Of a stretch of 64,000 nucleotides of DNA, positions 1-64,000 are shown piece after piece. The stretch lies in assembly GCF_001552785.1 (NCBI RefSeq), contig NZ_KQ959507.1, forward strand, positions 1-64,000. The letters are read 5' to 3'. Origin of the DNA: Atopobium deltae. GTDB lineage: Bacteria > Actinomycetota > Coriobacteriia > Coriobacteriales > Atopobiaceae. Within the stretch, counting starts at the first letter, position 1, and each line of letters starts with the position of its first letter. The position numbers and the translations under genes were made by a program. The notes below the pieces were generated by a model. That model was not told the DNA's origin. It did not search any database and saw nothing but the letters and a program-made list of their open reading frames with translations.

Positions 1-40
1 ATTGTGAAGAGCTTAAAGCAGGCAGCACAGCTTGAAAGAA

Positions 41-90
41 CAGCTTTGAACAGCTTTGAACAGAAGTGAACAGCGCTGAACAGCTTTGAA
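41..90. repeat. 10-bp tandem repeat, five units
   Basis: Five consecutive 10-base units follow the pattern CAGNNNTGAA; three are exactly CAGCTTTGAA. Since 10 is not a multiple of 3, the TGA in each unit falls in all three frames, so the array cannot be translated through. The period is about one helical turn, which would put every unit on the same face of the DNA. This suits a protein-binding array in the prophage, but no function can be assigned. Confidence 0.7.
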
Positions 91-120
91 CAGATAAAGC
101 ATGTTAATGTATAAAGTGGA

Positions 121-150
121 AAGTCGTACGTGTAATGCGTGCGACTTTTT
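121..150 (+). terminator. Rho-independent terminator
   Basis: A 10-bp stem (AAGTCGTACG with CGTGCGACTT, one G-T wobble) has a 7-base loop and is followed by a T run. It probably ends a prophage transcript entering from left of the window. Confidence 0.6.
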
Positions 151-202
151 GCATATAGGGGGTAGCGCCTAGATATAAGCGCACAATACATAGGAGGCAG
201 GC

Positions 203-520
203 GTGGCAACAGACCCGAGGCGCAAGAACGGGGCTAGGCGCAACGCTATACGCAAGCGCATCGCTTCACTTGGTTTGCCTTGTGCTTTATGTGGTGCGCC
301 TATTGATTACACCCTGGGGGCGGGAGAGCCTCTAAGCTTTGAGGTCGATGAGATCGTTCCCGTTTCTCTTGGTGGAAACCCGCTTGATATATCTAATTGT
401 CAGCCCGCTCATAGACACTGCAATTTAAAGCGATCGAACATGACGATGCAGCAATGGAGATCACGAGAAGCAGCAACAAAGGCGCGCCAAGCACCGAATA
501 AAACAACGACACAATGGTAA
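203..520 (+). CDS. Phage HNH endonuclease
   Basis: A 105-residue HNH nuclease of the type encoded beside phage terminase genes, where such enzymes often assist DNA packaging. The metal-site pattern is visible: C27-x2-C30, then DEIVP at 49-53, GG at 58-59, and PAHRHCN at 68-74 giving H70 and C73. The usual first catalytic histidine of a DH pair is a glutamate here (D49-E50); I believe this variant occurs in phage relatives. The start is GTG, with AGGAGG about 5 bases upstream. The basic N-terminus suits DNA binding. It is the first intact gene of the prophage. Terminase genes start about 1.3 kb downstream rather than adjacent, because degraded genes lie between. Whether it is still expressed cannot be judged. 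Confidence 0.85.
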   Translation: MATDPRRKNGARRNAIRKRIASLGLPCALCGAPIDYTLGAGEPLSFEVDEIVPVSLGGNPLDISNCQPAHRHCNLKRSNMTMQQWRSREAATKARQAPNKTTTQW

Positions 521-664
521 CGGAAAAGCGCAGGAAAAAACACGTGTGCATGATGCCGAGGCTCGCGTGACCACGGGGGTCTTTTTATAAGGCTCACCCA
601 GGCAAGCTCGGCGGTACACGGCTTATCTCTCCCCGAGTATTTTTTATCTAAGAAAGTATTGTTT

Positions 665-823
665 ATGCTGCTAGATGATATCAAACCTTATGGCAAAAAC
701 GCAAGGCACAATAAGCGTGCAATTCCCGCGGTGGTCACGTCATTGTCGCGGAAAATGTCAAAGGTAAAGTTCGGTATTTTGACCCGCAGATTGGAAAAGA
801 GTATAACCCGAAAACTCTTCTAA
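665..823 (+). pseudogene. N-terminal scrap of a ParB-like DNA methylase
   Basis: The frame starts MLLDDIKPYGKNARHNKRA, which resembles the start of phage ParB-domain DNA modification methylases (IKPYxxNARxN pattern). Similarity lasts about 22 residues. After about position 730 the continuing frame is nonsense, because the DNA there encodes a different protein in another frame (the toxin tail). A deletion has therefore joined the start of a methylase gene to the end of a toxin gene. The 52-residue open frame is not expected to function. The match is by motif memory only. Confidence 0.5.
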
Positions 824-924
824 GAGGAACAGTGCGCAGCACTGTTGATATAATGAGAACAGACAATCTGCGTATGAGTAGCAGAATCACAAAATCGGTA
901 TGGACTGAAGGGACGCAAAAATGA
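715..924 (+). pseudogene. C-terminal fragment of a papain-fold (Tox-PL-like) MuF toxin
   Basis: From about 730 this frame reads GGHVIVAENVKGKVRYFDPQ, followed by a segment with IMRTDNL, and ends at TGA 922-924. The glycine-flanked His, the V-x-G-x-V-x-(Y/F)-x-D-P-Q pattern and the closing RTD resemble the C-terminal half of papain-like toxins found at the ends of MuF phage head proteins and other polymorphic toxins. The catalytic Cys part and all N-terminal regions are missing, and stops at 676 and 712 close the frame upstream. It is a remnant. Its stop overlaps the start of the next small gene by ATGA, the arrangement expected for a toxin-immunity pair. The family call rests on motif recognition, not a search. 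Confidence 0.55.
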
Positions 925-1157
925 CACTTGAAGACGCAATAAAGCTTGCCAACGAGAAACGCGACGATTTTAAGCAGTTTACTCATTGGGAAGAGTGCGA
1001 ACATGCCTTTGTTTTTTCGATTCCCGGGAATTGCGCGGATGGTGGCTTTACGGCACCGTTTATAATCTGGAAAGATGGTTCGATTGACTATTCCTATGCA
1101 GGGGCAATGTTTGATGACACGCTTGGCGATGATGTCGCAGAAGGAAAGCTTAACTAA
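921..1157 (+). CDS. Small acidic immunity-like protein
   Basis: A 78-residue acidic protein (MTLEDAIKLANEK...) with a central EHAFVFSIP strand, a DGGFTAPFIIWKDGS segment and an acidic tail. Small proteins of this look follow papain-like or other toxin tails in prophages, and I read it as the immunity protein for the toxin fragment just upstream. The ATG lies inside the toxin frame, giving an ATGA overlap at 921-924 and so translational coupling. No strong ribosome binding site is visible. The reading frame is intact although its toxin is truncated, so it may survive as an orphan protecting against related phages. I do not recognise a named family with certainty. Confidence 0.55.
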   Translation: MTLEDAIKLANEKRDDFKQFTHWEECEHAFVFSIPGNCADGGFTAPFIIWKDGSIDYSYAGAMFDDTLGDDVAEGKLN

Positions 1158-1283
1158 GGCGAACACAACCGTAGATATTTTCATAATGAGAATGGGCCAA
1201 AGGCATTCGCTGCACATTTGACCGACAAAGAAAGACAAATGATTGACAGAGTTCTTGAACAATGGCAGAATTATACATCGTAA
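1158..1283 (+). pseudogene. Unidentified C-terminal coding scrap
   Basis: Directly after the stop of the small gene at 1157, the same frame stays open for 41 codons to TAA 1281-1283. It reads like real protein: HNRRYFHNENGPKAFAAHL, then a charged helix ending in QWQNYTS. It has no start codon or ribosome binding site. It looks like the end of another phage or toxin gene whose front was deleted. I cannot name the family. Confidence 0.35.
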
Positions 1284-1354
1284 TGGGTTGTCGTATAGGA
1301 GGAGTACGCCTTGTTGGAGGAGACTCCGGTGCAAATCCGGGCGCCCATTACTCC

Positions 1355-1380
1355 AACCGCCCACATGGGCGGTTTTTTTA
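1355..1380 (+). terminator. Rho-independent terminator
   Basis: An 8-bp perfect stem (AACCGCCC with GGGCGGTT), loop ACAT, followed by seven T residues. It follows the GC-rich stretch 1310-1350, which has no good reading frame and may be the end of a short structured transcript. Confidence 0.75.
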
Positions 1381-1394
1381 TTACAGGGAGCATC

Positions 1395-1554
1395 ATGGAT
1401 AAAAAAAGATATTGAAACGCTGCAAAGCTTGCTTGAAACGCAAAGTATACAGGCGTTAGAGCAGGCGCTGACAATAGCAACGCTTAGGCTTAAAATTAAA
1501 GCCACGAAAGATGAGGTTAATAATTTAAAACAAAGGCTTGCAAGACGAGCCTAG
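1395..1554 (+). pseudogene. Short phage coiled-coil protein, frame broken at an A7 run
   Basis: The ATG at 1395 opens MDKK and then meets a stop. If the seven A residues at 1401-1407 were six, the frame would join a clean downstream frame reading KKDIETLQSLLETQSIQALEQ and ending at TAG 1552-1554. That gives a heptad-rich coiled-coil protein of about 52 residues, typical of the small proteins next to phage terminase genes. Either one A was inserted, or slippage on the A run restores the frame. The large terminase gene shows the same kind of lesion. Confidence 0.5.
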
Positions 1555-1569
1555 AGCATCGGAGTAAAT

Positions 1570-1749
1570 ATGGATTTTCCCATATGCGACAGATGCTATA
1601 TGCGTGAAGCAACTATATCAAGAATAGCGCAGTATAACGAAACACCTACATGCTCAAATTGCGGAAAGACATTTGAAGGCGCAAAGGTGACAATTAAGCA
1701 TAGATGTAACTTCAGCGCGTATTTTCCTGACGGGCCATACAGTCACTAA
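1570..1749 (+). CDS. Small double-CxxC zinc-ribbon protein
   Basis: A 59-residue protein starting at ATG 1570, with GGAG 6 bases upstream. It has C6-x2-C9 and C28-x2-C31 knuckles (CDRC and CSNC followed by GK), which together would bind one zinc ion. The middle is charged and the C-terminus is aromatic (FSAYFPDGPYSH). It sits between the broken coiled-coil gene and the small terminase gene and is followed by a terminator. Zinc ribbons of this size are common among phage genes of unknown role. Function unknown. Confidence 0.6.
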   Translation: MDFPICDRCYMREATISRIAQYNETPTCSNCGKTFEGAKVTIKHRCNFSAYFPDGPYSH

Positions 1750-1775
1750 CGCTAAGACACACAGCTTTAAATCTA

Positions 1776-1803
1776 AAACGGGCTTTTACAGGCTCGTTTT
1801 TTA
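1776..1803 (+). terminator. Rho-independent terminator
   Basis: Stem AAACGGGC with GCTCGTTT (one G-T wobble), followed by a T run, just before the terminase operon. Confidence 0.6.
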
Positions 1804-1838
1804 TTACACAAGATTATCGACACTACCAGGAGGCGTAT

Positions 1839-2225
1839 ATGGCAAAGCTTAAAAAACCCGCCTCAATCGCAAAAGATGAATTCAAGTCGCAAAAGTTCGA
1901 TGAGCTCACCCAAGGCAGAAACTTCACGGCCTCAGACATACCAACGCTTGCGATGCTGTGCCATTGGCACCAGATCGCCCAGCAATGCATCGACGACATG
2001 CAAACCCAAGACGGCATACAAGTCGCGTACATGAACAAGCTTGACGATCTGAAAGCATTGCCACAAATCGCTGTCCTCAAGCAAGCATCCGCAGAAATTA
2101 GAGCCTTAAACAAGCAGCTAGGCATCAACGACCAAGCGCAAAACCAAGACAAGAAGAAGACCAAAAAAGCAAGCCTTTTAACGCTTGTCGTCAAGGATAG
2201 AGCCAAAAAATCAGGAGGAGCGTAA
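1839..2225 (+). CDS. Phage terminase small subunit (P27 type)
   Basis: A 128-residue protein that would recognise the phage packaging site and recruit the large terminase subunit. A basic N-terminus (MAKLKKPASIAKDEF) is followed by a helical core and the segment LPQIAVLKQASAEIRALNKQLGI, typical of P27-family small terminases. The C-terminus is lysine-rich. AGGAGG lies 7 bases before the ATG. The stop is 6 bases from the large subunit start, so the two are one operon. The frame is intact although the phage is defective. Confidence 0.85.
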   Translation: MAKLKKPASIAKDEFKSQKFDELTQGRNFTASDIPTLAMLCHWHQIAQQCIDDMQTQDGIQVAYMNKLDDLKALPQIAVLKQASAEIRALNKQLGINDQAQNQDKKKTKKASLLTLVVKDRAKKSGGA

Positions 2226-2231
2226 AAACCT

Positions 2232-3654
2232 ATGAAGGCAAGCCAGAAGCCAACCTTTGAGCGAGTGGGTAACTATTCGTACACGGACGGCGATATGGCA
2301 GCAAAGCTTGCAGCGGAGTTTTTTGGCGAGCCGCTTCCGTGGCAAAAACACGTCTTGAACATCTTTTTAGCCAGAAAAGATAACGACAAATATGCGTTTC
2401 CGACCGTGGCCTTATCGGTTCCTCGTCAAAATGGCAAAAGTTGGGATATCAGAGCACGCGTGTTTTACGGCATCATCGCAGAAGGCGAGAAGGTCTTATA
2501 TACATGTCAGCATGGAGACACTGCAGACGAGATGTTTAAAGCCTTGTCAGAGCCTTTTGAAGACGAGGAAAACGAGGAGCTGCACGAGCTTTTACGAGCT
2601 GTTCGCAAGACAAACGGACAACAAGCTATATATCTTAACAATGGCGGCGTAGTGCGCTTCACAACGCGTACCAACAGCCTCGCTCGTGGTAAGACATACT
2701 CACTTTTGGTCTACGACGAAGCGCAAGACTTGACGCGTGCACAACAAGAAGCGTCACGCCCTGCAATCCGCGCAGCGCATAATCACAACCCGCAAGTAAT
2801 ATATGCGGGAACTCCTCCCAACGGCGAAGGCACAGGAGACGTATTCAACACACTTCGTCAAAGCGTACTCAAAAAGAAAAGCAAAACAGCGTGGATCGAG
2901 TGGAGCATCGACAAGCTCACCGACCCGCAAGATAAAAAAGCGTGGTACAAGACAAACCCCTCACTGGGTGTACTTGTCGATGAAGAAACGTTTGCATCAG
3001 AAGCACAAGACATGAGCCTTGAAGGCTTTAATCGCGAGTGCTTAGGTTTTTGGTCACCAGAATATAGCGCAGAGCCTGCAATTCCGCCGCAAGTGTGGAA
3101 GGGTTCATCAATTGACGCAATCGGCGACAATTACAGCAAAAAAAACGGCATTCGGCATCAAGTTTTCAGCCGATGGCTCACGTTATGCCTTATGCGGAGC
3201 AAAGCTCGACAAGAACAGAAATGTGGCCGTCGAGCTTGTCGAAGAAGGCACAACAGAGCGCGGCACTCGCACGCTTGCAGAAGCGCTTTACGACAGACGC
3301 AGCCAAGCGGCAGGCGTTGTTATTGACGGGCAATCAGGAGCAGCTGCGCTATGTGACAACTTGTTTAGCTTGAAGGCACCGAAAGGCTACATTGTGCGAC
3401 CTCGGGCAACAGATGTAATTGATGCAGCTTCAGCGTTTTTAGACGGCCTTAAAGACGGCACAATAAAACATACCGTAGATGAAAAACAACCCGCCTTAGC
3501 AAACGCAGCCAAGATAGCAACAAAGCGCCCCATTGGCGCTCGCGGCGGCTGGGGCTTTGGTGGAGATGCAATAGAAATAGAAGCAGCAACGCTAGCTGTT
3601 TTCGCAGTTAAAAATATTCGACGAAATCCGAAGAGACGGCAGATGGCACTATGA
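2232..3654 (+). pseudogene. Phage terminase large subunit, frameshifted
   Basis: The packaging motor ATPase and nuclease. The first frame (from ATG 2232) holds the ATPase domain: a Walker A variant PRQNGKS, Walker B LLVYDEAQ and the coupling motif YAGTPP. At the eight A residues 3137-3144 the frame is lost; ATG 2232 then runs on in a wrong frame to 3326. The correct protein continues in the next frame as TAFGIKFSADGSRYALCG, the start of the RNase H-like nuclease domain, with further acidic positions in VVIDGQSG, and ends at TGA 3652-3654. With seven A residues the product would be about 473 residues, a normal length. So it is either a one-base insertion that kills packaging, transcriptional slippage on A8, or a sequencing error. 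The stop overlaps the portal start by ATGA. Confidence 0.85.
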
Positions 3655-5072
3655 TTTTGACTGATGAATTTTACAGGGCAATTCCTGAAACCTATCGCCA
3701 AAAAACAAAAGATATGTTCGCAAAATGGCAATTCGTACAGACACGAAATCAAGATCTTACTAACCTTTATCGCATGGACAGAGCGGTGAAGCTTTTAGAT
3801 GTGGTCGATATGCCAGAGCAGGTGCGCCAAGTATCGTGTGTTATGGGCTGGGCAAAAAAGGCAGTAGACGTAATGGCAAAGCGCTCGAAGTTCGACGGCT
3901 TTGTATTTGCAGGCAAAAACGATACCGTACTTGATCGCATGGTAAAAGATAACGCTTTGCTTAATCTATACGACAAAGCATGTACGGCAAGCTTAACGCA
4001 TGGCGTAAGCTGCTTTACCGTCATGGCGGGCACTAAAAACCAGCCTAAAGCCGTTGTGCGGGCGTTTTCAGCGCAGCAGTCGTGTGTACTATGGGACAAA
4101 GACAAAGCGCGCGCTAAATGCGGTGTGGTGCTTGCTTCAACCGACCGAAAAGGCGCACCAGACAAATACATCATTCATTTTTCAGATGCGGTTCTTACGA
4201 TGCAAAGAGCGGGGCGGTCATGGTCGTGTGCTTATGAACACAACCCGTTTAACACACCCTTGATTATTCCTATGGCATATGATGCAGATCTTGACAGACC
4301 TTTAGGGCATTCTCGTATTACGCCCTCGATTATCTCGATTATTGATAAAGCCATGCGAGATGTGCTTAACATGGACGTGGCAAGCGCGTTTTATACCTAT
4401 CCTCAACGTTACATGTTAGGACTTGACCAAAACGTCATACAGTCGCCTACCAACAAAGACGAAAACGGCAACTACCCCGAAGGTTCAAAATCACGAATGG
4501 ACTTATATCTCGGACGAATCCTGGCACTATCCAAAGACGAAGATGGAGACATACCGCAAGTAGGGCAGTTCGAGCCGATGGACATCTCGAACCTGACGCG
4601 CATGTTTGAAAACGACGCACAGCGCTTCTCAGGAGAATCTAACGTTCCTTTAGGGCAGTTAGGCGTGCTTAGCAATACATACACATCATCAGATGCGCTA
4701 GGAGCTGCTAACAATCCTTTAATTTTAAACGTTGAGCACATGAACCGAACGAACGCGCGGGTTTTAGAAGATATTGCACGTTTTATGATGGCGATTAATG
4801 AGGGGTGTTTGCTCGAGGATCTGCCTGACAACAAAAAAGACGTACAAGCTTTATTCAAAGATCCGTCAAGCCCAACAATATCTGCAACCGCAGACGCATG
4901 GACAAAGATCGCCGCAGCCGACAAAGCAATCGTAGGCACACAAGTGTTTTACGAAAACATGGGCCTTGCAAAAGCAACTATTGATCGCCTTGAGGCACAA
5001 AAACAAGAAAAAGAAGTGGCGCAGCAGCTCGCAGAGCTCGGGCAGCTTTTAGGAAATGAGACCAAACAGTGA
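3651..5072 (+). CDS. Phage portal protein (SPP1 gp6-like)
   Basis: A 473-residue portal protein, which would form the dodecameric ring at the head vertex through which DNA is pumped. Helical N-terminus (RQKTKDMFAKWQFVQTRN), a central ADMSxAxxYTYPQRYML-like region (DVASAFYTYPQRYMLGLD), and the segment near residue 330 with RFSGESNVPLGQLGV followed by SSDALGAANNPLI are typical of SPP1-type portals. Its ATG overlaps the terminase stop (ATGA), and its own stop overlaps the GTG of the next gene. Length and frame are intact. It belongs to the head operon terS-terL-portal-MuF. Confidence 0.88.
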   Translation: MILTDEFYRAIPETYRQKTKDMFAKWQFVQTRNQDLTNLYRMDRAVKLLDVVDMPEQVRQVSCVMGWAKKAVDVMAKRSKFDGFVFAGKNDTVLDRMVKDNALLNLYDKACTASLTHGVSCFTVMAGTKNQPKAVVRAFSAQQSCVLWDKDKARAKCGVVLASTDRKGAPDKYIIHFSDAVLTMQRAGRSWSCAYEHNPFNTPLIIPMAYDADLDRPLGHSRITPSIISIIDKAMRDVLNMDVASAFYTYPQRYMLGLDQNVIQSPTNKDENGNYPEGSKSRMDLYLGRILALSKDEDGDIPQVGQFEPMDISNLTRMFENDAQRFSGESNVPLGQLGVLSNTYTSSDALGAANNPLILNVEHMNRTNARVLEDIARFMMAINEGCLLEDLPDNKKDVQALFKDPSSPTISATADAWTKIAAADKAIVGTQVFYENMGLAKATIDRLEAQKQEKEVAQQLAELGQLLGNETKQ

Positions 5073-6250
5073 TTGATAATGATCTGTATAAACAACATCT
5101 AGACAGCTTAGCTGGGATGGATAAGTTTATCAGAGCAGAAGTTGCGTTTAGAATCGACCTCGCAAATTCAGCGCTCAAACGCGGCATATCTCTTACACGC
5201 ACAACACAAATGCTGTATCAAGACCTTGCTCTTGGGCGCGTCAGAAACAAAAAGATAGCCTCGAGTATAGCGCTCAAGTTTTACAAAAAGCAACGCGAGG
5301 CATATGGCGCCACAGATGGGTTTGAGCCTACATATTTAGGCGACGTTCCTGACCAATGGCTATTCGAAGACTTCAAAAAGACGTTAGTGGCACATAAAGA
5401 TGGCACAAACGTTGACTTTGATGGCATGAAAAACGCGCTTGGGGGCCGCATGGCTCACTATGCGCTAAAAGCTGTTGATGCGACCATAATCGGAAATGCA
5501 CAGCGAGATCCGCTTCACCCAAAGTGGGCATTTGTTCCGCATATCGGGGCGTGTGCATGGTGCATCATGATCGGTTCTCGTGATTTTGATTTTAAAAGCG
5601 AAAAAACCGCATCCGCAGAACGTCACCCTGGATGCACTTGTCCGGTCGTGGCAGACTTTGACACCAAAAACCCGCATCTGGAAGGCTACGACCCCGAAGG
5701 CATGTGTGCACGCTTCAAGGGCATTGCTGAGCTTTTGGGTATTGATGGGCATTCAGACGAAGACTGGCACCGCATGGTTAAAGAGGCTGAGTTTTTCGAT
5801 CGAGAATGGCTACGAACAGGAAAACCTTTTACGCCAACATACGAAAGCAAAGAGGCGGAAGCATTCAAGGCAAAAGACCCTGATCATCCGCTTGAGTTTA
5901 GGACGGCAACAGCTATGGCAAAAAGAGGGCTTGCAGCAGTGTTTCGCATCGACGAGGTGCAAGACCCAAAAAATAAAGGGATTACATATGGATACGCTGA
6001 TTTAGTTTCTGGTGTTGAGATCAAGAATTTAAGCACCGCGGGATCTGAGCAAACGGTGGATAAGCACGCTCAGCGGACCAAGAAAAAGCGAGGGTTTAAG
6101 CGGGTGTGTTTTGATTTTAGCGAAAATGAAGGCTTCACAGACGAACGCGCCAGGGCAGCGGTGGCGCAAGCCGTAAGAAATCGAAATCTTAACGGCGCAT
6201 ACATGGTGAACCACAAAGGGGAGATCGAGTTTATTCCGCATAGCAAATAA
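5069..6250 (+). CDS. MuF-type minor head protein with C-terminal nuclease-like toxin domain
   Basis: A 393-residue two-part protein. Residues 1-225 are a phage minor head (SPP1 gp7/MuF) domain, shown by GACAWCIMIGSRDF and the HPGCTCPVVADF Cys/His cluster. From about residue 270 a separate domain follows: EFRTATAMAKRGL, then YADLVSGVEIKNL, then RVCFDFSENEGF. Asp, then Glu-x-Lys on one strand (ADL...EIK) resembles the PD-(D/E)xK-like nuclease toxins at the ends of CdiA and other polymorphic toxins. MuF proteins with toxin tails are a known prophage theme; the toxin would travel in the particle. GTG start overlaps the portal stop (GTGA). No immunity-like gene follows: the next 200 bases are non-coding with a terminator. 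The nuclease activity is inferred. Confidence 0.8.
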   Translation: MIDNDLYKQHLDSLAGMDKFIRAEVAFRIDLANSALKRGISLTRTTQMLYQDLALGRVRNKKIASSIALKFYKKQREAYGATDGFEPTYLGDVPDQWLFEDFKKTLVAHKDGTNVDFDGMKNALGGRMAHYALKAVDATIIGNAQRDPLHPKWAFVPHIGACAWCIMIGSRDFDFKSEKTASAERHPGCTCPVVADFDTKNPHLEGYDPEGMCARFKGIAELLGIDGHSDEDWHRMVKEAEFFDREWLRTGKPFTPTYESKEAEAFKAKDPDHPLEFRTATAMAKRGLAAVFRIDEVQDPKNKGITYGYADLVSGVEIKNLSTAGSEQTVDKHAQRTKKKRGFKRVCFDFSENEGFTDERARAAVAQAVRNRNLNGAYMVNHKGEIEFIPHSK

Positions 6251-6344
6251 AAAGGCAAACCCACACCTCACAACTGAAGATTAGGCTTGCCTCTTTAGGG
6301 GAAGTATACCACATTCTCACCAATCCATACACCATTGTTGACTT

Positions 6345-6368
6345 AAGGCGCAGACGTGCGCCTTTTTT
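6345..6368 (+). terminator. Rho-independent terminator
   Basis: 8-bp stem AAGGCGCA with TGCGCCTT, loop GACG, then T residues. It separates the portal-MuF transcript from the scaffold and capsid genes. The 6251-6344 stretch upstream holds no plausible gene. Confidence 0.75.
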
Positions 6369-6449
6369 CATATTTACCGTGTGCAGCGGGTAACTGCATA
6401 CAACTGTATTCACAGGACACACCGCATAAAGCGGGGAAAGGTTGGACAC

Positions 6450-6968
6450 ATGGCAAATGAAGCTACCAACACCAACGCGGACACTCAAGAGCCGCAAGAA
6501 AAAGAGGCTCGCACTTTTACACAAGACGAAGTAAACGAGCTTGTTGGTAAAACGCGCAAACAGGTACGCGAAAAATACGCCGATTACGAAGAACTCAAAG
6601 CGAAAGCGCAAAAGTTTGACGAGACGGCGCAGGCCAGCAAAACAGAGCTTGAACGAGCACTTGAACGTGCACAAAAGGCAGAAAGCGCACTTGAAGCCGC
6701 TAAAACGCAACAAGAGCATCAAAGGCTTGTTCTTCAGGTCGCAAAGCAGGCGGGCGTACCCGCGGATCTTTTACATGGCAAAACCGAAGAAGAGCTAACC
6801 GAAAACGCACAAAGCCTTAAAAGCTGGTACGAATCGAAAACGCCAAACTACCCAACCGACAAAGGAGCAGGCACCACTGCTTCTATGACAAAAGACGACA
6901 TCATGGATATCAAAAACACAAAAGAGCGCTTGCTTGCAATCGCACGCAATCGCTCGATGTTCGAGTAA
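6450..6968 (+). CDS. Phage capsid scaffolding protein
   Basis: A 172-residue, highly charged protein that would guide capsid assembly and then leave the head. Acidic N-terminus, FTQDEVNELVGKTRKQVREKY, a long coiled coil at about residues 45-100, then a KQAGVPADLLHG segment: the layout of Gp20/DUF4355-type scaffolds. The ATG at 6450 is chosen over the longer open frame from 6381 because it starts the conserved part and is preceded by GGGGAAAGG. The major capsid gene follows 15 bases downstream, the usual order. Confidence 0.8.
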   Translation: MANEATNTNADTQEPQEKEARTFTQDEVNELVGKTRKQVREKYADYEELKAKAQKFDETAQASKTELERALERAQKAESALEAAKTQQEHQRLVLQVAKQAGVPADLLHGKTEEELTENAQSLKSWYESKTPNYPTDKGAGTTASMTKDDIMDIKNTKERLLAIARNRSMFE

Positions 6969-6983
6969 AGGAGAGCTTTTATT

Positions 6984-7865
6984 ATGGCTACACTGGACAA
7001 TACTATTACTTCTGCTGATCTTGCTTTTGCGCAGGATATCGAGCTTATCGCAAAGTTTACGGGAGAGTTTTCTCGTCTGGCTTCTATTTTGGGCACCGCA
7101 GACGTGCAGCCTTTGGCTGCTGGCACCGCCCTTTATCAGTACAAGGTATCGGGCACACTTGGTGCAGGGCAGACTGCTGAGGGTGACGAAGTACCCTTGA
7201 GCAAGTACACGCAGACCAAGACCGCCGTTGGTGATCTTCAACTTAAGGCTTACCGCAAGCTTACGACCGCACAGGCGGTGCTTAAGCACGGCTACGAGGC
7301 GGCAGTTGCCAAGACCGACCGCAAGATGGTGGGAGACGTCCGCAAGGGCATTCTCAACGACTTCTTTGCACTTCTGGCTAAGGGCACGGGTAGCGCTTCT
7401 GCTAAGAGCTTTAAAGCAGCGCTCATTCAAGCAAACGCAAGGCTCAACGATTCCATGGACACCACAGGAGACGCGTTAGAAAACCCCGTTTTCTTTGCAA
7501 ACTACCTTGATTACGCCGACTGGGCCGCAGATGCAGAAGTACACAACGACGGCGCAGGTTCTGTATTCGGCTTGCGTTACATTACCAACCTTGCAGGAGT
7601 TGTTGGCACCGTCATCTTCAGTTCGCAGGTTCCCGCAAAGACCATTTACGCAACCGATTCGTCGAACCTGCATGTATACACCGTTGATTTCAACGAGCTT
7701 GCGGCTTCTGGTCTTCAGTACACCACCGATGAACAGGGTCTTATTGGTGCTTCTCACGCGCCTGCCTACAACCGTGTGTCTTGCGAGACCAACATCGTCA
7801 CGGGCACGATAATGATCCCCGAGGTAACCAATTACATCGTTAAGGCGACCATTTCCGCCAAGTAA
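6984..7865 (+). CDS. Phage major capsid protein
   Basis: A 293-residue major head protein. The N-terminus (DLAFAQDIELIAKFTGEF) leads to a strand-rich core with EGDEVPLSKYTQTKT, then TVGKTDRKMVGDVRKGI-like helix and C-terminal IMIPEVTNYIVKATISAK, as in phage N4-gp56/Gp34-like capsids with the HK97 fold. AAGGAGAG precedes the ATG by 9 bases. Codon use is more C-ending than in the surrounding phage genes, as expected for an abundant protein. A terminator follows directly. The frame is intact. Confidence 0.85.
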   Translation: MATLDNTITSADLAFAQDIELIAKFTGEFSRLASILGTADVQPLAAGTALYQYKVSGTLGAGQTAEGDEVPLSKYTQTKTAVGDLQLKAYRKLTTAQAVLKHGYEAAVAKTDRKMVGDVRKGILNDFFALLAKGTGSASAKSFKAALIQANARLNDSMDTTGDALENPVFFANYLDYADWAADAEVHNDGAGSVFGLRYITNLAGVVGTVIFSSQVPAKTIYATDSSNLHVYTVDFNELAASGLQYTTDEQGLIGASHAPAYNRVSCETNIVTGTIMIPEVTNYIVKATISAK

Positions 7866-7885
7866 AGCATCTATCCGAAACACAG

Positions 7886-7915
7886 GCGGCCTTGCAGTGT
7901 GCAGGGCCGCTTTTT
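7886..7915 (+). terminator. Rho-independent terminator after the capsid gene
   Basis: Stem GCGGCC with GGCCGC enclosing a second small stem (TTGCA with TGCAG), followed by five T residues. Confidence 0.75.
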
Positions 7916-7932
7916 GGTTATAAGGCTATTTC

Positions 7933-8151
7933 ATGAACATTTACGCAACAGTCGAAGATTATCGAGCCTTTACCGATGACGAGCAGACGCCCGCCAAAAA
8001 AATTGAGCTTTACTTGCGCCAACAATCCGCAAAGCTAACCGCGGCAGCAAACATTAAAAGCGAGCTTTCAGAAGAAGCGCAAAGCCTTGCATGCGAGAAC
8101 CCCAGCGCTCGATATCTTTGCGTTTGCTGTGGTGTATGTACGGGTTTTTGA
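7933..8151 (+). pseudogene. Head-tail connector, N-terminal remnant
   Basis: The first 53 or so residues (MNIYATVEDYRAFTDDEQTP, then KKIELYLRQQSAKLTAAA) look like the start of a Gp15/Gp19-type phage head-tail connector, the gene expected after the capsid gene. From about position 8093 the frame runs antisense through the integrase remnant (ENPSARYLCVCC...) and is meaningless. A deletion has fused this gene to the reversed integrase, removing the tail, lysis and lysogeny genes. Confidence 0.65.
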
Positions 8152-8482
8152 GTTCAGCGCAAATGTGGCGCATTAAACCGCGATAGCTTGTAAGCGTATT
8201 GAGGGTAATGTCAGCAAGCTTTTCGCGGTGGCGAAAATACTCTTCAGCGTAAGTATCAAGCTTATATTTATCTTGCAGGAAGTCTTCTTCTGAAGACGCA
8301 GCGGCATTGAATAAGGCGGCAGCTTCACTCATCGCGTCTCGCTTGTTGGTCGCCTTGAGCGCTCGTGTTTTGCGTCTATAGGCTCCGTCAACAGAGCAGT
8401 TAAGGACTGCATAAAAGCCTTTGTTCTCGCCTCGTCTATCCCAAACGCGATAACCCGTAAAAGCGACCTCTTCCTCAGCCAT
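8054..8482 (-). pseudogene. Tyrosine integrase, N-terminal half only
   Basis: From ATG 8482 the protein has an arm-binding AP2-like N-terminal domain (TGYRVWDRRGENKGFYAVLNC...RRKTRALKATNKRDA) and the start of a SAM-like core-binding domain (YFRHREKLADITLNTLTSYRGLMRHI). It stops after IERWGSRMQ at about 8093; the last 10 or so residues are antisense connector sequence. The catalytic domain with the Arg/His/Arg/Tyr residues is missing, so it cannot recombine DNA. It points away from the attachment site with its start 230 bases from it, the normal layout for an integrase. Confidence 0.8.
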
Positions 8483-8612
8483 GTTTAGCCTCCCTTACGC
8501 AAAAAAACAACAGTCCACTTATTTTGAACTCCCGTTCCCAAGAGCAAAAACACAGGGAATACACCTATAGTTACACCCAGTACTGCAACCCATGCCGCCT
8601 CCCGTGCATCTG

Positions 8613-8695
8613 TAGAATAACATAGAATAAAGAAGAATAAAGTGTTATGCTGTTTAGCTGGAATTGCTTGCAAGTAGAATAAAGTTGAAATAAAG
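8613..8695. repeat. Probable integrase arm-type binding sites
   Basis: Five close copies of AGAATAAAG in direct orientation begin near 8613, 8623, 8633, 8674 and 8686. They lie between the integrase start and the tRNA-derived attachment site, where arm-type sites bound by the integrase N-terminal domain are expected. The longer open frame on the - strand across this stretch has no protein-like features. Confidence 0.55.
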
Positions 8696-8714
8696 TAGAC
8701 GAACACCAGTTCGA

Positions 8715-8760
8715 CTCTCACACGGAAGGGTCATCAGTTCGAATCTGGTATCGCCCACCA
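8715..8760 (+). other. Right attachment site: 3' part of tRNA-Val(CAC)
   Basis: The sequence from the anticodon loop CTCACAC onward matches the 3' portion of a tRNA: anticodon 3' stem, variable loop GGGTC, T arm with GTTCGAATC, acceptor strand ATCGCCC, A, then CCA ending at 8760. The bases before the anticodon loop do not form a tRNA 5' half, so this is a fragment, not a gene. It is what integration into the 3' end of a tRNA gene leaves at the far end of a prophage. The intact tRNA-Val, starting GGGCGAT, should lie left of the window. The CAC anticodon is read from the loop. Confidence 0.8.
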
Positions 8761-8771
8761 TTTGAGCAGGT

Positions 8772-8850
8772 AAGCGACTTGTGAGTTACCAAAAAAAACT
8801 GCTACCTACGACAGGTTGCAATTTTGGTAGCGCGTAAGTCGCTTTTTCAT
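8772..8850 (+). terminator. Long hairpin terminator behind the att site
   Basis: AAGCGACTT at 8772-8780 pairs with AAGTCGCTT at 8836-8844, followed by T residues; an inner GTTACC/GGTAGC pairing shortens the loop. It probably was the terminator of the tRNA-Val transcript before prophage insertion. The stretch 8851-8959 is non-coding, has three copies of CGCCGAAG, and leads to the next gene. Confidence 0.55.
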
Positions 8851-8959
8851 ACTTTTTTGAAGAATGGACGCTGGTGTTTGCCGAAGACGCTAGCGTCCGC
8901 CGAAGCCGCTACAGTTCGCCGAAGCGGCCACACCTCGTCGGGTTTCTCGGAGTTGCCTT

Positions 8960-11038
8960 GTGATAGTACTTGCCGATAAGATCACCAAATCGTTTGGGGG
9001 ACGCGTTCTGTATACCAACGCAACCTTGCAGCTTAATGCGGGAGAGCGCTGGGCATTGGTTGGTCCCAACGGTGCGGGTAAAACGACGCTCCTCAAGATC
9101 ATTATGGGGCAAGAATCTGCCGACGAAGGCAGCGTCAGTTTTGCACGTGGGGCTTCTCTGGGGTATTTGGAACAAGAAAATGCTTTGTTTGGTTCTAAAA
9201 GTGCCTTGCAAGAAGTGATGGACGCGGCGCACGAAATCCAGAATCTATCGAAACGCATTACCATCCTTGAGCAGCGCATTTCCACCGAAACAAACGAGAA
9301 TGAGCTCGCGAGGTTGCTCGAAGAATATGGTCGTGCGCAAGATCGTTTTGAGCATGCGGGCGGCTATGAGCTCGAGAGTCGTGCGCGGCAAATTCTCTGC
9401 GGCCTGGGTTTTCCTGTGGAAGATCTCCAAAAGCCTGCAAATGAGTTTTCGGGCGGCTGGCAAATGCGCATTGTCTTGTCAAAGCTGCTGCTGCGCCACC
9501 CCGACGTGCTGCTGCTCGACGAGCCCACAAACCACCTTGATCTGGAAAGCGTTCGTTGGCTGGAGTCATTCATTGCGTCGTACGATGGCGCCGTTCTTCT
9601 CGTCAGCCACGATCGCGCTTTTATGAATGCCTGCGTCAGTCACGTGGCCGCGCTCGAAAATCGCAGTCTTGTGACCTATACGGGAAATTATGCGTCCTAC
9701 CTTAAGCAACGTGCCGATAATCTCGAGCAGCTGCGGGCCAAACGCGCAGCGCAAGAAAACGATATGAAGCATCTTGAGACGTTCATTGAACGTTTTCGCT
9801 ACAAGGCGACGAAGGCCAAGCAGGTGCAGGATCGTGTCAAGAAGCTCGAGAAGATCAAAGAAGAGCTTGTGGTGTTGCCGACGCAGGTCAAGCATGTGCA
9901 TTTTACGTTTCCCGAGCCACCGCGCACGGGCGATATGGTCGTGAGCTTGCACAACGTGAGCAAGACCTATCAGGATGCCGATACGCCTGTGTACGCTGAC
10001 GTCAATCTGACGCTGTATCGCGGCGATCATGTGGCGCTGGTGGGCCCTAACGGCGCAGGTAAATCCACCTTAATGAAGCTCATAACGCAAACGATCAAAC
10101 CAACGACAGGCCAGGTCGAGCATGGACAAAATGTGAGTTTTTCCTACTATGCTCAGCATCAACTCGAAACCCTAACTGCGTCGAATACAGTCCTGCAAGA
10201 AATGGATGCGACTGCGCCGCACTGGACGGCTTCCGAGGAACGTCGCTTGCTCGGCGCTTTTCTCTTCCATGGTGACGATGTCGATAAGCGCATCTCGGTG
10301 CTCTCGGGAGGGGAGCGCGCGCGTCTGGCGCTTGCAAAAATGCTGGTTGCGCCCGATCCGCTGCTTTGTCTGGACGAGCCGACCAACCACTTGGACATTG
10401 ATTCGGTACAGGTGCTCGAGTCGGCGCTCAAAAGCTTTGCGGGCACCATTGTGCTGATCAGCCACGACGAGCATTTGGTGCGCGCGCTGGCAAACAAGGT
10501 CGTTGATGTGCGAGATGGTCAGGTGACGTTGCACGACGGCGACTACGATTACTATTTGTTTAAGCGTGCGCAATTCGAAGCTGCAGCGAGTGGCGCTGGT
10601 GAGGCTACCCCGACGCGTGCTAGCGAAAAGGGGCAACCTGCCGAGAAGCCCGTCGTGCCTGCGAGTCGCACTGCCGCTGGTTGCGGCGCTGCAGCAAACG
10701 CCACTGGCACCAACGTCGATCTTCTCGCCACTCCCGCGGGGCGCAATGTTAAAACCAAGGAGCAGCGCCGCCTTGAAGCGCAGCGGCGCCAAGAAATGCA
10801 TAAGAAGTTGCAGGGCACCAAAAAGCGTCTGCGCGAGATTGAAGCGGTGCTGGAGCCAGCGCAAAAGCACTATCAGGAGTTGATGAATGCGATGGCATCA
10901 GAAGAGTTGTATGCCAATTCCAAAAAGTTTGAAGAGGCCATGACTGAGTATGCTGCGCTTTCGAAAAAAATTCCGCTGCTCGAAGACGAGTGGCTCAACC
11001 TGCAAACAGAACTCGAGGAGGCGCAGCATGATCAGTAA
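8960..11038 (+). CDS. ABC-F family ATPase (ribosome-associated type)
   Basis: A 692-residue soluble protein with two ABC ATPase domains and no membrane segments. ABC-F proteins act on the ribosome, in translation control, stall rescue or antibiotic protection. Walker A motifs GPNGAGKTT (about residue 35) and GPNGAGKST (about 362); signatures FSGGWQMR and LSGGERARL; Walker B LLLDEP and LCLDEP, both followed by TNHLD. The inter-domain linker ([22 protein letters not shown]) is the usual P-site tRNA-interaction motif. The C-terminus is a coiled coil, separated from domain 2 by an Ala/Thr-rich stretch. GTG start with GGAG 7 bases upstream. It resembles YdiF/Uup. It overlaps the following small gene. 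A role in resistance cannot be told from sequence. Confidence 0.88.
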
Positions 11039-11360
11039 CAGGTCGCGCGCGTCCCGCTCGCCACGCTCTAAAAACCTTTTCGAATCAGTGTTTGTCTTTT
11101 GTGCACGTTTCATGCGTTTGCTGGCGTATTTTTTGGTGATATTGGTTATAGGCTTGTATGGTTCATCAGGTTTCCTCTATCCTTTTTTCGTGAAAGCAGA
11201 AATCCTGGTGTCGCACGTGCTACCACTTGTTTTGCGTGGCTTTGCAAGCATACCAACCATGTTTAATGGAGCCTTTCGTGGGGACATTGCCCTGTTAGCG
11301 CTCGCTTGTTTTTTGTTGGATTGGTTGTTTGTACGCCTTGCACATCTCGTGCGCTCATAA
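11028..11360 (+). CDS. Small membrane protein of unknown function
   Basis: 110 residues: a basic, serine-rich N-terminus ([11 protein letters not shown]) followed by two or three hydrophobic helices, roughly residues 20-42, 50-70 and 82-105. The ATG at 11028 lies inside the end of the ABC-F gene, 11 bases overlapping, with GAGGAG upstream, so it is translationally coupled. A longer open frame begins at 10950 but those residues are antisense-like in character. No family recognised. Confidence 0.65.
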
Positions 11361-11483
11361 ACGAGCCCGACTGCACAGAGTGCGATCGTACGTCGCGGAG
11401 TCTGCACTCGTGTCACTGCACACCCCTGCGCTCGTGCCATCCGCACCGTCTGCTCGTAACGTCTTGATCACATGGAGTTATCT

Positions 11484-12218
11484 ATGTCATTTGAAGCATT
11501 GACCACCCTGTTACAAAAACCCTTTGATTTGCTTATCCACATCGTGGCATTTCTCGTCGCATTGGTGCTCCATGAATTAAGCCACGCCGTGATAGCCCGC
11601 GCCTGCGGAGACCCCACCGCACAGCAAGCAGGACGCATCACCTTAAATCCACTCGTGCATCTTGATCCTTTTGGATCGGTCATCTTGCCGCTCTTATCGA
11701 TGATGCTTGGTGGTGGCATGATAGCTTACGCCAAGCCCGTGCCCTACAATCCTGCCAACCTGAAGCAGCGCACGCGTGACGAGGTGCTGGTCGCCCTTGC
11801 GGGACCGCTCAGCAATTTGTTGCAAGCGCTTGTGGGGGCGCTACTGCTCGGCCTCGTTCTGGGAAGTGTGAGCATCGACTTTGTGCAATCGGCTCCGTGG
11901 ATGGCGTACGTTTTTAAATTCTTGACCCTCTACATTATGATCAACATTTCTCTCATGTTTTTTAATCTGCTGCCCATCCCACCTCTGGACGGCTCGGCCA
12001 TTATCTTTCCGCTGCTCAGCAAAAGCGCCCAGCAGCGCTATTATCAAATCCAGGCGCAAGCGCTCCCAATCCTGCTTGTGCTTCTGTATATCCTGCCTCA
12101 GCTCACACACGTCGATATTCTCGGCATGTATATTGGACAGGCTGGCGGTGCGCTGTTTGATATGCTCTATAATTTTGCTAGCTTCATACAGGCGCTTTTC
12201 GTGCGGCCATTGCTGTAG
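11484..12218 (+). CDS. Site-2 protease family (M50) membrane metalloprotease
   Basis: A 244-residue multi-pass protein. Zinc motif HELSHA sits in the first helix (about residue 30), with the third ligand in the NLLPIPPLDGS segment near residue 160. The NPLVHLDPFGSVILP stretch is typical of short M50 proteases of the YwhC/rhomboid-neighbour type, often found just before scpA. These enzymes cut substrates inside the membrane; the substrate here is unknown. ATG 11484 is preferred over 11472 because GGAG sits 5 bases before it. The 123 bases upstream are non-coding and rich in CTGCAC/CTCGTG words. Confidence 0.88.
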   Translation: MSFEALTTLLQKPFDLLIHIVAFLVALVLHELSHAVIARACGDPTAQQAGRITLNPLVHLDPFGSVILPLLSMMLGGGMIAYAKPVPYNPANLKQRTRDEVLVALAGPLSNLLQALVGALLLGLVLGSVSIDFVQSAPWMAYVFKFLTLYIMINISLMFFNLLPIPPLDGSAIIFPLLSKSAQQRYYQIQAQALPILLVLLYILPQLTHVDILGMYIGQAGGALFDMLYNFASFIQALFVRPLL

Positions 12219-12238
12219 CGGTAGCGTCGAAAAGATTT

Positions 12239-12259
12239 GCTGGCGAGAAGTTCGCCAGC
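12239..12259. repeat. Short intergenic hairpin
   Basis: GCTGGCGA pairs with TCGCCAGC around a 5-base loop, with no T run, between the protease gene and scpA. It shares GCTGGCGAGAAG with coding sites near 29417 and 51360, and a second CGAGAAGTTCG follows at 12274. See the finding on repeated words. Confidence 0.5.
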
Positions 12260-12297
12260 CTGCCAGCCGCTGCCGAGAAGTTCGAGGAGAACAGTTC

Positions 12298-13221
12298 GTG
12301 TCATATCGCGTTTCAACACAGGTATATACAGGTCCGTTTGACCTTTTGCTGCAGCTCGTAAGCAAGCAGAAGGTCGATATTAGCGCGCTTTCGATAAGCG
12401 AGCTGACGGATCAGTATCTGGCCGAGATTCAGCGTATGGAAACGATGGATTTGGACGTGGCAAGCGACTTTGTGCTGGTGGCATCAACGCTGCTCGACAT
12501 TAAGGCGCAGGCGTTAGTGCCCGATGACGATCGCTATAAACGACAGTCGTCGTTTGACGATGATGAAGACGACGAGCTTCTGTTTGCCTCGCCGCAGCAG
12601 GCTCGTGAGGTGCTCATTGCCAGGCTCATTGCGTACAAGCAGTTTCGCAATGCGGCGGCCGCCTTGGGTGCGCGCATGGAGGCCGAAGCACGTATGCACC
12701 CTCGTTGCGCTGGTCCTGACGCAAACTTTTTGAATGTCATGCCCAATTATCTGGAGGGCATTACGCTGCGCGGCCTTGCGGTCATTTGCGCTGATCTGGA
12801 TAGTCGCAAAGAAAGTTTTTTGCTCGAGGCAGATCACATTGCGCCCAAGCGTCTGCCACTGGCACTCACGATCACCTCGGTCGATCGATTGCTGCGTGCA
12901 AAACGCACGATGAAATTCTCGGAATTGCTTGACGAGGCAAGCTCAAAAGAGCAGGTCGTCGTCACGTTCTTAGCCATTCTCGAACTCTTTAAACATGGTT
13001 CGATTCACCTGTCGCAGCCAGAATTATTTGGCGAGATTTCACTTGAACAGGTCGAAGGTGCGCCCGAGTATCACGAAGATGCTACGGAGTTTGATGAGGA
13101 ACTCGATGATAAGTTCGACGAGCAGGCCACTGACGAGAAACTGGGCGAGAATACCGACGAGTCAGGCACCGCAACCGCCAACGATGCCCATTCGCAGAAG
13201 CATTCGCAGGAAGAGGATTAG
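12298..13221 (+). CDS. scpA: Segregation and condensation protein A
   Basis: A 307-residue kleisin that bridges the heads of the SMC dimer, with ScpB, in chromosome condensation. N-terminal helix (YTGPFDLLLQLVSKQKVDISALSISELTDQYL) and MDLDVASDFVLVASTLLDIKAQ are textbook ScpA; the winged-helix C-terminus follows (VVVTFLAILELFKHGSIHLSQPE). A long acidic tail of about 65 residues after that is not needed for the fold. GTG 12298 with AGGAG 8 bases upstream is the start; the open frame extends further upstream but not as protein. scpB follows after 3 bases. Confidence 0.93.
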   Translation: MSYRVSTQVYTGPFDLLLQLVSKQKVDISALSISELTDQYLAEIQRMETMDLDVASDFVLVASTLLDIKAQALVPDDDRYKRQSSFDDDEDDELLFASPQQAREVLIARLIAYKQFRNAAAALGARMEAEARMHPRCAGPDANFLNVMPNYLEGITLRGLAVICADLDSRKESFLLEADHIAPKRLPLALTITSVDRLLRAKRTMKFSELLDEASSKEQVVVTFLAILELFKHGSIHLSQPELFGEISLEQVEGAPEYHEDATEFDEELDDKFDEQATDEKLGENTDESGTATANDAHSQKHSQEED

Positions 13222-13224
13222 TTT

Positions 13225-13974
13225 ATGACAACATCTACGTCCGCATCCGCAACACCCCAGGACTCGTTTGCTGCAGATGACTTAAAACCGCTGCTCGAGG
13301 CGCTGTTGTTAGTCGCAACGGATCCCGTTTCGGCATCGGCGCTGGCAAACATTGTTAAGGCCACGCCTGGGGAAGTGGCAAGCGCCTTGGCAGAGCTTTC
13401 GTTTGAATATAAGGACCAAAATCGTGGCTTTCAGCTGCGCGAAGTTGCGGGCGGCTGGCGCTTGTATACACATCCTGCGTATCACGATTACGTTGAAGCA
13501 TTTGTCTTATCGTGGGATACCAAAAAACTCTCCCAGGCTGCACTCGAAACCATTGCGGTGGTGGCATATCATCAGCCGGTCACGCGCGAGCAAATTCGTG
13601 CGGTACGCGGTGTGAATTCCGACGGCGTCTTATCGTCTTTAGTCGATAAGGGCTTGGTGCGCGAGCTCGGCCGTAGTTCGCAGGCAGGGCAGGCCATTCT
13701 GTATGGCACGACGGCAGCATTTTTGGAACAATTCGGCCTTACTTCACTCAAACAACTTCCTGACCTCGAACAATTCGCACCAGACGAAGCTTCCAAGCGG
13801 TTTATCCGCGAGCGCCTAAGCGGACAAAGCATGGCAAGCACGCTGGAAGATTTGGACGAGGACTTAACGGAAGAGCGCGACCTTATCGATATGGACGCCG
13901 ACGACCCCGATTCGGCCGATGTCACAGATGCTTCCGCTGACAATGCAAACGAAGAGGACAGCAGCCATGTCTGA
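13225..13974 (+). CDS. scpB: Segregation and condensation protein B
   Basis: A 249-residue partner of ScpA; a dimer of tandem winged helices that binds the kleisin middle. Recognisable by LLEALLLVATDPVSASALA at the N-terminus, GFQLREVAGGWRLYT, LSQAALETIAVVAYHQPVTREQIRAVRGVN (split here by no insertion) and LYGTTAAFLEQFGL. The last 60 residues are acidic and variable. The gene overlaps the rluB start by 8 bases, so the pair is coupled. Confidence 0.93.
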   Translation: MTTSTSASATPQDSFAADDLKPLLEALLLVATDPVSASALANIVKATPGEVASALAELSFEYKDQNRGFQLREVAGGWRLYTHPAYHDYVEAFVLSWDTKKLSQAALETIAVVAYHQPVTREQIRAVRGVNSDGVLSSLVDKGLVRELGRSSQAGQAILYGTTAAFLEQFGLTSLKQLPDLEQFAPDEASKRFIRERLSGQSMASTLEDLDEDLTEERDLIDMDADDPDSADVTDASADNANEEDSSHV

Positions 13975-14713
13975 TGACCTCATGCGCCTCCAACGCTTTT
14001 TAGCGCGAGCGGGCGTGGCCAGTCGTCGACATGCCGAGAAACTCATCGAGGCTGGTCGCGTGAGCGTAAACGGCCAGGTCGTGACCCAACTCGGCACGAA
14101 AGTCGCACCAAGTCAGGACAGTGTCGCCCTTGATGGAAAGCCCTGCACCTTGCCCGATGACCCCGTTTTTTTGATGCTCAACAAGCCCGCGGGCGTACTT
14201 ACAACGATGTACGATCCACAGCGACGACCCTGCGTTGCTGCGCTCGTCCCCACAAAAACCTATCCGGGACTTTTTCCCGTGGGACGTCTGGACAAAGATA
14301 CCACGGGTCTTTTGTTGTTTAGCACCGATGGGAATATCGCGAACGATTTGCTGCATCCTTCTCGACATATGTCGAAGACCTACCTTGTACAGGTACAAGG
14401 ACCGCTTGCATCGGCTGAGCTTGATCCATTGCGAGCTGGCATTCGTCTTGAAGATGGCATGTGTGCGCCAGCACGCTGCCAGTTACTTGACAAGAAGACC
14501 GTGCGCATCACGATTCATGAAGGACGAAAACGCCAGGTTAAGCGCATGTTTTTAGCCATCGGTCACCCCGTTGTACGCCTGCATCGCGAAAAATTTGGAC
14601 CGTTCACACTGGGCGATTTGCCAGAAGGCCAGTGGCGTTTGTTGGATTCGTCCGAAATTGAGGCGCTTTCTACCCACCTTTCCACTCATACGAAATTGGG
14701 TATAAGCAAGTAA
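13967..14713 (+). CDS. rluB: Ribosomal large-subunit pseudouridine synthase B
   Basis: A 248-residue RsuA/RluB-family enzyme that converts a specific 23S rRNA uridine to pseudouridine. An N-terminal S4 RNA-binding domain (RLQRFLARAGVASRRHAEKLI) is followed by the catalytic domain with VGRLDKDTTGLLLFS, holding the catalytic Asp, and HEGRKRQVKRMF. Start ATG 13967 lies inside the end of scpB. The scpA-scpB-rluB-cmk order is common in Gram-positive bacteria. RluB rather than RsuA is inferred from that context. Confidence 0.9.
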   Translation: MSDDLMRLQRFLARAGVASRRHAEKLIEAGRVSVNGQVVTQLGTKVAPSQDSVALDGKPCTLPDDPVFLMLNKPAGVLTTMYDPQRRPCVAALVPTKTYPGLFPVGRLDKDTTGLLLFSTDGNIANDLLHPSRHMSKTYLVQVQGPLASAELDPLRAGIRLEDGMCAPARCQLLDKKTVRITIHEGRKRQVKRMFLAIGHPVVRLHREKFGPFTLGDLPEGQWRLLDSSEIEALSTHLSTHTKLGISK

Positions 14714-14737
14714 GTGAGTTATACTTCGGAGGTTTAC

Positions 14738-16267
14738 GTGATAGTTGCAATTGATGGACCTGCTGGTTCTGGTAAATCAACCGTTGCAAAACGCATAGCG
14801 CAGCGCTTGGGATTGTCGTATCTCGACACAGGTGCCATGTATCGTGCAGTGACCTTTGCCTGTTTGCAAAACGGTATCGATTTATCAGATACCGACGCGG
14901 TAGCGAACTGCGCACAAACGATTAACATTCGTTTTGAGGCCTCACGCAACGACAATTCCGCTGATGATTCTGCCAAGCCCGTCACCGCCAACGCAACACA
15001 GCGTGTTTTTATCGACACCACCGAGGTGACCGCTGATATTCGCACGGTGCTCATCGACCAAAATGTTTCACAGGTCGCAGCTATTCCCGAGGTACGGCAA
15101 GCGATGGTACGTCTGCAACAACAGGCTGGCGAGAAGGGCAACGTGGTAGCCGAAGGTCGCGATATTGGCACTACTGTTTTTCCCAACGCTGACGTCAAGA
15201 TTTTTTTGACTGCTGATGCCTGCGCTCGCGCGCATCGCCGCGCGGTGCAGCGCAGTGGTGGTGATGAGGCAAAGGCTACCCACACCCCCACAAACCCCAA
15301 TGAAGAACAGCAAATTTTGCAGGATATTAAGCGCCGCGACGAGATTGACTCAACACGTGCAGTATCGCCTTTAGTGGCAGCCACTGATGCCCATCACATT
15401 GATTCGTCGAACTTATCGGTTGATGAAGTATGCGCCAAAATCGAGGCCTACGTGCACCAAACTGCTGCAACAAAAAAAGCCACTGCCTTCATCGATCCTC
15501 TCGACAAATATTACGAACGACCCGTTGCTGAATTCAGTTTGTTTTTGCGTGCGCTCCTCAAGTTTGTAGTGGCTGTGTGCCAGATCTACACCAAAATTAA
15601 ATACCGCTGGAAGATCGAGAATTTTGACACGCTGCTCGCCGCAACGGTACCCGCATCCGAGACCGTCACCAACAACACGTCGACCACCGCCCGTTCGACC
15701 GCGCCCGCGAGCAAAAAAGGCGTCATTATCATTATGAACCACGTTTCATTTTTGGATCCTTTTTTGCCCACCTGTTCGCTGATTTTATCTGGTCGCAGCG
15801 TGCGTCCCATCTACAAAAGCGAGTTTAACCACATTGGCATTTTGCGCTGGGCGCTGCCGCGTTTTGGCTGCTTTCCCGTTTCGCGCAATACGGCCGACAT
15901 TAAGGCGTTACGTCGTGCTCAGCGCGCGCTGCAACGTGGGGAATCAATTTTGATTTATCCAGAAGGCACTCGCGTGCGCACGGATGATCAGCCTGTCGAA
16001 ATTCATGGTGGCTTTGCGCTGCTCGCAAAGATGGCCAAGGCGGACATTATTCCTATGGCTATTGTGGGTGCGCGCGATATCACCCCGCCTGGCAAGTGTT
16101 ACCCTCGTCCAAAAAAGGTATTTTGCCGCGTGGGAACCCCGATTGTGTATGACGAAGGCAACGCTAAAAACCGAAGGGAGTATCTTGCCCAGCTTGAGCA
16201 GCAGGCTACGCAGCAGATGTATGCCTTGCGCGATGTCTTAAAGCAAGAGCATCCTGGCAGAAATTAG
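14738..16267 (+). CDS. cmk: Fused cytidylate kinase and lysophospholipid acyltransferase
   Basis: 509 residues, two enzymes in one chain. Residues 1-245: CMP/dCMP kinase with P-loop GPAGSGKST, DTGAMYRA and the GRDIGTTVFPNADVKIFL segment; it makes CDP/dCDP. Residues 320-505: PlsC-type acyltransferase with NHVSFLDPF (NHx4D) and YPEGTR, which would acylate lysophosphatidate in phospholipid synthesis. Between them lies a linker with a possible membrane-near helix (FLRALLKFVVAVCQIY) and a Ser/Thr-rich patch. CDP pools and lipid synthesis are linked through CDP-diacylglycerol. GTG 14738 is chosen because GGAGG lies 4-5 bases before it; a GTG at 14714 has none. ispH follows after 4 bases. The kinase domain also carries a short Asn/Ser/Asp-rich insert. 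Confidence 0.9.
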   Translation: MIVAIDGPAGSGKSTVAKRIAQRLGLSYLDTGAMYRAVTFACLQNGIDLSDTDAVANCAQTINIRFEASRNDNSADDSAKPVTANATQRVFIDTTEVTADIRTVLIDQNVSQVAAIPEVRQAMVRLQQQAGEKGNVVAEGRDIGTTVFPNADVKIFLTADACARAHRRAVQRSGGDEAKATHTPTNPNEEQQILQDIKRRDEIDSTRAVSPLVAATDAHHIDSSNLSVDEVCAKIEAYVHQTAATKKATAFIDPLDKYYERPVAEFSLFLRALLKFVVAVCQIYTKIKYRWKIENFDTLLAATVPASETVTNNTSTTARSTAPASKKGVIIIMNHVSFLDPFLPTCSLILSGRSVRPIYKSEFNHIGILRWALPRFGCFPVSRNTADIKALRRAQRALQRGESILIYPEGTRVRTDDQPVEIHGGFALLAKMAKADIIPMAIVGARDITPPGKCYPRPKKVFCRVGTPIVYDEGNAKNRREYLAQLEQQATQQMYALRDVLKQEHPGRN

Positions 16268-16271
16268 TGCT

Positions 16272-17123
16272 ATGAAGAAGCCAACGATAGAAATAGCGAC
16301 TGAAGCAGGTGCCTGTTTTGGTGTCGAGCGCGCCCTCAAAATGGTGAACAAGGCCGCCGCTCAGCACGCAGGGTCTGTGCAGACCTTGGGTCCGCTTATT
16401 CATAATCCGCAGGTCGTTTCGCAGCTTGCCGAGAAGGGCGTCGATGTCGCCGAAGATATCAACAAAACGACGGCCGATGTCGTAGTTATCCGCTCGCATG
16501 GTGTGGCGCCCGAGGTTGTGCGCCGTGCCAAAGAGCTCTCTAAAACCGTGCTGGATGCAACCTGCCCCTACGTAAAAAAGGTGCATCGCTTAGCACGCCT
16601 GCTTGAGGAGCAGGGCTATCAGGTGCTCATGGTGGGGGAGTTGGGCCATGCGGAAGTAGAGGGTACTCTTGGTAACGCACCAAGCACAACCGTAATCTCG
16701 AAGGTTGAAGATCTCGAAGGTGTAAAGCTGAAGCGCAAGGTTGGTGTCATTGTGCAAACCACGCAATCACGCCAAAACTTCCAGTCGGTCATTTTGAAGC
16801 TTCTTACTAAAACCGAGGAGCTGCGCATTTTTAATACCATCTGTGATGCCACGACTCAGCGCCAACATACCTGCGCCCTTCTCGCCCAGCGTAGCGATGT
16901 CATGATCGTGATCGGCGGAAAAAATTCGGCCAACACGACTCGGCTCACGGAGATCGCGACCCAGTCGTGCCCCAACACGCATCATATCGAAATCCCGCAG
17001 GAGCTTCAGCCCGTCTGGTTTGAGCAGGCAGAACATGTTGGCATTACCGCTGGCGCATCAACACCAGCCGATCAAATCATGGCGGTTCATCAAGCTATCG
17101 AAAAGATCTGCGAAGCCTTGTAA
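16272..17123 (+). CDS. ispH: 4-hydroxy-3-methylbut-2-enyl diphosphate reductase
   Basis: 283 residues. The last enzyme of the MEP pathway, turning HMBPP into IPP and DMAPP with an iron-sulfur cluster. Three cluster cysteines are present: C15 in GACFGVERAL, one in DATCPYVKKVH, and one in ICDATTQRQ. Other family motifs are RSHGVAP and TAGASTPADQ. Length is normal. It sits between cmk-plsC and der, as cmk-ispH pairs do in many Gram-positives; an 87-base gap with a TATACT element (17151-17156) precedes der. Confidence 0.95.
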   Translation: MKKPTIEIATEAGACFGVERALKMVNKAAAQHAGSVQTLGPLIHNPQVVSQLAEKGVDVAEDINKTTADVVVIRSHGVAPEVVRRAKELSKTVLDATCPYVKKVHRLARLLEEQGYQVLMVGELGHAEVEGTLGNAPSTTVISKVEDLEGVKLKRKVGVIVQTTQSRQNFQSVILKLLTKTEELRIFNTICDATTQRQHTCALLAQRSDVMIVIGGKNSANTTRLTEIATQSCPNTHHIEIPQELQPVWFEQAEHVGITAGASTPADQIMAVHQAIEKICEAL

Positions 17124-17210
17124 TGCCGCCGCATCGCGCGTTGTTGCGGGTATACTAGAAACCATCCTATGAAAACGTTTGAAAACTGAACCACCAGATC
17201 AGGAGTTGTT

Positions 17211-18527
17211 ATGTCAAAACCCATTGTTGCGATTGTTGGTAGACCCAATGTAGGGAAATCTACGCTGGTCAATCGTATCGCACAGGATAAAGAAGCCATT
17301 GTGCACGAGTCGCGCGGCGTCACCCGCGATCGCTCATATCATGAGGCCGATTGGTCTGGTCGTGAGTTTACGCTTATCGATACAGGCGGCGTCGAGCCAA
17401 ACCGAAGCGACGATGCCTTTGCGTCGCACATTCGCTCCCAGGCGCTCGCCGCGTGCGAGGAAGCCGATGCCATCATCTTTGTGGTTGATGGTACGGTTGG
17501 TGTGACCGACGAAGATGAAGAAGTCGCGCGTATTTTGCGTAAAACCAAAAAGCCTGTGTTTTTGTGCGTCAATAAGCTCGATAACCCCGATTCCGATGGA
17601 GAGATTTGGGACTTTTATTCACTCGGTATAGGGCGACCCTTTGCGCTTTCGGCGTTGCACGGGTATGGAACGGGCGATCTTCTCGACGAAATCATTGCCG
17701 TGCTGCCCGAAGACACCGACGACGAGCTGTATACCGAAGATATGCTCAACATTGCACTGGTAGGACGTCCCAATGTGGGTAAATCATCGCTGATTAACAA
17801 GCTTGCGCGGCGCCAGCGCAGTATTGTGTCGGATATTGCAGGCACCACGCGCGACGCGCTCGATATTATGATTGAGCAGGATGGTGAGCTGTATCGTTTG
17901 ATTGACACGGCGGGCATGCGTAAGCGCACTGTTGTGCACGAGGACGTCGAGTATTACAGCATGGTGCGCGGCCTGCGTGCGATGGATAAGGCCGATGTGT
18001 GTTTGCTGGTTATCGATTCGGTCGACGGTGTGACCGAACAGGACCAAAAAATTGCAGGCATGGCCATTGATCGCGGCTGCGCTCTGGTTATTTTGTTGAA
18101 TAAGTGGGATTTGCTACAGGACGATAAGCAGCGCGAAGACGTGATTGCCTCGCTTGAGTCGCGCCTGACCTTTGTGTCATGGGCGCCGTATGTGCGTATT
18201 TCGGCACTCACGGGCCGCAGCGTGGATAAAATTCTGGGTATGGCGTCGGCGGCCGCTGCTGCTCGCGGACGTCGTGTGACCACAGCAAAACTTAACACTC
18301 TCATTACGCATTTGCGTCAAACGGGTCATACCGTTGTCGATAAAAGCCGGCGCCTTAAAATTCATTACGCAACGCAGGTTGCCATCAATCCACCCGTGTT
18401 TACGTTTTTCTGCAATGCGCCCGATATGGTTGATGAAAATTACAGACGCTACCTCGAAAATCGCCTTCGTGAAGCGTATCCTTTAGAGGGCACGCCCATC
18501 CGTTTGCGTTTTGCCAAGAAAGAGTAA
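17211..18527 (+). CDS. der: Ribosome assembly GTPase Der (EngA)
   Basis: 438 residues with two GTPase domains in tandem and a KH-like C-terminus, used in 50S subunit assembly. Domain 1: GRPNVGKSTLVNRI, DTGGV, NKLD. Domain 2: GRPNVGKSSLINKL, DTAGMRKR, NKWDL. The C-terminal part has INPPVFTFFCNAPDMV and the final R-Y-LENRLREAYPLEGTPIRLRF typical of Der. ATG with AGGAG 7 bases upstream. Essential in most bacteria. Confidence 0.96.
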   Translation: MSKPIVAIVGRPNVGKSTLVNRIAQDKEAIVHESRGVTRDRSYHEADWSGREFTLIDTGGVEPNRSDDAFASHIRSQALAACEEADAIIFVVDGTVGVTDEDEEVARILRKTKKPVFLCVNKLDNPDSDGEIWDFYSLGIGRPFALSALHGYGTGDLLDEIIAVLPEDTDDELYTEDMLNIALVGRPNVGKSSLINKLARRQRSIVSDIAGTTRDALDIMIEQDGELYRLIDTAGMRKRTVVHEDVEYYSMVRGLRAMDKADVCLLVIDSVDGVTEQDQKIAGMAIDRGCALVILLNKWDLLQDDKQREDVIASLESRLTFVSWAPYVRISALTGRSVDKILGMASAAAAARGRRVTTAKLNTLITHLRQTGHTVVDKSRRLKIHYATQVAINPPVFTFFCNAPDMVDENYRRYLENRLREAYPLEGTPIRLRFAKKE

Positions 18528-18605
18528 GGCGGTACCGTCCGACATTGCGCCGTCGCAGGCTCCTGCGCACAACCGCACCGTAACCCCCTCCAAGAAAGAT
18601 GATCG

Positions 18606-19274
18606 ATGGATCCAGTTGTTCTTACCATAGTACTTATGCTCGCAGCTTACTTTATTTGTGGCATACCCTTTGGTCTTATCATCTGCTCATGCATGACGCA
18701 TGCCGATATTCGCTCGATGGGTTCGGGCAATATTGGTTCAACCAATGTGGGGCGCAGTGTTGGCGCAAAAGCGGCGGCGCTGACGCTTGCTGCCGATACG
18801 ATAAAAGCCATTGCTTGCAGCGTTGCGGCACGCGTAATTGTCATGTTTGCATTTGGCCTTCCTGATGCAGCGGCGACTATGCCGTCGGGTGCCTATGGTT
18901 GGATTGGCGCTGCTGTCTGCGTGGCGGGTGTGTGTGGCCATATTTTTTCTCCCTACTTGGGCTTTAAGGGGGGTAAAGGCATCGCCGCAGGTTTTGGCGC
19001 AATGATAGGCTTCGCTCCGTTAGTAGCGGTTGGTTTGTTGGCAGTCTTTTTAGCCATCATCCTGCCAACACGCCTCATTTCGGCGGGCTCGGTGGCAGCG
19101 GCGGCCTCGTTGCCCTTCTGGACCTTGTTTTTGTATCAGGCCAAGCCTGAGGTGTTTGGACTTATCAGTTTCGTCGCTTTTATCGTCATTTGGGCGCATC
19201 GCAACAATCTTAAAAAATTGCTCACAGGACAAGAGAAGCGCTTCTCGTTTCATCATGAAGTAAAGGGTGAATAG
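18606..19274 (+). CDS. plsY: Glycerol-3-phosphate acyltransferase PlsY
   Basis: 222 residues, five or so membrane helices. Transfers acyl groups from acyl-phosphate to glycerol-3-phosphate, the first step of phospholipid synthesis. The three family motifs are present: MGSGNIGSTNVGR, GHIFSPYLGFKGGKGIAAGFG, and a late IVIWAHRNNLKKLLTG. gpsA, which makes its substrate, starts 3 bases after it. Slightly longer than the family norm because of a loop near residues 85-95. Confidence 0.95.
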   Translation: MDPVVLTIVLMLAAYFICGIPFGLIICSCMTHADIRSMGSGNIGSTNVGRSVGAKAAALTLAADTIKAIACSVAARVIVMFAFGLPDAAATMPSGAYGWIGAAVCVAGVCGHIFSPYLGFKGGKGIAAGFGAMIGFAPLVAVGLLAVFLAIILPTRLISAGSVAAAASLPFWTLFLYQAKPEVFGLISFVAFIVIWAHRNNLKKLLTGQEKRFSFHHEVKGE

Positions 19275-19277
19275 TGA

Positions 19278-20348
19278 ATGAATAGTACGCAGGACATCGC
19301 GAGCGAGATTGTGGACACGAGCACGCACGCTCCGCATACGGTTTGCGTGGTCGGCACGGGTTCGTGGGGAACTGCCGTAGCAGGGCTTATAGCGCCCCAT
19401 GTCGATAAGGTCGTCATGTGGTCGCATTCTGCCGAGATCGCCGAGTCAATTACTCAGACGCATAAAAATAATTTGTACTTGACCGACTACACGCTTCCAG
19501 ACAACGTGGTGGCGACGCTCAGCATGCAGGAAGCGCTGGCGGATGCCGCCGAGATTTTCTTCGTGGTGCCCTCATCGTTTTTGCGTGCAACCGCGCGTGA
19601 TGTTGCGCAGTATCGCAAACCTGGCACGCCCTCCCTAGTGCTCACAAAGGGTATGGAACACCAGGGCGCCAAAACCATGACCGAAGTGGTTGCGGAGGAG
19701 CTCGGCGAGCCCGACCTTATCTGCGCGCTTTCGGGTCCCAACCATGCCGAAGAGGTATGCAAAAAGAAGGTTGCAGCCTCCGTTATTGCGGGCAAAAACC
19801 CTAAGATCGTCGAGCGCTTCCAGCGCCTGGTCTTATCGCCAGAGTTCCGCATTTATGTCTCGGATGACCTGGTAGGTGTTGAGGTGTGCGCTGCTGTCAA
19901 AAATGTCATCGCTATTGCGGCGGGCCTGGCCGTGGGCGTAGGACAGGGCGATAATACCTTGGCAGTTATTATGACGCGTGGTCTTGCCGAGATTGGACGC
20001 ATTGTGAGTGCTTGCGGCGGCGACCCTTTGACCTGCATGGGTCTTGCCGGTATGGGAGACCTCGTTGCAACCTGTACTTCACCGCATTCGCGCAATAGAA
20101 GCTTTGGTGTGGCGCTCGCGCAGGGAACCACACTCGAGGAGTATGAGCGCTCCACCAAGATGATTGTCGAGGGCGCTCGCGCCGCTAAAAGTGTGTATGC
20201 TATTGCGCAGGATAAGCACATCGAAGTTCCCATCACCAAAACGGTGCACGCTATTTTGTACGAACATCTTTCATTGGAAGATGCGTTTACTATACTGCTT
20301 GAGCGCAAACCGCACGAGGAGTTTTACGGATTTCAGCGCTCGCTCTAA
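19278..20348 (+). CDS. gpsA: Glycerol-3-phosphate dehydrogenase [NAD(P)+]
   Basis: 356 residues. Reduces dihydroxyacetone phosphate to glycerol-3-phosphate for PlsY. Rossmann motif GTGSWGTAVAGLIA near residue 26, SGPNHAEEV, the catalytic lysine in VCAAVKNVIAIAAGL, and GMGDLVATCTSPHSRNRSFG. About 18 extra N-terminal residues precede the fold. Immediately downstream of plsY, so the two steps are made together. Confidence 0.95.
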   Translation: MNSTQDIASEIVDTSTHAPHTVCVVGTGSWGTAVAGLIAPHVDKVVMWSHSAEIAESITQTHKNNLYLTDYTLPDNVVATLSMQEALADAAEIFFVVPSSFLRATARDVAQYRKPGTPSLVLTKGMEHQGAKTMTEVVAEELGEPDLICALSGPNHAEEVCKKKVAASVIAGKNPKIVERFQRLVLSPEFRIYVSDDLVGVEVCAAVKNVIAIAAGLAVGVGQGDNTLAVIMTRGLAEIGRIVSACGGDPLTCMGLAGMGDLVATCTSPHSRNRSFGVALAQGTTLEEYERSTKMIVEGARAAKSVYAIAQDKHIEVPITKTVHAILYEHLSLEDAFTILLERKPHEEFYGFQRSL

Positions 20349-20376
20349 GCCCGCCACAACGAGATAAGGAAAGCCC

Positions 20377-21060
20377 ATGTTTGATACGCCAAAAATAGCT
20401 CCGTCGATCTTATCGGCAAACTTTATGGAGCTCGGACACGAGATCGATAAAATTTCGACGGCTGATTACATCCATTTTGATGTGATGGATGGCAGGTTTG
20501 TGCCCAACCTTTCGTTTGGGCTCCCCATCTTACGACAGCTGAAAGCATACACGGATCTGCCTATTGACGTGCACCTTATGATTGATAATCCCGACAGCAT
20601 GATTGACGAATATATCGATGCTGGTGCCGATATTGTGTGCTTTCATTTGGAGGCGGCGACGCATCCGCATCGCATTATTTCGCGTATTCACGAGAAGGGT
20701 CGTCTTGCGGCGATCGCGCTTAATCCAGGAACACCCGTAAGTGCCCTTGATCCGCTGATTTACGATCTTGACATGGTACTTATCATGAGTGTCAACCCTG
20801 GCTATGGCGGACAGAAGTTTATTGACAGCACCGTACACAAGCTTAAAGCCGTGCGTGCCTTGTGCACGCAAGCGCAGGTCAACCCCATTATTGAGGTCGA
20901 TGGCGGCATTAACACGCGCACTGCCGAGCTCGTGTGTCGTTATGGCGCAAATTTGCTCGTAGCGGGTAGCTCGGTGTTTCATGATGACTATGCTCATAAT
21001 ATTGCTGCACTTCGAAAGGCTGCACAGGGCGGCTACAGCATGCAGGGCAATATGGAGTAG
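20377..21060 (+). CDS. rpe: Ribulose-phosphate 3-epimerase
   Basis: 227 residues, TIM barrel of the pentose phosphate pathway interconverting ribulose-5-phosphate and xylulose-5-phosphate. Motifs APSILSANF, HFDVMDGRFVPNLSFG, VHLMI, MSVNPGYGGQKFI and VDGGIN carry the metal ligands and catalytic Asp pair. AAGGAAAG precedes the ATG. The next gene starts 3 bases after the stop. Confidence 0.96.
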   Translation: MFDTPKIAPSILSANFMELGHEIDKISTADYIHFDVMDGRFVPNLSFGLPILRQLKAYTDLPIDVHLMIDNPDSMIDEYIDAGADIVCFHLEAATHPHRIISRIHEKGRLAAIALNPGTPVSALDPLIYDLDMVLIMSVNPGYGGQKFIDSTVHKLKAVRALCTQAQVNPIIEVDGGINTRTAELVCRYGANLLVAGSSVFHDDYAHNIAALRKAAQGGYSMQGNME

Positions 21061-21063
21061 TTC

Positions 21064-22230
21064 ATGAGTTCAGAGTTTGCATATTTAGATTATGCTGCCT
21101 CAGCGCCCGTGCGCAAGCAAGCATACCAGGCACAGGAGGCATATCGAAAGCTCGCGTGTGCGGGCGCCAATCCCAATTCGCTGCATAGTATGGGTCGCAT
21201 GGCTCACCAAGTGCTTGAAGATGCGCGTCGCGATCTTGTTCAAGCTCTGGGTGGAGGCTTCAGGCCTCCTGAGCTTCTCTTTACCTCGGGTGGTACCGAA
21301 TCAAATAACCTTGCGATCTATGGTATTGCTGAAGGTGTGCGCAGGCAGGATCCTGGCCGCACAACGGTGATTATCTCGGCTATTGAGCATGACTCCATTT
21401 TGGATCTGGTGAGCAAGCTGCACGAACGCGGATTTAGCGTGGTGTTGTTGCCTCCTCGCTGTGATGGAAAAATCTATGCCGATGATCTTGCACAACGCAT
21501 TGATGAGCACTGTGCACTGGTGTCGGTTATGCATGCGAATAACGAGACGGGCATTGTGATGGATACAATCTCGCTTGCACGGGTGGCTCATAGCGCGGGT
21601 GCACGTTTTCATACGGATGCAATTCAGGCTTTTGGACGCATACCACTATGCATCGACGAGGTTGATGCGGTGAGCATTGCTGCTCATAAAATTGGTGCTC
21701 CCATCGGTATTGGCGCTGTGGCTATTCGCAAAACCTGTCCTTTTAAAGCACAAAATTTTGGTGGGGGACAGGAGTTTGGTCGCAGGCCTGGTACACAAGA
21801 TGTACAAAGCGCCTACGTGTTTGCTACTATTGCCAAGCTCGTGATGCAGGATCTTCCTAGCGTACGAGCGCAGGTCGCAGCAAAAGCACAGGCTGTCTAT
21901 GATAGACTCTGCCAAAAGGATACGCATATTGTGCCCACCACGACTGCTCTTATCGACGAAAATCGTTTGCCTGGCTTGGTAAGCATTATGGTTGATGGGC
22001 TTGATTCCGAAACCTTGGTGCTCCAGCTCGATGCACGTGGCTATGAGGTTTCGGCAGGGTCGGCCTGTTCGTCGGCGTCGCTGGAGCCATCACATGTGTT
22101 AAAGGCCATGGGTATACCCAGAGATCTTGCCTTTGGAGCTCTACGCATTTCGTTTGATGAGCGCGTTTCTTCCGACGTGCTCGACGGATTTTGCGATACC
22201 TTATTAGATATTGTCGCTCGTTATCGATAG
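21064..22230 (+). CDS. Cysteine desulfurase (NifS/IscS family)
   Basis: 388 residues, PLP enzyme taking sulfur from cysteine for Fe-S clusters or tRNA thiolation. Seen are DYAASAPV, TSGGTESNN, HANNETG, a substrate-phase HTDAIQAFG, the PLP lysine in AAHKIGAPIGIGA, and SAGSACSSASLEPSHVL with the active-site cysteine. The lysine motif has GAP instead of the more usual YGPKG. No IscU or MnmA neighbour is present, so the acceptor is unknown. Confidence 0.9.
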   Translation: MSSEFAYLDYAASAPVRKQAYQAQEAYRKLACAGANPNSLHSMGRMAHQVLEDARRDLVQALGGGFRPPELLFTSGGTESNNLAIYGIAEGVRRQDPGRTTVIISAIEHDSILDLVSKLHERGFSVVLLPPRCDGKIYADDLAQRIDEHCALVSVMHANNETGIVMDTISLARVAHSAGARFHTDAIQAFGRIPLCIDEVDAVSIAAHKIGAPIGIGAVAIRKTCPFKAQNFGGGQEFGRRPGTQDVQSAYVFATIAKLVMQDLPSVRAQVAAKAQAVYDRLCQKDTHIVPTTTALIDENRLPGLVSIMVDGLDSETLVLQLDARGYEVSAGSACSSASLEPSHVLKAMGIPRDLAFGALRISFDERVSSDVLDGFCDTLLDIVARYR

Positions 22231-22277
22231 TTTGGCATCGATAATAAACCATTAAAAACCTGATTCAGGAGTTTTTT

Positions 22278-23027
22278 ATGCCGCACCTTGAAGCTCTCTT
22301 GCGCCTGCAAGAAGTTGATCTTGAAATTATTCGCCACAAGCGCATGCTTGCGTCATTACCGCAGCAAGAAAAAATACATACCATCAAACGAGCGGCGCGA
22401 AGCCTTGCCTCGCAGCTGACGAAGCTCAAAGGCGAGCGCAAAGATGTCGAGATGGAGCTTGCTGACAACCGTGCTACCTATGATCACATGCACGAGGTGC
22501 TTGATCAGGTCACGAAAGAAGCATCTCAAACAACGGATTTTCGTGAGCTTACCAGTTATGAGCAGCAGCTCACGCATCTGGCGCGTCGCATTGACCGTTT
22601 GGATTTTGATAAGATCGCGCTGGATAAAAAGCTTTCCAAGCTGCGTAATGGCGAAGCAAAGGCGCAAAAGATTGCAAAAAATTTACAAACTGAGGCACAG
22701 ACACAGCTTGATGAATACACAACCGCCACGTCTGAACATAATGATGCTATAGCAGCCCTTGAGCAGGAGCGTGAGGAGCTGTGTCATCGGATACAGCCTG
22801 AGCTTTTAGCGCAATATACTAAGGCTGCCAAGCGCTTTAAGGGCTTAGCGGTCGAAACGCTTTTTGGCAACAACCCCTCGGTCTGCCGTGTTGCTTTGCA
22901 GCCAAGTTCGTATGCTGACATTCGTGCTCGCAAGAGTGAAATCACTACCTGCCCATATTGTCATCGCATGCTTGTTGTGCGCGATCCTTCGTATAAAGCT
23001 CAGCAGGCTACAAAGCAGGAGCGTTAA
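22278..23027 (+). CDS. Zinc-ribbon coiled-coil protein (CT398/DUF164-like)
   Basis: 249 residues: a long antiparallel coiled coil (about residues 5-190) and a C-terminal zinc ribbon, of which TTCPYCHRML supplies one CxxC knuckle; the other cysteine is in PSVCRVALQPS. This layout matches a widespread bacterial family of unknown exact function that binds FlhB-like or nucleic-acid partners in some species. AGGAG precedes the ATG. coaBC follows after 2 bases. Confidence 0.8.
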   Translation: MPHLEALLRLQEVDLEIIRHKRMLASLPQQEKIHTIKRAARSLASQLTKLKGERKDVEMELADNRATYDHMHEVLDQVTKEASQTTDFRELTSYEQQLTHLARRIDRLDFDKIALDKKLSKLRNGEAKAQKIAKNLQTEAQTQLDEYTTATSEHNDAIAALEQEREELCHRIQPELLAQYTKAAKRFKGLAVETLFGNNPSVCRVALQPSSYADIRARKSEITTCPYCHRMLVVRDPSYKAQQATKQER

Positions 23028-23029
23028 AA

Positions 23030-24265
23030 ATGTGTAGAACCAAATCCGCTGCCGCTGATCAGTCTCCACAATCTCAGCCACATGTGTTGTTGCTCGTTTG
23101 TGGCGGCATTGCTGCCTATAAGGCCATCGAATGTATGCGCGGCTTGCAAAGGGCAGGCTGCGATGTACGTGTTGCCATGACAGATGATGCCTGTAAGTTT
23201 GTTGGCCCCACAACGTTTGAAGCGCTTTCGGGTCATGCTGTGGCAACGAGTCTCTACGATTTTGATGATTCTCCCATTCCGCATATTTATTTGTCTGACT
23301 GGGCCGACGTGGTGCTGGTAGTACCTTGTACTGCGAACGTATTGGCAAAGCTTGCCACAGGCATTGCCGATGATGTGGTAAGTGCATCCGCGCTCGCGTG
23401 CGATAAGGACTTTGTGATTGCGCCCGCCATGAATACCAAGATGTGGAACAACCCTGCCACGCAGCACAATGTGCATACGCTTTTGCAACGTGGTATGCAT
23501 CTTATTACCCCCGCAACAAAAATGCTTGCCTGTGGCATAACGGGAACTGGCGCCCTTGCGTCGGTTACAAACATTGTTGATACCTGTTTGTTATGGTGTG
23601 CGCGTCGTCTCCAGCCGCAGATCTTATCGTCAAAAAAAGTCCTCATAACGGCAGGTCCTACGCATGAGGCTATTGATCCCGTGCGCTATATTGCGAATGC
23701 CTCCTCGGGCAAAATGGGGTACGCCCTTGCGCGTGCTGTGCGTGACGCTGGCGCTGAAGTAACGCTGGTTACGGGACCCACCGCCCTTGCGGCACCTTGT
23801 GGTGTTACAACCATCGATGTTACGAGTGCACGCGAAATGTATGAGCGCTCGTTGGAAGCGTTTACGGGTGTGGATGCTGCTATTTTAACCGCTGCAGTTG
23901 CGGACTGGACTCCCGTTGAAGCCTGCGATCATAAGCTCAAGAAGCATGCTGAGCCGCTCAGTACGCTTGCGCTGCGCGAAACCGACGATATTCTCAGGAG
24001 TTTAAGTGCTCAAAAAGAGCAGCGCATTGTTATTGGATTTGCCGCCGAAACGGATGATCTTGTGGCGCACGCTCAGCAAAAACTTGCAGATAAACGCTGT
24101 GATATGATTGTTGCCAATGACGTGAGTCGCGCCGATAGTTGCTTTGGAAGCAATACCAACACGGTGAGTTTTGTTACGCCGTCGTCGGTTGAGCAGCTGC
24201 CGACGCTGTCTAAAAAAGAGGTCGCCGAGCACATTGTGGCGAAGCTTGCGGAACTGTTGCGGTAA
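23030..24265 (+). CDS. coaBC: Bifunctional CoaBC (phosphopantothenoylcysteine synthetase/decarboxylase)
   Basis: 411 residues. The N-terminal half is the flavin decarboxylase CoaC (LLVCGGIAAYKAIE, active His in PHIYLSDWAD, PAMNTKMWNNPATQ, LACG); the C-terminal half is CoaB, joining cysteine to 4'-phosphopantothenate (ITAGPTHEAIDPVRYIANASSGKMGYALA, AAVADW, KLKK, FAAETDD, NDVS). Together they perform two steps of coenzyme A synthesis. Length is normal. Confidence 0.95.
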   Translation: MCRTKSAAADQSPQSQPHVLLLVCGGIAAYKAIECMRGLQRAGCDVRVAMTDDACKFVGPTTFEALSGHAVATSLYDFDDSPIPHIYLSDWADVVLVVPCTANVLAKLATGIADDVVSASALACDKDFVIAPAMNTKMWNNPATQHNVHTLLQRGMHLITPATKMLACGITGTGALASVTNIVDTCLLWCARRLQPQILSSKKVLITAGPTHEAIDPVRYIANASSGKMGYALARAVRDAGAEVTLVTGPTALAAPCGVTTIDVTSAREMYERSLEAFTGVDAAILTAAVADWTPVEACDHKLKKHAEPLSTLALRETDDILRSLSAQKEQRIVIGFAAETDDLVAHAQQKLADKRCDMIVANDVSRADSCFGSNTNTVSFVTPSSVEQLPTLSKKEVAEHIVAKLAELLR

Positions 24266-24281
24266 GTGAGGAGTTACTTTC

Positions 24282-26246
24282 GTGGGAATTCTTATTGGAT
24301 GTGAAAAAATTTCTCATGAATGGCCGAACAAAACCGTCTTGCGCGACCAAACCATTGGCATTAATGAGGGCGACCGCATTGGTATTGTGGGAAAAAATGG
24401 CGATGGAAAATCGACATTACTGCAGCTCATTGCCCATGAACTAACCCCAAATCAAGGAACTATTACCTGGCGGCGCAATCTGCGTGTGGGTCTTTTGGCA
24501 CAGGCCGATTCGTTGGATGACACGATGAGCGTGCAGCGCAGCGTGGTGGGCGATATGCCCGAATATCAGTGGGCGCAAGATACGCGTATCCGAGAAATAC
24601 TGTCGGCGTTGTTGGCCGATATCGACTGGGGCGCGCAGATGGGCACGCTTTCGGGTGGGCAGCGCCGTCGTGTTGATCTTGCGCGTGTGCTTATTGGCGA
24701 CTGGGATGTCCTGTTGATGGACGAGCCCACCAACCACTTGGATATGAATGCTATTCACTGGCTTTGTGAGCACTTGCGCGTGCGCTGGCAAAAAAATCAG
24801 GGAGCGTTGCTGCTTGTCACGCATGATCGCTGGTTTTTGGATGAGGTTTGTTTGAGCATGTGGGAAGTCCACAACGGCCTGATTGATCCGTTTGAGGGTG
24901 GCTATTCGGCCTATATTCAGCAGCGTGTTGAGCGCCAGCGCCAGCAGATGGTTTCTGAACAGCGCCGACAAAACATTTTACGAAAAGAATTGGCCTGGCT
25001 TTCACGCGGTGCGCAGGCGAGAAGTACGAAGCCTAAGTTTCGAGTGGAAGCAGCACGGAAACTTATTGCAGAAGATCCACCGTTGCGTGACAGTCTGCAG
25101 CTAAAGCGACTGGCGCTGACGCGTTTGGGCAAGCAGGGCATCGAGCTCAAAGACGTTTCATATGTCGTTGAGGCTCGTGATGTTCCTGCAGCTCCGGCGG
25201 CTGGCGCGCTGTCTGGATCGCACGTACCCGCAGCTGCGTCCGCACCATCATCCGAAACCACTATCATCAAACCAACCTCATGGATTATCGGCCCAGGTGA
25301 TCGCATTGGTATTGTTGGCGAGAATGGCGCTGGTAAAACAACGCTTCTCAAACTTATGACGGGCAAACTGCATCCTCAGCACGGTTGTGTCAAAATAGGT
25401 AAAACCGTGCGTTTTGGCTTTTTAACCCAAAACCTTGATAGCCTGCGTGACAAACAGGATTGGCGCGTGCAAGAAATTTTGCAGCAATATAAGCAGAGTT
25501 TCGACATCGACGGTAAGAGTTATTCTCCGCAGAAGCTTCTCGAGCTTGTGGGCTTTAACATTAAAGATTTTATGAGCCGCATTTGCGATCTTTCGGGCGG
25601 ACAGTTACGTCGTCTGGCGCTCATGTGCGTTTTGCTGGAGCAACCAAACGTGCTCATTCTTGATGAGCCTGGCAATGATCTCGACACCGATATGCTGGCG
25701 CAGCTCGAGGATCTTCTCGACAGCTGGCCCGGCACACTGCTGATGGTAACCCACGATCGTTACCTTATGGAGCGCGTCTGCGATAACCAATTTGCTCTTA
25801 TCGATGGCACGATTCGCCATTTGCCAGGTGGCATTGATGAATATTTCCGCTTATGTGCTGGCCGCCAAGACCGTCGAGCTGAGGCTGGGCGAGAAGGGCG
25901 TGGGGCTGCGGCGAGTGACGCGACTGGCGGCGGTGGTGCAGATTCTGCTGGTCGCACCAGCACCGCAACAAGCGGCGACGCTGCAGCAAGCAACGAAGCC
26001 GCTCCGACTCTCACTGCCGCACAGATTTATGAACTCAAAAAGCAGCACGCCTCAACTGAGCGCAAAATGAAGACCGCTCAGGCAAACATTGCCGAAATCA
26101 AACAAACAATGCTGCAGATAGACCCCACTGATTACGTCAAGCTCGAGGAATTGCAGACACGTCTTGAAGCCGAGCGAGCACGTCTTGACGATCTTGAAAC
26201 ACAATGGTTAACGCTTGAAGAAACGTTGGAAACCGATCATGCATAA
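24282..26246 (+). CDS. ABC-F family ATPase, second copy
   Basis: 654 residues, two ABC domains, no membrane segments. Walker A GKNGDGKST and GENGAGKTT, signatures LSGGQRRRVDLARVL and LSGGQLRRLALMCVL, Walker [12 protein letters not shown] and LILDEPGNDLD (the second has GND in place of the usual TNH). It is of the Uup type, with a C-terminal coiled coil; Uup acts in translation and DNA-repair-related processes. Two Ala/Gly/Ser-rich inserts lie between the domains and before the coiled coil. GTG start with GAGGAG 11 bases upstream. The exporter gene starts inside its end. Confidence 0.87.
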   Translation: MGILIGCEKISHEWPNKTVLRDQTIGINEGDRIGIVGKNGDGKSTLLQLIAHELTPNQGTITWRRNLRVGLLAQADSLDDTMSVQRSVVGDMPEYQWAQDTRIREILSALLADIDWGAQMGTLSGGQRRRVDLARVLIGDWDVLLMDEPTNHLDMNAIHWLCEHLRVRWQKNQGALLLVTHDRWFLDEVCLSMWEVHNGLIDPFEGGYSAYIQQRVERQRQQMVSEQRRQNILRKELAWLSRGAQARSTKPKFRVEAARKLIAEDPPLRDSLQLKRLALTRLGKQGIELKDVSYVVEARDVPAAPAAGALSGSHVPAAASAPSSETTIIKPTSWIIGPGDRIGIVGENGAGKTTLLKLMTGKLHPQHGCVKIGKTVRFGFLTQNLDSLRDKQDWRVQEILQQYKQSFDIDGKSYSPQKLLELVGFNIKDFMSRICDLSGGQLRRLALMCVLLEQPNVLILDEPGNDLDTDMLAQLEDLLDSWPGTLLMVTHDRYLMERVCDNQFALIDGTIRHLPGGIDEYFRLCAGRQDRRAEAGREGRGAAASDATGGGGADSAGRTSTATSGDAAASNEAAPTLTAAQIYELKKQHASTERKMKTAQANIAEIKQTMLQIDPTDYVKLEELQTRLEAERARLDDLETQWLTLEETLETDHA

Positions 26247-28257
26247 GTTGCTTAAAATATTCATGGCTCCGTATACTATCAAATCGGTGATCGGGCTTCT
26301 TACTAAGCTTGTCGAAGTCGTGTTTGAAATTTGCATGCCTCTTATTATTGCGCACATGATTGATGCCGCAACGGCGAGCGCTTCCAGTGCAACCATAGAC
26401 GAGTCAAGTGCAGCTGCAAGCGTATGCAGCGTCACATCCTCCACTTTAACAGCTGCTCTCGCGGGCCGCGCGCTGCTGTTGCTGGCGTGCGCCGCCGTGA
26501 GTTACGCCTGTACGCTTGTGTGCCAATACTATGCCGCACAGGTAAGTCAGGGCTTAGGAACCGATATCCGCGATGCGTTGTATCACAAAAGCTTGTTCTT
26601 ATCGGCGCAGCAGGCCGAGCGTATTACTTCGGGTAGCCTTATTACGCGTATTACGAATGATATTTCTCAGATTCAGTTGGCAGTTGCGCTCGGCATTCGA
26701 CAAGCGAGCCGTTGGCCCCTGCTTTCCGTGGGCTCAAGCATCGCATGCCTGCTCATCGACCCCATGCTGGGTGCGGTGGCGTTGGCGTGTTGTGCTGCTT
26801 GCGCCGTGGTCTTCTACCTCATCATGAAAACAGCGGTTCCCCTCTACGCAACAATTCAAGCGCATCTCGACGAAATTGCCAGCTTTATGCAGCAGTTTTT
26901 ATCGGGCATTCGCGTGATTCGCGCTACGAATAACACCGACCGAGAAGTCCGTCAATTTAAGGCGGTTGTCGCAACGCAAACGAAAAGCCTGTTGGATGTG
27001 AGCAAGATAAGCTCATATTTGGGTCCCGCGACGTACGCCATTATGTATCTGGGTATCCTTATTGTTCTGTGGCTTGTCGCTGGCAGGAACGCCCTCGGTG
27101 AGCTCACACAAGGCAGTATTGTGGCCTTCGTTTCGTACATGACGACGATGCTTATTTCGATAGGCTACCTGGTAAATCTTTTTATTATCTTTTTGCGCGC
27201 CGAGGCTTCCGCGCGACGCGTCAATGTGATTTTGTCGATTCCCGATACGAACGCGAAGGACACAAACGTGCCCGCGAATATCGTGGATCAAACGACTGCA
27301 TCCGAAGCAACGATCTTTACCGATAAGACCGACGAGCTCGAGCATATTACCAAGGGCGAGACGGTCCTCACCGCAGCACAGCCGACACCATCCGTGCCCG
27401 CTCTTATCTGTAAGCACGTTTCGTTTTCTTATTCGTCTGTCCACAGCGCTGACGGCGCCGCCAACGTCGACAGCGCCAGCTCCACCACCAACGTCGCTGA
27501 CACCAAAATCGCCGAGGCTGACTCTGCCGCCATTTCCAGCTACGCACTGCAAGATTTTTCATGCGTTATTCAGCGGGGGCAAACAGTTGGTCTTATCGGC
27601 GGTACGGGAGCGGGAAAATCAACCGCCGCGCAGCTCTTCTCGGGAATATACCAGGCTGACGCAGGAGAAATTCTTGCTTTTGGTCTGCCGATCGAGCGCT
27701 ATTCGCACGCGCAACGCGTGGCGCGCATTGGCTATGTCGATCAAACACCATCGTTGATGAGCGGAACTATTCGATCAAACCTGTGCTGGCGCGCTCCCGA
27801 GGCCAGCGACGAGCAGTTATGGGACGCACTGCGTTGTGCTCAGGCAGCCGATTTTATTGCAAACCTGCCGCAAGGGCTACAGAGTCGCGTCGAAGCCAAT
27901 GGCAAGAATTTTTCGGGTGGGCAGCGCCAGCGTTTGAGCATTGCTCGCACCTTGGTGTGCCAGCCACAACTCTTGATCTTGGATGATGTGTTTTCTGCCC
28001 TTGATTATCGAACTGCGGCCTACCTGCAGCAGGCGTTACGACGCACTCGACAAAATCTGACAACGATTCTTATAAGTCAGCAGGTAAACACCTTGATGCA
28101 TGCCGATACAATCATCGTGCTGCATCATGGTATTGTGCAGGGTCAGGGCACGCACCAAGAGCTTCTCGAGAGCTGTGAGATTTATCGCGAGCTGTATACT
28201 TCTCAGCAAAAGCATGGCGCGAGCGCGTGCCTGGCAGGGCGTGATGCACATGAGTAA
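26239..28257 (+). CDS. ABC exporter half-transporter, degenerate-site subunit
   Basis: 672 residues: six membrane helices then one ATPase domain. Walker A GGTGAGKST near residue 454, signature FSGGQRQRLS near 558, and Walker B LLILDD near 580, where the catalytic Glu is Asp. That substitution marks the non-hydrolysing site of heterodimeric exporters of the TM287/288, LmrCD and BmrCD kind. A low-complexity insert (SADGAANVDSASSTTN...) splits the start of the ATPase domain between FSYSS and LQDFS. ATG 26239 overlaps the previous gene by 8 bases; a TTG at 26215 is less likely. The partner subunit overlaps its end. Substrate unknown, possibly drugs or lipids. Confidence 0.9.
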   Translation: MHKLLKIFMAPYTIKSVIGLLTKLVEVVFEICMPLIIAHMIDAATASASSATIDESSAAASVCSVTSSTLTAALAGRALLLLACAAVSYACTLVCQYYAAQVSQGLGTDIRDALYHKSLFLSAQQAERITSGSLITRITNDISQIQLAVALGIRQASRWPLLSVGSSIACLLIDPMLGAVALACCAACAVVFYLIMKTAVPLYATIQAHLDEIASFMQQFLSGIRVIRATNNTDREVRQFKAVVATQTKSLLDVSKISSYLGPATYAIMYLGILIVLWLVAGRNALGELTQGSIVAFVSYMTTMLISIGYLVNLFIIFLRAEASARRVNVILSIPDTNAKDTNVPANIVDQTTASEATIFTDKTDELEHITKGETVLTAAQPTPSVPALICKHVSFSYSSVHSADGAANVDSASSTTNVADTKIAEADSAAISSYALQDFSCVIQRGQTVGLIGGTGAGKSTAAQLFSGIYQADAGEILAFGLPIERYSHAQRVARIGYVDQTPSLMSGTIRSNLCWRAPEASDEQLWDALRCAQAADFIANLPQGLQSRVEANGKNFSGGQRQRLSIARTLVCQPQLLILDDVFSALDYRTAAYLQQALRRTRQNLTTILISQQVNTLMHADTIIVLHHGIVQGQGTHQELLESCEIYRELYTSQQKHGASACLAGRDAHE

Positions 28258-30340
28258 TCTGTATTCAGGAGCTGGAGCAAGCGCAAAATCGATCCAGACG
28301 CTGCAGACAGCCTCGTCGAAGCAGCAAAAACCTGGCGACCCCAACAATACAAATCTTGCCGAGAAACCCGATGATCTTCTCGGCCGTTATACAAGTCGTG
28401 ATGTCATAGCTTGGCTTGTGCGTTGCCTTGCACCACATGCTGGTCTGCTCCTGGGCGTTTTTATTAGCTTGCTTGCGGCGCTCGTGCTCCAGTTGCTCGT
28501 TCCACTCTTTATAGGTCGCAGCATCGATTACATCTTTATGAATCTGTCGCGTGCTGGTGTGTCGGGTGCGGGCTCAGCACCCAAGGCCTTGCCGATGTGG
28601 CTCAGTATGCTTATTGTTTGCATTATTGGCGGTGTTGTATTCCAATGGGTCAGCAGCTTTTGGTCAAAAAAACTCGCTTACTTGACGGCGCAATCAATAC
28701 GTGAGCACGCGTTTTTGATGTTCAAGCGCCTGCCTGTTGCAAATATCGATACGCATGCACACGGTGATTTTATCAGCAGGATTACCAACGATTGCGATGC
28801 TATTTCTGATGGATTGCTGCAGGGGATTACGCAGCTCTTTAGTGCTGTGTGCATGGTGGTGGGGACCATTGTGTGCATCGCAAGTCTGTCTATTCCCATG
28901 GCGATACTGGTGGTGTGTTTGACGCCCTTATCGATAGTGGTTTCGTATCTCATTGCTGCGGCGTCGGCCAAAAGTTTTTCAAAAGTGATGCAGCTGCAGG
29001 GGGAAGTGGCGGCGTCTGCGCAAGAGGCACTGACGCACCATAAACTTGTGACGGCGTTTGCGCAGCAACAGTGCCTATTTGACCAGTTCAAGGTTCTAAA
29101 TCACAATTTGTATGACGTGGGGCGCCGTGCCCAGTTCGTGAGTTCACTCACTAATCCCTCGACCCGTTTGGTTAACACAATCACCTACACTGTGGTAGCG
29201 GTATTTGCTATTTTTCTTATGCTGCAGCCAGCAACGACGATCACGGTCGGCGTGCTGCAGAGTTTTTTGGTGTATACCAATCAGTACATGAAGCCGTTCA
29301 ACGAAATTTCTGCCGTCATTGGGCAGATACAAGCTGCGTTTGCAAGTGGTAGGCGAATTCTCGATCTTCTCGACATGCCGCAGGAGCAGGAACAGGGGAG
29401 GCAGGCACAAAAGCAGGCTGGCGAGAAGACCGTCGAGGTGCAGGTCAAGCAACATTCAAGCAGCGCGGTCGCGTCCCAATCAACTCACCCGCTTATTTGC
29501 TTTGATAATGTTGCGTTTTCTTACACGCCTCAACAACCCGTGTTAGAAAACTTGAGTTTTTCGGTGCGAGAAGGGCAGACGGTCGCGCTGGTTGGAAAAA
29601 CGGGCTGTGGAAAGACAACGATTCTTAATCTCTTGCTGCGTTTTTATGACCCCGACTCTGGTCGTATTGTGCTGGATGGAAGAGACATTACGAACTACAG
29701 TTGTCGCGATTTGCGCCAACAGTTCGGTATGGTCCTGCAGGATACCTGGCTTTTTAAGGGAACAGTCCTAGAGAATTTGACCTATAGTCTGCCGTTGCAT
29801 GACGCATGCGGCGCCTCCGCAGCCACAACCTCCGACGTCACCGACACCACGGCCGCCACCGCCAAGACCACGACCGGTGCCAGCGCAAGAGCCAACGCCT
29901 ATCGTCGAAAAAGCATTGCCGTTGCAAAGGCGATTCATGCGCATGATTTTATCCAGCAGCTCCCACAGAGCTACGATACCTATCTCGATATGGAGCACGC
30001 CCAGCTCAGCGAGGGCCAAAAGCAGCTTATTTGCATTGCCCGTGTGATGCTTGCACAGCCAAGGATCCTGCTTCTTGACGAGGCGACGAGCAATATTGAC
30101 ACCCGCACCGAAACGTACGTTCAGCAGGCCTTACAAACTCTGATGGCCTCGCGAACGGCGGTGGTCGTGGCGCATCGTTTGTCGACAATACAAAATGCCG
30201 ATCGCATTTTGGTGATGGATAAGGGTCGCATCTGTGAGCAGGGGACACACGACGAACTTCTCGCCCGTCATGGCGCTTACGAGAAACTCTATATGAGCCA
30301 GTTTGCATTTGACGAGAAGACCGTCGCGCTGCACGACTAA
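28250..30340 (+). CDS. ABC exporter half-transporter, canonical subunit
   Basis: 696 residues, partner of the preceding gene. Membrane domain about residues 60-360, ATPase domain with Walker A GKTGCGKTT at about 449, Q-loop MVLQDTWLFKGTV, signature LSEGQKQL near 586 and Walker B LLLDEATSNID near 607 with the catalytic Glu. An Ala/Thr-rich insert (ASAATTSDVTDTTAATAK) of about 35 residues sits in the helical subdomain. The start could be ATG 28244 or 28250; both overlap the first subunit's stop. Together the two make one exporter with one active ATP site. Confidence 0.9.
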   Translation: MSNLYSGAGASAKSIQTLQTASSKQQKPGDPNNTNLAEKPDDLLGRYTSRDVIAWLVRCLAPHAGLLLGVFISLLAALVLQLLVPLFIGRSIDYIFMNLSRAGVSGAGSAPKALPMWLSMLIVCIIGGVVFQWVSSFWSKKLAYLTAQSIREHAFLMFKRLPVANIDTHAHGDFISRITNDCDAISDGLLQGITQLFSAVCMVVGTIVCIASLSIPMAILVVCLTPLSIVVSYLIAAASAKSFSKVMQLQGEVAASAQEALTHHKLVTAFAQQQCLFDQFKVLNHNLYDVGRRAQFVSSLTNPSTRLVNTITYTVVAVFAIFLMLQPATTITVGVLQSFLVYTNQYMKPFNEISAVIGQIQAAFASGRRILDLLDMPQEQEQGRQAQKQAGEKTVEVQVKQHSSSAVASQSTHPLICFDNVAFSYTPQQPVLENLSFSVREGQTVALVGKTGCGKTTILNLLLRFYDPDSGRIVLDGRDITNYSCRDLRQQFGMVLQDTWLFKGTVLENLTYSLPLHDACGASAATTSDVTDTTAATAKTTTGASARANAYRRKSIAVAKAIHAHDFIQQLPQSYDTYLDMEHAQLSEGQKQLICIARVMLAQPRILLLDEATSNIDTRTETYVQQALQTLMASRTAVVVAHRLSTIQNADRILVMDKGRICEQGTHDELLARHGAYEKLYMSQFAFDEKTVALHD

Positions 30341-30508
30341 CGTCGCCGAGTGTACCGCATACTCGGAATGACATGGCACATCTAAAGATTTTCCATCATC
30401 AGCTGGTTTTAGCTTGCACCCGTGCACGAAGCGTGGTAACTTAGTCACGTTGCAAATTGAGGGCACTTCGTTTTGATGCACCTCAAAGTAACATTTGTTT
30501 TGCGAGAA

Positions 30509-30585
<77 letters not shown>

Positions 30586-30841
30586 TTTTCGCAGGTAAAC
30601 CACTGTTTTAGAACCTGAAAAATTCTTAACCAACGTTTAGTCAGTGCTTGCTAAGGAATCTGCTAAGAAATCTGGTTAGCGACCTTGGCTAAACCCCTCA
30701 CAATCAACATGCAAAAGATGTGCTGTACATGTCGCGCCATGGCGTCGGGGACGTTTACGTGACGTGCATTCGACATTCGTCTTCAGCATTCGTAAAAGTA
30801 GATTTCTTTTATGTCGTTTTTTCTGTGCAACTCAAGTAGCA
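30586..30841. other. Non-coding stretch after tRNA-Pro with short direct repeats
   Basis: No gene seen. At 30650-30673 two near-identical units GCTAAGGAATCT and GCTAAGAAATCT stand side by side, with related GTTTAG/GGTTAG/GGCTAAA words around them. Repeats of this kind just behind a tRNA 3' end may be traces of an old integration site, but no integrase fragment is visible. Confidence 0.35.
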
Positions 30842-30870
30842 TTGGTATGCATTTCTGCTAACTGTATACA
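30842..30870 (+). promoter_or_regulatory. Sigma-70-type promoter
   Basis: TTGGTA, a 17-base spacer, then TATACA, 31 bases before the next ATG, which itself has AGGGGGAGG 7 bases upstream. It would drive the three-gene unit 30902-33835. Confidence 0.55.
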
Positions 30871-30901
30871 ATGAGTATGTACCATAGGGGGAGGACAAAA
30901 C

Positions 30902-31675
30902 ATGGCAAAAAAGCGCCCCATGAAAGAGCGTGTAAAGAATAACCTTAAGCATAAGGTTGACTATGATGCCCTGGTGGCGCAGCAGCAAGGCACCACAATC
31001 AGTCCTCTTGGCACTTCAGATAATCCCTGCAATCGAATTTTTACCATTGCAAATGTCATTACCTTCACCCGTCTGATTTTGACCCTCTGTTTTGTGTTCT
31101 TGTTTGCCTCGGGTGAACATCGCATGCTGGCGCTTATTTTGTATACCGTTGCAGCCGCCACCGATTTTCTCGACGGACAAGTAGCAAGAAGAACCCAAAC
31201 TGTTAGCTGGGTGGGAAAAATCATGGATCCCATCATGGATCGCGTGCTTTTGTTTACGGGCGTGCTGGGTTTGATGCTCACGGGTGAGTTGCCCGAGTGG
31301 ATAGCGATTTTTGTTATCGCCCGCGACACGTACCTTGCCATCGCTGCTCAGTTTTTACAGCGCTTTAGGCAGCGCCCCGTGGATGTTGTCTTCATTGGCA
31401 AGGTGAGTACAGCGCTTCTGATGTGCGGGTTTATCGACGTGTTACTTGGGGTGCCTGTCATGCGCGGGCTTAACCTGGTAAACGTTTCATTTTTACCTCT
31501 TTTAAATGCGAATCCTGCGCCTGTGGGCATGCTTTTTATATACGCTGGTATTGTTTGCTCAACCATCACCACTATCATTTATACTAAAACAGGTATTAGT
31601 ATTATCCGCACCGCGCCCGCTCAACGACAGGTAAGCCGTCGAGCAAAACGGCGCGTGCAACGAGAAAAGTCATAG
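30902..31675 (+). CDS. CDP-alcohol phosphatidyltransferase family protein
   Basis: 257 residues with several membrane helices. The family signature is complete: DFLDGQVARRTQTVSWVG, then DPIMDR (DG, AR, G, D and D all spaced correctly). Such enzymes move a phosphatidyl group from CDP-diacylglycerol to an alcohol. A second member at 58957 is the better candidate for phosphatidylglycerophosphate synthase by context, so this one may use a different alcohol, or make cardiolipin or phosphatidylinositol. It has a basic 50-residue N-terminal extension. dacA-like gene follows after 3 bases. Confidence 0.85.
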   Translation: MAKKRPMKERVKNNLKHKVDYDALVAQQQGTTISPLGTSDNPCNRIFTIANVITFTRLILTLCFVFLFASGEHRMLALILYTVAAATDFLDGQVARRTQTVSWVGKIMDPIMDRVLLFTGVLGLMLTGELPEWIAIFVIARDTYLAIAAQFLQRFRQRPVDVVFIGKVSTALLMCGFIDVLLGVPVMRGLNLVNVSFLPLLNANPAPVGMLFIYAGIVCSTITTIIYTKTGISIIRTAPAQRQVSRRAKRRVQREKS

Positions 31676-31678
31676 CAG

Positions 31679-32956
31679 ATGTTTCGAAACAAGCTAAGCC
31701 ACCTACGCCAGCTAGGAGACATGCGCAGTCATTCAAAGTCCTCGCACGGCAATGCAAACCGCATGCACACGAGCGTGCGTACGGGCGTCCGTAAGACCAT
31801 ACGCAAAGCTGTTTGTTTGATGCTTTCGTTTGTGCTACTCATAAGTGTGTTTACGAGCTCTTTTGTAGGATCCACACCTGTGCGTTTGGCGCAGGCTCGC
31901 ACAGGCGCTTCTCGGCAGGATCAAGCACCAACGCTGCGCGAAGCACAAGCAGCATTGCTAACCGATAAGGATGGCAATGTGCTGTGGGCAAAGGATCCCG
32001 ATACGCAGTTTAGTTTGGCGTCGGTCACCAAAGTGATGAGCGCCATGGTATTGCTTGATTCAAAAAAGGAACTTGATCAGCAATATTCTCTTACGGATGT
32101 TGATTTGGGGCCACATTCTCAGACGGCTGGTTACAAGGCTGGACAGACGGCGACGCTGCAAGAGCTTTTGGAAGTCATGCTTGTATTTTCAGCCAACGAT
32201 GCGGCGGTGCAAATCGCGCGTATTGTTTCGGGCAATGAACAGGCATTTGTTGACAAGATGAACAAAAAAGCCGCGTCGCTCGGTATGAAAAATACGCATT
32301 TCACGAATCCGCATGGTTTGGAGGATGCGGGCAAACATTATTCGACCGTCCGAGATATGGTACGTATGGGCCGCGAGGCACTCGAGAAGTATCCGCTGAT
32401 TGCTAAGATTGTCAAAATGCACGAGGTGAAGGGCACCATCGATGGCAAAGAACGCTATTTTAAATCAACCGATCATCTCATGAAGCGCTACAAGGGTTTG
32501 CTTGGCATTAAAACGGGTTCCGTTGAATCGGGTACCACTTTTTTGGGCGCTGCCGAGCGCAACGGCGTACGTCTGTACTGCGCCGTGCTGGGTTGCAAGA
32601 CCAATGGCGGTCGTTTTGACGACAGCGAAAGCCTGCTGAACTGGGGCTTCTCGAACATCCTTAATAAGACCATTATCGAGCACGGGACGGTTGTACGTTG
32701 GGCGCCCTTTGCCTTTAACTTTTTATTTCGTTGTCCAGTGATAAGCTCGCAGGCGTCGGGCGTGGTTCATCCGAGCAAAAAACTTGACTATCACTCGCTG
32801 CTCTATACGCCAAATACCCTCGTGAAGCCTGGCGATATCTATGGCGTCACCCTGTGGTCGCAAGAAAAACGCCCTGTTGCCACCTGCACCTATAGGGTCG
32901 GTGCCTTGCAGCCAGTCTCTATTTCGTATGATGAACTCTATGAGGTGTTTGCATAA
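31679..32956 (+). CDS. D-alanyl-D-alanine carboxypeptidase (PBP5 type)
   Basis: 425 residues. Removes the terminal D-Ala from peptidoglycan stem peptides outside the membrane. Active-site triad: SVTK at about 114-117, SAND at about 171, KTG at about 278. A membrane or signal segment (CLMLSFVLLISVFTSSFVG) at about residues 45-65 follows an unusually long basic cytoplasmic tail of about 40 residues. No clear C-terminal amphipathic anchor. Same operon as the lipid enzyme and GcvT-like protein. Confidence 0.9.
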   Translation: MFRNKLSHLRQLGDMRSHSKSSHGNANRMHTSVRTGVRKTIRKAVCLMLSFVLLISVFTSSFVGSTPVRLAQARTGASRQDQAPTLREAQAALLTDKDGNVLWAKDPDTQFSLASVTKVMSAMVLLDSKKELDQQYSLTDVDLGPHSQTAGYKAGQTATLQELLEVMLVFSANDAAVQIARIVSGNEQAFVDKMNKKAASLGMKNTHFTNPHGLEDAGKHYSTVRDMVRMGREALEKYPLIAKIVKMHEVKGTIDGKERYFKSTDHLMKRYKGLLGIKTGSVESGTTFLGAAERNGVRLYCAVLGCKTNGGRFDDSESLLNWGFSNILNKTIIEHGTVVRWAPFAFNFLFRCPVISSQASGVVHPSKKLDYHSLLYTPNTLVKPGDIYGVTLWSQEKRPVATCTYRVGALQPVSISYDELYEVFA

Positions 32957-32962
32957 GCATTT

Positions 32963-33835
32963 ATGGCGAGTCATGTGTCCAATATCACCCTTACAGAAGA
33001 GCATCTGGCTCTTGGCGGTATTCTCGAAACCAAACATACGGGCAATCACAGCGTCAAACTGCCAATGCGCTACACGAAGCCCGACGAGGAGCTTTCCTTT
33101 TTGCGTCACGGTTGCGGTATAACCGACATTAGCTATACTGGGCTTCTTGTCGTGCATGGAAGCGATGCGTATGACCTGGTGCGTGCGGCGACTACCGCGC
33201 TCATACCTGAGGTGGGCCAAAGCTGTTATACAGCAGTGCTCACGGGCGATGGAGCGCTGCTGAGCGTGGTGCTTCTTGCTCGAACGGGCGATGAGGAATT
33301 TTTGCTCCTCGATACCAGCAATCGCTTTGAACTCTTGCGAGAATGGTTTATGTGGCTTTCTCATATCGAGAAGGACGGCGTTAAGCCCTATAAAAATGCC
33401 GAGGTGGTTGACGAGACGGGCGCGCTTCTTCCTGTACAGCTGACGGGACCTGGTGCTGCGGCGATTCTTAACGATTATCTTGGTTCTGATGCGCGACTTC
33501 CTTATCCTGGCGAAATTGGTATGCTCAAGCTCGATAAGATCATCTGCATCGTATGCAATTGTGCACCTAGCGCTACTGCAGGTAAGGCGTACGATGCCTA
33601 TAAAGTCTTAATTCCACCAGCGTTTGCAACCATCCTATGGCGCAGCCTTTTGTCATTTGGTCAACTCGAGCCTGTTGGTCTTTGTGCCTGGCATCTTTAC
33701 GAGCAGGGCTATCAGCCCTGGCTTTCGGCACTTTCCCAAACAGACCGCATAAGCTGTGCGAGAAGAACGCTTACGTCGTGGGGTCTTGTGCGACAGGGCG
33801 ATGATTTTATCGGCGCGCGCGGTTTAAGCGAATAG
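32963..33835 (+). CDS. GcvT-like folate-binding protein
   Basis: 290 residues. Has the fold pattern of the glycine cleavage T-protein and YgfZ: MRYTKPDEELSFLRHGCGITDIS, LLSVVLLARTGDEEFLLLDTS, LTGPGA. The C-terminal barrel is shorter than in true GcvT (about 360 residues) and no GcvH or GcvP gene is near. It lacks the clear KGCYxGQE motif of YgfZ. It could bind tetrahydrofolate in Fe-S or methyl-transfer chemistry; role unresolved. It starts 6 bases after the carboxypeptidase gene. Confidence 0.75.
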   Translation: MASHVSNITLTEEHLALGGILETKHTGNHSVKLPMRYTKPDEELSFLRHGCGITDISYTGLLVVHGSDAYDLVRAATTALIPEVGQSCYTAVLTGDGALLSVVLLARTGDEEFLLLDTSNRFELLREWFMWLSHIEKDGVKPYKNAEVVDETGALLPVQLTGPGAAAILNDYLGSDARLPYPGEIGMLKLDKIICIVCNCAPSATAGKAYDAYKVLIPPAFATILWRSLLSFGQLEPVGLCAWHLYEQGYQPWLSALSQTDRISCARRTLTSWGLVRQGDDFIGARGLSE

Positions 33836-33972
33836 CGGCTTGAGAGAGCACGGGATTGCGTGCACTGGTGAGGGCGGCTATGCAGGGTCACGTGCGCTAG
33901 CGGGGCTATGCAGGACTACGCACGGAGACACTCCCTCACAGACCGCAATATAAGTCTTACTGATACAAAAAA

Positions 33973-34001
33973 CCTCCCAGCCCTGACTTCAGGCTGGGAG
34001 G
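33973..34001. terminator. Bidirectional terminator
   Basis: 10-bp perfect stem (CCTCCCAGCC with GGCTGGGAGG). A residues on the left and T residues on the right make it work both ways: for the GcvT-like gene on + and for the alcohol dehydrogenase gene on -. Confidence 0.85.
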
Positions 34002-34050
34002 TAGTTTTTAAAGCTTTAAAGTTTCGGGCTTAAGGCTTCAAGCCTTGGAC

Positions 34051-35061
34051 TTAGTGAGCAAGATCGATAACCATGCGGCCGCGGATCTTACCAGCTTCCA
34101 TCTCCTCAAAGATGTCGTTGATGTCCTCCATGGGGCGCATCTGGCACTTAGGAACAACTTTGCCCTCAGCAGCAAATTGGAAGGCCTCGACCAAATCCTG
34201 ACGGGTACCAACCAAGGAACCAACAACGCGAATACCATCCAAAACCAGACGAGGAATGGAGAGATCCATAGTCTCGACAGGCAAACCAACAGCAACAACG
34301 CAGCCACCAGCACGTACAGCATTGACCGACGTGTCAAAAGCAGCCTTGTTAACGGCGGTAACAACGGCACCGTGGCAGCCGCCGACCTTGTCCATAGCGA
34401 TAGCAGCAACGTCATCCTTCAAAGGATTCACGCAGATGTCAGCGCCGCACTCACGAGCAAAGTCAAGCTGACCATCATTAATGTCCATGGCGATAACCTT
34501 CATGCCAAAGACGTTCTTTGCATACTGCAAAGCAAGGTTGCCCAAGCCGCCCAGACCAGCAAGAAGCATCCACTCACCAGGACGAACACCAGACTCCTTC
34601 AGGGCCTTGTAGGTGGTAACGCCAGCGCAGGTGATGGAAGAAGCAGCTGCCGAATCCAAACCTTCAGGAACCTTAACAGCATAATCGGCCGTAACGATGC
34701 ACTGATAAGCCATACCACCGTCAGCGGTGTAACCAGCGTTTTTAACGCTGCGGCACAAGGTCTCGCGACCAGAGGTGCAGTACTCACAGTAGCCACAGCC
34801 CTCAAAGAACCAAGCTACACTTGCGCGGTCGCCAACCTTGAGCGAGGTTACGCCAGGAGCAACTTCCTTAACAACGCCGATGCCCTCGTGACCAAGCACG
34901 ACACCCGACTTGTCACCAAAGTCTGCATTCTTGACATGCAGGTCGGTGTGGCAAACACCGCAGCAAATCATATCGAGAAGTGCTTCACCGGGCTGTAGAG
35001 CGCGGAACTCCTTCTCGACAACAGCAGCCTTGTGATCTTTGGTTGCAACAATGGCCTTCAT
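34051..35061 (-). CDS. adhP: Zinc-dependent alcohol dehydrogenase (AdhP type)
   Basis: 336 residues, medium-chain dehydrogenase. Catalytic zinc ligands in CGVCHTD and GHEGIGVV, structural zinc cysteines in [16 protein letters not shown], nucleotide-binding [14 protein letters not shown]. It would interconvert acetaldehyde and ethanol or similar with NAD(H), regenerating NAD+ during fermentation. ATG 35061 is chosen because AGGAGG lies 8 bases before it; the GTG six bases earlier would be too close. Codon use is strongly C-ending, unlike its neighbours, and it has a strong ribosome site and terminator, so it is probably highly expressed. The 526 bases upstream are AT-rich. Confidence 0.92.
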
Positions 35062-35067
35062 GAACAC

Positions 35068-35304
35068 ATCCTCCTATTCTGCTTGAGACCCCATGTCTCT
35101 AGCTGATAACTTTGTACTAATATATTATTCAATATTCTTACATATTTATCAATTTTTTTCCATAATAATTTTTGAACATATTGACATATTTCTACAGATT
35201 AATAAAAGCGCTTATAACATATGGGTGAATAAGGGATAAATGCTACAGGCAGTGTTTATACAATACATTGTAACCGCGTTCGCCGATCTGTCACTCATGA
35301 GGAA
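35068..35304. promoter_or_regulatory. AT-rich upstream region of the alcohol dehydrogenase gene
   Basis: 35100-35230 is far richer in A and T than the rest of the window, with many TATT/AATA words, and probably holds the adhP promoter and regulator sites. A small dyad GAGAC/GTCTC lies at 35085-35100 and an AAGCGCTT palindrome near 35208. I could not pick one promoter with confidence. No gene is seen here. Confidence 0.4.
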
Positions 35305-35561
35305 GCGTTTTATACTGTAAATGTGCATAAAAATTGAGAGCATTTGCGTTGTCGTTGGCGGCACTTGCGAGCACAATACCCCTTCTCGTTCTGTGAGACT
35401 AGCAAGTATGCGTTGTGCTAATTGCTCAGGCGTTTGAGGATCATAAGGAAATACTTGTGGTTATAAACGTTCATACAGGCGTTTAGCTGCGCTTTTATAG
35501 CTTCTGTGTCCTGTAATATATCAATTTTGAGCTCGTGAGGATGTATGCAGGTTTTTTGCAT
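35305..35561 (-). pseudogene. Degraded gene downstream of ung
   Basis: ATG 35561 on the - strand has AAGGAG 6 bases upstream and opens MQKTCIHPHELKIDILQDTE, ending at TAG 35418-35420 after 47 codons. Beyond about 35470 another frame looks like real protein (PQVFPYDPQTPEQLAQRIL, SLTEREGVLC) and contains its own early stop, so frame has been lost at least once. It reads as a decayed gene of the ung transcript. Family not recognised. Confidence 0.45.
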
Positions 35562-35593
35562 AAGTGCTCCTTTTTGGGCGTGGAACAGCGGGC

Positions 35594-36331
35594 TTAAGGC
35601 AGCTCCCAGCGCACGGGCTGCGCACCTTGATGCAAAAGTGTTGCGTTGGTTCTACTAAAGGGCTTTGACCCCATAAAACTTGCCAAACCCGCAGCGGGCT
35701 TATTTGCCGAATACGGAGAAGGATGCGTTGAGGCGATATAGGTTTTGTTGGACACCGTTTTTCCTACGGCGTCGAGCGTTTGCTTTGCCTCTTTGATGAC
35801 CTTCTCGGCAAAACGTCCCCAACAGATATACACAATAGGCTGCGGCAGAAGCAGCGTCTGCTTAATAATCTCGCGGGTCACCTCTTGCCAGCCAAGGTCT
35901 TTGTGACTAGCTGGCTTGTGGGCCTCAACTGTCAGGCAGGTGTTGAGCAACAGCACTCCTTCGCACGCCCAAGGCGTCAAATCGCCCGTGGTAGGCATTG
36001 GGCAGTGAATATCTGACACAAGCTCCTTAAAAATGTTTTTGAGCGATGGGGGAGGCGTGACGGTTTTACCCACCGAGAAGCTCAGACCCATGGCTTGATG
36101 ATCGCCATGATAAGGATCCTGTCCTAAAATCACGACTTTTACCTCGCTCGGAGCGACAAGCTCCAGAGCCTTGTAACGGTCGGGAGTGGGGGGATAAATG
36201 ATGGTACCCGCATCTTCCATCTGCGCGACCTCATGTTGGATCTCTATCATTTTTGTTTCTGTCGCTTGAGGCAATACGGCAAGCCAAGTATCAAATTTTT
36301 GCAGGCGCAGCATATTGTGCATGTTCTGCAT
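35594..36331 (-). CDS. ung: Uracil-DNA glycosylase, family 1
   Basis: 245 residues. Removes uracil from DNA. Catalytic water-activating Asp in LGQDPYHGDHQAMGLSFSV, PPSLKNIFKEL, LLLNTCLTV, and the catalytic His in STHPSPYSA followed by the KPFSRTN segment. The ATG at 36331 has AAGGAG 6 bases upstream; the open frame continues 26 codons further without support. With dut (45729) it limits uracil in DNA. Confidence 0.95.
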   Translation of the reverse strand: MQNMHNMLRLQKFDTWLAVLPQATETKMIEIQHEVAQMEDAGTIIYPPTPDRYKALELVAPSEVKVVILGQDPYHGDHQAMGLSFSVGKTVTPPPSLKNIFKELVSDIHCPMPTTGDLTPWACEGVLLLNTCLTVEAHKPASHKDLGWQEVTREIIKQTLLLPQPIVYICWGRFAEKVIKEAKQTLDAVGKTVSNKTYIASTHPSPYSANKPAAGLASFMGSKPFSRTNATLLHQGAQPVRWELP

Positions 36332-36459
36332 GAGACGCTCCTTTATCGTATACTTTTTATGATATACAAAACACGGGTAATAGCTTGAGTAAGCATCTTG
36401 GGTGTCCATCTATCTTGGTGTCTATCTAAGTATTACAAGAGTATCTGAGAGGAACAAGT

Positions 36460-37680
36460 ATGAGTTCGTATGATTTTACTACGCGCATTGATCGAGAAGG
36501 AAAGGGCTCTTCCAAGTGGATGCTCATGCACGAGCAAGCCACAAAGCCTCTTCCCGAAGGCATTGTCCCGCTTTCGGTTGCTGACATGGAGTTCTTTATT
36601 GCCCCCGAGATCTCCCGTGTGCTGCACAATGCTTTAGATACAACCGTTTTGGGTTATGCTCGTCCCACCGATGCTTATTACGATGCCGTGATCGCATGGC
36701 AGGCTACACAGCACGACTTTTCTGTCAAGCGTGAGTGGATCTGTACCTCTCCTGGTGTTGTACCAGCATTTCATGCTGCTATTCGCGTACTTACCGAGCC
36801 AGGCGATGGTGTAATTATTCAGCAGCCTGTCTATTATCCCTTTATGAATGCCATTACTTCAAATGGTCGTCGCATTGTTAACAATGCGCTTATCAACGAC
36901 AGAGAAGCACTGCATTACTCCATTGATTTTGACGATCTGGAGAAGAAGGCTGCCGATCCACAGAATAAAGTTCTTTTACTTTGTAGCCCGCACAATCCTG
37001 TCGGACGCGTATGGACCAAAGAAGAGCTTCGTCGCATGTGTGACATTTGCTTTGCCCACGACGTCTTTATCATCGCTGATGAAATTCACAATGACATTGT
37101 GATGCCTGGACATGAGCACACTACCTTGTTTATCCTGCTTGATGAAGACGAGAAGCAGCATGCCTTGGTATGTACCTCACCCTCGAAAACCTTCAACCTT
37201 GCAGGTTTTCAAGTATCAAATATCTTCATTCCCAATGCAGAAGTGCGTGCAAACTTCGAGCAGCAGTTTACCCAAATGGGTTTTGGTGCGCTTAATGCCT
37301 TAGGTTATCTTGCCTGTAGAACAGCTTATGAAGCAGGTAGACCTTGGTTTAAAGAGCTCCTTGCATGTATTGAACACAACTATCAAGTAATTTCGAGCCT
37401 TCTTGCTAACCATCTACCTGAGCTTAAGGTTTATCCTTTGGAAGGCACCTACCTTATGTGGATCGATTTTGGCGTCTGGGGTCTAGCTCAAGATGAGCTT
37501 GAGAGATTCCTTCACGAGGAGGCATTTTTGTTCTTTGATGAAGGTTACATCTTTGGTGAGGAAGGTTCAGGGTTCGAGCGCGTTAATCTTGCAGCCCCAA
37601 CTCAAATCTTAGTTGAAGCTTTCACGAGGCTTATCGATGCAAAAAAAACATTTGTGCTGAATGAGGTAAACTATAGCTAG
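36460..37680 (+). CDS. MalY/PatB-family PLP aminotransferase (cystathionine beta-lyase type)
   Basis: 406 residues, fold type I PLP enzyme. VPLSVADMEFFIAPEI at the N-terminus is typical of MalY/PatB; PLP lysine in SPSKTFNLAGFQVSN; IADEIHNDIV holds the cofactor Asp; HNPVGRVWTKEEL. These enzymes usually split C-S bonds (cystathionine or cysteine), giving pyruvate, ammonia and a thiol or H2S. No methionine or cysteine genes adjoin. GAGAGG lies 9 bases before the ATG. Upstream 36332-36459 serves as its promoter region. Confidence 0.9.
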   Translation: MSSYDFTTRIDREGKGSSKWMLMHEQATKPLPEGIVPLSVADMEFFIAPEISRVLHNALDTTVLGYARPTDAYYDAVIAWQATQHDFSVKREWICTSPGVVPAFHAAIRVLTEPGDGVIIQQPVYYPFMNAITSNGRRIVNNALINDREALHYSIDFDDLEKKAADPQNKVLLLCSPHNPVGRVWTKEELRRMCDICFAHDVFIIADEIHNDIVMPGHEHTTLFILLDEDEKQHALVCTSPSKTFNLAGFQVSNIFIPNAEVRANFEQQFTQMGFGALNALGYLACRTAYEAGRPWFKELLACIEHNYQVISSLLANHLPELKVYPLEGTYLMWIDFGVWGLAQDELERFLHEEAFLFFDEGYIFGEEGSGFERVNLAAPTQILVEAFTRLIDAKKTFVLNEVNYS

Positions 37681-37748
37681 ATTTCACGTCGTGCAAACGT
37701 CGCATAACCTCAGGTATAGCCTCGCGTCACACACATAAGGAGCACCGC

Positions 37749-38225
37749 ATGACAGAAGGTTTTAACACAGCTGGTACTACAGGTAACACACCTCAGAACA
37801 CATCCGCGCGACCCGTCTCCGCACAAAACGCTGCGACTTCGACTGACGCCACAAAGATGTTTCGCATTCCCTCACAGGATGCTACCTTGCCAGATTTAAT
37901 GAGTGCGCAAAAGCATACCTATCCGACCCTCAGTATCATGAAGGGCCCGCAGGCGGGTATGTCTTTTGATCTCGACCAAAGCCTTATTACCCTTGGTCGC
38001 GACCCTTCAAATTCCATCTTTTTGAATGACATGACCGTATCGCGCCATCATGCGCAGATTGACTTATCAAACGTTGCTTCAGGGTTTGCCACGATTGAGG
38101 ACTTGTCCTCCTTAAACGGCACCTGGGTCAACGGAGCTATTGTGACGCAGATGCAAATCACAGATGGCGCAACCATCCAAATTGGTACCTTTTACATGGT
38201 CTTTCATCTGAATGCCACCTCGTAA
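37749..38225 (+). CDS. FHA-domain protein (GarA/OdhI-like)
   Basis: 158 residues. A flexible N-terminal 60 residues, then an FHA domain: LITLGRDPSNSIFLNDMTVSRHHAQI, then DLSSLNGTWVNG, the classic phosphothreonine-binding GR, SRHH and NG motifs. In other actinobacteria GarA/OdhI controls 2-oxoglutarate metabolism when phosphorylated by Ser/Thr kinases. The ETTS-type phosphosite is not visible, though several Thr lie near residue 30-45. It stands directly before the FtsR-like gene, as in mycobacteria. AAGGAG precedes the ATG. Confidence 0.85.
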   Translation: MTEGFNTAGTTGNTPQNTSARPVSAQNAATSTDATKMFRIPSQDATLPDLMSAQKHTYPTLSIMKGPQAGMSFDLDQSLITLGRDPSNSIFLNDMTVSRHHAQIDLSNVASGFATIEDLSSLNGTWVNGAIVTQMQITDGATIQIGTFYMVFHLNATS

Positions 38226-38262
38226 CACACGGCGTTCTCGAGGCGCATAAGGGAGATGCCTC

Positions 38263-38982
38263 ATGGCTGATGCAGGATATTTAACCATTGGAAAGCTGGT
38301 TAAAAAATTACAAGCGACCTATCCCGACCTTTCGGTTTCGAAAGTGCGCTATCTGGAGGACGAGGGGCTTCTTAATCCTTCTCGTACTCCAGGCGGGTAT
38401 CGCCTGTATTCTTCTCGCGATATTACACGTCTCGAGAAGATCCTCTACCTGCAAAAACACCGCTTTTTGCCGCTTTCGGTCATTAAGGAAGAGCTCGAGC
38501 ATGCCGAGAAGACTGACGAGGCCGCAGCTCATACCACCAGCGAGCTCAATTTTGATATCGATGATGAGCAAACAAAAAATCGCTTGTATCCCATTGATCG
38601 CATGCCCGATTTGCTGGGTGTATCGGTGAGCTTTGTTCGTCAGCTGGCCGAGGCAGGTGTTATTCGCTTTAAGCGCTCGCCACACGGACGTGATCTTGTC
38701 GATGGGCGAGACTTTGCTGTTATTCGCATTGCTTTTCAACTGGGGCGCTATAACATTGGGCCCAAAAATTTGCGCCAATATGTCACTGCAGCCAACCGTG
38801 AGTCATCGATGTTTGAGCAAGCCCTTATCGCCTATGGCAAAAAGAGTCATGACAACCCCGTCGAGCAGCAAGACGCTTTTCAGGCTGCCTTTGACCAGGC
38901 ACTTGCACTGACTAACGCTCTGCGTAGCACGCTCATCCGTAAAATGGTTACCAATCGTACGAATGGCGTATATACTAGCTAA
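38263..38982 (+). CDS. ftsR: MerR-family regulator, FtsR-like
   Basis: 239 residues. An N-terminal MerR winged helix (LTIGKLVKKLQATYPDLSVSKVRYLEDEGLLNPSRTPGGYRLYSSRDI) and a second helix-turn-helix-like part (MPDLLGVSVSFVRQLAEAGVIRFKRSPHGRDL). Both the double-domain layout and the FHA neighbour match actinobacterial FtsR (Rv1828 type), which activates ftsZ in Corynebacterium. No effector-binding cysteine pattern. AAGGGAG 7 bases before the ATG. Confidence 0.82.
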   Translation: MADAGYLTIGKLVKKLQATYPDLSVSKVRYLEDEGLLNPSRTPGGYRLYSSRDITRLEKILYLQKHRFLPLSVIKEELEHAEKTDEAAAHTTSELNFDIDDEQTKNRLYPIDRMPDLLGVSVSFVRQLAEAGVIRFKRSPHGRDLVDGRDFAVIRIAFQLGRYNIGPKNLRQYVTAANRESSMFEQALIAYGKKSHDNPVEQQDAFQAAFDQALALTNALRSTLIRKMVTNRTNGVYTS

Positions 38983-39077
38983 GGTATGTCTATAGCCGAA
39001 GCATGATTATTGCAACCTATCACCGTCGTAACCCGTATGGGAAACTGAACCCGTAACGGGGACTGAAGGGAATTATT

Positions 39078-39611
39078 GTGTCCACATTCGAGTACGAAAA
39101 ACTGATCGTTGATATTCCTGACTATCCAGAGCCTGGCGTCGTCTTTAAAGACGTCACGCCTTTGTTCGCAAACCCGCAAGGCCTGGCAGCGGCGGTCGAT
39201 ACTATCGCAACGCACTTTATACATCATGGCATTACCAAAGTAGTGGGTGCCGAAGCTCGCGGCTTTTTGCTTGGCGCACCTGTTGCCTATCGTTTAACTG
39301 CAGGTTTTGTGCCTGCGCGCAAGCCAGGAAAGCTTCCCCGTGAGGTGCACCAGCAGTCATACGATTTAGAATACGGCAGCGATACGCTTGAAATCCATAA
39401 GGATGCCTTAACGCCTAACGATAAGGTCTTGATTGTGGACGATTTGATCGCAACGGGCGGCACCTGCGTGGCCTCAGCAAAACTTGTGCAACAAACGGGA
39501 GCGCAGCTCGTTGGCTTTGCCTTCTTGCTTGAGTTGGCATTTTTACATCCTCGCGAGGTAGTCCACAAAGAGTTTGACCAGGAGATCTTCTCGCTGATTC
39601 ACGTTGACTAA
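39078..39611 (+). CDS. apt: Adenine phosphoribosyltransferase
   Basis: 177 residues. Makes AMP from adenine and PRPP in purine salvage. PRPP motif VLIVDDLIATGGTCVAS, GAEARGFLLGAPVAYRL, and VPARKPGKLPREVHQQSYDLEYG. GTG start with GAAGGGA 7 bases upstream. The ClC gene may start inside its last codons. Works with the purine permease at 44276. Confidence 0.95.
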   Translation: MSTFEYEKLIVDIPDYPEPGVVFKDVTPLFANPQGLAAAVDTIATHFIHHGITKVVGAEARGFLLGAPVAYRLTAGFVPARKPGKLPREVHQQSYDLEYGSDTLEIHKDALTPNDKVLIVDDLIATGGTCVASAKLVQQTGAQLVGFAFLLELAFLHPREVVHKEFDQEIFSLIHVD

Positions 39612-41310
39612 CAAGAATACCAACGAACACAACAGCGCGCCTACCAGCACGCACGCAACACCTACAAACGCACGTACCGTCGAACATCGACTCGAGCGGC
39701 GTTTTTCTCGCAGCTTTCGCATGGAGCTTGTCATAAAAGGCGCACTCGTGGGCATTGCCGCGGGTGCGGTCGTCTGCGCTTACCGACTAACGCTTCAGCA
39801 AGCCGAAAAACTCTTACAACTGATCCTTAGCTATGCCGCAGCTCAGCCTCTTGTGGCGCTTGCGTGGTTCGTGGGTCTTCTGAGCATCGCAGCAGCTATA
39901 AGCTTTTTGATGGTGTGGGAGCCGTACACCATCAGCTCGGGCATTCCGCAAACGCAGGCCGATATCGCTGGCCATTACGATCTGCCGTGGCATCGCGTTC
40001 TGTTTGCAAAGTTTATTGAGGGTAGTCTTGGTGCGCTCGCGGGGCTTTCGCTTGGCCGAGAAGGCCCATCAGTGCAGCTAGGAGGCGTGGCAGGCAAGGC
40101 TGTCGCAAAACTGACGCGCGCCAAAAGGGGAGAAGAACATCTGCTGGTGACCTGTGGTGCGGCATCTGGCATGGCTGCTGCGTTTCATGCGCCCTTCACG
40201 GGCGTTATATTTGCGCTTGAGGAAATGCATAAGGTTTTTTCGGCCCCGCTGATTTGCGCTCTTATGGCCTCCGCCGCAGCCGCGGACTTTTTGGTTTCGG
40301 AAGTGTTGGGCGTCAAGCCCGTTTTGGACGTGCATTTTGCGAGCAATTTGCCACATATCGATTACGGCCTTGTTCTGCTCATGGGCATTCTTTTGGGCGT
40401 GATCGCCGCGATTCACAATCAGGGTATGTTTTTTGCCCAGGATTGCTATCGAGCGATCACGCGTGGCGCGCCTTTTACGCGCATTCTCATACCGTGTTTG
40501 ACGGTGGGCCTCGTTGGCCTGTATCTTCCGTATGGCCCATATCTGCTTGGTGGTGGCGAAAAACTCTTTGAGTTGCTGCTCGATCCTCATACACAGCCCC
40601 TGACATTGCTTATAGCGCTACTTGTGGCAAAATATATACTTACTGCTCTGTGTTTTGGTTCTTCCGCGCCAGGTGGCACGCTCTTGCCACTAGTCATCAT
40701 GGGCGCGCTGGCGGGTGCCATTTTTGGTAGGGTAGTCACTGGTATCACGGGCGAGAGCTACAGCTACATTGCCAATTACACGGCGCTCGGCATCGCGGGG
40801 CTTTTTGCAGGGGTCGTTCGCGCGCCTATCACGGGTGTGGTGCTCGTCTTCGAACTGACGGGCAGCTTTAGCTCGCTCTTATCAGCCGTTCTTATATCCA
40901 TAGTTTCGTATATTATAGCAGACATTCTTAATATTGATGCATTTTATGAGCATTTATATACAAAAATGCTTGGAACCGCAAATCGAGATGACATGGCCGA
41001 CCACGCAGCGCTTGGCAATAGCATCCTTGGCGAGAAGATCATCCGAAGTTTTGTCATAGCTACGGGAAGTACCGCAGCGTATACGCAGATTAAAAATATC
41101 ACATGGCCAGATGCAATGCGCATTGTTGCTGTCGAACGCGCTGGCAACGAACTCATTGCTGAGGGTCAAACGCAGTTGGAACCACAGGATCGAATTATTG
41201 TACTGATGGATGAGCAAGCCGAAGTACGCATCCAGGCGTCGCTCAAGGATCTTTGTCTCATCGATAAAAGTCTTACCGAAAGTCGTGACGAGTGTCTAGC
41301 GTCTCGGTGA
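39604..41310 (+). CDS. ClC-family chloride channel or H+/Cl- antiporter with C-terminal TrkA-C domain
   Basis: Up to 568 residues, about 10-12 membrane helices. ClC selectivity motifs: SSGIPQ, GREGPSVQLGG (with the gating Glu), SSAPGGTLLPLV and RAPITGVVLVFELTG. The Glu in GREGP is present; transporter or channel mode cannot be decided. A soluble C-terminal TrkA-C domain (about 500-560) may sense ligands. Start uncertain: TTG 39604 overlaps the apt stop and adds a 40-residue polar leader, while ATG 39721 begins at the first membrane part; neither has a good ribosome site. Confidence 0.88.
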   Translation: MTNKNTNEHNSAPTSTHATPTNARTVEHRLERRFSRSFRMELVIKGALVGIAAGAVVCAYRLTLQQAEKLLQLILSYAAAQPLVALAWFVGLLSIAAAISFLMVWEPYTISSGIPQTQADIAGHYDLPWHRVLFAKFIEGSLGALAGLSLGREGPSVQLGGVAGKAVAKLTRAKRGEEHLLVTCGAASGMAAAFHAPFTGVIFALEEMHKVFSAPLICALMASAAAADFLVSEVLGVKPVLDVHFASNLPHIDYGLVLLMGILLGVIAAIHNQGMFFAQDCYRAITRGAPFTRILIPCLTVGLVGLYLPYGPYLLGGGEKLFELLLDPHTQPLTLLIALLVAKYILTALCFGSSAPGGTLLPLVIMGALAGAIFGRVVTGITGESYSYIANYTALGIAGLFAGVVRAPITGVVLVFELTGSFSSLLSAVLISIVSYIIADILNIDAFYEHLYTKMLGTANRDDMADHAALGNSILGEKIIRSFVIATGSTAAYTQIKNITWPDAMRIVAVERAGNELIAEGQTQLEPQDRIIVLMDEQAEVRIQASLKDLCLIDKSLTESRDECLASR

Positions 41311-41424
41311 GAGCTTTAACAAGAGCCTTGGCGAGAAAATCGCTGTGAAATCACTGAGCCTTGTAAAAACGTTAAGAGCTACATAACACGAGATAAAGCA
41401 AGGTAATCTATATCATTAAAAAAA

Positions 41425-41450
41425 TTCTAAGGGCTTAAAACGCCTTAGAA
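41425..41450 (-). terminator. Terminator, probably of trxB
   Basis: 8-bp stem TTCTAAGG with CCTTAGAA; read on the - strand it is followed by seven T residues. It lies about 190 bases beyond the trxB stop. The rest of 41311-41641 is AT-rich and holds no gene that I can see. Confidence 0.6.
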
Positions 41451-41641
41451 CGCCTCAAAAAATCAGGCAAAAATTTCGTGATATGCCTGCGATAGAGAAG
41501 AGCGATTCGGTAATCGCAAGCCTTATATGAAAACTGCTCACCAAATCGCACTTACTCTCTACTTTACATAAGATATATTATCGTATTTTACTAAGGTTTT
41601 GTTTTGATCAAGCCGTCCAATCAGGCGCGCTTGGGTTCGCG

Positions 41642-42592
41642 TTACTCCATGCGGCTTCCCACATACGCTGCAGCACCTGATGCAGCCAACGCACCGTCGG
41701 CAGCGGCAGTAATAATTTGACGTAATGGTGTATCGCGCACATCGCCCGCGGCAAACAATCCAGCCGTTTTTGTTTGCAGTCGAACGTCGGTTTTGATCGC
41801 ACCTGCATCAGTAAGCTCAACAAGGCCTTTGACAGCTTCTGAAGCTGGAGTTTGTCCTGTAAAGACAAAGATGCCACATGAGCCTTCATCGAAGCTCTGG
41901 GCGCTAATTTCTGCGGTCTTCTCGTCCTTAAAATCAATCGACGTGAGTAATTGCTCTCCGTGGACAGCAACAATACTTGTGTTATAGCGTATAGAAACCT
42001 TCTCGTTGGTCTTGAGACGCTCTATGAGGGCTTGTGAGGCGCGTAAATGGTCCTTGCGCACAATCATAACAACCTGGGTCGCAAAGCGCGTTAAAAAGAG
42101 CGCCTCTTCGACGGCAGTGTTGCCTCCTCCTACGACAAAAACGGTTTTTCCGCGATAGAACATGCCATCGCAGGTTCCGCAATACGAAATGCCTTGGCCA
42201 GTAAACTTCTGCTCATTAGTAAAGCCAGCACGGCGTGGTGTGGCACCTGCTGCATAAATAACAGCCTTTGCGGTATACAGCGTTTGATCATCGGCAGACC
42301 TCAGCTCAAAGAGCTGCGTAGATGGATTCTTTTCGATGGCGCTGATCTTATCGCTTTGAATTTGTGCACCTAAGTCGCGCGCTTGCTGCTCCATGGATTG
42401 CATCAGCTCAAAGCCGTTGGTTTGCGGCGCCCCAGGATAATTGTCGATATCGGTGGTGGTTATAACCTGCCCACCCACGGCGGTTTGCTCGAGAGCAAGG
42501 GCATCTGACATGGCGCGTGTTGCATAAATAGCTGCAGCCAGCCCCGCTGGTCCTGCGCCAACAATGATGATGTCATGGTATACGGTATTCAC
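41642..42592 (-). CDS. trxB: Thioredoxin-disulfide reductase (NADPH)
   Basis: 316 residues, FAD enzyme reducing thioredoxin. FAD motif GAGPAGLAAAIYATRA, redox pair CGTCDG, NADPH motif GGGNTAVEEALFL, and C-terminal AAGDVRDTPLRQIITAAADGALAA. GTG 42592 with GGAGG 7 bases upstream is the start; the longer frame to 42628 is not supported. No thioredoxin gene is adjacent. Confidence 0.93.
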   Translation of the reverse strand: MNTVYHDIIIVGAGPAGLAAAIYATRAMSDALALEQTAVGGQVITTTDIDNYPGAPQTNGFELMQSMEQQARDLGAQIQSDKISAIEKNPSTQLFELRSADDQTLYTAKAVIYAAGATPRRAGFTNEQKFTGQGISYCGTCDGMFYRGKTVFVVGGGNTAVEEALFLTRFATQVVMIVRKDHLRASQALIERLKTNEKVSIRYNTSIVAVHGEQLLTSIDFKDEKTAEISAQSFDEGSCGIFVFTGQTPASEAVKGLVELTDAGAIKTDVRLQTKTAGLFAAGDVRDTPLRQIITAAADGALAASGAAAYVGSRME

Positions 42593-42793
42593 GAGTACGC
42601 CTCCAAACAGCAATGAAACAAAAAACAAACAGCGATGAAACGGCTGAAACGATCTAATGGTATGGTGCCGCAGCGCTGCGATGCCACAGTGTCACTGCGT
42701 AACGATTTGTCAAGCGCGCTCTCAACGCTCTACGTTGTTTGTTCTACCCTGTTTGCTGTGGTTACATACCGGTTCCTGTGTCATGCATGATAA

Positions 42794-42827
42794 ACGTAGC
42801 AGCCCGAGATTCCTCAGACTGCTACGT
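42794..42827 (-). terminator. Hairpin after the uracil permease gene
   Basis: ACGTAGCAG pairs with CTGCTACGT around a 16-base loop, 35-68 bases beyond the permease stop. The T tract on the - strand is weak (TTTATC), so function as a terminator is likely but not certain. The rest of 42593-42861 is non-coding. Confidence 0.45.
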
Positions 42828-42861
42828 GCGTAAAACAGTATATATTGATGGCTTTTGTGGC

Positions 42862-44193
42862 CTACTCGACCTGCGACTTCGGCCGCGGCAACAGCACATT
42901 TAGCGCAATACCAAGCAGCGCACTGACAGCCATACCAGGCAGTTCATAAGCGCCCAAAGGAATGGAAATACCTGCGGTTTCCATACCCGTACCAACGATC
43001 AAAACAACCGAGGCGATCATCAGATTGCGATTGAGCGAAAAATCCACCCTGTTGGATACCAGCGTACGTAGACCGTTTGAAGCGATAAGTCCAAAGAGCA
43101 ACAAACTCACGCCACCCATGACCGGTACGGGAATGCTCTCGATAAGAGCCTCAAGTTTGGGGCAAAAACCGCCAACGATAAGGGCAAACGAAGCAGCATA
43201 CCAAAATACCTGGGTCGAATAGACACGTGTGACGCTCATAACGCCGATATTCTCGGCATAGGTTGTGGTAGGAGGACCTCCCAAAAAGCCAGCGATGACT
43301 GTTGCAATACCGTCGCCCGCCAAGGAGTGCGGCAACATGTCACGGTAGTCCTTATCGACCACTTCACCTACAACCAGCAAGTGCCCGATATGCTCGATGA
43401 CTACCACAATGGCGATGGGTGCGATCAGCGCGATGGCACCCCAGTCAAAGCGTGGAAAATGGAACTTCGGCAGCCCAATCCACGCTGCGTCCATAACGGG
43501 TTTAAAATCAACCAGATCCGCAGCCACTGCGCAGATGTATCCCACGATGATTGCCAAAAGCACAGGTATCGTACCGATAAGACCAGGCATGCTCGAAAAC
43601 ACCACGGCGGAAAGCAAGGTGACAAGCGCTATAGCGGCCCCCAGCGCCTTAAACGAATCGGTACCCGAATAAAATGCCATCCTCACAGCGGTGGCCGAAA
43701 GGCCAATACCAATGACGACAATCACACTGGCGACCAGGACTGGCGGCAAGATGTGGTCCATCCACGTGGTGCCAATAGCTTTAATGAGTGCTGCAAAGAG
43801 CAAAAAGACCAAGCCGGCGACCACGACGCCCGAAAGCGCAGCATCCAAGCCCTGCGTTGCGCCTATGGCAATAATGGGGCTGATAAAGGCAAACGAACTT
43901 CCTAGGTAACTGGGGATCTTGTTGGCGGTGACGAGTAAATAGCACATCGTTCCAATGCCAGAACACATAATGGCAATGGATGGATGTAATCCCGTGAGCA
44001 TGGGAACGAGCACGGTCGAACCAAACATGCTCATCATATGTTGAATGCCCAAAGGGATGGCGCGTGCAATGCTCACACGGTCATCAACGCCAATGATGGG
44101 TCGCTCGTCGCTCGCGCCGCTGCGCTGCTTGGACTTTTGTGTTGCCGAGTGCTGATCTTGCGTTGCTTCATTTGCATCTGGTGATCTAGCCAT
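42862..44193 (-). CDS. Uracil/xanthine permease (NCS2, UraA-like)
   Basis: 443 residues, 14 predicted membrane helices. N-terminal SIARAIPLGIQHMMSMFGSTVLVPMLTG, SSFAFISPI and C-terminal GGVSLLLFGLIASNGLRTLVSN are typical of UraA-type uracil:proton symporters. Glu in VVIEHIGHL and the QNxGxxxxTxxxSR-like segment TTYAENIGVMSVTRVYS carry substrate contacts. A charged 35-residue cytoplasmic leader is extra. GGGAG is the ribosome site. No riboswitch in the short 81-base leader. Confidence 0.88.
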   Translation of the reverse strand: MARSPDANEATQDQHSATQKSKQRSGASDERPIIGVDDRVSIARAIPLGIQHMMSMFGSTVLVPMLTGLHPSIAIMCSGIGTMCYLLVTANKIPSYLGSSFAFISPIIAIGATQGLDAALSGVVVAGLVFLLFAALIKAIGTTWMDHILPPVLVASVIVVIGIGLSATAVRMAFYSGTDSFKALGAAIALVTLLSAVVFSSMPGLIGTIPVLLAIIVGYICAVAADLVDFKPVMDAAWIGLPKFHFPRFDWGAIALIAPIAIVVVIEHIGHLLVVGEVVDKDYRDMLPHSLAGDGIATVIAGFLGGPPTTTYAENIGVMSVTRVYSTQVFWYAASFALIVGGFCPKLEALIESIPVPVMGGVSLLLFGLIASNGLRTLVSNRVDFSLNRNLMIASVVLIVGTGMETAGISIPLGAYELPGMAVSALLGIALNVLLPRPKSQVE

Positions 44194-44241
44194 AACACTC
44201 CCCTCTCTTGTAAATCTCTCCTGTAGACTCTCTTGTAAAAA

Positions 44242-44266
44242 AGGGTTCGGGAAAGCCCCGAACCCT
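44242..44266 (-). terminator. Terminator of the purine permease gene
   Basis: 10-bp stem AGGGTTCGGG with CCCGAACCCT, 10 bases after the stop codon; the - strand continues with six T residues. Confidence 0.85.
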
Positions 44267-44275
44267 CAAACGTTG

Positions 44276-45607
44276 TTATCTCATAAAGAAGTACACCACA
44301 AATGCGGCGGCAGCGATCCACATCATCGGCTTGATCTTCGAAACCTTACCCGTGACGAGCGCCACGATTACGTACGCAATAAAGCCCATGCCAATACCAT
44401 CCGAGATGGAATAGGTCATGCAGATGCCTGCAACAATCATGAAGGCTGGGAAGCCATCAAGAATATTGCTCCAATCGATCTCAACGCAGTCAGACATCAT
44501 CAAATAGCCAACATAAACCAAAGCGCCGCAGGTAGCTGCCGTATTGACCACCGCAATAAGTGGCGCAAAGAAGGCTGCAATAATGAAGAGAATACCAGTG
44601 GCAATGGCGGTTAAACCACTACGACCGCCGTCTGCAGCACCTGCCGAAGCCTCAACAAAGGTGGTGATGGACGAAGCACCAAAGAAACCACCCATGGCGG
44701 CAGCTGCTGAATCAACGATAAGAATTTCCTTGATATTCTCGACCTTACCGTCTTCTGACAAGAATTTACCAGGCTTTGCAATGGCCAAAGCGGTACCCAT
44801 GGTATCGAAGAAGTCGGACATCATGAGTGAAAATGCAAAGATCAGCAGCGTGGGATTGAGAAGCACCTTGGTGATGCCCATGACGCCTGCAGGATCTGTT
44901 TGGAAGGGCGACGCAAAGGTCGAAAAATCAAGCGCAGAAACGATTCCCTCGGGTTGAGTGGTAACACCAAGAGGAATTCCCGCGAGGACTGCCACTAAAA
45001 TACCGAGCAAAATTGAGCCGTTGACCTTGAGCGCAGCAAAAATCAAGGTCGCGATGATGGCGATAACACCAACCTGAAATGTCGGGTTTGTGACCGCACC
45101 AAGGCTGATTGGGGTGCCAGCACCAGGAACGATGATGCCTGCATTCACGAGGCCAATCATGGCAATAAAAAGTCCCAGGCCCACCGAAATGGCATGACGC
45201 AGGGACACGGGTATGGCATCCATGATCTTCTCGCGAAGACCAAATAAAACCAACAACAAAATGGCAACGCCCTCGACAAAGACAATTGCCATGGCGGCGT
45301 GCCAGTCTCCACCCGTAAGGCCAGCGGCAGCGCTTGCGATCATAGCGTTAATGCCGAGACCAGATGCGCACGCGACGGGGCGGTTTGCAAAAAGACCCAT
45401 GAGGATGGTCATGACACCAGCGCCAATACAGGTGGCGGTGACCAGCGCACTCATAGGAATCGGAGTGAGTAAGGGTACTTTAGGATTTCCAAGAATGGCT
45501 GGATTTACGGCAATGATGTAAGCCATTGCAAGGAAGGTGGTAAGTCCTGCTCGCAGCTCTTGCGCTACCGTCGATCCTCGTTCCTCCAAATGAAAGTACT
45601 GTTCCAT
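44276..45607 (-). CDS. Guanine/hypoxanthine/adenine permease (AzgA/PbuG type)
   Basis: 443 residues, multi-pass. EVRAGLTTFL-like AQELRAGLTTFLAMAYIIAVNPAIL, ASGLGINAM, and DFFDTMGTALAIAKPG with SSITTFVEASAGAADGGRSGLTAIATG are hallmark AzgA/PbuG motifs. It would import purine bases for salvage, with apt at 39078. Preceded by GAGGGAGAAG. No purine riboswitch core is visible in the 120-base leader. Confidence 0.9.
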   Translation of the reverse strand: MEQYFHLEERGSTVAQELRAGLTTFLAMAYIIAVNPAILGNPKVPLLTPIPMSALVTATCIGAGVMTILMGLFANRPVACASGLGINAMIASAAAGLTGGDWHAAMAIVFVEGVAILLLVLFGLREKIMDAIPVSLRHAISVGLGLFIAMIGLVNAGIIVPGAGTPISLGAVTNPTFQVGVIAIIATLIFAALKVNGSILLGILVAVLAGIPLGVTTQPEGIVSALDFSTFASPFQTDPAGVMGITKVLLNPTLLIFAFSLMMSDFFDTMGTALAIAKPGKFLSEDGKVENIKEILIVDSAAAAMGGFFGASSITTFVEASAGAADGGRSGLTAIATGILFIIAAFFAPLIAVVNTAATCGALVYVGYLMMSDCVEIDWSNILDGFPAFMIVAGICMTYSISDGIGMGFIAYVIVALVTGKVSKIKPMMWIAAAAFVVYFFMR

Positions 45608-45650
45608 CTAACTTCTCCCTCTCTTGTTTGTGATGGATACAACACACAAT

Positions 45651-45673
45651 ATAAGCCTCACGAGGAGGCTTAT
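45651..45673 (-). terminator. Hairpin after dut
   Basis: 9-bp stem ATAAGCCTC with GAGGCTTAT, loop of 5 bases. The - strand continues TATTGTGTG, a poor T tract. Probably ends the nrdR-dut transcript. Confidence 0.5.
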
Positions 45674-45728
45674 TGTCCTTGGTGCTACTGAATGTATGTG
45701 TCTGTGTTTTGCATGAACACTACTACCA

Positions 45729-46175
45729 TTAGTGAACACCACTAGAACCAAAACCAGCAGCTCCGCGGTCAGTTTCGTCAAGTTCTGCAACTTCACGAAG
45801 GGTTACCACAGGAACTTCTTGTATGACGAGTTGAGCAATGCGCTCCCTTCGCTCGATATGAATAGCGTTAGTTTTATCAAGATTGATGGCGCAGACCTTC
45901 AGCTCGCCGCGGTAATGGGCGTCGATAAGACCGGGCGTGTTAGCCATCGAGAGACCTTTTTTATAGGCAAGGCCACTGCGCGGTTGAATAAAGCCTGCAT
46001 AGCCATCGGGAATCGCTATAGCGAGGCCCGTGGAAATCAAGCGGCGCTCAAAAGGTTGTAGCACCACATCCTCATTCGCACGCAAATCTAAGCCCGCATC
46101 CCCCTCATAGGCGTATGCGGGCAATTCAACACTGGGATCGAGACGCTTAATGGCGAGCGTAATATGATTACTCAT
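45729..46175 (-). CDS. dut: dUTP diphosphatase
   Basis: 148 residues, trimeric dUTPase. Hydrolyses dUTP to dUMP, keeping uracil out of DNA and feeding dTMP synthesis. All five motifs present: AGLDLRA, PRSGLAY, GLIDAHYRGE, ERIAQLVI and RGAAGFGSSG. Its ATG lies inside the end of nrdR (8-base overlap), joining deoxynucleotide control and dUTP clean-up in one operon. Confidence 0.96.
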   Translation of the reverse strand: MSNHITLAIKRLDPSVELPAYAYEGDAGLDLRANEDVVLQPFERRLISTGLAIAIPDGYAGFIQPRSGLAYKKGLSMANTPGLIDAHYRGELKVCAINLDKTNAIHIERRERIAQLVIQEVPVVTLREVAELDETDRGAAGFGSSGVH

Positions 46176-46617
46176 GCGATAAACTCCTCAATTCGTTACT
46201 GAATTCTTCAACATCTTTAAAATCGCGGTAAACCGAAGCAAAGCGCACATAGGCTACTTTGTCGAGGTCAATAAGCTTTTTGAGCACAAGTTCGCCGAGG
46301 TCAGAAGAGGTAATTTCCGTTTTGCCAGCATCGCGAATTTCTGACTCAAGCACATCGATGAAGTTGTTTAACTCTGAGGTCGGGATGTTGCGCTTGACGG
46401 TTGCCGTCAAAAGTCCCCGGAGAAGTTTTTGACGATCAAAGAGCTCACGAACACCATCGCGTTTAATAACTGATAAGGGCGTCTCCTCGCGACGCTCATA
46501 GGTGGTAAAACGATGACGGCACTGCTCACATTCGCGACGACGGCGGATAGAGTCGTTATCCGATGGCCTTGAATCTATCACACGGGAATCCTCAAAACCA
46601 CATTTGGGACAACGCAT
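46168..46617 (-). CDS. nrdR: Ribonucleotide reductase repressor NrdR
   Basis: 149 residues. A zinc ribbon (MRCPKCGFEDSRVIDSRP and CEQCRHRFTTYER) that binds NrdR boxes, and an ATP-cone (VIKRDGVRELFDRQKLLRGL) that senses ATP/dATP. ATG 46617 has AAGGAG 6 bases upstream; upstream codons in the open frame are not part of the family. No nrd genes are in this window. Confidence 0.95.
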   Translation of the reverse strand: MRCPKCGFEDSRVIDSRPSDNDSIRRRRECEQCRHRFTTYERREETPLSVIKRDGVRELFDRQKLLRGLLTATVKRNIPTSELNNFIDVLESEIRDAGKTEITSSDLGELVLKKLIDLDKVAYVRFASVYRDFKDVEEFSNELRSLSHE

Positions 46618-46691
46618 GACGCTCCTTTGAGGTAAATGAAACATGAGAAAAAACAACTAAAAGGAGGATAACACACTCTGTCAACTTCATG

Positions 46692-47231
46692 CTATTTACG
46701 TATTTCAGGAATTATTAATTTTTGCCCTTGCGTAAGTGTGGCCGTGTTTAGTTGGTTGTGCTGCATAATGTGGTTTACAAGCTGTTGTGTGGTCATGCCT
46801 TCAACAGGATTGTTTGCAGCAATTTTCCATAAAGAATCCCCTGGTTGCACCACAATTTCCTTCGTTTGTGTGGAGGCGCTGATTGGAGAGGTAAAAAGCG
46901 CACCAGCAGGGGTTTGAAGGAAGCTCAGAGCGAAAAATGTTGCCAATACAAGTCCAAAGCCAAGCGTAAGAACACGAGTACGATTCACAAAAAATTGTGA
47001 AGTTTGTTTTGTGCGGCTGGCGCCTACGGAGGCGTGCACTGCCATCTCTGATGACAATGCCGCGCTGGTAGAAACCCTTGTGGATGCGCTCCGCTGGCAC
47101 ACGCGCCCGCTTGCAGCATCTGTAGAAGCCCCACGGCCACCTTCGATAAGCGTTAAGGTGCAACGGCGAGCCTTTAATGCGGTGGAACCCAGTGATGTGT
47201 AGTGTGTATTGGTGTGAAGGGCATCTTTCAT
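46692..47231 (-). CDS. LysM-domain membrane protein divergent from lexA (YneA-like position)
   Basis: 179 residues: 85 polar N-terminal residues, one membrane helix (about 88-112) and an external LysM domain at about 128-177 (VQPGDSLWKIAANN...LTQGQKLIIPE) that binds peptidoglycan. A LysM protein divergent from lexA matches the place of the SOS division inhibitor YneA/DivS in other Gram-positives, and the shared intergenic region has three LexA boxes. SOS control and division arrest are inference. AGGAG 9 bases before the ATG. Confidence 0.78.
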   Translation of the reverse strand: MKDALHTNTHYTSLGSTALKARRCTLTLIEGGRGASTDAASGRVCQRSASTRVSTSAALSSEMAVHASVGASRTKQTSQFFVNRTRVLTLGFGLVLATFFALSFLQTPAGALFTSPISASTQTKEIVVQPGDSLWKIAANNPVEGMTTQQLVNHIMQHNQLNTATLTQGQKLIIPEIRK

Positions 47232-47336
47232 AATGGCTACTCCTGTTGCATATATACTTCGCTTCTCTAGCTATAGGTATAGCGAATGGGTTGGACAGAT
47301 CTTTGTAGGTATCCTTACGAACGACACAATTGATAT

Positions 47337-47407
47337 CGAACAATTGTTCTTATCTATAAGTATCTACGAACATGTGTTCTTGTCAAGTAAAAACGAACAA
47401 ATGTTTG
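47337..47407. promoter_or_regulatory. Three LexA boxes between the LysM gene and lexA
   Basis: CGAACAATTGTTCT at 47337-47350, CGAACATGTGTTCT at 47367-47380 and CGAACAAATGTTTG at 47394-47407 match the Gram-positive LexA box (CGAAC-N4-GTTCG). Starts are 30 and 27 bases apart, about three turns, so dimers would sit on one face. They suit lexA autoregulation and control of the divergent gene. Confidence 0.88.
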
Positions 47408-47458
47408 CATTTTTTTCAAAACAGGGGTACTATTTTTTGAGACGATAAAGGAGGCAAT

Positions 47459-48130
47459 ATGGCAAAGGCTAAACTAAGTGCACGTCAAAAGGAAATTTAC
47501 GACTATATTTGTACCTTCTCGGCGGCGCATGGCTTTCCCCCTTCGGTACGAGAGATTGGCAATGCCGTTGGTCTGGCCTCCCCTTCGACGGTTCATTCTC
47601 ACCTAAAATATCTGGAAGATAATGGCTATATCCGTCGCGACTCCAAAAAACCTCGTGCCATTGGAGTGGTATCTCAGGCTCATGACACAAAACAGAGTCA
47701 GGCAGATAAAACTGACGAGAAATTAGCGTCCGTAACGCTCGACATATCTAAGCAACTTATATCCCTTCCTGTTGTTGGTCGCGTTGCAGCAGGTCAGCCA
47801 ATTCTTGCAGAGCAAAATGTGGAAGAGCACTTAAGCCTTCCCATTAGCATTGTTGGTGATTACAGCTCCTTTATTTTGCGTGTCCGCGGCGACTCCATGA
47901 TCAATGCAGGCATCTTTGATGGTGATTATATTGTGGTTAAAGAGCAGCAAGAGGCCCATAACGGGGAGATTGTCGTAGCGCTTATTGATGACTCAGCAAC
48001 CGTTAAAACCTTTTATCGAGAAAAGCATCGTATACGCCTTCAGCCCGAGAATGACACCATGGAGCCGATCTATGTCAAGGATCCCATCATCTTGGGTCGC
48101 GTAACAGCGCTTATTCGCTCAATTTCATAA
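47459..48130 (+). CDS. lexA: LexA repressor
   Basis: 223 residues. Winged-helix DNA-binding N-terminus (LSARQKEIYDYICTFSAAHGFPPSVREIGNAVGLASPSTVHSHLKYLE...) and S24 protease C-terminus with the self-cleavage Ala-Gly in RVAAGQP (about 111-112), Ser about 147 in RGDSMINAG and Lys about 183 in ATVKTF. RecA filaments trigger its cleavage and open the SOS response. AAAGGAGG precedes the ATG. The DUF1624 gene starts 2 bases after its stop. Confidence 0.96.
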   Translation: MAKAKLSARQKEIYDYICTFSAAHGFPPSVREIGNAVGLASPSTVHSHLKYLEDNGYIRRDSKKPRAIGVVSQAHDTKQSQADKTDEKLASVTLDISKQLISLPVVGRVAAGQPILAEQNVEEHLSLPISIVGDYSSFILRVRGDSMINAGIFDGDYIVVKEQQEAHNGEIVVALIDDSATVKTFYREKHRIRLQPENDTMEPIYVKDPIILGRVTALIRSIS

Positions 48131-48131
48131 T

Positions 48132-48977
48132 ATGCAGCGTATGCAGCGCGCTGAGTCTACAGAACATACGGATCATCAAGACTCTGCTGCACAGACGGGT
48201 TGTATAGAGCAGCGCCACACAGAACGCATTGTGATTTTTGACCTCATCCGAGGCTGCGCAGTCATCTCGATGGTACTTTTTCATTTGTGCTACGACTTGG
48301 TCATGCTTTTTGGTGTTGATTTACCATGGTTTTATGGGCCTGTGCAAACATTCTGGCGCTGTAGCATTTCGTGGACCTTCATTGCACTTGCTGGTTGTAT
48401 GGTCTGTTTTTCCAAAAATAATGCCCGCCGAGCAGCGAAGCTTTTAGCACTTGCGCTTCTTATTTTTCTTGTTACTTCGTGGGCACAGATTGACGATCCC
48501 ATTAATTTTGGAATCATCTTTTGCTTAGGCGCCTGTGGAGCTATTAGCGAAGCACTCCGCAGAGCGGGTCTTCGCTTCGAGGGATATTGTTGTGCTGCAG
48601 GCTTGTTAGCTGCCTTTGTTATCTGTTTGCCCCTCAGTTCGGGAAGCTTGTTTTTAGGTATTACAAGCGTGGCTCTTCCACAAGCGCTGTATCAAAACGA
48701 TGTCTTCGCTTGGCTTGGTTTTGTGACCCCACAATTTGTTTCGGGAGATTATTATCCAGTACTCCCCCATCTTTTTTTGTATCTTGCAGCGTATGCATTC
48801 TGTGCCCAGCTGCAACAACAGGGGTTTCCCTCTTGGACCAAACAATGTGTGTCGAGTTTTGCTACACCTTTGCGCATCGTCGCTAGGCCTCTACAAAGTA
48901 TCGGACAACATGCGCTTGGGGTATATCTCGTACATCAGGTTGTTCTTCTCGGCATCTTAAAACTCTTCTTGGGCTAA
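48132..48977 (+). CDS. DUF1624 (heparan-acetyltransferase-like) membrane protein
   Basis: 281 residues with about eight membrane helices. IVIFDLIRGCAVISMVLFHLCYDL is the family's opening, with conserved Asp, Arg and His; a final HALGVYLVHQVVLLGIL follows. Related acyltransferase-3 and DUF1624 proteins transfer acyl groups to sugars across membranes; the substrate is unknown. It starts 2 bases after lexA, so it probably shares the LexA-controlled transcript, which is unusual. Confidence 0.8.
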   Translation: MQRMQRAESTEHTDHQDSAAQTGCIEQRHTERIVIFDLIRGCAVISMVLFHLCYDLVMLFGVDLPWFYGPVQTFWRCSISWTFIALAGCMVCFSKNNARRAAKLLALALLIFLVTSWAQIDDPINFGIIFCLGACGAISEALRRAGLRFEGYCCAAGLLAAFVICLPLSSGSLFLGITSVALPQALYQNDVFAWLGFVTPQFVSGDYYPVLPHLFLYLAAYAFCAQLQQQGFPSWTKQCVSSFATPLRIVARPLQSIGQHALGVYLVHQVVLLGILKLFLG

Positions 48978-49014
48978 GCAGTTACGTGCTGCGTCCTGTG
49001 GAGTCTTATGAGCC

Positions 49015-50337
49015 TTACGATGGATTTTCGAGCATAAAGGGTTCAAGCAGTTCTAGAAGTTTTTGCGAGATGCGTATTGTGGCCATAAAGCCCTGCTGCT
49101 GATAGTCTTCGCGAATGATCTGTGCCTGTTGGCGCACCATGTGCACAAGCGCTGTTTTATCGTACGGGATTAAGACGGTAATGAGCGCTTCACCTTGCGT
49201 TGCGGCCTGTGAAATGCGATAGCTCAGTGTGTCAAGGCCACGACGCTCTTGCGCCGAAATGTAAACCGCATCGGGATAACGCGCCTGCAGATCAGCAAGT
49301 TCATCATCGATTAGTAGATCAATCTTGTTGAAAACAACAATATATGGTATCTGATCTGCGTTTATCTGCTGCAATACCTTGCTTACCGCCTCAATTTGTG
49401 CAGCCACCTGTTTGTCGTGAGCGTCGGCCACCAACAAAATCAAATCCGCATTTTGGACTTCCAATAAGGTCGACTTAAACGCTTCAATAAGCGTGGTGGG
49501 AAGTTTTTGAATGAAGCCAACCGTGTCGGTCAGCGTAATTTTGCGCCCTTCGGAAAGTTCGCATGAGCGAGTGGTGGGATCAAGCGTTGCAAATAATTCA
49601 TCTTTTGCATATACCTCGGCACCAGTTAGCGCATTGAGCAGCGTTGATTTTCCAGCGTTGGTATAGCCCGCCAAAGCCACACGCCATACGCCCGAAGCCA
49701 GTCGTGCTTTTGCTTGCACCGCGCGACGACGATTGAGCGTTTCCAGATCTTGTTTCACTTTGGCAATACGCTTGCGAACAAGACGTCTATCAACCTCAAG
49801 CTGGCTTTCGCCTTGGCCAAAACGGCTACCGATGCCGCCACGTGTCTGCTCCTTGGCAAAATGACTCCACATGCCTCGCAGGCGCGGATACATATATTGT
49901 AGCTGTGCAAGCTGGACCTGCAAACGTCCCGCCTGAGCAGTGGCATGCACGGCAAAAATATCCAAAATAAGCGCCGTTCGATCGATAACCTTCACCGATT
50001 TCCCTAAGCATTTTGAGAGATTTGCTTGCTGAGAAGGGGTAAGTTCATCATCAAAAACCACGACCTGCGCCTCAAGACGCTCCACCAAGCCAAGAAGTTC
50101 GTCGACTTTACCCGAGCCAATAAACGTCTTTGCAAATGGTGTAGGTACATTTTGCGTAAGACGCCCCACGACCTGCGCACCATCCGTCTCGACTAGGCGG
50201 GCAAGCTCCGCAAGCGACTCTTCAAGAGTCCAAGCGCTCCCCATAAGCCTGTCCTTCTCGGTACTTACGCCAACGAGAATGACGCGCTCTTTTTCGGGTG
50301 CTGTCGGTTGTGGTTTGTAGCGACCTTGCTTTCCCAT
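49015..50337 (-). CDS. hflX: Ribosome-associated GTPase HflX
   Basis: 440 residues. N-terminal HflX domain with VVFDDELTPSQQANLSKCL and DRTALILDIFAVHA, a coiled-coil with GGIGSRFGQGESQLEVDRR, and the GTPase with GYTNAGKSTLLNAL, DTVGFIQ and NKIDL. HflX splits stalled or hibernating ribosomes under stress. Follows miaA on the - strand after 3 bases. Confidence 0.94.
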   Translation of the reverse strand: MGKQGRYKPQPTAPEKERVILVGVSTEKDRLMGSAWTLEESLAELARLVETDGAQVVGRLTQNVPTPFAKTFIGSGKVDELLGLVERLEAQVVVFDDELTPSQQANLSKCLGKSVKVIDRTALILDIFAVHATAQAGRLQVQLAQLQYMYPRLRGMWSHFAKEQTRGGIGSRFGQGESQLEVDRRLVRKRIAKVKQDLETLNRRRAVQAKARLASGVWRVALAGYTNAGKSTLLNALTGAEVYAKDELFATLDPTTRSCELSEGRKITLTDTVGFIQKLPTTLIEAFKSTLLEVQNADLILLVADAHDKQVAAQIEAVSKVLQQINADQIPYIVVFNKIDLLIDDELADLQARYPDAVYISAQERRGLDTLSYRISQAATQGEALITVLIPYDKTALVHMVRQQAQIIREDYQQQGFMATIRISQKLLELLEPFMLENPS

Positions 50338-50340
50338 ATT

Positions 50341-51405
50341 TCATCGCTCACGTTTCTGTAATGCTGGTTGTGACGCGATCTGCGCTGCTAGCAGTGGCGC
50401 ATCGTGCGTCGAAAGATACGTCGTTATTTGCTCTGCAATTTGCGCTGCTGCTTCATCGACGGTCTTCTCGTCAAGCGAAATCCAAAGAATGCGCGCATCC
50501 CGCCTTAACCAGGTCATTTGGCGTTTTGCAAGACGGCGCGTGTTTCGTTTGATAAGATTCCGTGCTTCAGCAAAACTAATGGTGCCATCCAATGCATCGA
50601 GAATTTCTTTGTAGCCAATCGCCTGCGAAGCGGTTTTTGACTGACGAATATTATGCGCATCAAGCCTGCGAACCTCATCGACTAAGCCCTGCTCAAACAT
50701 CTGATCCACGCGAGTATTAATGCGCTCATAGAGCCGCGCTCGGTCGAGGTTCAAACCAAAAAGCAGCGCGGGATAGTACGGCGTATGCTTATGCAGCCCC
50801 TGATTAATCTGTGCATACGAGCGACCCTCGTCACAATATTCCAGCGCTCGAATCACACGTTTTGTATTGTTGGGATGAATCAACGCAGCGCTTGCGGGAT
50901 CTTTGCTGAACAACAGTGCATGCAGCGCTTCTACACCGTTTTGGTCGAGAAACTCGGTGTATTTTTGACGAGAAGAGCTGGTAAAATCCCCTGCAGGAAA
51001 CTCCATCACATCAATGGCCGCATTGAGGTATAGACCCGTTCCCCCGCACAAAATGGGCAGCGTTTTTTGTGCACGATGTGCATCAATACAGCGGCGCGTC
51101 TGCTGTTGGAAGAGCTCAGCGGAATAATTTTCATGCGGGTCGGCCACATCAATCATCTCGAGCGGCACCAAGCGTTGCGAAACAGGAGTTTTAGCTGTGC
51201 CAATGTCCATGCCACGATACACCTGCGCTGCGTCGGCCGAAATAACGGATGTTGCAAACCGTTGCGCGAGCTTCTCGGCCACGGCAGTTTTACCCACCGC
51301 AGTTTGTCCCACGATGCATACGACGGGCAACTGCTCAGCAAGCGGCTGCGATTCGACGGTCTTCTCGCCAGCGAGCGCTTGCGTCGAAACGCTGGAAAAA
51401 CTCAT
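50341..51405 (-). CDS. miaA: tRNA dimethylallyltransferase
   Basis: 354 residues. Adds a dimethylallyl group to A37 of tRNAs reading U-starting codons; MiaB then methylthiolates it. P-loop GQTAVGKTAVAEKL, SADAAQVYRGMDIGTAK, GGTGLY, and the late RRLAKRQMTWLRRD. An extra 25-residue leader precedes the P-loop, and its DNA carries a copy of the repeated word GGTCTTCTCG. Start overlaps the miaB stop (ATGA). Confidence 0.95.
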   Translation of the reverse strand: MSFSSVSTQALAGEKTVESQPLAEQLPVVCIVGQTAVGKTAVAEKLAQRFATSVISADAAQVYRGMDIGTAKTPVSQRLVPLEMIDVADPHENYSAELFQQQTRRCIDAHRAQKTLPILCGGTGLYLNAAIDVMEFPAGDFTSSSRQKYTEFLDQNGVEALHALLFSKDPASAALIHPNNTKRVIRALEYCDEGRSYAQINQGLHKHTPYYPALLFGLNLDRARLYERINTRVDQMFEQGLVDEVRRLDAHNIRQSKTASQAIGYKEILDALDGTISFAEARNLIKRNTRRLAKRQMTWLRRDARILWISLDEKTVDEAAAQIAEQITTYLSTHDAPLLAAQIASQPALQKRER

Positions 51406-52772
51406 CGAGGCTGCCCAATCATGGGCCCGCGCAAATACCAGGTGCGCGCTTCGTCAACGCGGACGTTTACAATTTTGCCGATAAGATCGGTCGCTTGCAT
51501 CGTTTCGGGCAAACCAAAATGAACAGTTTGATTTTTTTGGCTGTGCCCCACCAAGACCTTATCGTCAGCCTTAGAAATGCCTTCTACCAGCACTTCTGTG
51601 ATATGGTGCAAATCTTTTTGATTCGCTTTATACGAAAGATCACTCACAAGCTCGGCCAAACGCTCAAAGCGATCCTGAATGCACTCGTGCGAAGTGTCGT
51701 CAGCAATTCTTGCGGCGGGCGTGCCAGGGCGTTTGGAATAAATGAAGGTGTAGGCAGAGGAAAATCCAACCTGTTGCACGAGCGAAAGCGTTTGCTCGAA
51801 GTCCTCCTCCGTCTCGCCTGGGAACCCGACGATAATATCCGTCGAAAGCGCAATATCGGGTATGGCAGTGTAAATCGAATCAACGAGGTACAAAAAATCC
51901 TCGCGCGTGTAGCGGCGATTCATGCGCCGCAAAACCTTGGTGGAACCACTTTGCACCGCCAAGTGCAGATGAGGCATGACCGCTGGCGTTTGAGCCATAG
52001 CTTCAATGGTCTGCTGCGACAAATCCTTGGGGTGTGACGAGGTAAAACGCAGACGCTCAACGCCCGTTTGCCCCACGCGTCGCAACAGCTCAGCAAAACG
52101 GGGCTCTCCATAGCGATTGCGTCCGTAGGAATTGACGTTTTGTCCGAGTAGCGTAATTTCGCGCACGCCGTCGTGCACCAAATGTTCAGCTTCAATCAGG
52201 ATGTCCTTCATATCGCGGCTACTTTCGCGTCCGCGCACATACGGAACGATGCAAAAAGTGCAAAAGTTATTGCAGCCCGTCATGATGGGCAACCATGCAT
52301 GAAATGCCTGTGCACGATTGCTGGGCAAGTCTGTCGAGAAACCCTCGTAAGCTTCTTCGGTATCGGCATAGACGGTGCTGTGGTCATCGGCAGCGTAGGC
52401 CTCATTTAGTAGCTGCGGAAGGTGCTGAATAGCTTGCGTACCAAAGACGACATCCACGTTGGGAATTTGATCACGCAGCCGCTCTCCATCGCGCTGAGCA
52501 ATGCAGCCGCCAACAGCAATAACGCGTTTTCCCGCGGCGGGTACAGGGGCACTTTTGAGTGAGGAAACCTGACCATACAAGCGGATATCTGCTTTTTCGC
52601 GAACGCAGCAGGTCATAAAAATATTGGTATCGGCGTCCTCCATGCTGGAGGCTTCATTCATGCCGATGGAGTCCAAAAGACCGCTGACACGCTCGGAATC
52701 GTGCAGGTTCATCTGGCAGCCAAAAGTTTTAATGGCATAGGTTTTGCCGATAAGGGCAGGAAAATCACTCAT
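51402..52772 (-). CDS. miaB: tRNA methylthiotransferase MiaB
   Basis: 456 residues, radical-SAM enzyme adding a methylthio group to i6A37. N-terminal UPF0004 domain with cluster cysteines (TFGCQMNLHDSE, CCVREKAD, VGGC), radical-SAM CNNFCTFCIVPYVRGRE, and a C-terminal TRAM domain. miaB-miaA-hflX is one operon. Confidence 0.96.
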   Translation of the reverse strand: MSDFPALIGKTYAIKTFGCQMNLHDSERVSGLLDSIGMNEASSMEDADTNIFMTCCVREKADIRLYGQVSSLKSAPVPAAGKRVIAVGGCIAQRDGERLRDQIPNVDVVFGTQAIQHLPQLLNEAYAADDHSTVYADTEEAYEGFSTDLPSNRAQAFHAWLPIMTGCNNFCTFCIVPYVRGRESSRDMKDILIEAEHLVHDGVREITLLGQNVNSYGRNRYGEPRFAELLRRVGQTGVERLRFTSSHPKDLSQQTIEAMAQTPAVMPHLHLAVQSGSTKVLRRMNRRYTREDFLYLVDSIYTAIPDIALSTDIIVGFPGETEEDFEQTLSLVQQVGFSSAYTFIYSKRPGTPAARIADDTSHECIQDRFERLAELVSDLSYKANQKDLHHITEVLVEGISKADDKVLVGHSQKNQTVHFGLPETMQATDLIGKIVNVRVDEARTWYLRGPMIGQPR

Positions 52773-52843
52773 GGAACATCTACCTTTTTAGTTTTAGGAT
52801 ATCGAGTTCAGGTGCTTGAGGGCGTCGCTTTAAGATATTTTTA

Positions 52844-53203
52844 CTATGCGCTAGTCGCAGACGTATCTGCAGACGTCGCCACTGCGGCCGCAGTGGGCGT
52901 AGTTGTAGCAGTAGCTACAGCGTCAAGCACGGGATTCATAATGCGATGCACATAAACAGCAATGCGAATAGCCGTGCGACTCTCACCCCCAATAGAAATA
53001 TCCGAAAACGTGGGTGCACACGAAATATCAACACCAGTTGGAATTAAAAACCCTCGTGCAATAGCAAGTGCTTTAATGGCTTGGTTTACGGCGCCAGCTC
53101 CAACACACTGCATATTAACAGGGGTTCCATCATTAACCATGCCCGCAATAGCGCCGGCAACAGACGCTGGGGACGACTTACTCGATACTTTAAGGAACTC
53201 CAT
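52844..53203 (-). CDS. SpoVS-family protein with extended tail
   Basis: 119 residues. The first 88 closely follow stage V sporulation protein S: MEFLKVSSKSSPASVAGAIAG, GAGAVNQAIKALAIARGFL, GGESRTAIRI. SpoVS is an Alba-like small protein acting in sporulation in Bacillus and found near rny in many Gram-positives. Here a 30-residue Ala/Thr-rich tail is added. No sporulation genes are in the window and Coriobacteriia do not sporulate, so its role is something else, perhaps RNA binding. GGAGAG precedes the ATG. Confidence 0.9.
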   Translation of the reverse strand: MEFLKVSSKSSPASVAGAIAGMVNDGTPVNMQCVGAGAVNQAIKALAIARGFLIPTGVDISCAPTFSDISIGGESRTAIRIAVYVHRIMNPVLDAVATATTTPTAAAVATSADTSATSA

Positions 53204-53321
53204 GTAGCTACTCTCCGCATTGCAACAATTTTTAATGAGCTTGTTTGTAGTGCTTATCTGTACGTTATTGTAGTTCTTGCTCCTAGGATATTGTACAAGA
53301 CCTGCAAATATCTGCAACGAA

Positions 53322-54494
53322 TTAATCGGTCTTATCGACCGTAAAAGTCACGCTAATTTTATTTTTCGAGACACGAATTTTGGGTGTATCACACAGGGTC
53401 AGATAATAGCGTTGAGTCAAAAAGTCAAAATCCTTTTCGAGCAGGCGAGAAAATCCCTCGAGGTCGTCTTTGGATACTTTGAGCCCGCGCCAGTCTTTGC
53501 ACAAATCAACCTCGTACGGCTCGCTTGTCTCGGACGTACGTGTCAGTTGCGCCAAAACGTTGCGCTGCGGCTTGATTTGACCAGCTAAAATACGGTGCGC
53601 CGTGCGCTCAGAAATGTATAAGCCCAGCGATGCTGCCACCTGCTTCAGATCAAGCGCATCGGCCGCAGCATATATCCTTTGCAGCACGGGAAGTTTATCC
53701 AGATCATCAACGAACAAAAATTGAGACGTGTCGATGTCTGCGGCTATGCGATGACGAATGGTGGCGATAATTTCGGCGGGTGACGCAAGGTACAGCTTCA
53801 CCTCATGCTTCGTGTCGAGCGCAAACTCGCAGCACTCGCGAATAATGTTGTGAGGTCCACGCACCAACACCTGCTCGTTATTATCGTCTATACCAAGCTG
53901 TGGCCAAGTCGATTGATCCGCGCGCTCGGGCAGCTTGTTGGTGTCACTAGCAATATACAGCGAGGTGCCCAGTCCCGTATCCGAACTCATTACCCGTGCT
54001 TCCTGCGCATTTTCCCTAATGGAATACAGCGCCATACCGCGCCCGTGAATTCCCCAGCGATCCATATGCACGGAATCGAGCTTTGAGGTGACACGCGCGT
54101 CAAAAATCCGTTCGTGCATATCCGCAGGGATGCCCTGGCCATCGTCGAGCATGGCAATACTGCGGCAGCTACCGTCTTTGGTTGTCGCAAGATAAATGTG
54201 CGTTGCGCCAGCGTCACGTGCGTTGCGGAGCATCTCGACGATAATGTCCTCGGTGCAGCGAATGTCGTGCTTAGCCTGGCGACGCTCGGCCTCCCCTACG
54301 CGAAGACGGACAAAGCCCTCGCCAAGATTTTCTTCAACGCGCAAGGTCTTATCGCCCGAAACTGCTTCTACAAAGTCGAGAAGATCGCTTGTGTCGACAC
54401 TCGCGTTAGCACTAGTGTCTCTGCACGCAACAGCATCATGGATGCCACTTGCGATAGCACCAGCTTGATTGTCTGTATGGACGTCTTCTGACAT
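53322..54494 (-). CDS. GHKL ATPase protein of unknown function
   Basis: 390 residues. A Bergerat ATP fold is clear: N box E87-M-L-R-N91 ARDAGATHI, G1 DDGQGIP (117-123), G2 GIHGRGMAL (148-156) and GLGTS near 174. No histidine-kinase H box, receiver or membrane helix. The C-terminal 200 residues hold a possible helix-turn-helix (LKQVAASLGLYISERTAHRILAG, about 287-310) and a mixed alpha/beta end. Arrangement is closer to Hsp90/MutL/MORC-type or chaperone-like ATPases than kinases. It starts 3 bases after rny, and spoVS, miaB, miaA and hflX follow, so an RNA-related job is plausible. No family name known to me. Confidence 0.78.
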   Translation of the reverse strand: MSEDVHTDNQAGAIASGIHDAVACRDTSANASVDTSDLLDFVEAVSGDKTLRVEENLGEGFVRLRVGEAERRQAKHDIRCTEDIIVEMLRNARDAGATHIYLATTKDGSCRSIAMLDDGQGIPADMHERIFDARVTSKLDSVHMDRWGIHGRGMALYSIRENAQEARVMSSDTGLGTSLYIASDTNKLPERADQSTWPQLGIDDNNEQVLVRGPHNIIRECCEFALDTKHEVKLYLASPAEIIATIRHRIAADIDTSQFLFVDDLDKLPVLQRIYAAADALDLKQVAASLGLYISERTAHRILAGQIKPQRNVLAQLTRTSETSEPYEVDLCKDWRGLKVSKDDLEGFSRLLEKDFDFLTQRYYLTLCDTPKIRVSKNKISVTFTVDKTD

Positions 54495-54497
54495 GGC

Positions 54498-56078
54498 TTA
54501 TTTTGCAACGTCGACAGCACGAGATTCACGGATGACAACGACGCGAACCTGACCAGGATATTGAACCTCTTCTTCGATTTGCTGGGCAATATCGTGGGCC
54601 AAAACGGTTGCTTCAGCGTCGGAAATCTTCTCGGGCTCAACCATAACATGCAGCTCACGACCTGCCTGCATGGCGTAGGTGCGCTCAACACCGTCATGCG
54701 CGTTCGAAATGGTTTCGAGCTTCTCAAGACGCTTGATGTACATCTCGGCGGATTCGCGACGGGCACCAGGACGTGCTGCCGAAACAGCGTCGGCTGCCTG
54801 TACGAGCATGTCAAACACAGTATTCGGCTCAATGTCGGCATGGTGCGCTTCGATTGCGTGGACCACTTCGGGACGCTCGCCATATCGACGGGCAAAATCG
54901 GCACCGATGACGGCATGGGGGCCCTCAACCTCATGGTCGATAGCCTTACCAATGTCGTGCAAAAGACCAGCGCGCTTGGCAATAACGGGATCAACACCCA
55001 GTTCAGAGGCCATAAGGGCTGCTAGTTCGCCAACCTGTACACAATGTTGTAGCACGTTTTGTCCGTAAGAGGTGCGATAGCGAAGTTTACCCAGAATTTT
55101 AATAATCTCGGGGTGGAAGTCATGAATACCACTGTCGAATGCCGCCTGTTCACCCGCTTCTTGCACGCGCTGGGCAACGAGCTCCTCAGCCTTTTTGTAC
55201 ATCTCTTCAATGCGTGCAGGATGAATGCGTCCATCAGCAATAAGGTTCTCGAGCGTAACGCGAGCGGTCTCGCGACGCACGGGGTCAAAGCTGGAAAGCA
55301 CAACGGTTTCGGGCGTGTCATCGATCACGAGCGAGACGCCTGAAATTTGCTCAAAAGTGCGAATATTGCGCCCTTCTCGACCAATAATACGGCCCTTTAA
55401 ATCATCGGAAGGAATGTGCACGGTTGTGACAGTAATGTCTCCCGCTTGATCTGCGGCGCAGCGCTGAATGGCAGTCGATAAGATCTCGCGCGCTGTTTTT
55501 TCGGCCTCGGCACGTACACGCATCTCGGAATCACGCAGGATCTGCGCTTCTTCTTTAACGCTTTGCTTACGCACTTTCTCGAGCAATTCCTTGTGTGCAT
55601 CATCGGTCGATAAGGTCGCGATGCGCTCAAGTTCGGCTGTTTGCTTAGCGATAACTGAGTTGAGGTCATTGCGTCTGCGATCGAGCTGGCCCTGCAAACT
55701 GGAAAGCTGATGCTCGCGTTTATCGAGAGCATCATTGCGACGATCAAGCGATTCCTCGCGCTGCATAATGCGATTCTCCATGGAATGAAGCTCGTGTTTG
55801 CGCTGGCGATTCTCTTGTTCAGAGGCTTGTTTGAGTTTTAAGATTTCTTCTTTTGCTTCGAGGAGTGCTTCCTTTTTGGTGGTTTCGGCTTGACGAGCAG
55901 CGTCTTCTCCAATTTTTTTAGCACTAACCTCTGCGTTTTTTACTTGTTCTTCGGCACTTTTAATTTGCGCGTTTGCAGCTTGGACGCGCGCCGAATGGGC
56001 ACTGTTTGAGAAGAAATAGGCAATAGCTGCACCTACAGATAGGCATACTACGCCAATAAGAATAGAAAGAAGGTCCAT
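54498..56078 (-). CDS. rny: Ribonuclease Y
   Basis: 526 residues. A membrane-anchored endoribonuclease starting mRNA decay. One N-terminal membrane helix (LSILIGVVCLSVGAAIAYFF), a long coiled coil (about 25-200), a KH domain (IIGREGRNIRTFEQISGV) and an HD domain with LLHDIGKAIDHEVEG. ATG 56078 has GGAG 6 bases upstream. Confidence 0.96.
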   Translation of the reverse strand: MDLLSILIGVVCLSVGAAIAYFFSNSAHSARVQAANAQIKSAEEQVKNAEVSAKKIGEDAARQAETTKKEALLEAKEEILKLKQASEQENRQRKHELHSMENRIMQREESLDRRNDALDKREHQLSSLQGQLDRRRNDLNSVIAKQTAELERIATLSTDDAHKELLEKVRKQSVKEEAQILRDSEMRVRAEAEKTAREILSTAIQRCAADQAGDITVTTVHIPSDDLKGRIIGREGRNIRTFEQISGVSLVIDDTPETVVLSSFDPVRRETARVTLENLIADGRIHPARIEEMYKKAEELVAQRVQEAGEQAAFDSGIHDFHPEIIKILGKLRYRTSYGQNVLQHCVQVGELAALMASELGVDPVIAKRAGLLHDIGKAIDHEVEGPHAVIGADFARRYGERPEVVHAIEAHHADIEPNTVFDMLVQAADAVSAARPGARRESAEMYIKRLEKLETISNAHDGVERTYAMQAGRELHVMVEPEKISDAEATVLAHDIAQQIEEEVQYPGQVRVVVIRESRAVDVAK

Positions 56079-56340
56079 AATCAGCTCCAAGAGAGTTAAA
56101 GTAAGAGAGTTCTGGAATCAGTTTGGGCAAACTGAACCCGTCAAAAGAGCACCTCGGACCGTATGCTTCAGGTGTTGTTAATATACATATCTATAAAAAA
56201 TACTATATAAAACGTCAACCTATGGCAGACGTAAGTAAACTCAAGTGACTGTACTATCGTATTGAGATATACACATCTTGTCAAATTATGAGGCCTAAAA
56301 TACATGTTGAAACTTATAACTTCATGAAGTCTATTAAAAA

Positions 56341-56381
56341 TAGCTACAGCTTGTTATCAACTTTAGCTACAACTTGTCATC
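56341..56381. repeat. Imperfect 18-bp direct repeat in the recX-rny gap
   Basis: TAGCTACAGCTTGTTATC (56341) and TAGCTACAACTTGTCATC (56364) are 23 bases apart start to start. The whole 56079-56403 stretch is AT-rich and non-coding and should hold the rny promoter. The repeats lie just after recX and could be a binding site or part of a recX-end structure. Confidence 0.5.
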
Positions 56382-56403
56382 TACTTTTCAGACCGACGGT
56401 GTT

Positions 56404-57090
56404 TTAAAAGTCGACATCATCTTCGTCGTCTTCAACGCTTGCTAAGAATTCTTTTACGACGTCGGAAGCAAGTTCAAAGGCATAGCCTCTGCTCACAAGT
56501 TTGCGTACCAGTTTTTGATATGGATTTTTTTCTGGAAGCGAACGAGAAGCTATGAGCGCATAGGCTTGCTGGCGCTCAGTATCCCGTGAGATGAATTCGT
56601 CGGGCCAGACAAAAAGCTCATGCACATCAATACCCTGTTGCTTAAGCTCTCGCGCTATACGATGCTGACCCCATCCTGCAGCAAGCTTTGAGCGTATAAA
56701 TGACTCTGCAAAGCGTTTGTCGTTAAGAAAATTGAGCTGGGTTGCATGCGCAAGCGCAGTTGCAATACTGGTATTGGTATAACCGTCTTGCTGCAATTTA
56801 TCGTGCGCTTGTTTTGAGGCATAGTCTCTGTGATCGAGCATGCGTATGAGGCGTTCAAATGCACAACGCTCGACAATCTTTTGCAGCTGTTCTAAAAACT
56901 TCTGGCGTGTTGCAAAATCCAGTGTTCCTTTCGCATCTAAACTCTGCAGGGCACGAGCGACAGTTACGGGGATATCCAGCTCTTCTAAACCACCTTCTTC
57001 TGACTGCAGTCGAAGGAGCGCCTTGGGTTTTTGAGAACCTAAGGAAGAAGAGCTGCGAGATGGAAACTCACAATCCCAGCTAACTGACAT
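56404..57090 (-). CDS. recX: Regulatory protein RecX
   Basis: 228 residues of three-helix repeats that bind and restrain RecA filaments. LIRMLDHRDYASKQAHDKL, NFLNDKRFAESFIRSKLAAGWGQHRIARELKQQGID and a late LVRKLVSRGYAFELASDVV are the family's repeats. The first 70 residues are extra and poorly conserved; ATG 57090 is the likeliest start though no strong ribosome site is seen. It lies 32 bases after recA in the same direction. Confidence 0.9.
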   Translation of the reverse strand: MSVSWDCEFPSRSSSSLGSQKPKALLRLQSEEGGLEELDIPVTVARALQSLDAKGTLDFATRQKFLEQLQKIVERCAFERLIRMLDHRDYASKQAHDKLQQDGYTNTSIATALAHATQLNFLNDKRFAESFIRSKLAAGWGQHRIARELKQQGIDVHELFVWPDEFISRDTERQQAYALIASRSLPEKNPYQKLVRKLVSRGYAFELASDVVKEFLASVEDDEDDVDF

Positions 57091-57122
57091 GCTGCACCAC
57101 ACACAAATTCAAATTCAGGACG

Positions 57123-58205
57123 CTATTCTTCATCCTGCATAACAGGAAGACCAACTGGCTCATCGCTTAATTCAAGACCACAGGCAACGCGGACCTTATG
57201 ATCGATTTCGCTGCAGAGATCAGGATTCGTACGCAAGAATTCCTTTGCGGCCTCGCGGCCCTGCCCCAGGCGTTCTGTTTGATAGGTGTACCAGGCACCA
57301 GACTTATTGACAATCTCGAAGTCAACGGCCATATCCAAAATGGATCCTTCCTTAGAGATGCCCGTGCCGTACATAATGTCAAACTCAGCTTGCCTAAAGG
57401 GAGGGGCAACCTTATTTTTAACGATCTTTACACGCACGCGGTTACCGACGATCTCGCCGCCATCCTTAATGTGTTCCACACGACGTATATCCATACGAAC
57501 GGAAGCAAAGAATTTAAGCGCACGACCACCAGGAGTGGTTTCGGGGCTTCCATAATTCATGCCAATTTTTTCGCGAAGTTGGTTAATAAAAATGCAGGTT
57601 GTTTGTGATTTGGAAAGAGAACCAGCAAGCTTGCGTAAGGCTTGACTCATCAGGCGGGCTTGCAGACCAACGGTTGTCTCTCCTATTTCTCCTTCAATTT
57701 CTGCGCGAGGAACAAGCGCAGCTACTGAGTCGATAACAATGACATCGATGGCTCCTGAACGAACAAGCATGTCGCAAATCTCCAGGGCCTGCTCTCCTGT
57801 ATCGGGCTGAGAAATAAGTACCTCATCGATGTCTACGCCTATGCGTGCTGCATAGCCAGGATCCAAGGCGTGCTCGGCATCGATAAAGGCAACCACACCG
57901 CCCTGGGCTTGTGCTTCTGCCAAAATCTCGAGTGAAAGGGTTGTTTTACCAGAAGACTCAGGACCAAATATCTCGATAATACGCCCACGAGGAACACCAC
58001 CAATGCCCAAGGCTGCATCAAGTGCAATTGAGCCTGTGGGAATAGCTTCAACCTCTAAACTAGGACCACCATCACCAAAACGCATAATGGCACCCTTGCC
58101 AAAACGCTTTTCTATTTCTTCGGTGGTGGTGTCTATCATCTTTTCGCGCTCTTCACCAGTTGTTTTACCGTGAATCTCGCGTGCCAAACCTTTTCGTTTT
58201 GCCAT
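57123..58205 (-). CDS. recA: Recombinase RecA
   Basis: 360 residues. Walker [29 protein letters not shown], loop L2 [22 protein letters not shown], and a short acidic tail ending QDEE. ATG 58205 with GAAGGG 10 bases upstream starts [10 protein letters not shown]; the frame upstream to 58247 contains the LexA box and is not coding. SOS-controlled through that box. Confidence 0.97.
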
Positions 58206-58240
58206 GATGCATCCCTTCTGATCCTGTTCCTCAGGATATA

Positions 58241-58254
58241 CGAACACATGTTCT
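58241..58254. promoter_or_regulatory. LexA box of recA
   Basis: CGAACACATGTTCT, 36 bases upstream of the recA ATG, the same motif as those before lexA. Confidence 0.85.
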
Positions 58255-58349
58255 AGGTCAATAGGTAATTATGATGATAGCGAAATGATCCTAACAAAAA
58301 TCCAACAATGACAAACAGAGGTTGTATTTGCCTTTGTTCGTAGTTTGCA

Positions 58350-58955
58350 CTACGCCAGCGTTTCTAGCAATGCTTCCAAGGCAACAATAGTAGCTTGAGC
58401 ACGGACTTCATCGCGGGTGCCCGAAAAATAGCGCACAAACGAAACGGCGTCTGAATCAACGTTTGAACCAACATTTGAATCAACAGCTTTTACGCGGGTC
58501 TTCTCACTGTCACTGTTATCCACATCGAAAGCTACGCCGATCTTATCGACATCGTGTGCCAGTCCAAACCACACGGTTCCCACAGGCTTATGTGGTTCGG
58601 CACCTGTCGGTCCTGCAATACCTGTAATGGATACTGCTAAATCGGCGTCTAAGACCCGCAGAGCGCCGCTGGCCATTTGCTGTGCACAATCACTGCAAAC
58701 AGCACCTTGTTCTTGGAGAAGCTTCTCAGAAACGCCCAGAACCTTTTGCTTCACTGCAAGGGCATAACTTACAACGCCGCCGCGAACCACAGCGCTCGCA
58801 CCACTCACAGAGGTTAGCGCACTTGCCACGAGTCCGCCTGTACACGATTCAGCTGTAGCAATCTGAATGCCTGCCACGCTAGCTTTTTGGATAACCTGTG
58901 TGGCAAGCTCGTGTATCGTTTGAGTGAAGCTTTGCACCATATAAGACTGCATCAT
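58350..58955 (-). CDS. cinA: CinA C-terminal domain protein (nicotinamide-nucleotide amidase)
   Basis: 201 residues, only the C-terminal amidase domain of CinA (the N-terminal MoaB-like domain is absent, as in E. coli PncC). Hydrolyses NMN to nicotinate mononucleotide in pyridine salvage. TAESCTGGLVASALTSVSGAS with the catalytic Ser, AVSITGIAGPTGAEPHKPVGTVWFGLA. An insert of about 30 residues near 150 (VDSNVGSNVDSD) breaks the conserved end before FSGTRDEVRAQA. Starts 1 base after pgsA. cinA-recA adjacency is common in Gram-positives. Confidence 0.92.
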   Translation of the reverse strand: MMQSYMVQSFTQTIHELATQVIQKASVAGIQIATAESCTGGLVASALTSVSGASAVVRGGVVSYALAVKQKVLGVSEKLLQEQGAVCSDCAQQMASGALRVLDADLAVSITGIAGPTGAEPHKPVGTVWFGLAHDVDKIGVAFDVDNSDSEKTRVKAVDSNVGSNVDSDAVSFVRYFSGTRDEVRAQATIVALEALLETLA

Positions 58956-58956
58956 C

Positions 58957-59577
58957 TTAGCGCTCCCCTAAAAAGTCCCAGGACTTCATAAAGTAGTCAA
59001 TGCCTGACCAGGCTGTCAGCAAAAGAGCAATGTAAAAATTGATATGTGCAACAACAAATACAACATGCTGTGGTATCCCTGCGGGTAAGGCGATGGCAAG
59101 CATGTAGCTACACAATGCAATCATGGTAGTTGCTGTCTTCCACTTACCCAGATCGCTTGCGGCAATAACGGTTCCTTTAGCCGCAACAACCATGCGCAAA
59201 CCCGAGACCAAAAACTCTCGAGTAATAACCAACACAATAGCCCAAACAGGAACGACTGACTGCTCCAAAAGCCAGACCATACCAGTTACGACCAGCAATT
59301 TATCGGCAATGGGATCAAGAAACTTGCCAAAAACAGTAACCTCGCCTTTGCTGCGCGCCAGATATCCGTCGATCTTATCGGTAGACGCCAAAAAGGTATA
59401 AAAGACAAAAATGATAAAACCAGCCATATTGACCGAAGTGCCGTCCGATTTTGCGGGGTACAACTCGGAAAGAAAAAGCCAGGCGGGAATGAGTACCACG
59501 CGAATGGCCGTTACGATATTAGCGCTGGTCCAACGAATGCCCGATGCAGATGAACGCTTCTGTTCAGATCTATGCAT
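58957..59577 (-). CDS. pgsA: CDP-diacylglycerol-glycerol-3-phosphate 3-phosphatidyltransferase
   Basis: 206 residues, membrane enzyme making phosphatidylglycerol phosphate. DKIDGYLARSKGEVTVFGKFLDPIADKLL is the full signature. N-terminus TSANIVTAIRVVLIPAWLF is typical of PgsA. Start overlaps the rimO stop by 8 bases. rimO-pgsA-cinA-recA is the usual order in Gram-positives. Confidence 0.94.
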   Translation of the reverse strand: MHRSEQKRSSASGIRWTSANIVTAIRVVLIPAWLFLSELYPAKSDGTSVNMAGFIIFVFYTFLASTDKIDGYLARSKGEVTVFGKFLDPIADKLLVVTGMVWLLEQSVVPVWAIVLVITREFLVSGLRMVVAAKGTVIAASDLGKWKTATTMIALCSYMLAIALPAGIPQHVVFVVAHINFYIALLLTAWSGIDYFMKSWDFLGER

Positions 59578-60958
59578 GTGTAACGATCTCCCCTACAAGT
59601 TCATAGCAAAATGAATCGATGAGTTTACAGCGGACGATGTCGCCCACCTTGATGGACGTATTCGCTGACGAAGTAGGACGTATATGCACCACACCATCGC
59701 AATCAGGTGCCTGAAACCACGCATGGCCGATAAACCCGCGCGCTTGTCCACCGCCATTGTTCGTGGTATCGCCGGGAAAATCGCCGAACTCGTCGGGTTT
59801 CTCGACAGCATCAACAATAACATCAACCACTTCGCCCACATGCTTGGCAGTCGCTGCAAAACCGAGCTGCTCGGCAAGATCAACAAGCGCTTGTGTGCGG
59901 TCGAGTTTGGTAGCCTCGTCAATCTGGTTGGGCATACGCGCTCCACGAGTACCCTCCTCGGGCGAATAGCTAAAGACGGAAGTGTAATCGAACTCCTGCT
60001 CGCGCAAGAAATCCATGAGCTCGTCAAAGTCCTCGTCCGTCTCGCCTGGAAAACCGCACAGCGCCGTCGTGCGCAACACCATATGAGGAATTTCGTTGCG
60101 AAGACGCGCAAAAACCTCACGGAATTGCTGTGCATCACCTTTGCGGTTCATCGCTTTGAGCACCGATTCGGAGCAGTGCTGAATGGGAATGTCGATGTAG
60201 GGCAAGACCTCGTCCAAGTCACGAATTGCGGCGATAAGGTCATCGCTCATGCCCTCGGGCTGCAAATACAGGATGCGAATCCATCCGTGATAGGGTCGCA
60301 CCTCGGCTGCCACCTGGTGCAAAAGCCATGCCAAATCATGGCCATCGCCAAAATCGCAGCCCCACACACCCGTATCCTGTCCAATAAGAATAATCTCGCG
60401 GACGCCACCCTGCATGAGCATGCGCACTTCAGCCAAGATTTCGACAGCAGTGCGTGAGGCATAGTGGCCACGTATAAAAGGAATTGCACAAAACGAGCAA
60501 AAACGATTGCAACCGTCGGAAATTTTGACAAATGCACTTGGTCCTTCGACCGTGCGCAAGGTAAGTTCCGAAAGATCGGGCATCGATGAACGCTGCTCAA
60601 TACCGAGCACCGACGAGACAACATCAACAATGCCATCCTCTTCATCAGCGCGCACAAAGGCCGCAACCTCGGGCAATGCCTTTGGCAGCGCTTCACCATA
60701 ACGAGAAGGGACACAACCGCACATAATGATGGGCTTCTCGCGAACGCCAGAATACACCGTTTCGGCGAGCTGTAGGGTTGTTTCGATACTTTCACTGGTG
60801 GCGCTTGCTAAAAATGAGCAGGTATTGACGAGAACCACGTCGGCTTTGGTAGCGTCGGTGGTGTCGGAATAGCCGCTGGTGCGCAGCAGCGCACGCATGC
60901 GATCGGTATCCACCTCATTTTTGGCACAGCCGAGCGTCACATAACAAACAGAGGGCAT
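59570..60958 (-). CDS. rimO: Ribosomal protein S12 methylthiotransferase RimO
   Basis: 462 residues. Radical-SAM enzyme adding a methylthio group to an Asp of ribosomal protein S12. VTLGCAKNEVDTDRM, VNTCSF, radical-SAM CNRFCSFCAIPFIRG, FPGETDEDFDELMDF and a C-terminal TRAM domain. Distinguished from MiaB by LGCAKNxVD. Confidence 0.96.
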   Translation of the reverse strand: MPSVCYVTLGCAKNEVDTDRMRALLRTSGYSDTTDATKADVVLVNTCSFLASATSESIETTLQLAETVYSGVREKPIIMCGCVPSRYGEALPKALPEVAAFVRADEEDGIVDVVSSVLGIEQRSSMPDLSELTLRTVEGPSAFVKISDGCNRFCSFCAIPFIRGHYASRTAVEILAEVRMLMQGGVREIILIGQDTGVWGCDFGDGHDLAWLLHQVAAEVRPYHGWIRILYLQPEGMSDDLIAAIRDLDEVLPYIDIPIQHCSESVLKAMNRKGDAQQFREVFARLRNEIPHMVLRTTALCGFPGETDEDFDELMDFLREQEFDYTSVFSYSPEEGTRGARMPNQIDEATKLDRTQALVDLAEQLGFAATAKHVGEVVDVIVDAVEKPDEFGDFPGDTTNNGGGQARGFIGHAWFQAPDCDGVVHIRPTSSANTSIKVGDIVRCKLIDSFCYELVGEIVTHA

Positions 60959-60970
60959 GAAGCACAGGTC

Positions 60971-61468
60971 CTAACGATAGTTCACAAATTGTAGAGGCAG
61001 GTCATAATCAGCATCGCGAACAAAGCCGATGACCTGCTGCAAAAGATCCTTCGATGCCGAGCTTACACGGAGTTTATCGCCTTCTATATTCACCTTAACT
61101 TTGAGTTTTTGATCGCGAATAGCTTTAGAAATCTTCTTTGCCAAGTCCTGATCAATACCCTGCATAATATGACCAACGACACGAACACTCGAGCCAGCAG
61201 CTGGCTGCGGCTTATCCCAACACAGCGTCTTTAAGTCAATGCTGCGGCGCACAAGCTTGGTGTTGAGCACGTCAATTACCTGCGTGGCTACAAACTCGGA
61301 AGGCGCATGAATCGTAAAGAGTTCGTCAGCCTTCGAAAACTCAATGCTCGCACCGCTGTCCTTCAGGTCATATCGTTGCGTGAGTTCGCGAACTGTTTGC
61401 TGGTAGGCATTGTCGACTTCCTGTATATCTACCACCGAAACAATGTCAAAGCTTGAATCCTTAGCCAT
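60971..61468 (-). CDS. YajQ-family nucleotide-binding protein
   Basis: 165 residues. Two ferredoxin-like RNP-type halves: MAKDSSFDIVSVVDIQEVDNA and LKVKVNIEGDKLRVSSASKDLLQ. YajQ proteins bind cyclic di-GMP or RNA in other bacteria; the ligand here is unknown. Sits between the RodZ-like gene and rimO. A copy of the repeated word CGAGAAGACC lies in its upstream gap (61504). Confidence 0.93.
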   Translation of the reverse strand: MAKDSSFDIVSVVDIQEVDNAYQQTVRELTQRYDLKDSGASIEFSKADELFTIHAPSEFVATQVIDVLNTKLVRRSIDLKTLCWDKPQPAAGSSVRVVGHIMQGIDQDLAKKISKAIRDQKLKVKVNIEGDKLRVSSASKDLLQQVIGFVRDADYDLPLQFVNYR

Positions 61469-61560
61469 ACGTCACTCCTTATTGCACGTTTTTGTGCGTC
61501 TGTCGAGAAGACCGTCTGTTTGCATCCGCAGCAATTACTGCGAGGGCACTATTGCGAACT

Positions 61561-63279
61561 TCATTGGTTCGTATTTTGCGTCTTCGCCTTTTTACCTTTT
61601 TTGGAGCCTGGTTTTTGCTTTTCGCCACCAGACTGCTCAGAAGATCCATCTTGAGCTTGGTTTTGTCCGTTATTATTGCCCTGCCCCTGCTGGGATTGCT
61701 GGGTTTGGTTGCCTTGCGCTCCCTGCCGGCCGCCCTGTTGGTCTTGCGTCTGGCCAGTGGAGTTGCCTTGGTCCGCAGGAGCGGTTCCCGCGATAGTCAA
61801 CGTACCAACGCCGCTGCTACGTTCTTCAAAACGAACGTTTTCACCATTTTTGGTGACGTGGACAACTGAGGTATTCCCCACCTGAATCGTGATGGATTTT
61901 GTTACCGTATAGGTTTTTTCCCAAGGGCCAGTAATAGTTTGTGCGACCTCGGATTTCCCGTCATTTTCGATCTCAACCCAAGTCACAGCACCATCATCGA
62001 CCTTTACTTTGACAGTCGTTTCGGTCGGCGCTGCAGGAGTTGCGCTCGACGATGAGGTATCGCTAGAGGTAGACGCCCCAGCTGCAGACGATGACGACTC
62101 ACTGCTCGAATTCTTCTTAGTGGCACCCGCATCAGCCGTAGCAATAGGAACAACTTTTTGATCCGACGTTACCTTCTTTGCACAGGAACGGACGGCAAAA
62201 ATCAAAACTGCAATTAGCACGACGGTAACGAGCACACCGATAGCAAAAATAAGGCGCCGCTGATCGGCAAAAATATATTGTATAAAGCCTGCGATGCCCG
62301 GTTTTCTCGGCGCTTGCGGAGCACGACGGGCACGGAGTTGTTGGCGCCCAAGCTCATTGTTGCGACGCACGCTCGGACGCTTGGTCGAAGCAATATTACG
62401 AAACGATTGGCGTCCCTGACGCGTGGATGCTGACTCATAACGACTCGCATTATTGTCAATGCGCAGGTCATCAACATAGTCTTGACCAGAAACACCACGT
62501 TGGACAATATCGTTGCTCGAAAAGTCGTCTATGTTCTGGTCGTTGCCCTGCATCTCTGCACCGTAGCCTTGTGCATAACGAGCACGATTCGCCCGTGCAC
62601 GAGAAGGACGAGAAGATCGCGAGCGTGACGAGCTGTACGCTGCCGATGCTGACTGGCCTGTGTAGGGACGTCCCTGCGGATAACTGCGAGACGTTAATGA
62701 CGAGGTTACACCAGCTGGGTTAAGGGAGCCCGTTGCACCAAGTGCGCCAGCGCCTAGCAAGCCAGCCGCGCTACTTGTCACATTCTGGGTACGACTTGCG
62801 TTGCTGCGCTGCTGATAGAGCTCAGAACGAGAACGTGCAGGCGAGGTGGTATCAAAAGAAGCAGTGCGCCCCAAAAGGGGGTTCTCGGGAAGTAAATGCG
62901 GAGGCGCGGGCAGATGCCTATTCGTGCGACGTTGTCCTAAAAGCGAAGCATCATAGGAATTGGTATCCAAAGGACCTCGTCCGTACACGCCATCGCGCGT
63001 GCGTTTACGCAGCTCATGAGACATCACACCGTTGGTGTGCTCATATAAATCCTCTTGAAATTGGTCAACAACCTCGCGCGGATTCAGCCCCAAATAGCGT
63101 GCGTATGACGAAAGCATGCCCTGCGCATAGCCTGACTTAGGAATTGAGGTGAAGTCAGCCTCTTCAAAGGCAATCAGTGCTTGTTCTTTTAATTTTAAAA
63201 CTCGCGATGCTTGCTCGATAGTCAATCCTAATTGCTCACGACGATCTCTGAGCATCTCGTTAAAATGTGCATTTGGCAC
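61561..63279 (-). CDS. RodZ-like helix-turn-helix membrane protein
   Basis: 572 residues, about twice the usual RodZ length. N-terminal HTH (LRDRREQLGLTIEQASRVLKLK) of the HTH_25 type, a long Ser/Arg-rich cytoplasmic linker (about 90-340), one membrane helix (about 342-366) and an outer DUF4115-like domain (VKVDDGAVTWVEIENDG...). The last 60 residues are Gln/Gly/Asn-rich. RodZ connects MreB to the wall machinery in rods; this lineage may not have MreB, so division or wall sensing is equally possible. GTG start with AAGGAGG 8 bases upstream. Confidence 0.85.
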   Translation of the reverse strand: MPNAHFNEMLRDRREQLGLTIEQASRVLKLKEQALIAFEEADFTSIPKSGYAQGMLSSYARYLGLNPREVVDQFQEDLYEHTNGVMSHELRKRTRDGVYGRGPLDTNSYDASLLGQRRTNRHLPAPPHLLPENPLLGRTASFDTTSPARSRSELYQQRSNASRTQNVTSSAAGLLGAGALGATGSLNPAGVTSSLTSRSYPQGRPYTGQSASAAYSSSRSRSSRPSRARANRARYAQGYGAEMQGNDQNIDDFSSNDIVQRGVSGQDYVDDLRIDNNASRYESASTRQGRQSFRNIASTKRPSVRRNNELGRQQLRARRAPQAPRKPGIAGFIQYIFADQRRLIFAIGVLVTVVLIAVLIFAVRSCAKKVTSDQKVVPIATADAGATKKNSSSESSSSAAGASTSSDTSSSSATPAAPTETTVKVKVDDGAVTWVEIENDGKSEVAQTITGPWEKTYTVTKSITIQVGNTSVVHVTKNGENVRFEERSSGVGTLTIAGTAPADQGNSTGQTQDQQGGRQGAQGNQTQQSQQGQGNNNGQNQAQDGSSEQSGGEKQKPGSKKGKKAKTQNTNQ

Positions 63280-63305
63280 GGCTACACCTCCTTATGCATT
63301 ACAGC

Positions 63306-64000
63306 TTACTGGTCAGCGCGCAATTCATCAAGCTCATCAGCAGTTACCAATACTTCACGGGGCTTTGATCCATCAGGCGGACCAACAATACCCTTTGCTT
63401 GAAGCATATCCATAATGCGCCCAGCACGAGCATACCCGACTTTCAGTCTTCGTTGAATACCTGAGGTCGAACCCAACTGAGAATCAACAACTATCTGCGC
63501 AGCCTCCCAGAGCAACGGATCGTCATCGTCGGCACCAGCACCGCCGCCAGATCCTGCCGCGGTTGCAGGTGCGACAACCGAAAGAATGTCTTCGTGATAG
63601 TCGGCTTCATGATGCTGCTTGATAAAATCAACCACGCGCTCGACTTCCGCTTCCGACACAAAGCAGGCCTGCGCGCGCTTTGGTTTGCGTCCGCGCAGTT
63701 TATAGAGCATGTCACCGCGACCGAGGAGCTTCTCGGCACCCGTCTGATCAAGAATGATGCGCGAGTTGATGCTATTATCGACCGACAATGCTACGCGGTT
63801 ATCGATATTTGCCTTAATAAGGCCCGTGACGACATCGGCCGAGGGGCGCTGGGTAGCAACAATAAGGTGAATACCAGCAGCACGACCAAGTTGCGCGATG
63901 CGGACGATCGAAGCCTCAACGTCTTTGCCAGCCACCATCATCAAATCAGAAAGCTCGTCAATGACGATTACAAAATATGGCATCTTTGCGGGCGGATTAT
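63306..64000 (-). CDS. ftsK: DNA translocase FtsK, C-terminal part (runs off the window)
   Basis: The last 231 codons; the front lies beyond the right edge. VIDELSDLMM is the Walker B region, GIHLIVATQRPSADVVTGLIKANI and LGRGDML follow, then the gamma domain (SGIQRRLKVGYARAGRIMDML, KGIVGPPDGSKPREVL) that reads polar chromosome motifs. FtsK moves chromosome ends to dif for resolution at division. An acidic Gly-rich insert precedes the gamma domain. Confidence 0.95.
   Translation of the reverse strand, partial: NPPAKMPYFVIVIDELSDLMMVAGKDVEASIVRIAQLGRAAGIHLIVATQRPSADVVTGLIKANIDNRVALSVDNSINSRIILDQTGAEKLLGRGDMLYKLRGRKPKRAQACFVSEAEVERVVDFIKQHHEADYHEDILSVVAPATAAGSGGGAGADDDDPLLWEAAQIVVDSQLGSTSGIQRRLKVGYARAGRIMDMLQAKGIVGPPDGSKPREVLVTADELDELRADQ

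Follow-up and report, generated by a model that had tools for sequence, protein, structure and literature searches.

A GHKL ATPase gene kept beside rny in Coriobacteriia and other Actinomycetota encodes a candidate regulator of RNase Y

What is a gene for a GHKL ATPase doing directly behind the gene for ribonuclease Y? In many bacteria bulk mRNA decay begins with RNase Y, whose restraint and targeting are still an open question. To our knowledge no GHKL ATPase has been described that acts with an mRNA-decay nuclease, and our literature search found no paper that connects RNase Y to GHKL ATPases, to Coriobacteriia, or to YmdB and SpoVS. The gene studied here lies in a 64,000-nucleotide stretch of Atopobium deltae DNA (the window), at 53322..54494 on the minus strand. 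It encodes 390 amino acids and is supported by its open reading frame, by Pfam and by class-wide orthologues, although the public annotation reads simply "ATP-binding protein" and databases name just a MutL-like ATPase domain, so that the first-pass annotation was right in calling it an uncharacterised GHKL ATPase.

Around it, the window has the order recA-recX-rny-GHKL-spoVS-miaB-miaA-hflX, with all genes from rny through hflX on the minus strand: rny (54498..56090; TIGR03319, E=1.3e-208), spoVS (52844..53203; PF04232, E=6.7e-34), miaB (51402..52772; profile match and synteny), miaA (50341..51405) and hflX (49015..50337), the last two from profile matches. The coordinates of the gene and the five neighbours named by the first-pass annotation were recovered from the ORF, Pfam and TIGR03319 analyses; recA and recX, upstream of rny, were missing from its operon list. 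The genes are tightly packed, with gaps of 3 bp (rny-GHKL), 118 bp (GHKL-spoVS), 71 bp (spoVS-miaB) and 3 bp (miaA-hflX), and with a 4 bp overlap of miaB and miaA. The ATG of the GHKL gene stands 3 bp past the rny stop (junction AAA TAA GCC ATG), and in relatives the gap often measures -23 to +15 bp; from this short distance we infer that translation of the GHKL protein is coupled to that of rny. There was no terminator-like match between rny and spoVS on that strand, in a scan that did not rise above chance counts, and the promoter-like site upstream of rny (56256..56284, minus strand; TTGACA-17-TACGAT) is a consensus match only, likewise not above the chance count. These neighbours agree with the single operon proposed earlier, but its description as wholly RNA-directed was overstated for SpoVS, for which an RNA role is not established. 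In the SpoVS of the window the 83-residue Pfam domain is followed by a C-terminal tail, some 36 residues long and rich in Ala and Thr.

The N-terminal part of the protein is a predicted Bergerat-fold ATPase domain (residues 66-186; 53937..54299, minus strand), modelled by AF2 mostly at pLDDT 74-98 (83 for the full-length model) and matched by Foldseek to MutL N-terminal domains at E 1e-6 to 1e-5. Two Pfam families, HATPase_c (E=1.1e-7) and HATPase_c_3 (E=1.9e-6), score above their curated cut-offs, covering residues 82-173 only. The domain holds an N-box, E87-x-x-x-N91 (54222..54236), a G1 box, D117-D-G-Q-G-I-P (54126..54146), delimited from orthologue alignments, and a G2 box that closes the ATP lid, G148-I-H-G-R-G-M-A-L-Y-S-I (54018..54053), all on the minus strand. 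E87xxxN91, D117-x-G119-x-G121 and G148-x-H-G-R-G-M-A-L are invariant in 30 Coriobacteriia orthologues, and an alignment of 81 sequences drawn from three deep groups (Coriobacteriia, other Actinomycetota and Rubrobacter-type genomes) shows E87 in 80 of them and N91 and D117 in every one. With N-box, G1 (DxGxG) and G2 motifs set in a Bergerat fold, the protein is, judging from alignment and model, a GHKL ATPase with a complete, hydrolysis-type site. The position of E87 is that of the general base in MutL, and because of this the protein should hydrolyse ATP. The Rubrobacter-type orthologues (loci L182-L194) have another ATP lid, TSRH..., and HGAGL in place of HGRGM.

Neither a histidine kinase nor MutL fits. 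A sensor histidine kinase was ruled out, since no HisKA/DHp phospho-acceptor domain was found in any of the 30 orthologues, nor any Pfam domain beyond the HATPase matches, and the NCBIfam histidine-kinase score is sub-threshold; a full ATP site with no kinase dimer domain is also what the first-pass annotation had described. The MutL/Mlh N-terminal ATPase comes first both in the PDB profile search (E=6e-8) and in the fold search with the AF2 model (E=1.3e-6), and shares with our protein E-x3-N, DxGxG, the TSK-L lid and G-x-x-G-x-x-L-x-S-I. However, only the ATPase domain aligns well in either search (some 100-150 residues), the full-length MutL equivalog score is 36.4 bits against an NCBIfam cut-off of 180, and the GHKL protein differs from MutL in lacking the DNA-repair endonuclease part, in having another C-terminal half and in sharing an operon with rny.

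The C-terminal half (residues 187-390; 53322..53936, minus strand) is predicted to contain a beta-beta-alpha-beta-alpha segment, a helix-turn-helix (HTH)-like segment and a C-terminal long helix with four strands. Modelled alone it reaches pLDDT 86, with no fold match in PDB or BFVD at E<=0.001 and no Pfam or PDB sequence match. The HTH-like segment (residues 270-312; 53559..53687, minus strand), delimited from the alignment and sub-threshold Pfam matches, carries the motif S295-x-R297-x3-R301, in which S295 and R301 are kept in 81/81 and R297 in 80/81 orthologues of the three deep groups. The C-terminal half of the Rubrobacter-type orthologues is shorter, yet retains Q194, N216, S295, R297 and R301. 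This segment could make the protein a regulator that binds DNA, such as the promoter of the rny operon, or structured RNA; its GHKL domain would then sense ATP or the energy state, and its tie to rny would be one of autoregulation. The HTH-like order of helices 280-289 and 296-303 in the model, the near-invariant arginine motif, the weak resemblance to HTH_17, HTH_31, LacI and Tc3 HTH, and a small local structural match to a phage protein (2.2 A over 52 columns) all point that way; against this, every HTH match falls below its cut-off, the C-terminal half finds no PDB fold, and the mean net charge of the segment over the orthologues is about 0. We consider such a regulator rather unlikely. Nucleic-acid binding by the C-terminal half, also suggested by the first-pass annotation, is by itself possible on this sequence and model evidence, the HTH resemblance speaking for it and the missing net positive charge against.

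A MORC-like clamp, the other function put forward earlier, did not survive. MORCs and paraMORCs are defined by a GHKL plus an S5 domain (PMC2292703), and our protein resembles them in its HATPase_c_3-type GHKL domain followed by an unusual C-terminal extension. It is not a MORC, because no S5 domain was found: residues 187-390 gave no S5-fold match at E<=0.001 and no PDB sequence match, although a strongly modified S5 could escape such searches. In contrast to those systems, the gene has no restriction-modification neighbours and is a vertically conserved core gene rather than a sporadic one. A defence system or mobile gene was likewise rejected, with no PADLOC match, no phage match and a sole plasmid match to a Collinsella record that carries the chromosomal gene block.

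All 173 good-quality genomes of the Coriobacteriia class sample gave a match; one of these, in G258, is a PhoR-like histidine kinase, so all but one carry the gene. The family sample had it in 116 of 121 genomes, and the five absences are probably assembly gaps, because rny too is absent from four of these genomes and is truncated by the end of the contig in the fifth (G067). Across the phylum (297 genomes) the family was found in 119 and RNase Y in 209. Every carrier but one has rny (118/119), the exception, G501, ending at a contig edge where rny would lie, while 91 genomes have rny and no GHKL gene; the dependence therefore runs one way, from the GHKL gene to rny. Within Actinomycetota, then, the gene is confined to genomes with RNase Y and shows genetic linkage to rny. 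On the RNase Y tree its distribution needs at least nine changes and is best read as that of an old gene with repeated losses, lateral transfer being the alternative. The Rubrobacter-type form (group f33, which we take to be Rubrobacteria) is diverged and about 310 aa long, still between rny and miaB. Outside the phylum, chromosomes of Listeria, Acetoanaerobium and Fusobacterium gave weak matches in the ATPase domain only, in long frames of 603-714 aa that are not orthologues.

The first-pass annotation had proposed conservation of the neighbourhood across Coriobacteriia as a check, and absence or displacement of the gene in most relatives as its refutation. Instead, the gene is nearly universal, and all 53 Coriobacteriia loci examined have it immediately behind rny and in the same orientation, so the arrangement of the window is not due to chance. 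All 40 loci from other Actinomycetota show this arrangement too (in one, L165, the contig ends within rny). The gene on the other side is more variable: spoVS comes next in 49/53 Coriobacteriia loci and in 21/27 of other Actinomycetota, but never in the 13 loci of the Rubrobacter type, and it is not next to the GHKL gene in families f4, f6 and f42. Where spoVS is displaced (L108, L110, L125 and the Rubrobacter type), or miaB is, the GHKL gene stays beside rny, and distances to spoVS, miaB, hflX and recX vary or these genes vanish altogether. Since adjacency to rny is kept where spoVS is absent from the locus, the linkage is to rny rather than to spoVS, and of the earlier picture of a gene locked between RNase Y and SpoVS only the first half holds. 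This also weighs against the idea that SpoVS or another neighbour is the target of a serine kinase or anti-factor of the SpoIIAB/RsbW kind, which was suggested by the common superfamily and by spoVS as the usual next gene. The best sequence and fold matches are to MutL and not SpoIIAB, the protein has an additional 200-residue C-terminal half, and it is not a SpoVS-specific kinase because its gene persists without a neighbouring spoVS; we regard this reading as highly improbable.

The block itself is ancient. Bacillus has the order recA-rny-ymdB-spoVS-tdh-kbl-miaB, in which the place of the GHKL gene between rny and spoVS is taken by that for YmdB (a TIGR00282 metallophosphoesterase), an enzyme unrelated to the GHKL protein. 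Among rny-bearing Actinomycetota that lack the GHKL gene, the slot is empty or filled by another gene; in four loci (L196, L201, L204 and L212) rny and miaB flank a gene resembling PHP-domain phosphoesterases, which in several of them comes right after rny, and in Bacilli (L219) the phosphoesterase gene ymdB occupies the equivalent slot. Because the recA-rny-x-spoVS-miaB order is so ancient, linkage can persist by inheritance alone, and the GHKL protein might be a housekeeping ATPase of unrelated role (DNA repair, tRNA modification or translation) kept in place with its block. Consistent with a neutral neighbour of this kind, the block is common to Bacilli, rny is fully conserved where the GHKL gene is absent, and we found no rny-specific rate co-evolution, the partial correlation of GHKL rates being 0.13 with rny versus 0.43 with miaA. 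Such neutrality has difficulty with an adjacency to rny that is kept while the rest of the neighbourhood moves or disappears, and with the near-complete dependence on rny in the phylum sample. We give it a small but real chance.

Two further observations concern the rny-GHKL pair. In the window and 55 other Coriobacteriia loci the two genes share a frame separated only by the rny stop, and 59/118 are in frame versus 1/3 expected, although the sampled loci are not independent. Readthrough of the stop would yield an RNase Y-GHKL fusion protein, but this arrangement is not conserved, since in half of the loci the frames differ or more stops intervene, and the stops are ordinary TAG or TAA, which makes such a fusion barely credible. 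The second is the exceptional G258, a 1.4-Mb genome of family f2 (presumably Eggerthellaceae), in which rny and spoVS stand about 240 bp apart with only the GHKL gene gone between them (L152, G258:C1:1012000-1031500). This is a clean natural deletion. Of the eight genes compared, rny has changed fastest there (ratio 2.07), but accelerated RNase Y evolution after the loss was set aside, a single genome proving nothing and the rate being unconvincing because recA follows closely (1.85) and the locus also showed no recX, lexA or hflX.

The likeliest explanation, which we hold at about even chances from the linkage, is that the GHKL protein is a dedicated partner of RNase Y, an ATP-gated dimeric regulator that changes its assembly or specificity. 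Hydrolytic-type GHKL proteins such as MutL, GyrB and Hsp90 work as ATP-gated dimers. The protein would be made from the rny transcript by coupled translation, ATP binding would probably cause it to dimerise as those proteins do, and the dimer switch would alter either RNase Y assembly at the membrane or the choice of RNAs cut, while the C-terminal half may touch RNase Y, nucleic acid or both. There is precedent in Bacillus, where the accessory factors of the Y-complex (RicT/YaaT, RicA/YmcA and RicF/YlbF) alter RNase Y assembly and specificity (PMC7029143, PMC10470536) and bind the enzyme (PMC10470536), whose activity depends on them. The likeness is one of proposed role only, those proteins being unrelated to ours, without an ATPase and not linked to rny. 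A RicT/YaaT (PSP1) family protein was found in 39/40 Coriobacteriia genomes and the YlbF/YmcA family in 0/40, which, with hydrolytic GHKL dimers and the Bacillus precedent, favours an ATP-dependent RNase Y factor. However, YlbF is likewise missing from the Thermus, Thermotoga and Bacteroides controls, which do have rny and PSP1, so that its absence is no special argument, and a GHKL protein standing in for YlbF/YmcA is suggestive only. PSP1 (RicT/YaaT; G000:C5:81520-81774) occurred in the six control genomes that have RNase Y and in no other control, which suggests that the general companion of RNase Y is RicT rather than YlbF/YmcA. RNase Y is also kept without the GHKL gene in G258 and many other Actinomycetota, which tells against a dedicated partner, as do the missing rny-specific rate signal and the great age of the gene block. 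As for the ATP-driven factor in RNA decay proposed at the outset, its linkage to rny proved firm well beyond Coriobacteriia, and a role in decay is what that linkage may suggest.

Overall, a C-terminal half without a described fold and an obligate link to RNase Y within the searched genomes would mark a new GHKL family, and its members are strong candidates for RNase Y regulators. More tentatively, and with somewhat less than even confidence, they may form a new ATP-driven family that remodels RNase Y in Coriobacteriia, Rubrobacteria and other deep lineages of Actinomycetota, each protein being a GHKL switch through which ATP would set the assembly state of RNase Y or its choice of targets. 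The proposal is directly testable, since the gene is single-copy, belongs to the core genome, hardly ever occurs without rny and is present in Olsenella-type bacteria and in common gut genera, Collinsella among them; if true it would put a name to the many proteins now annotated only for binding ATP.
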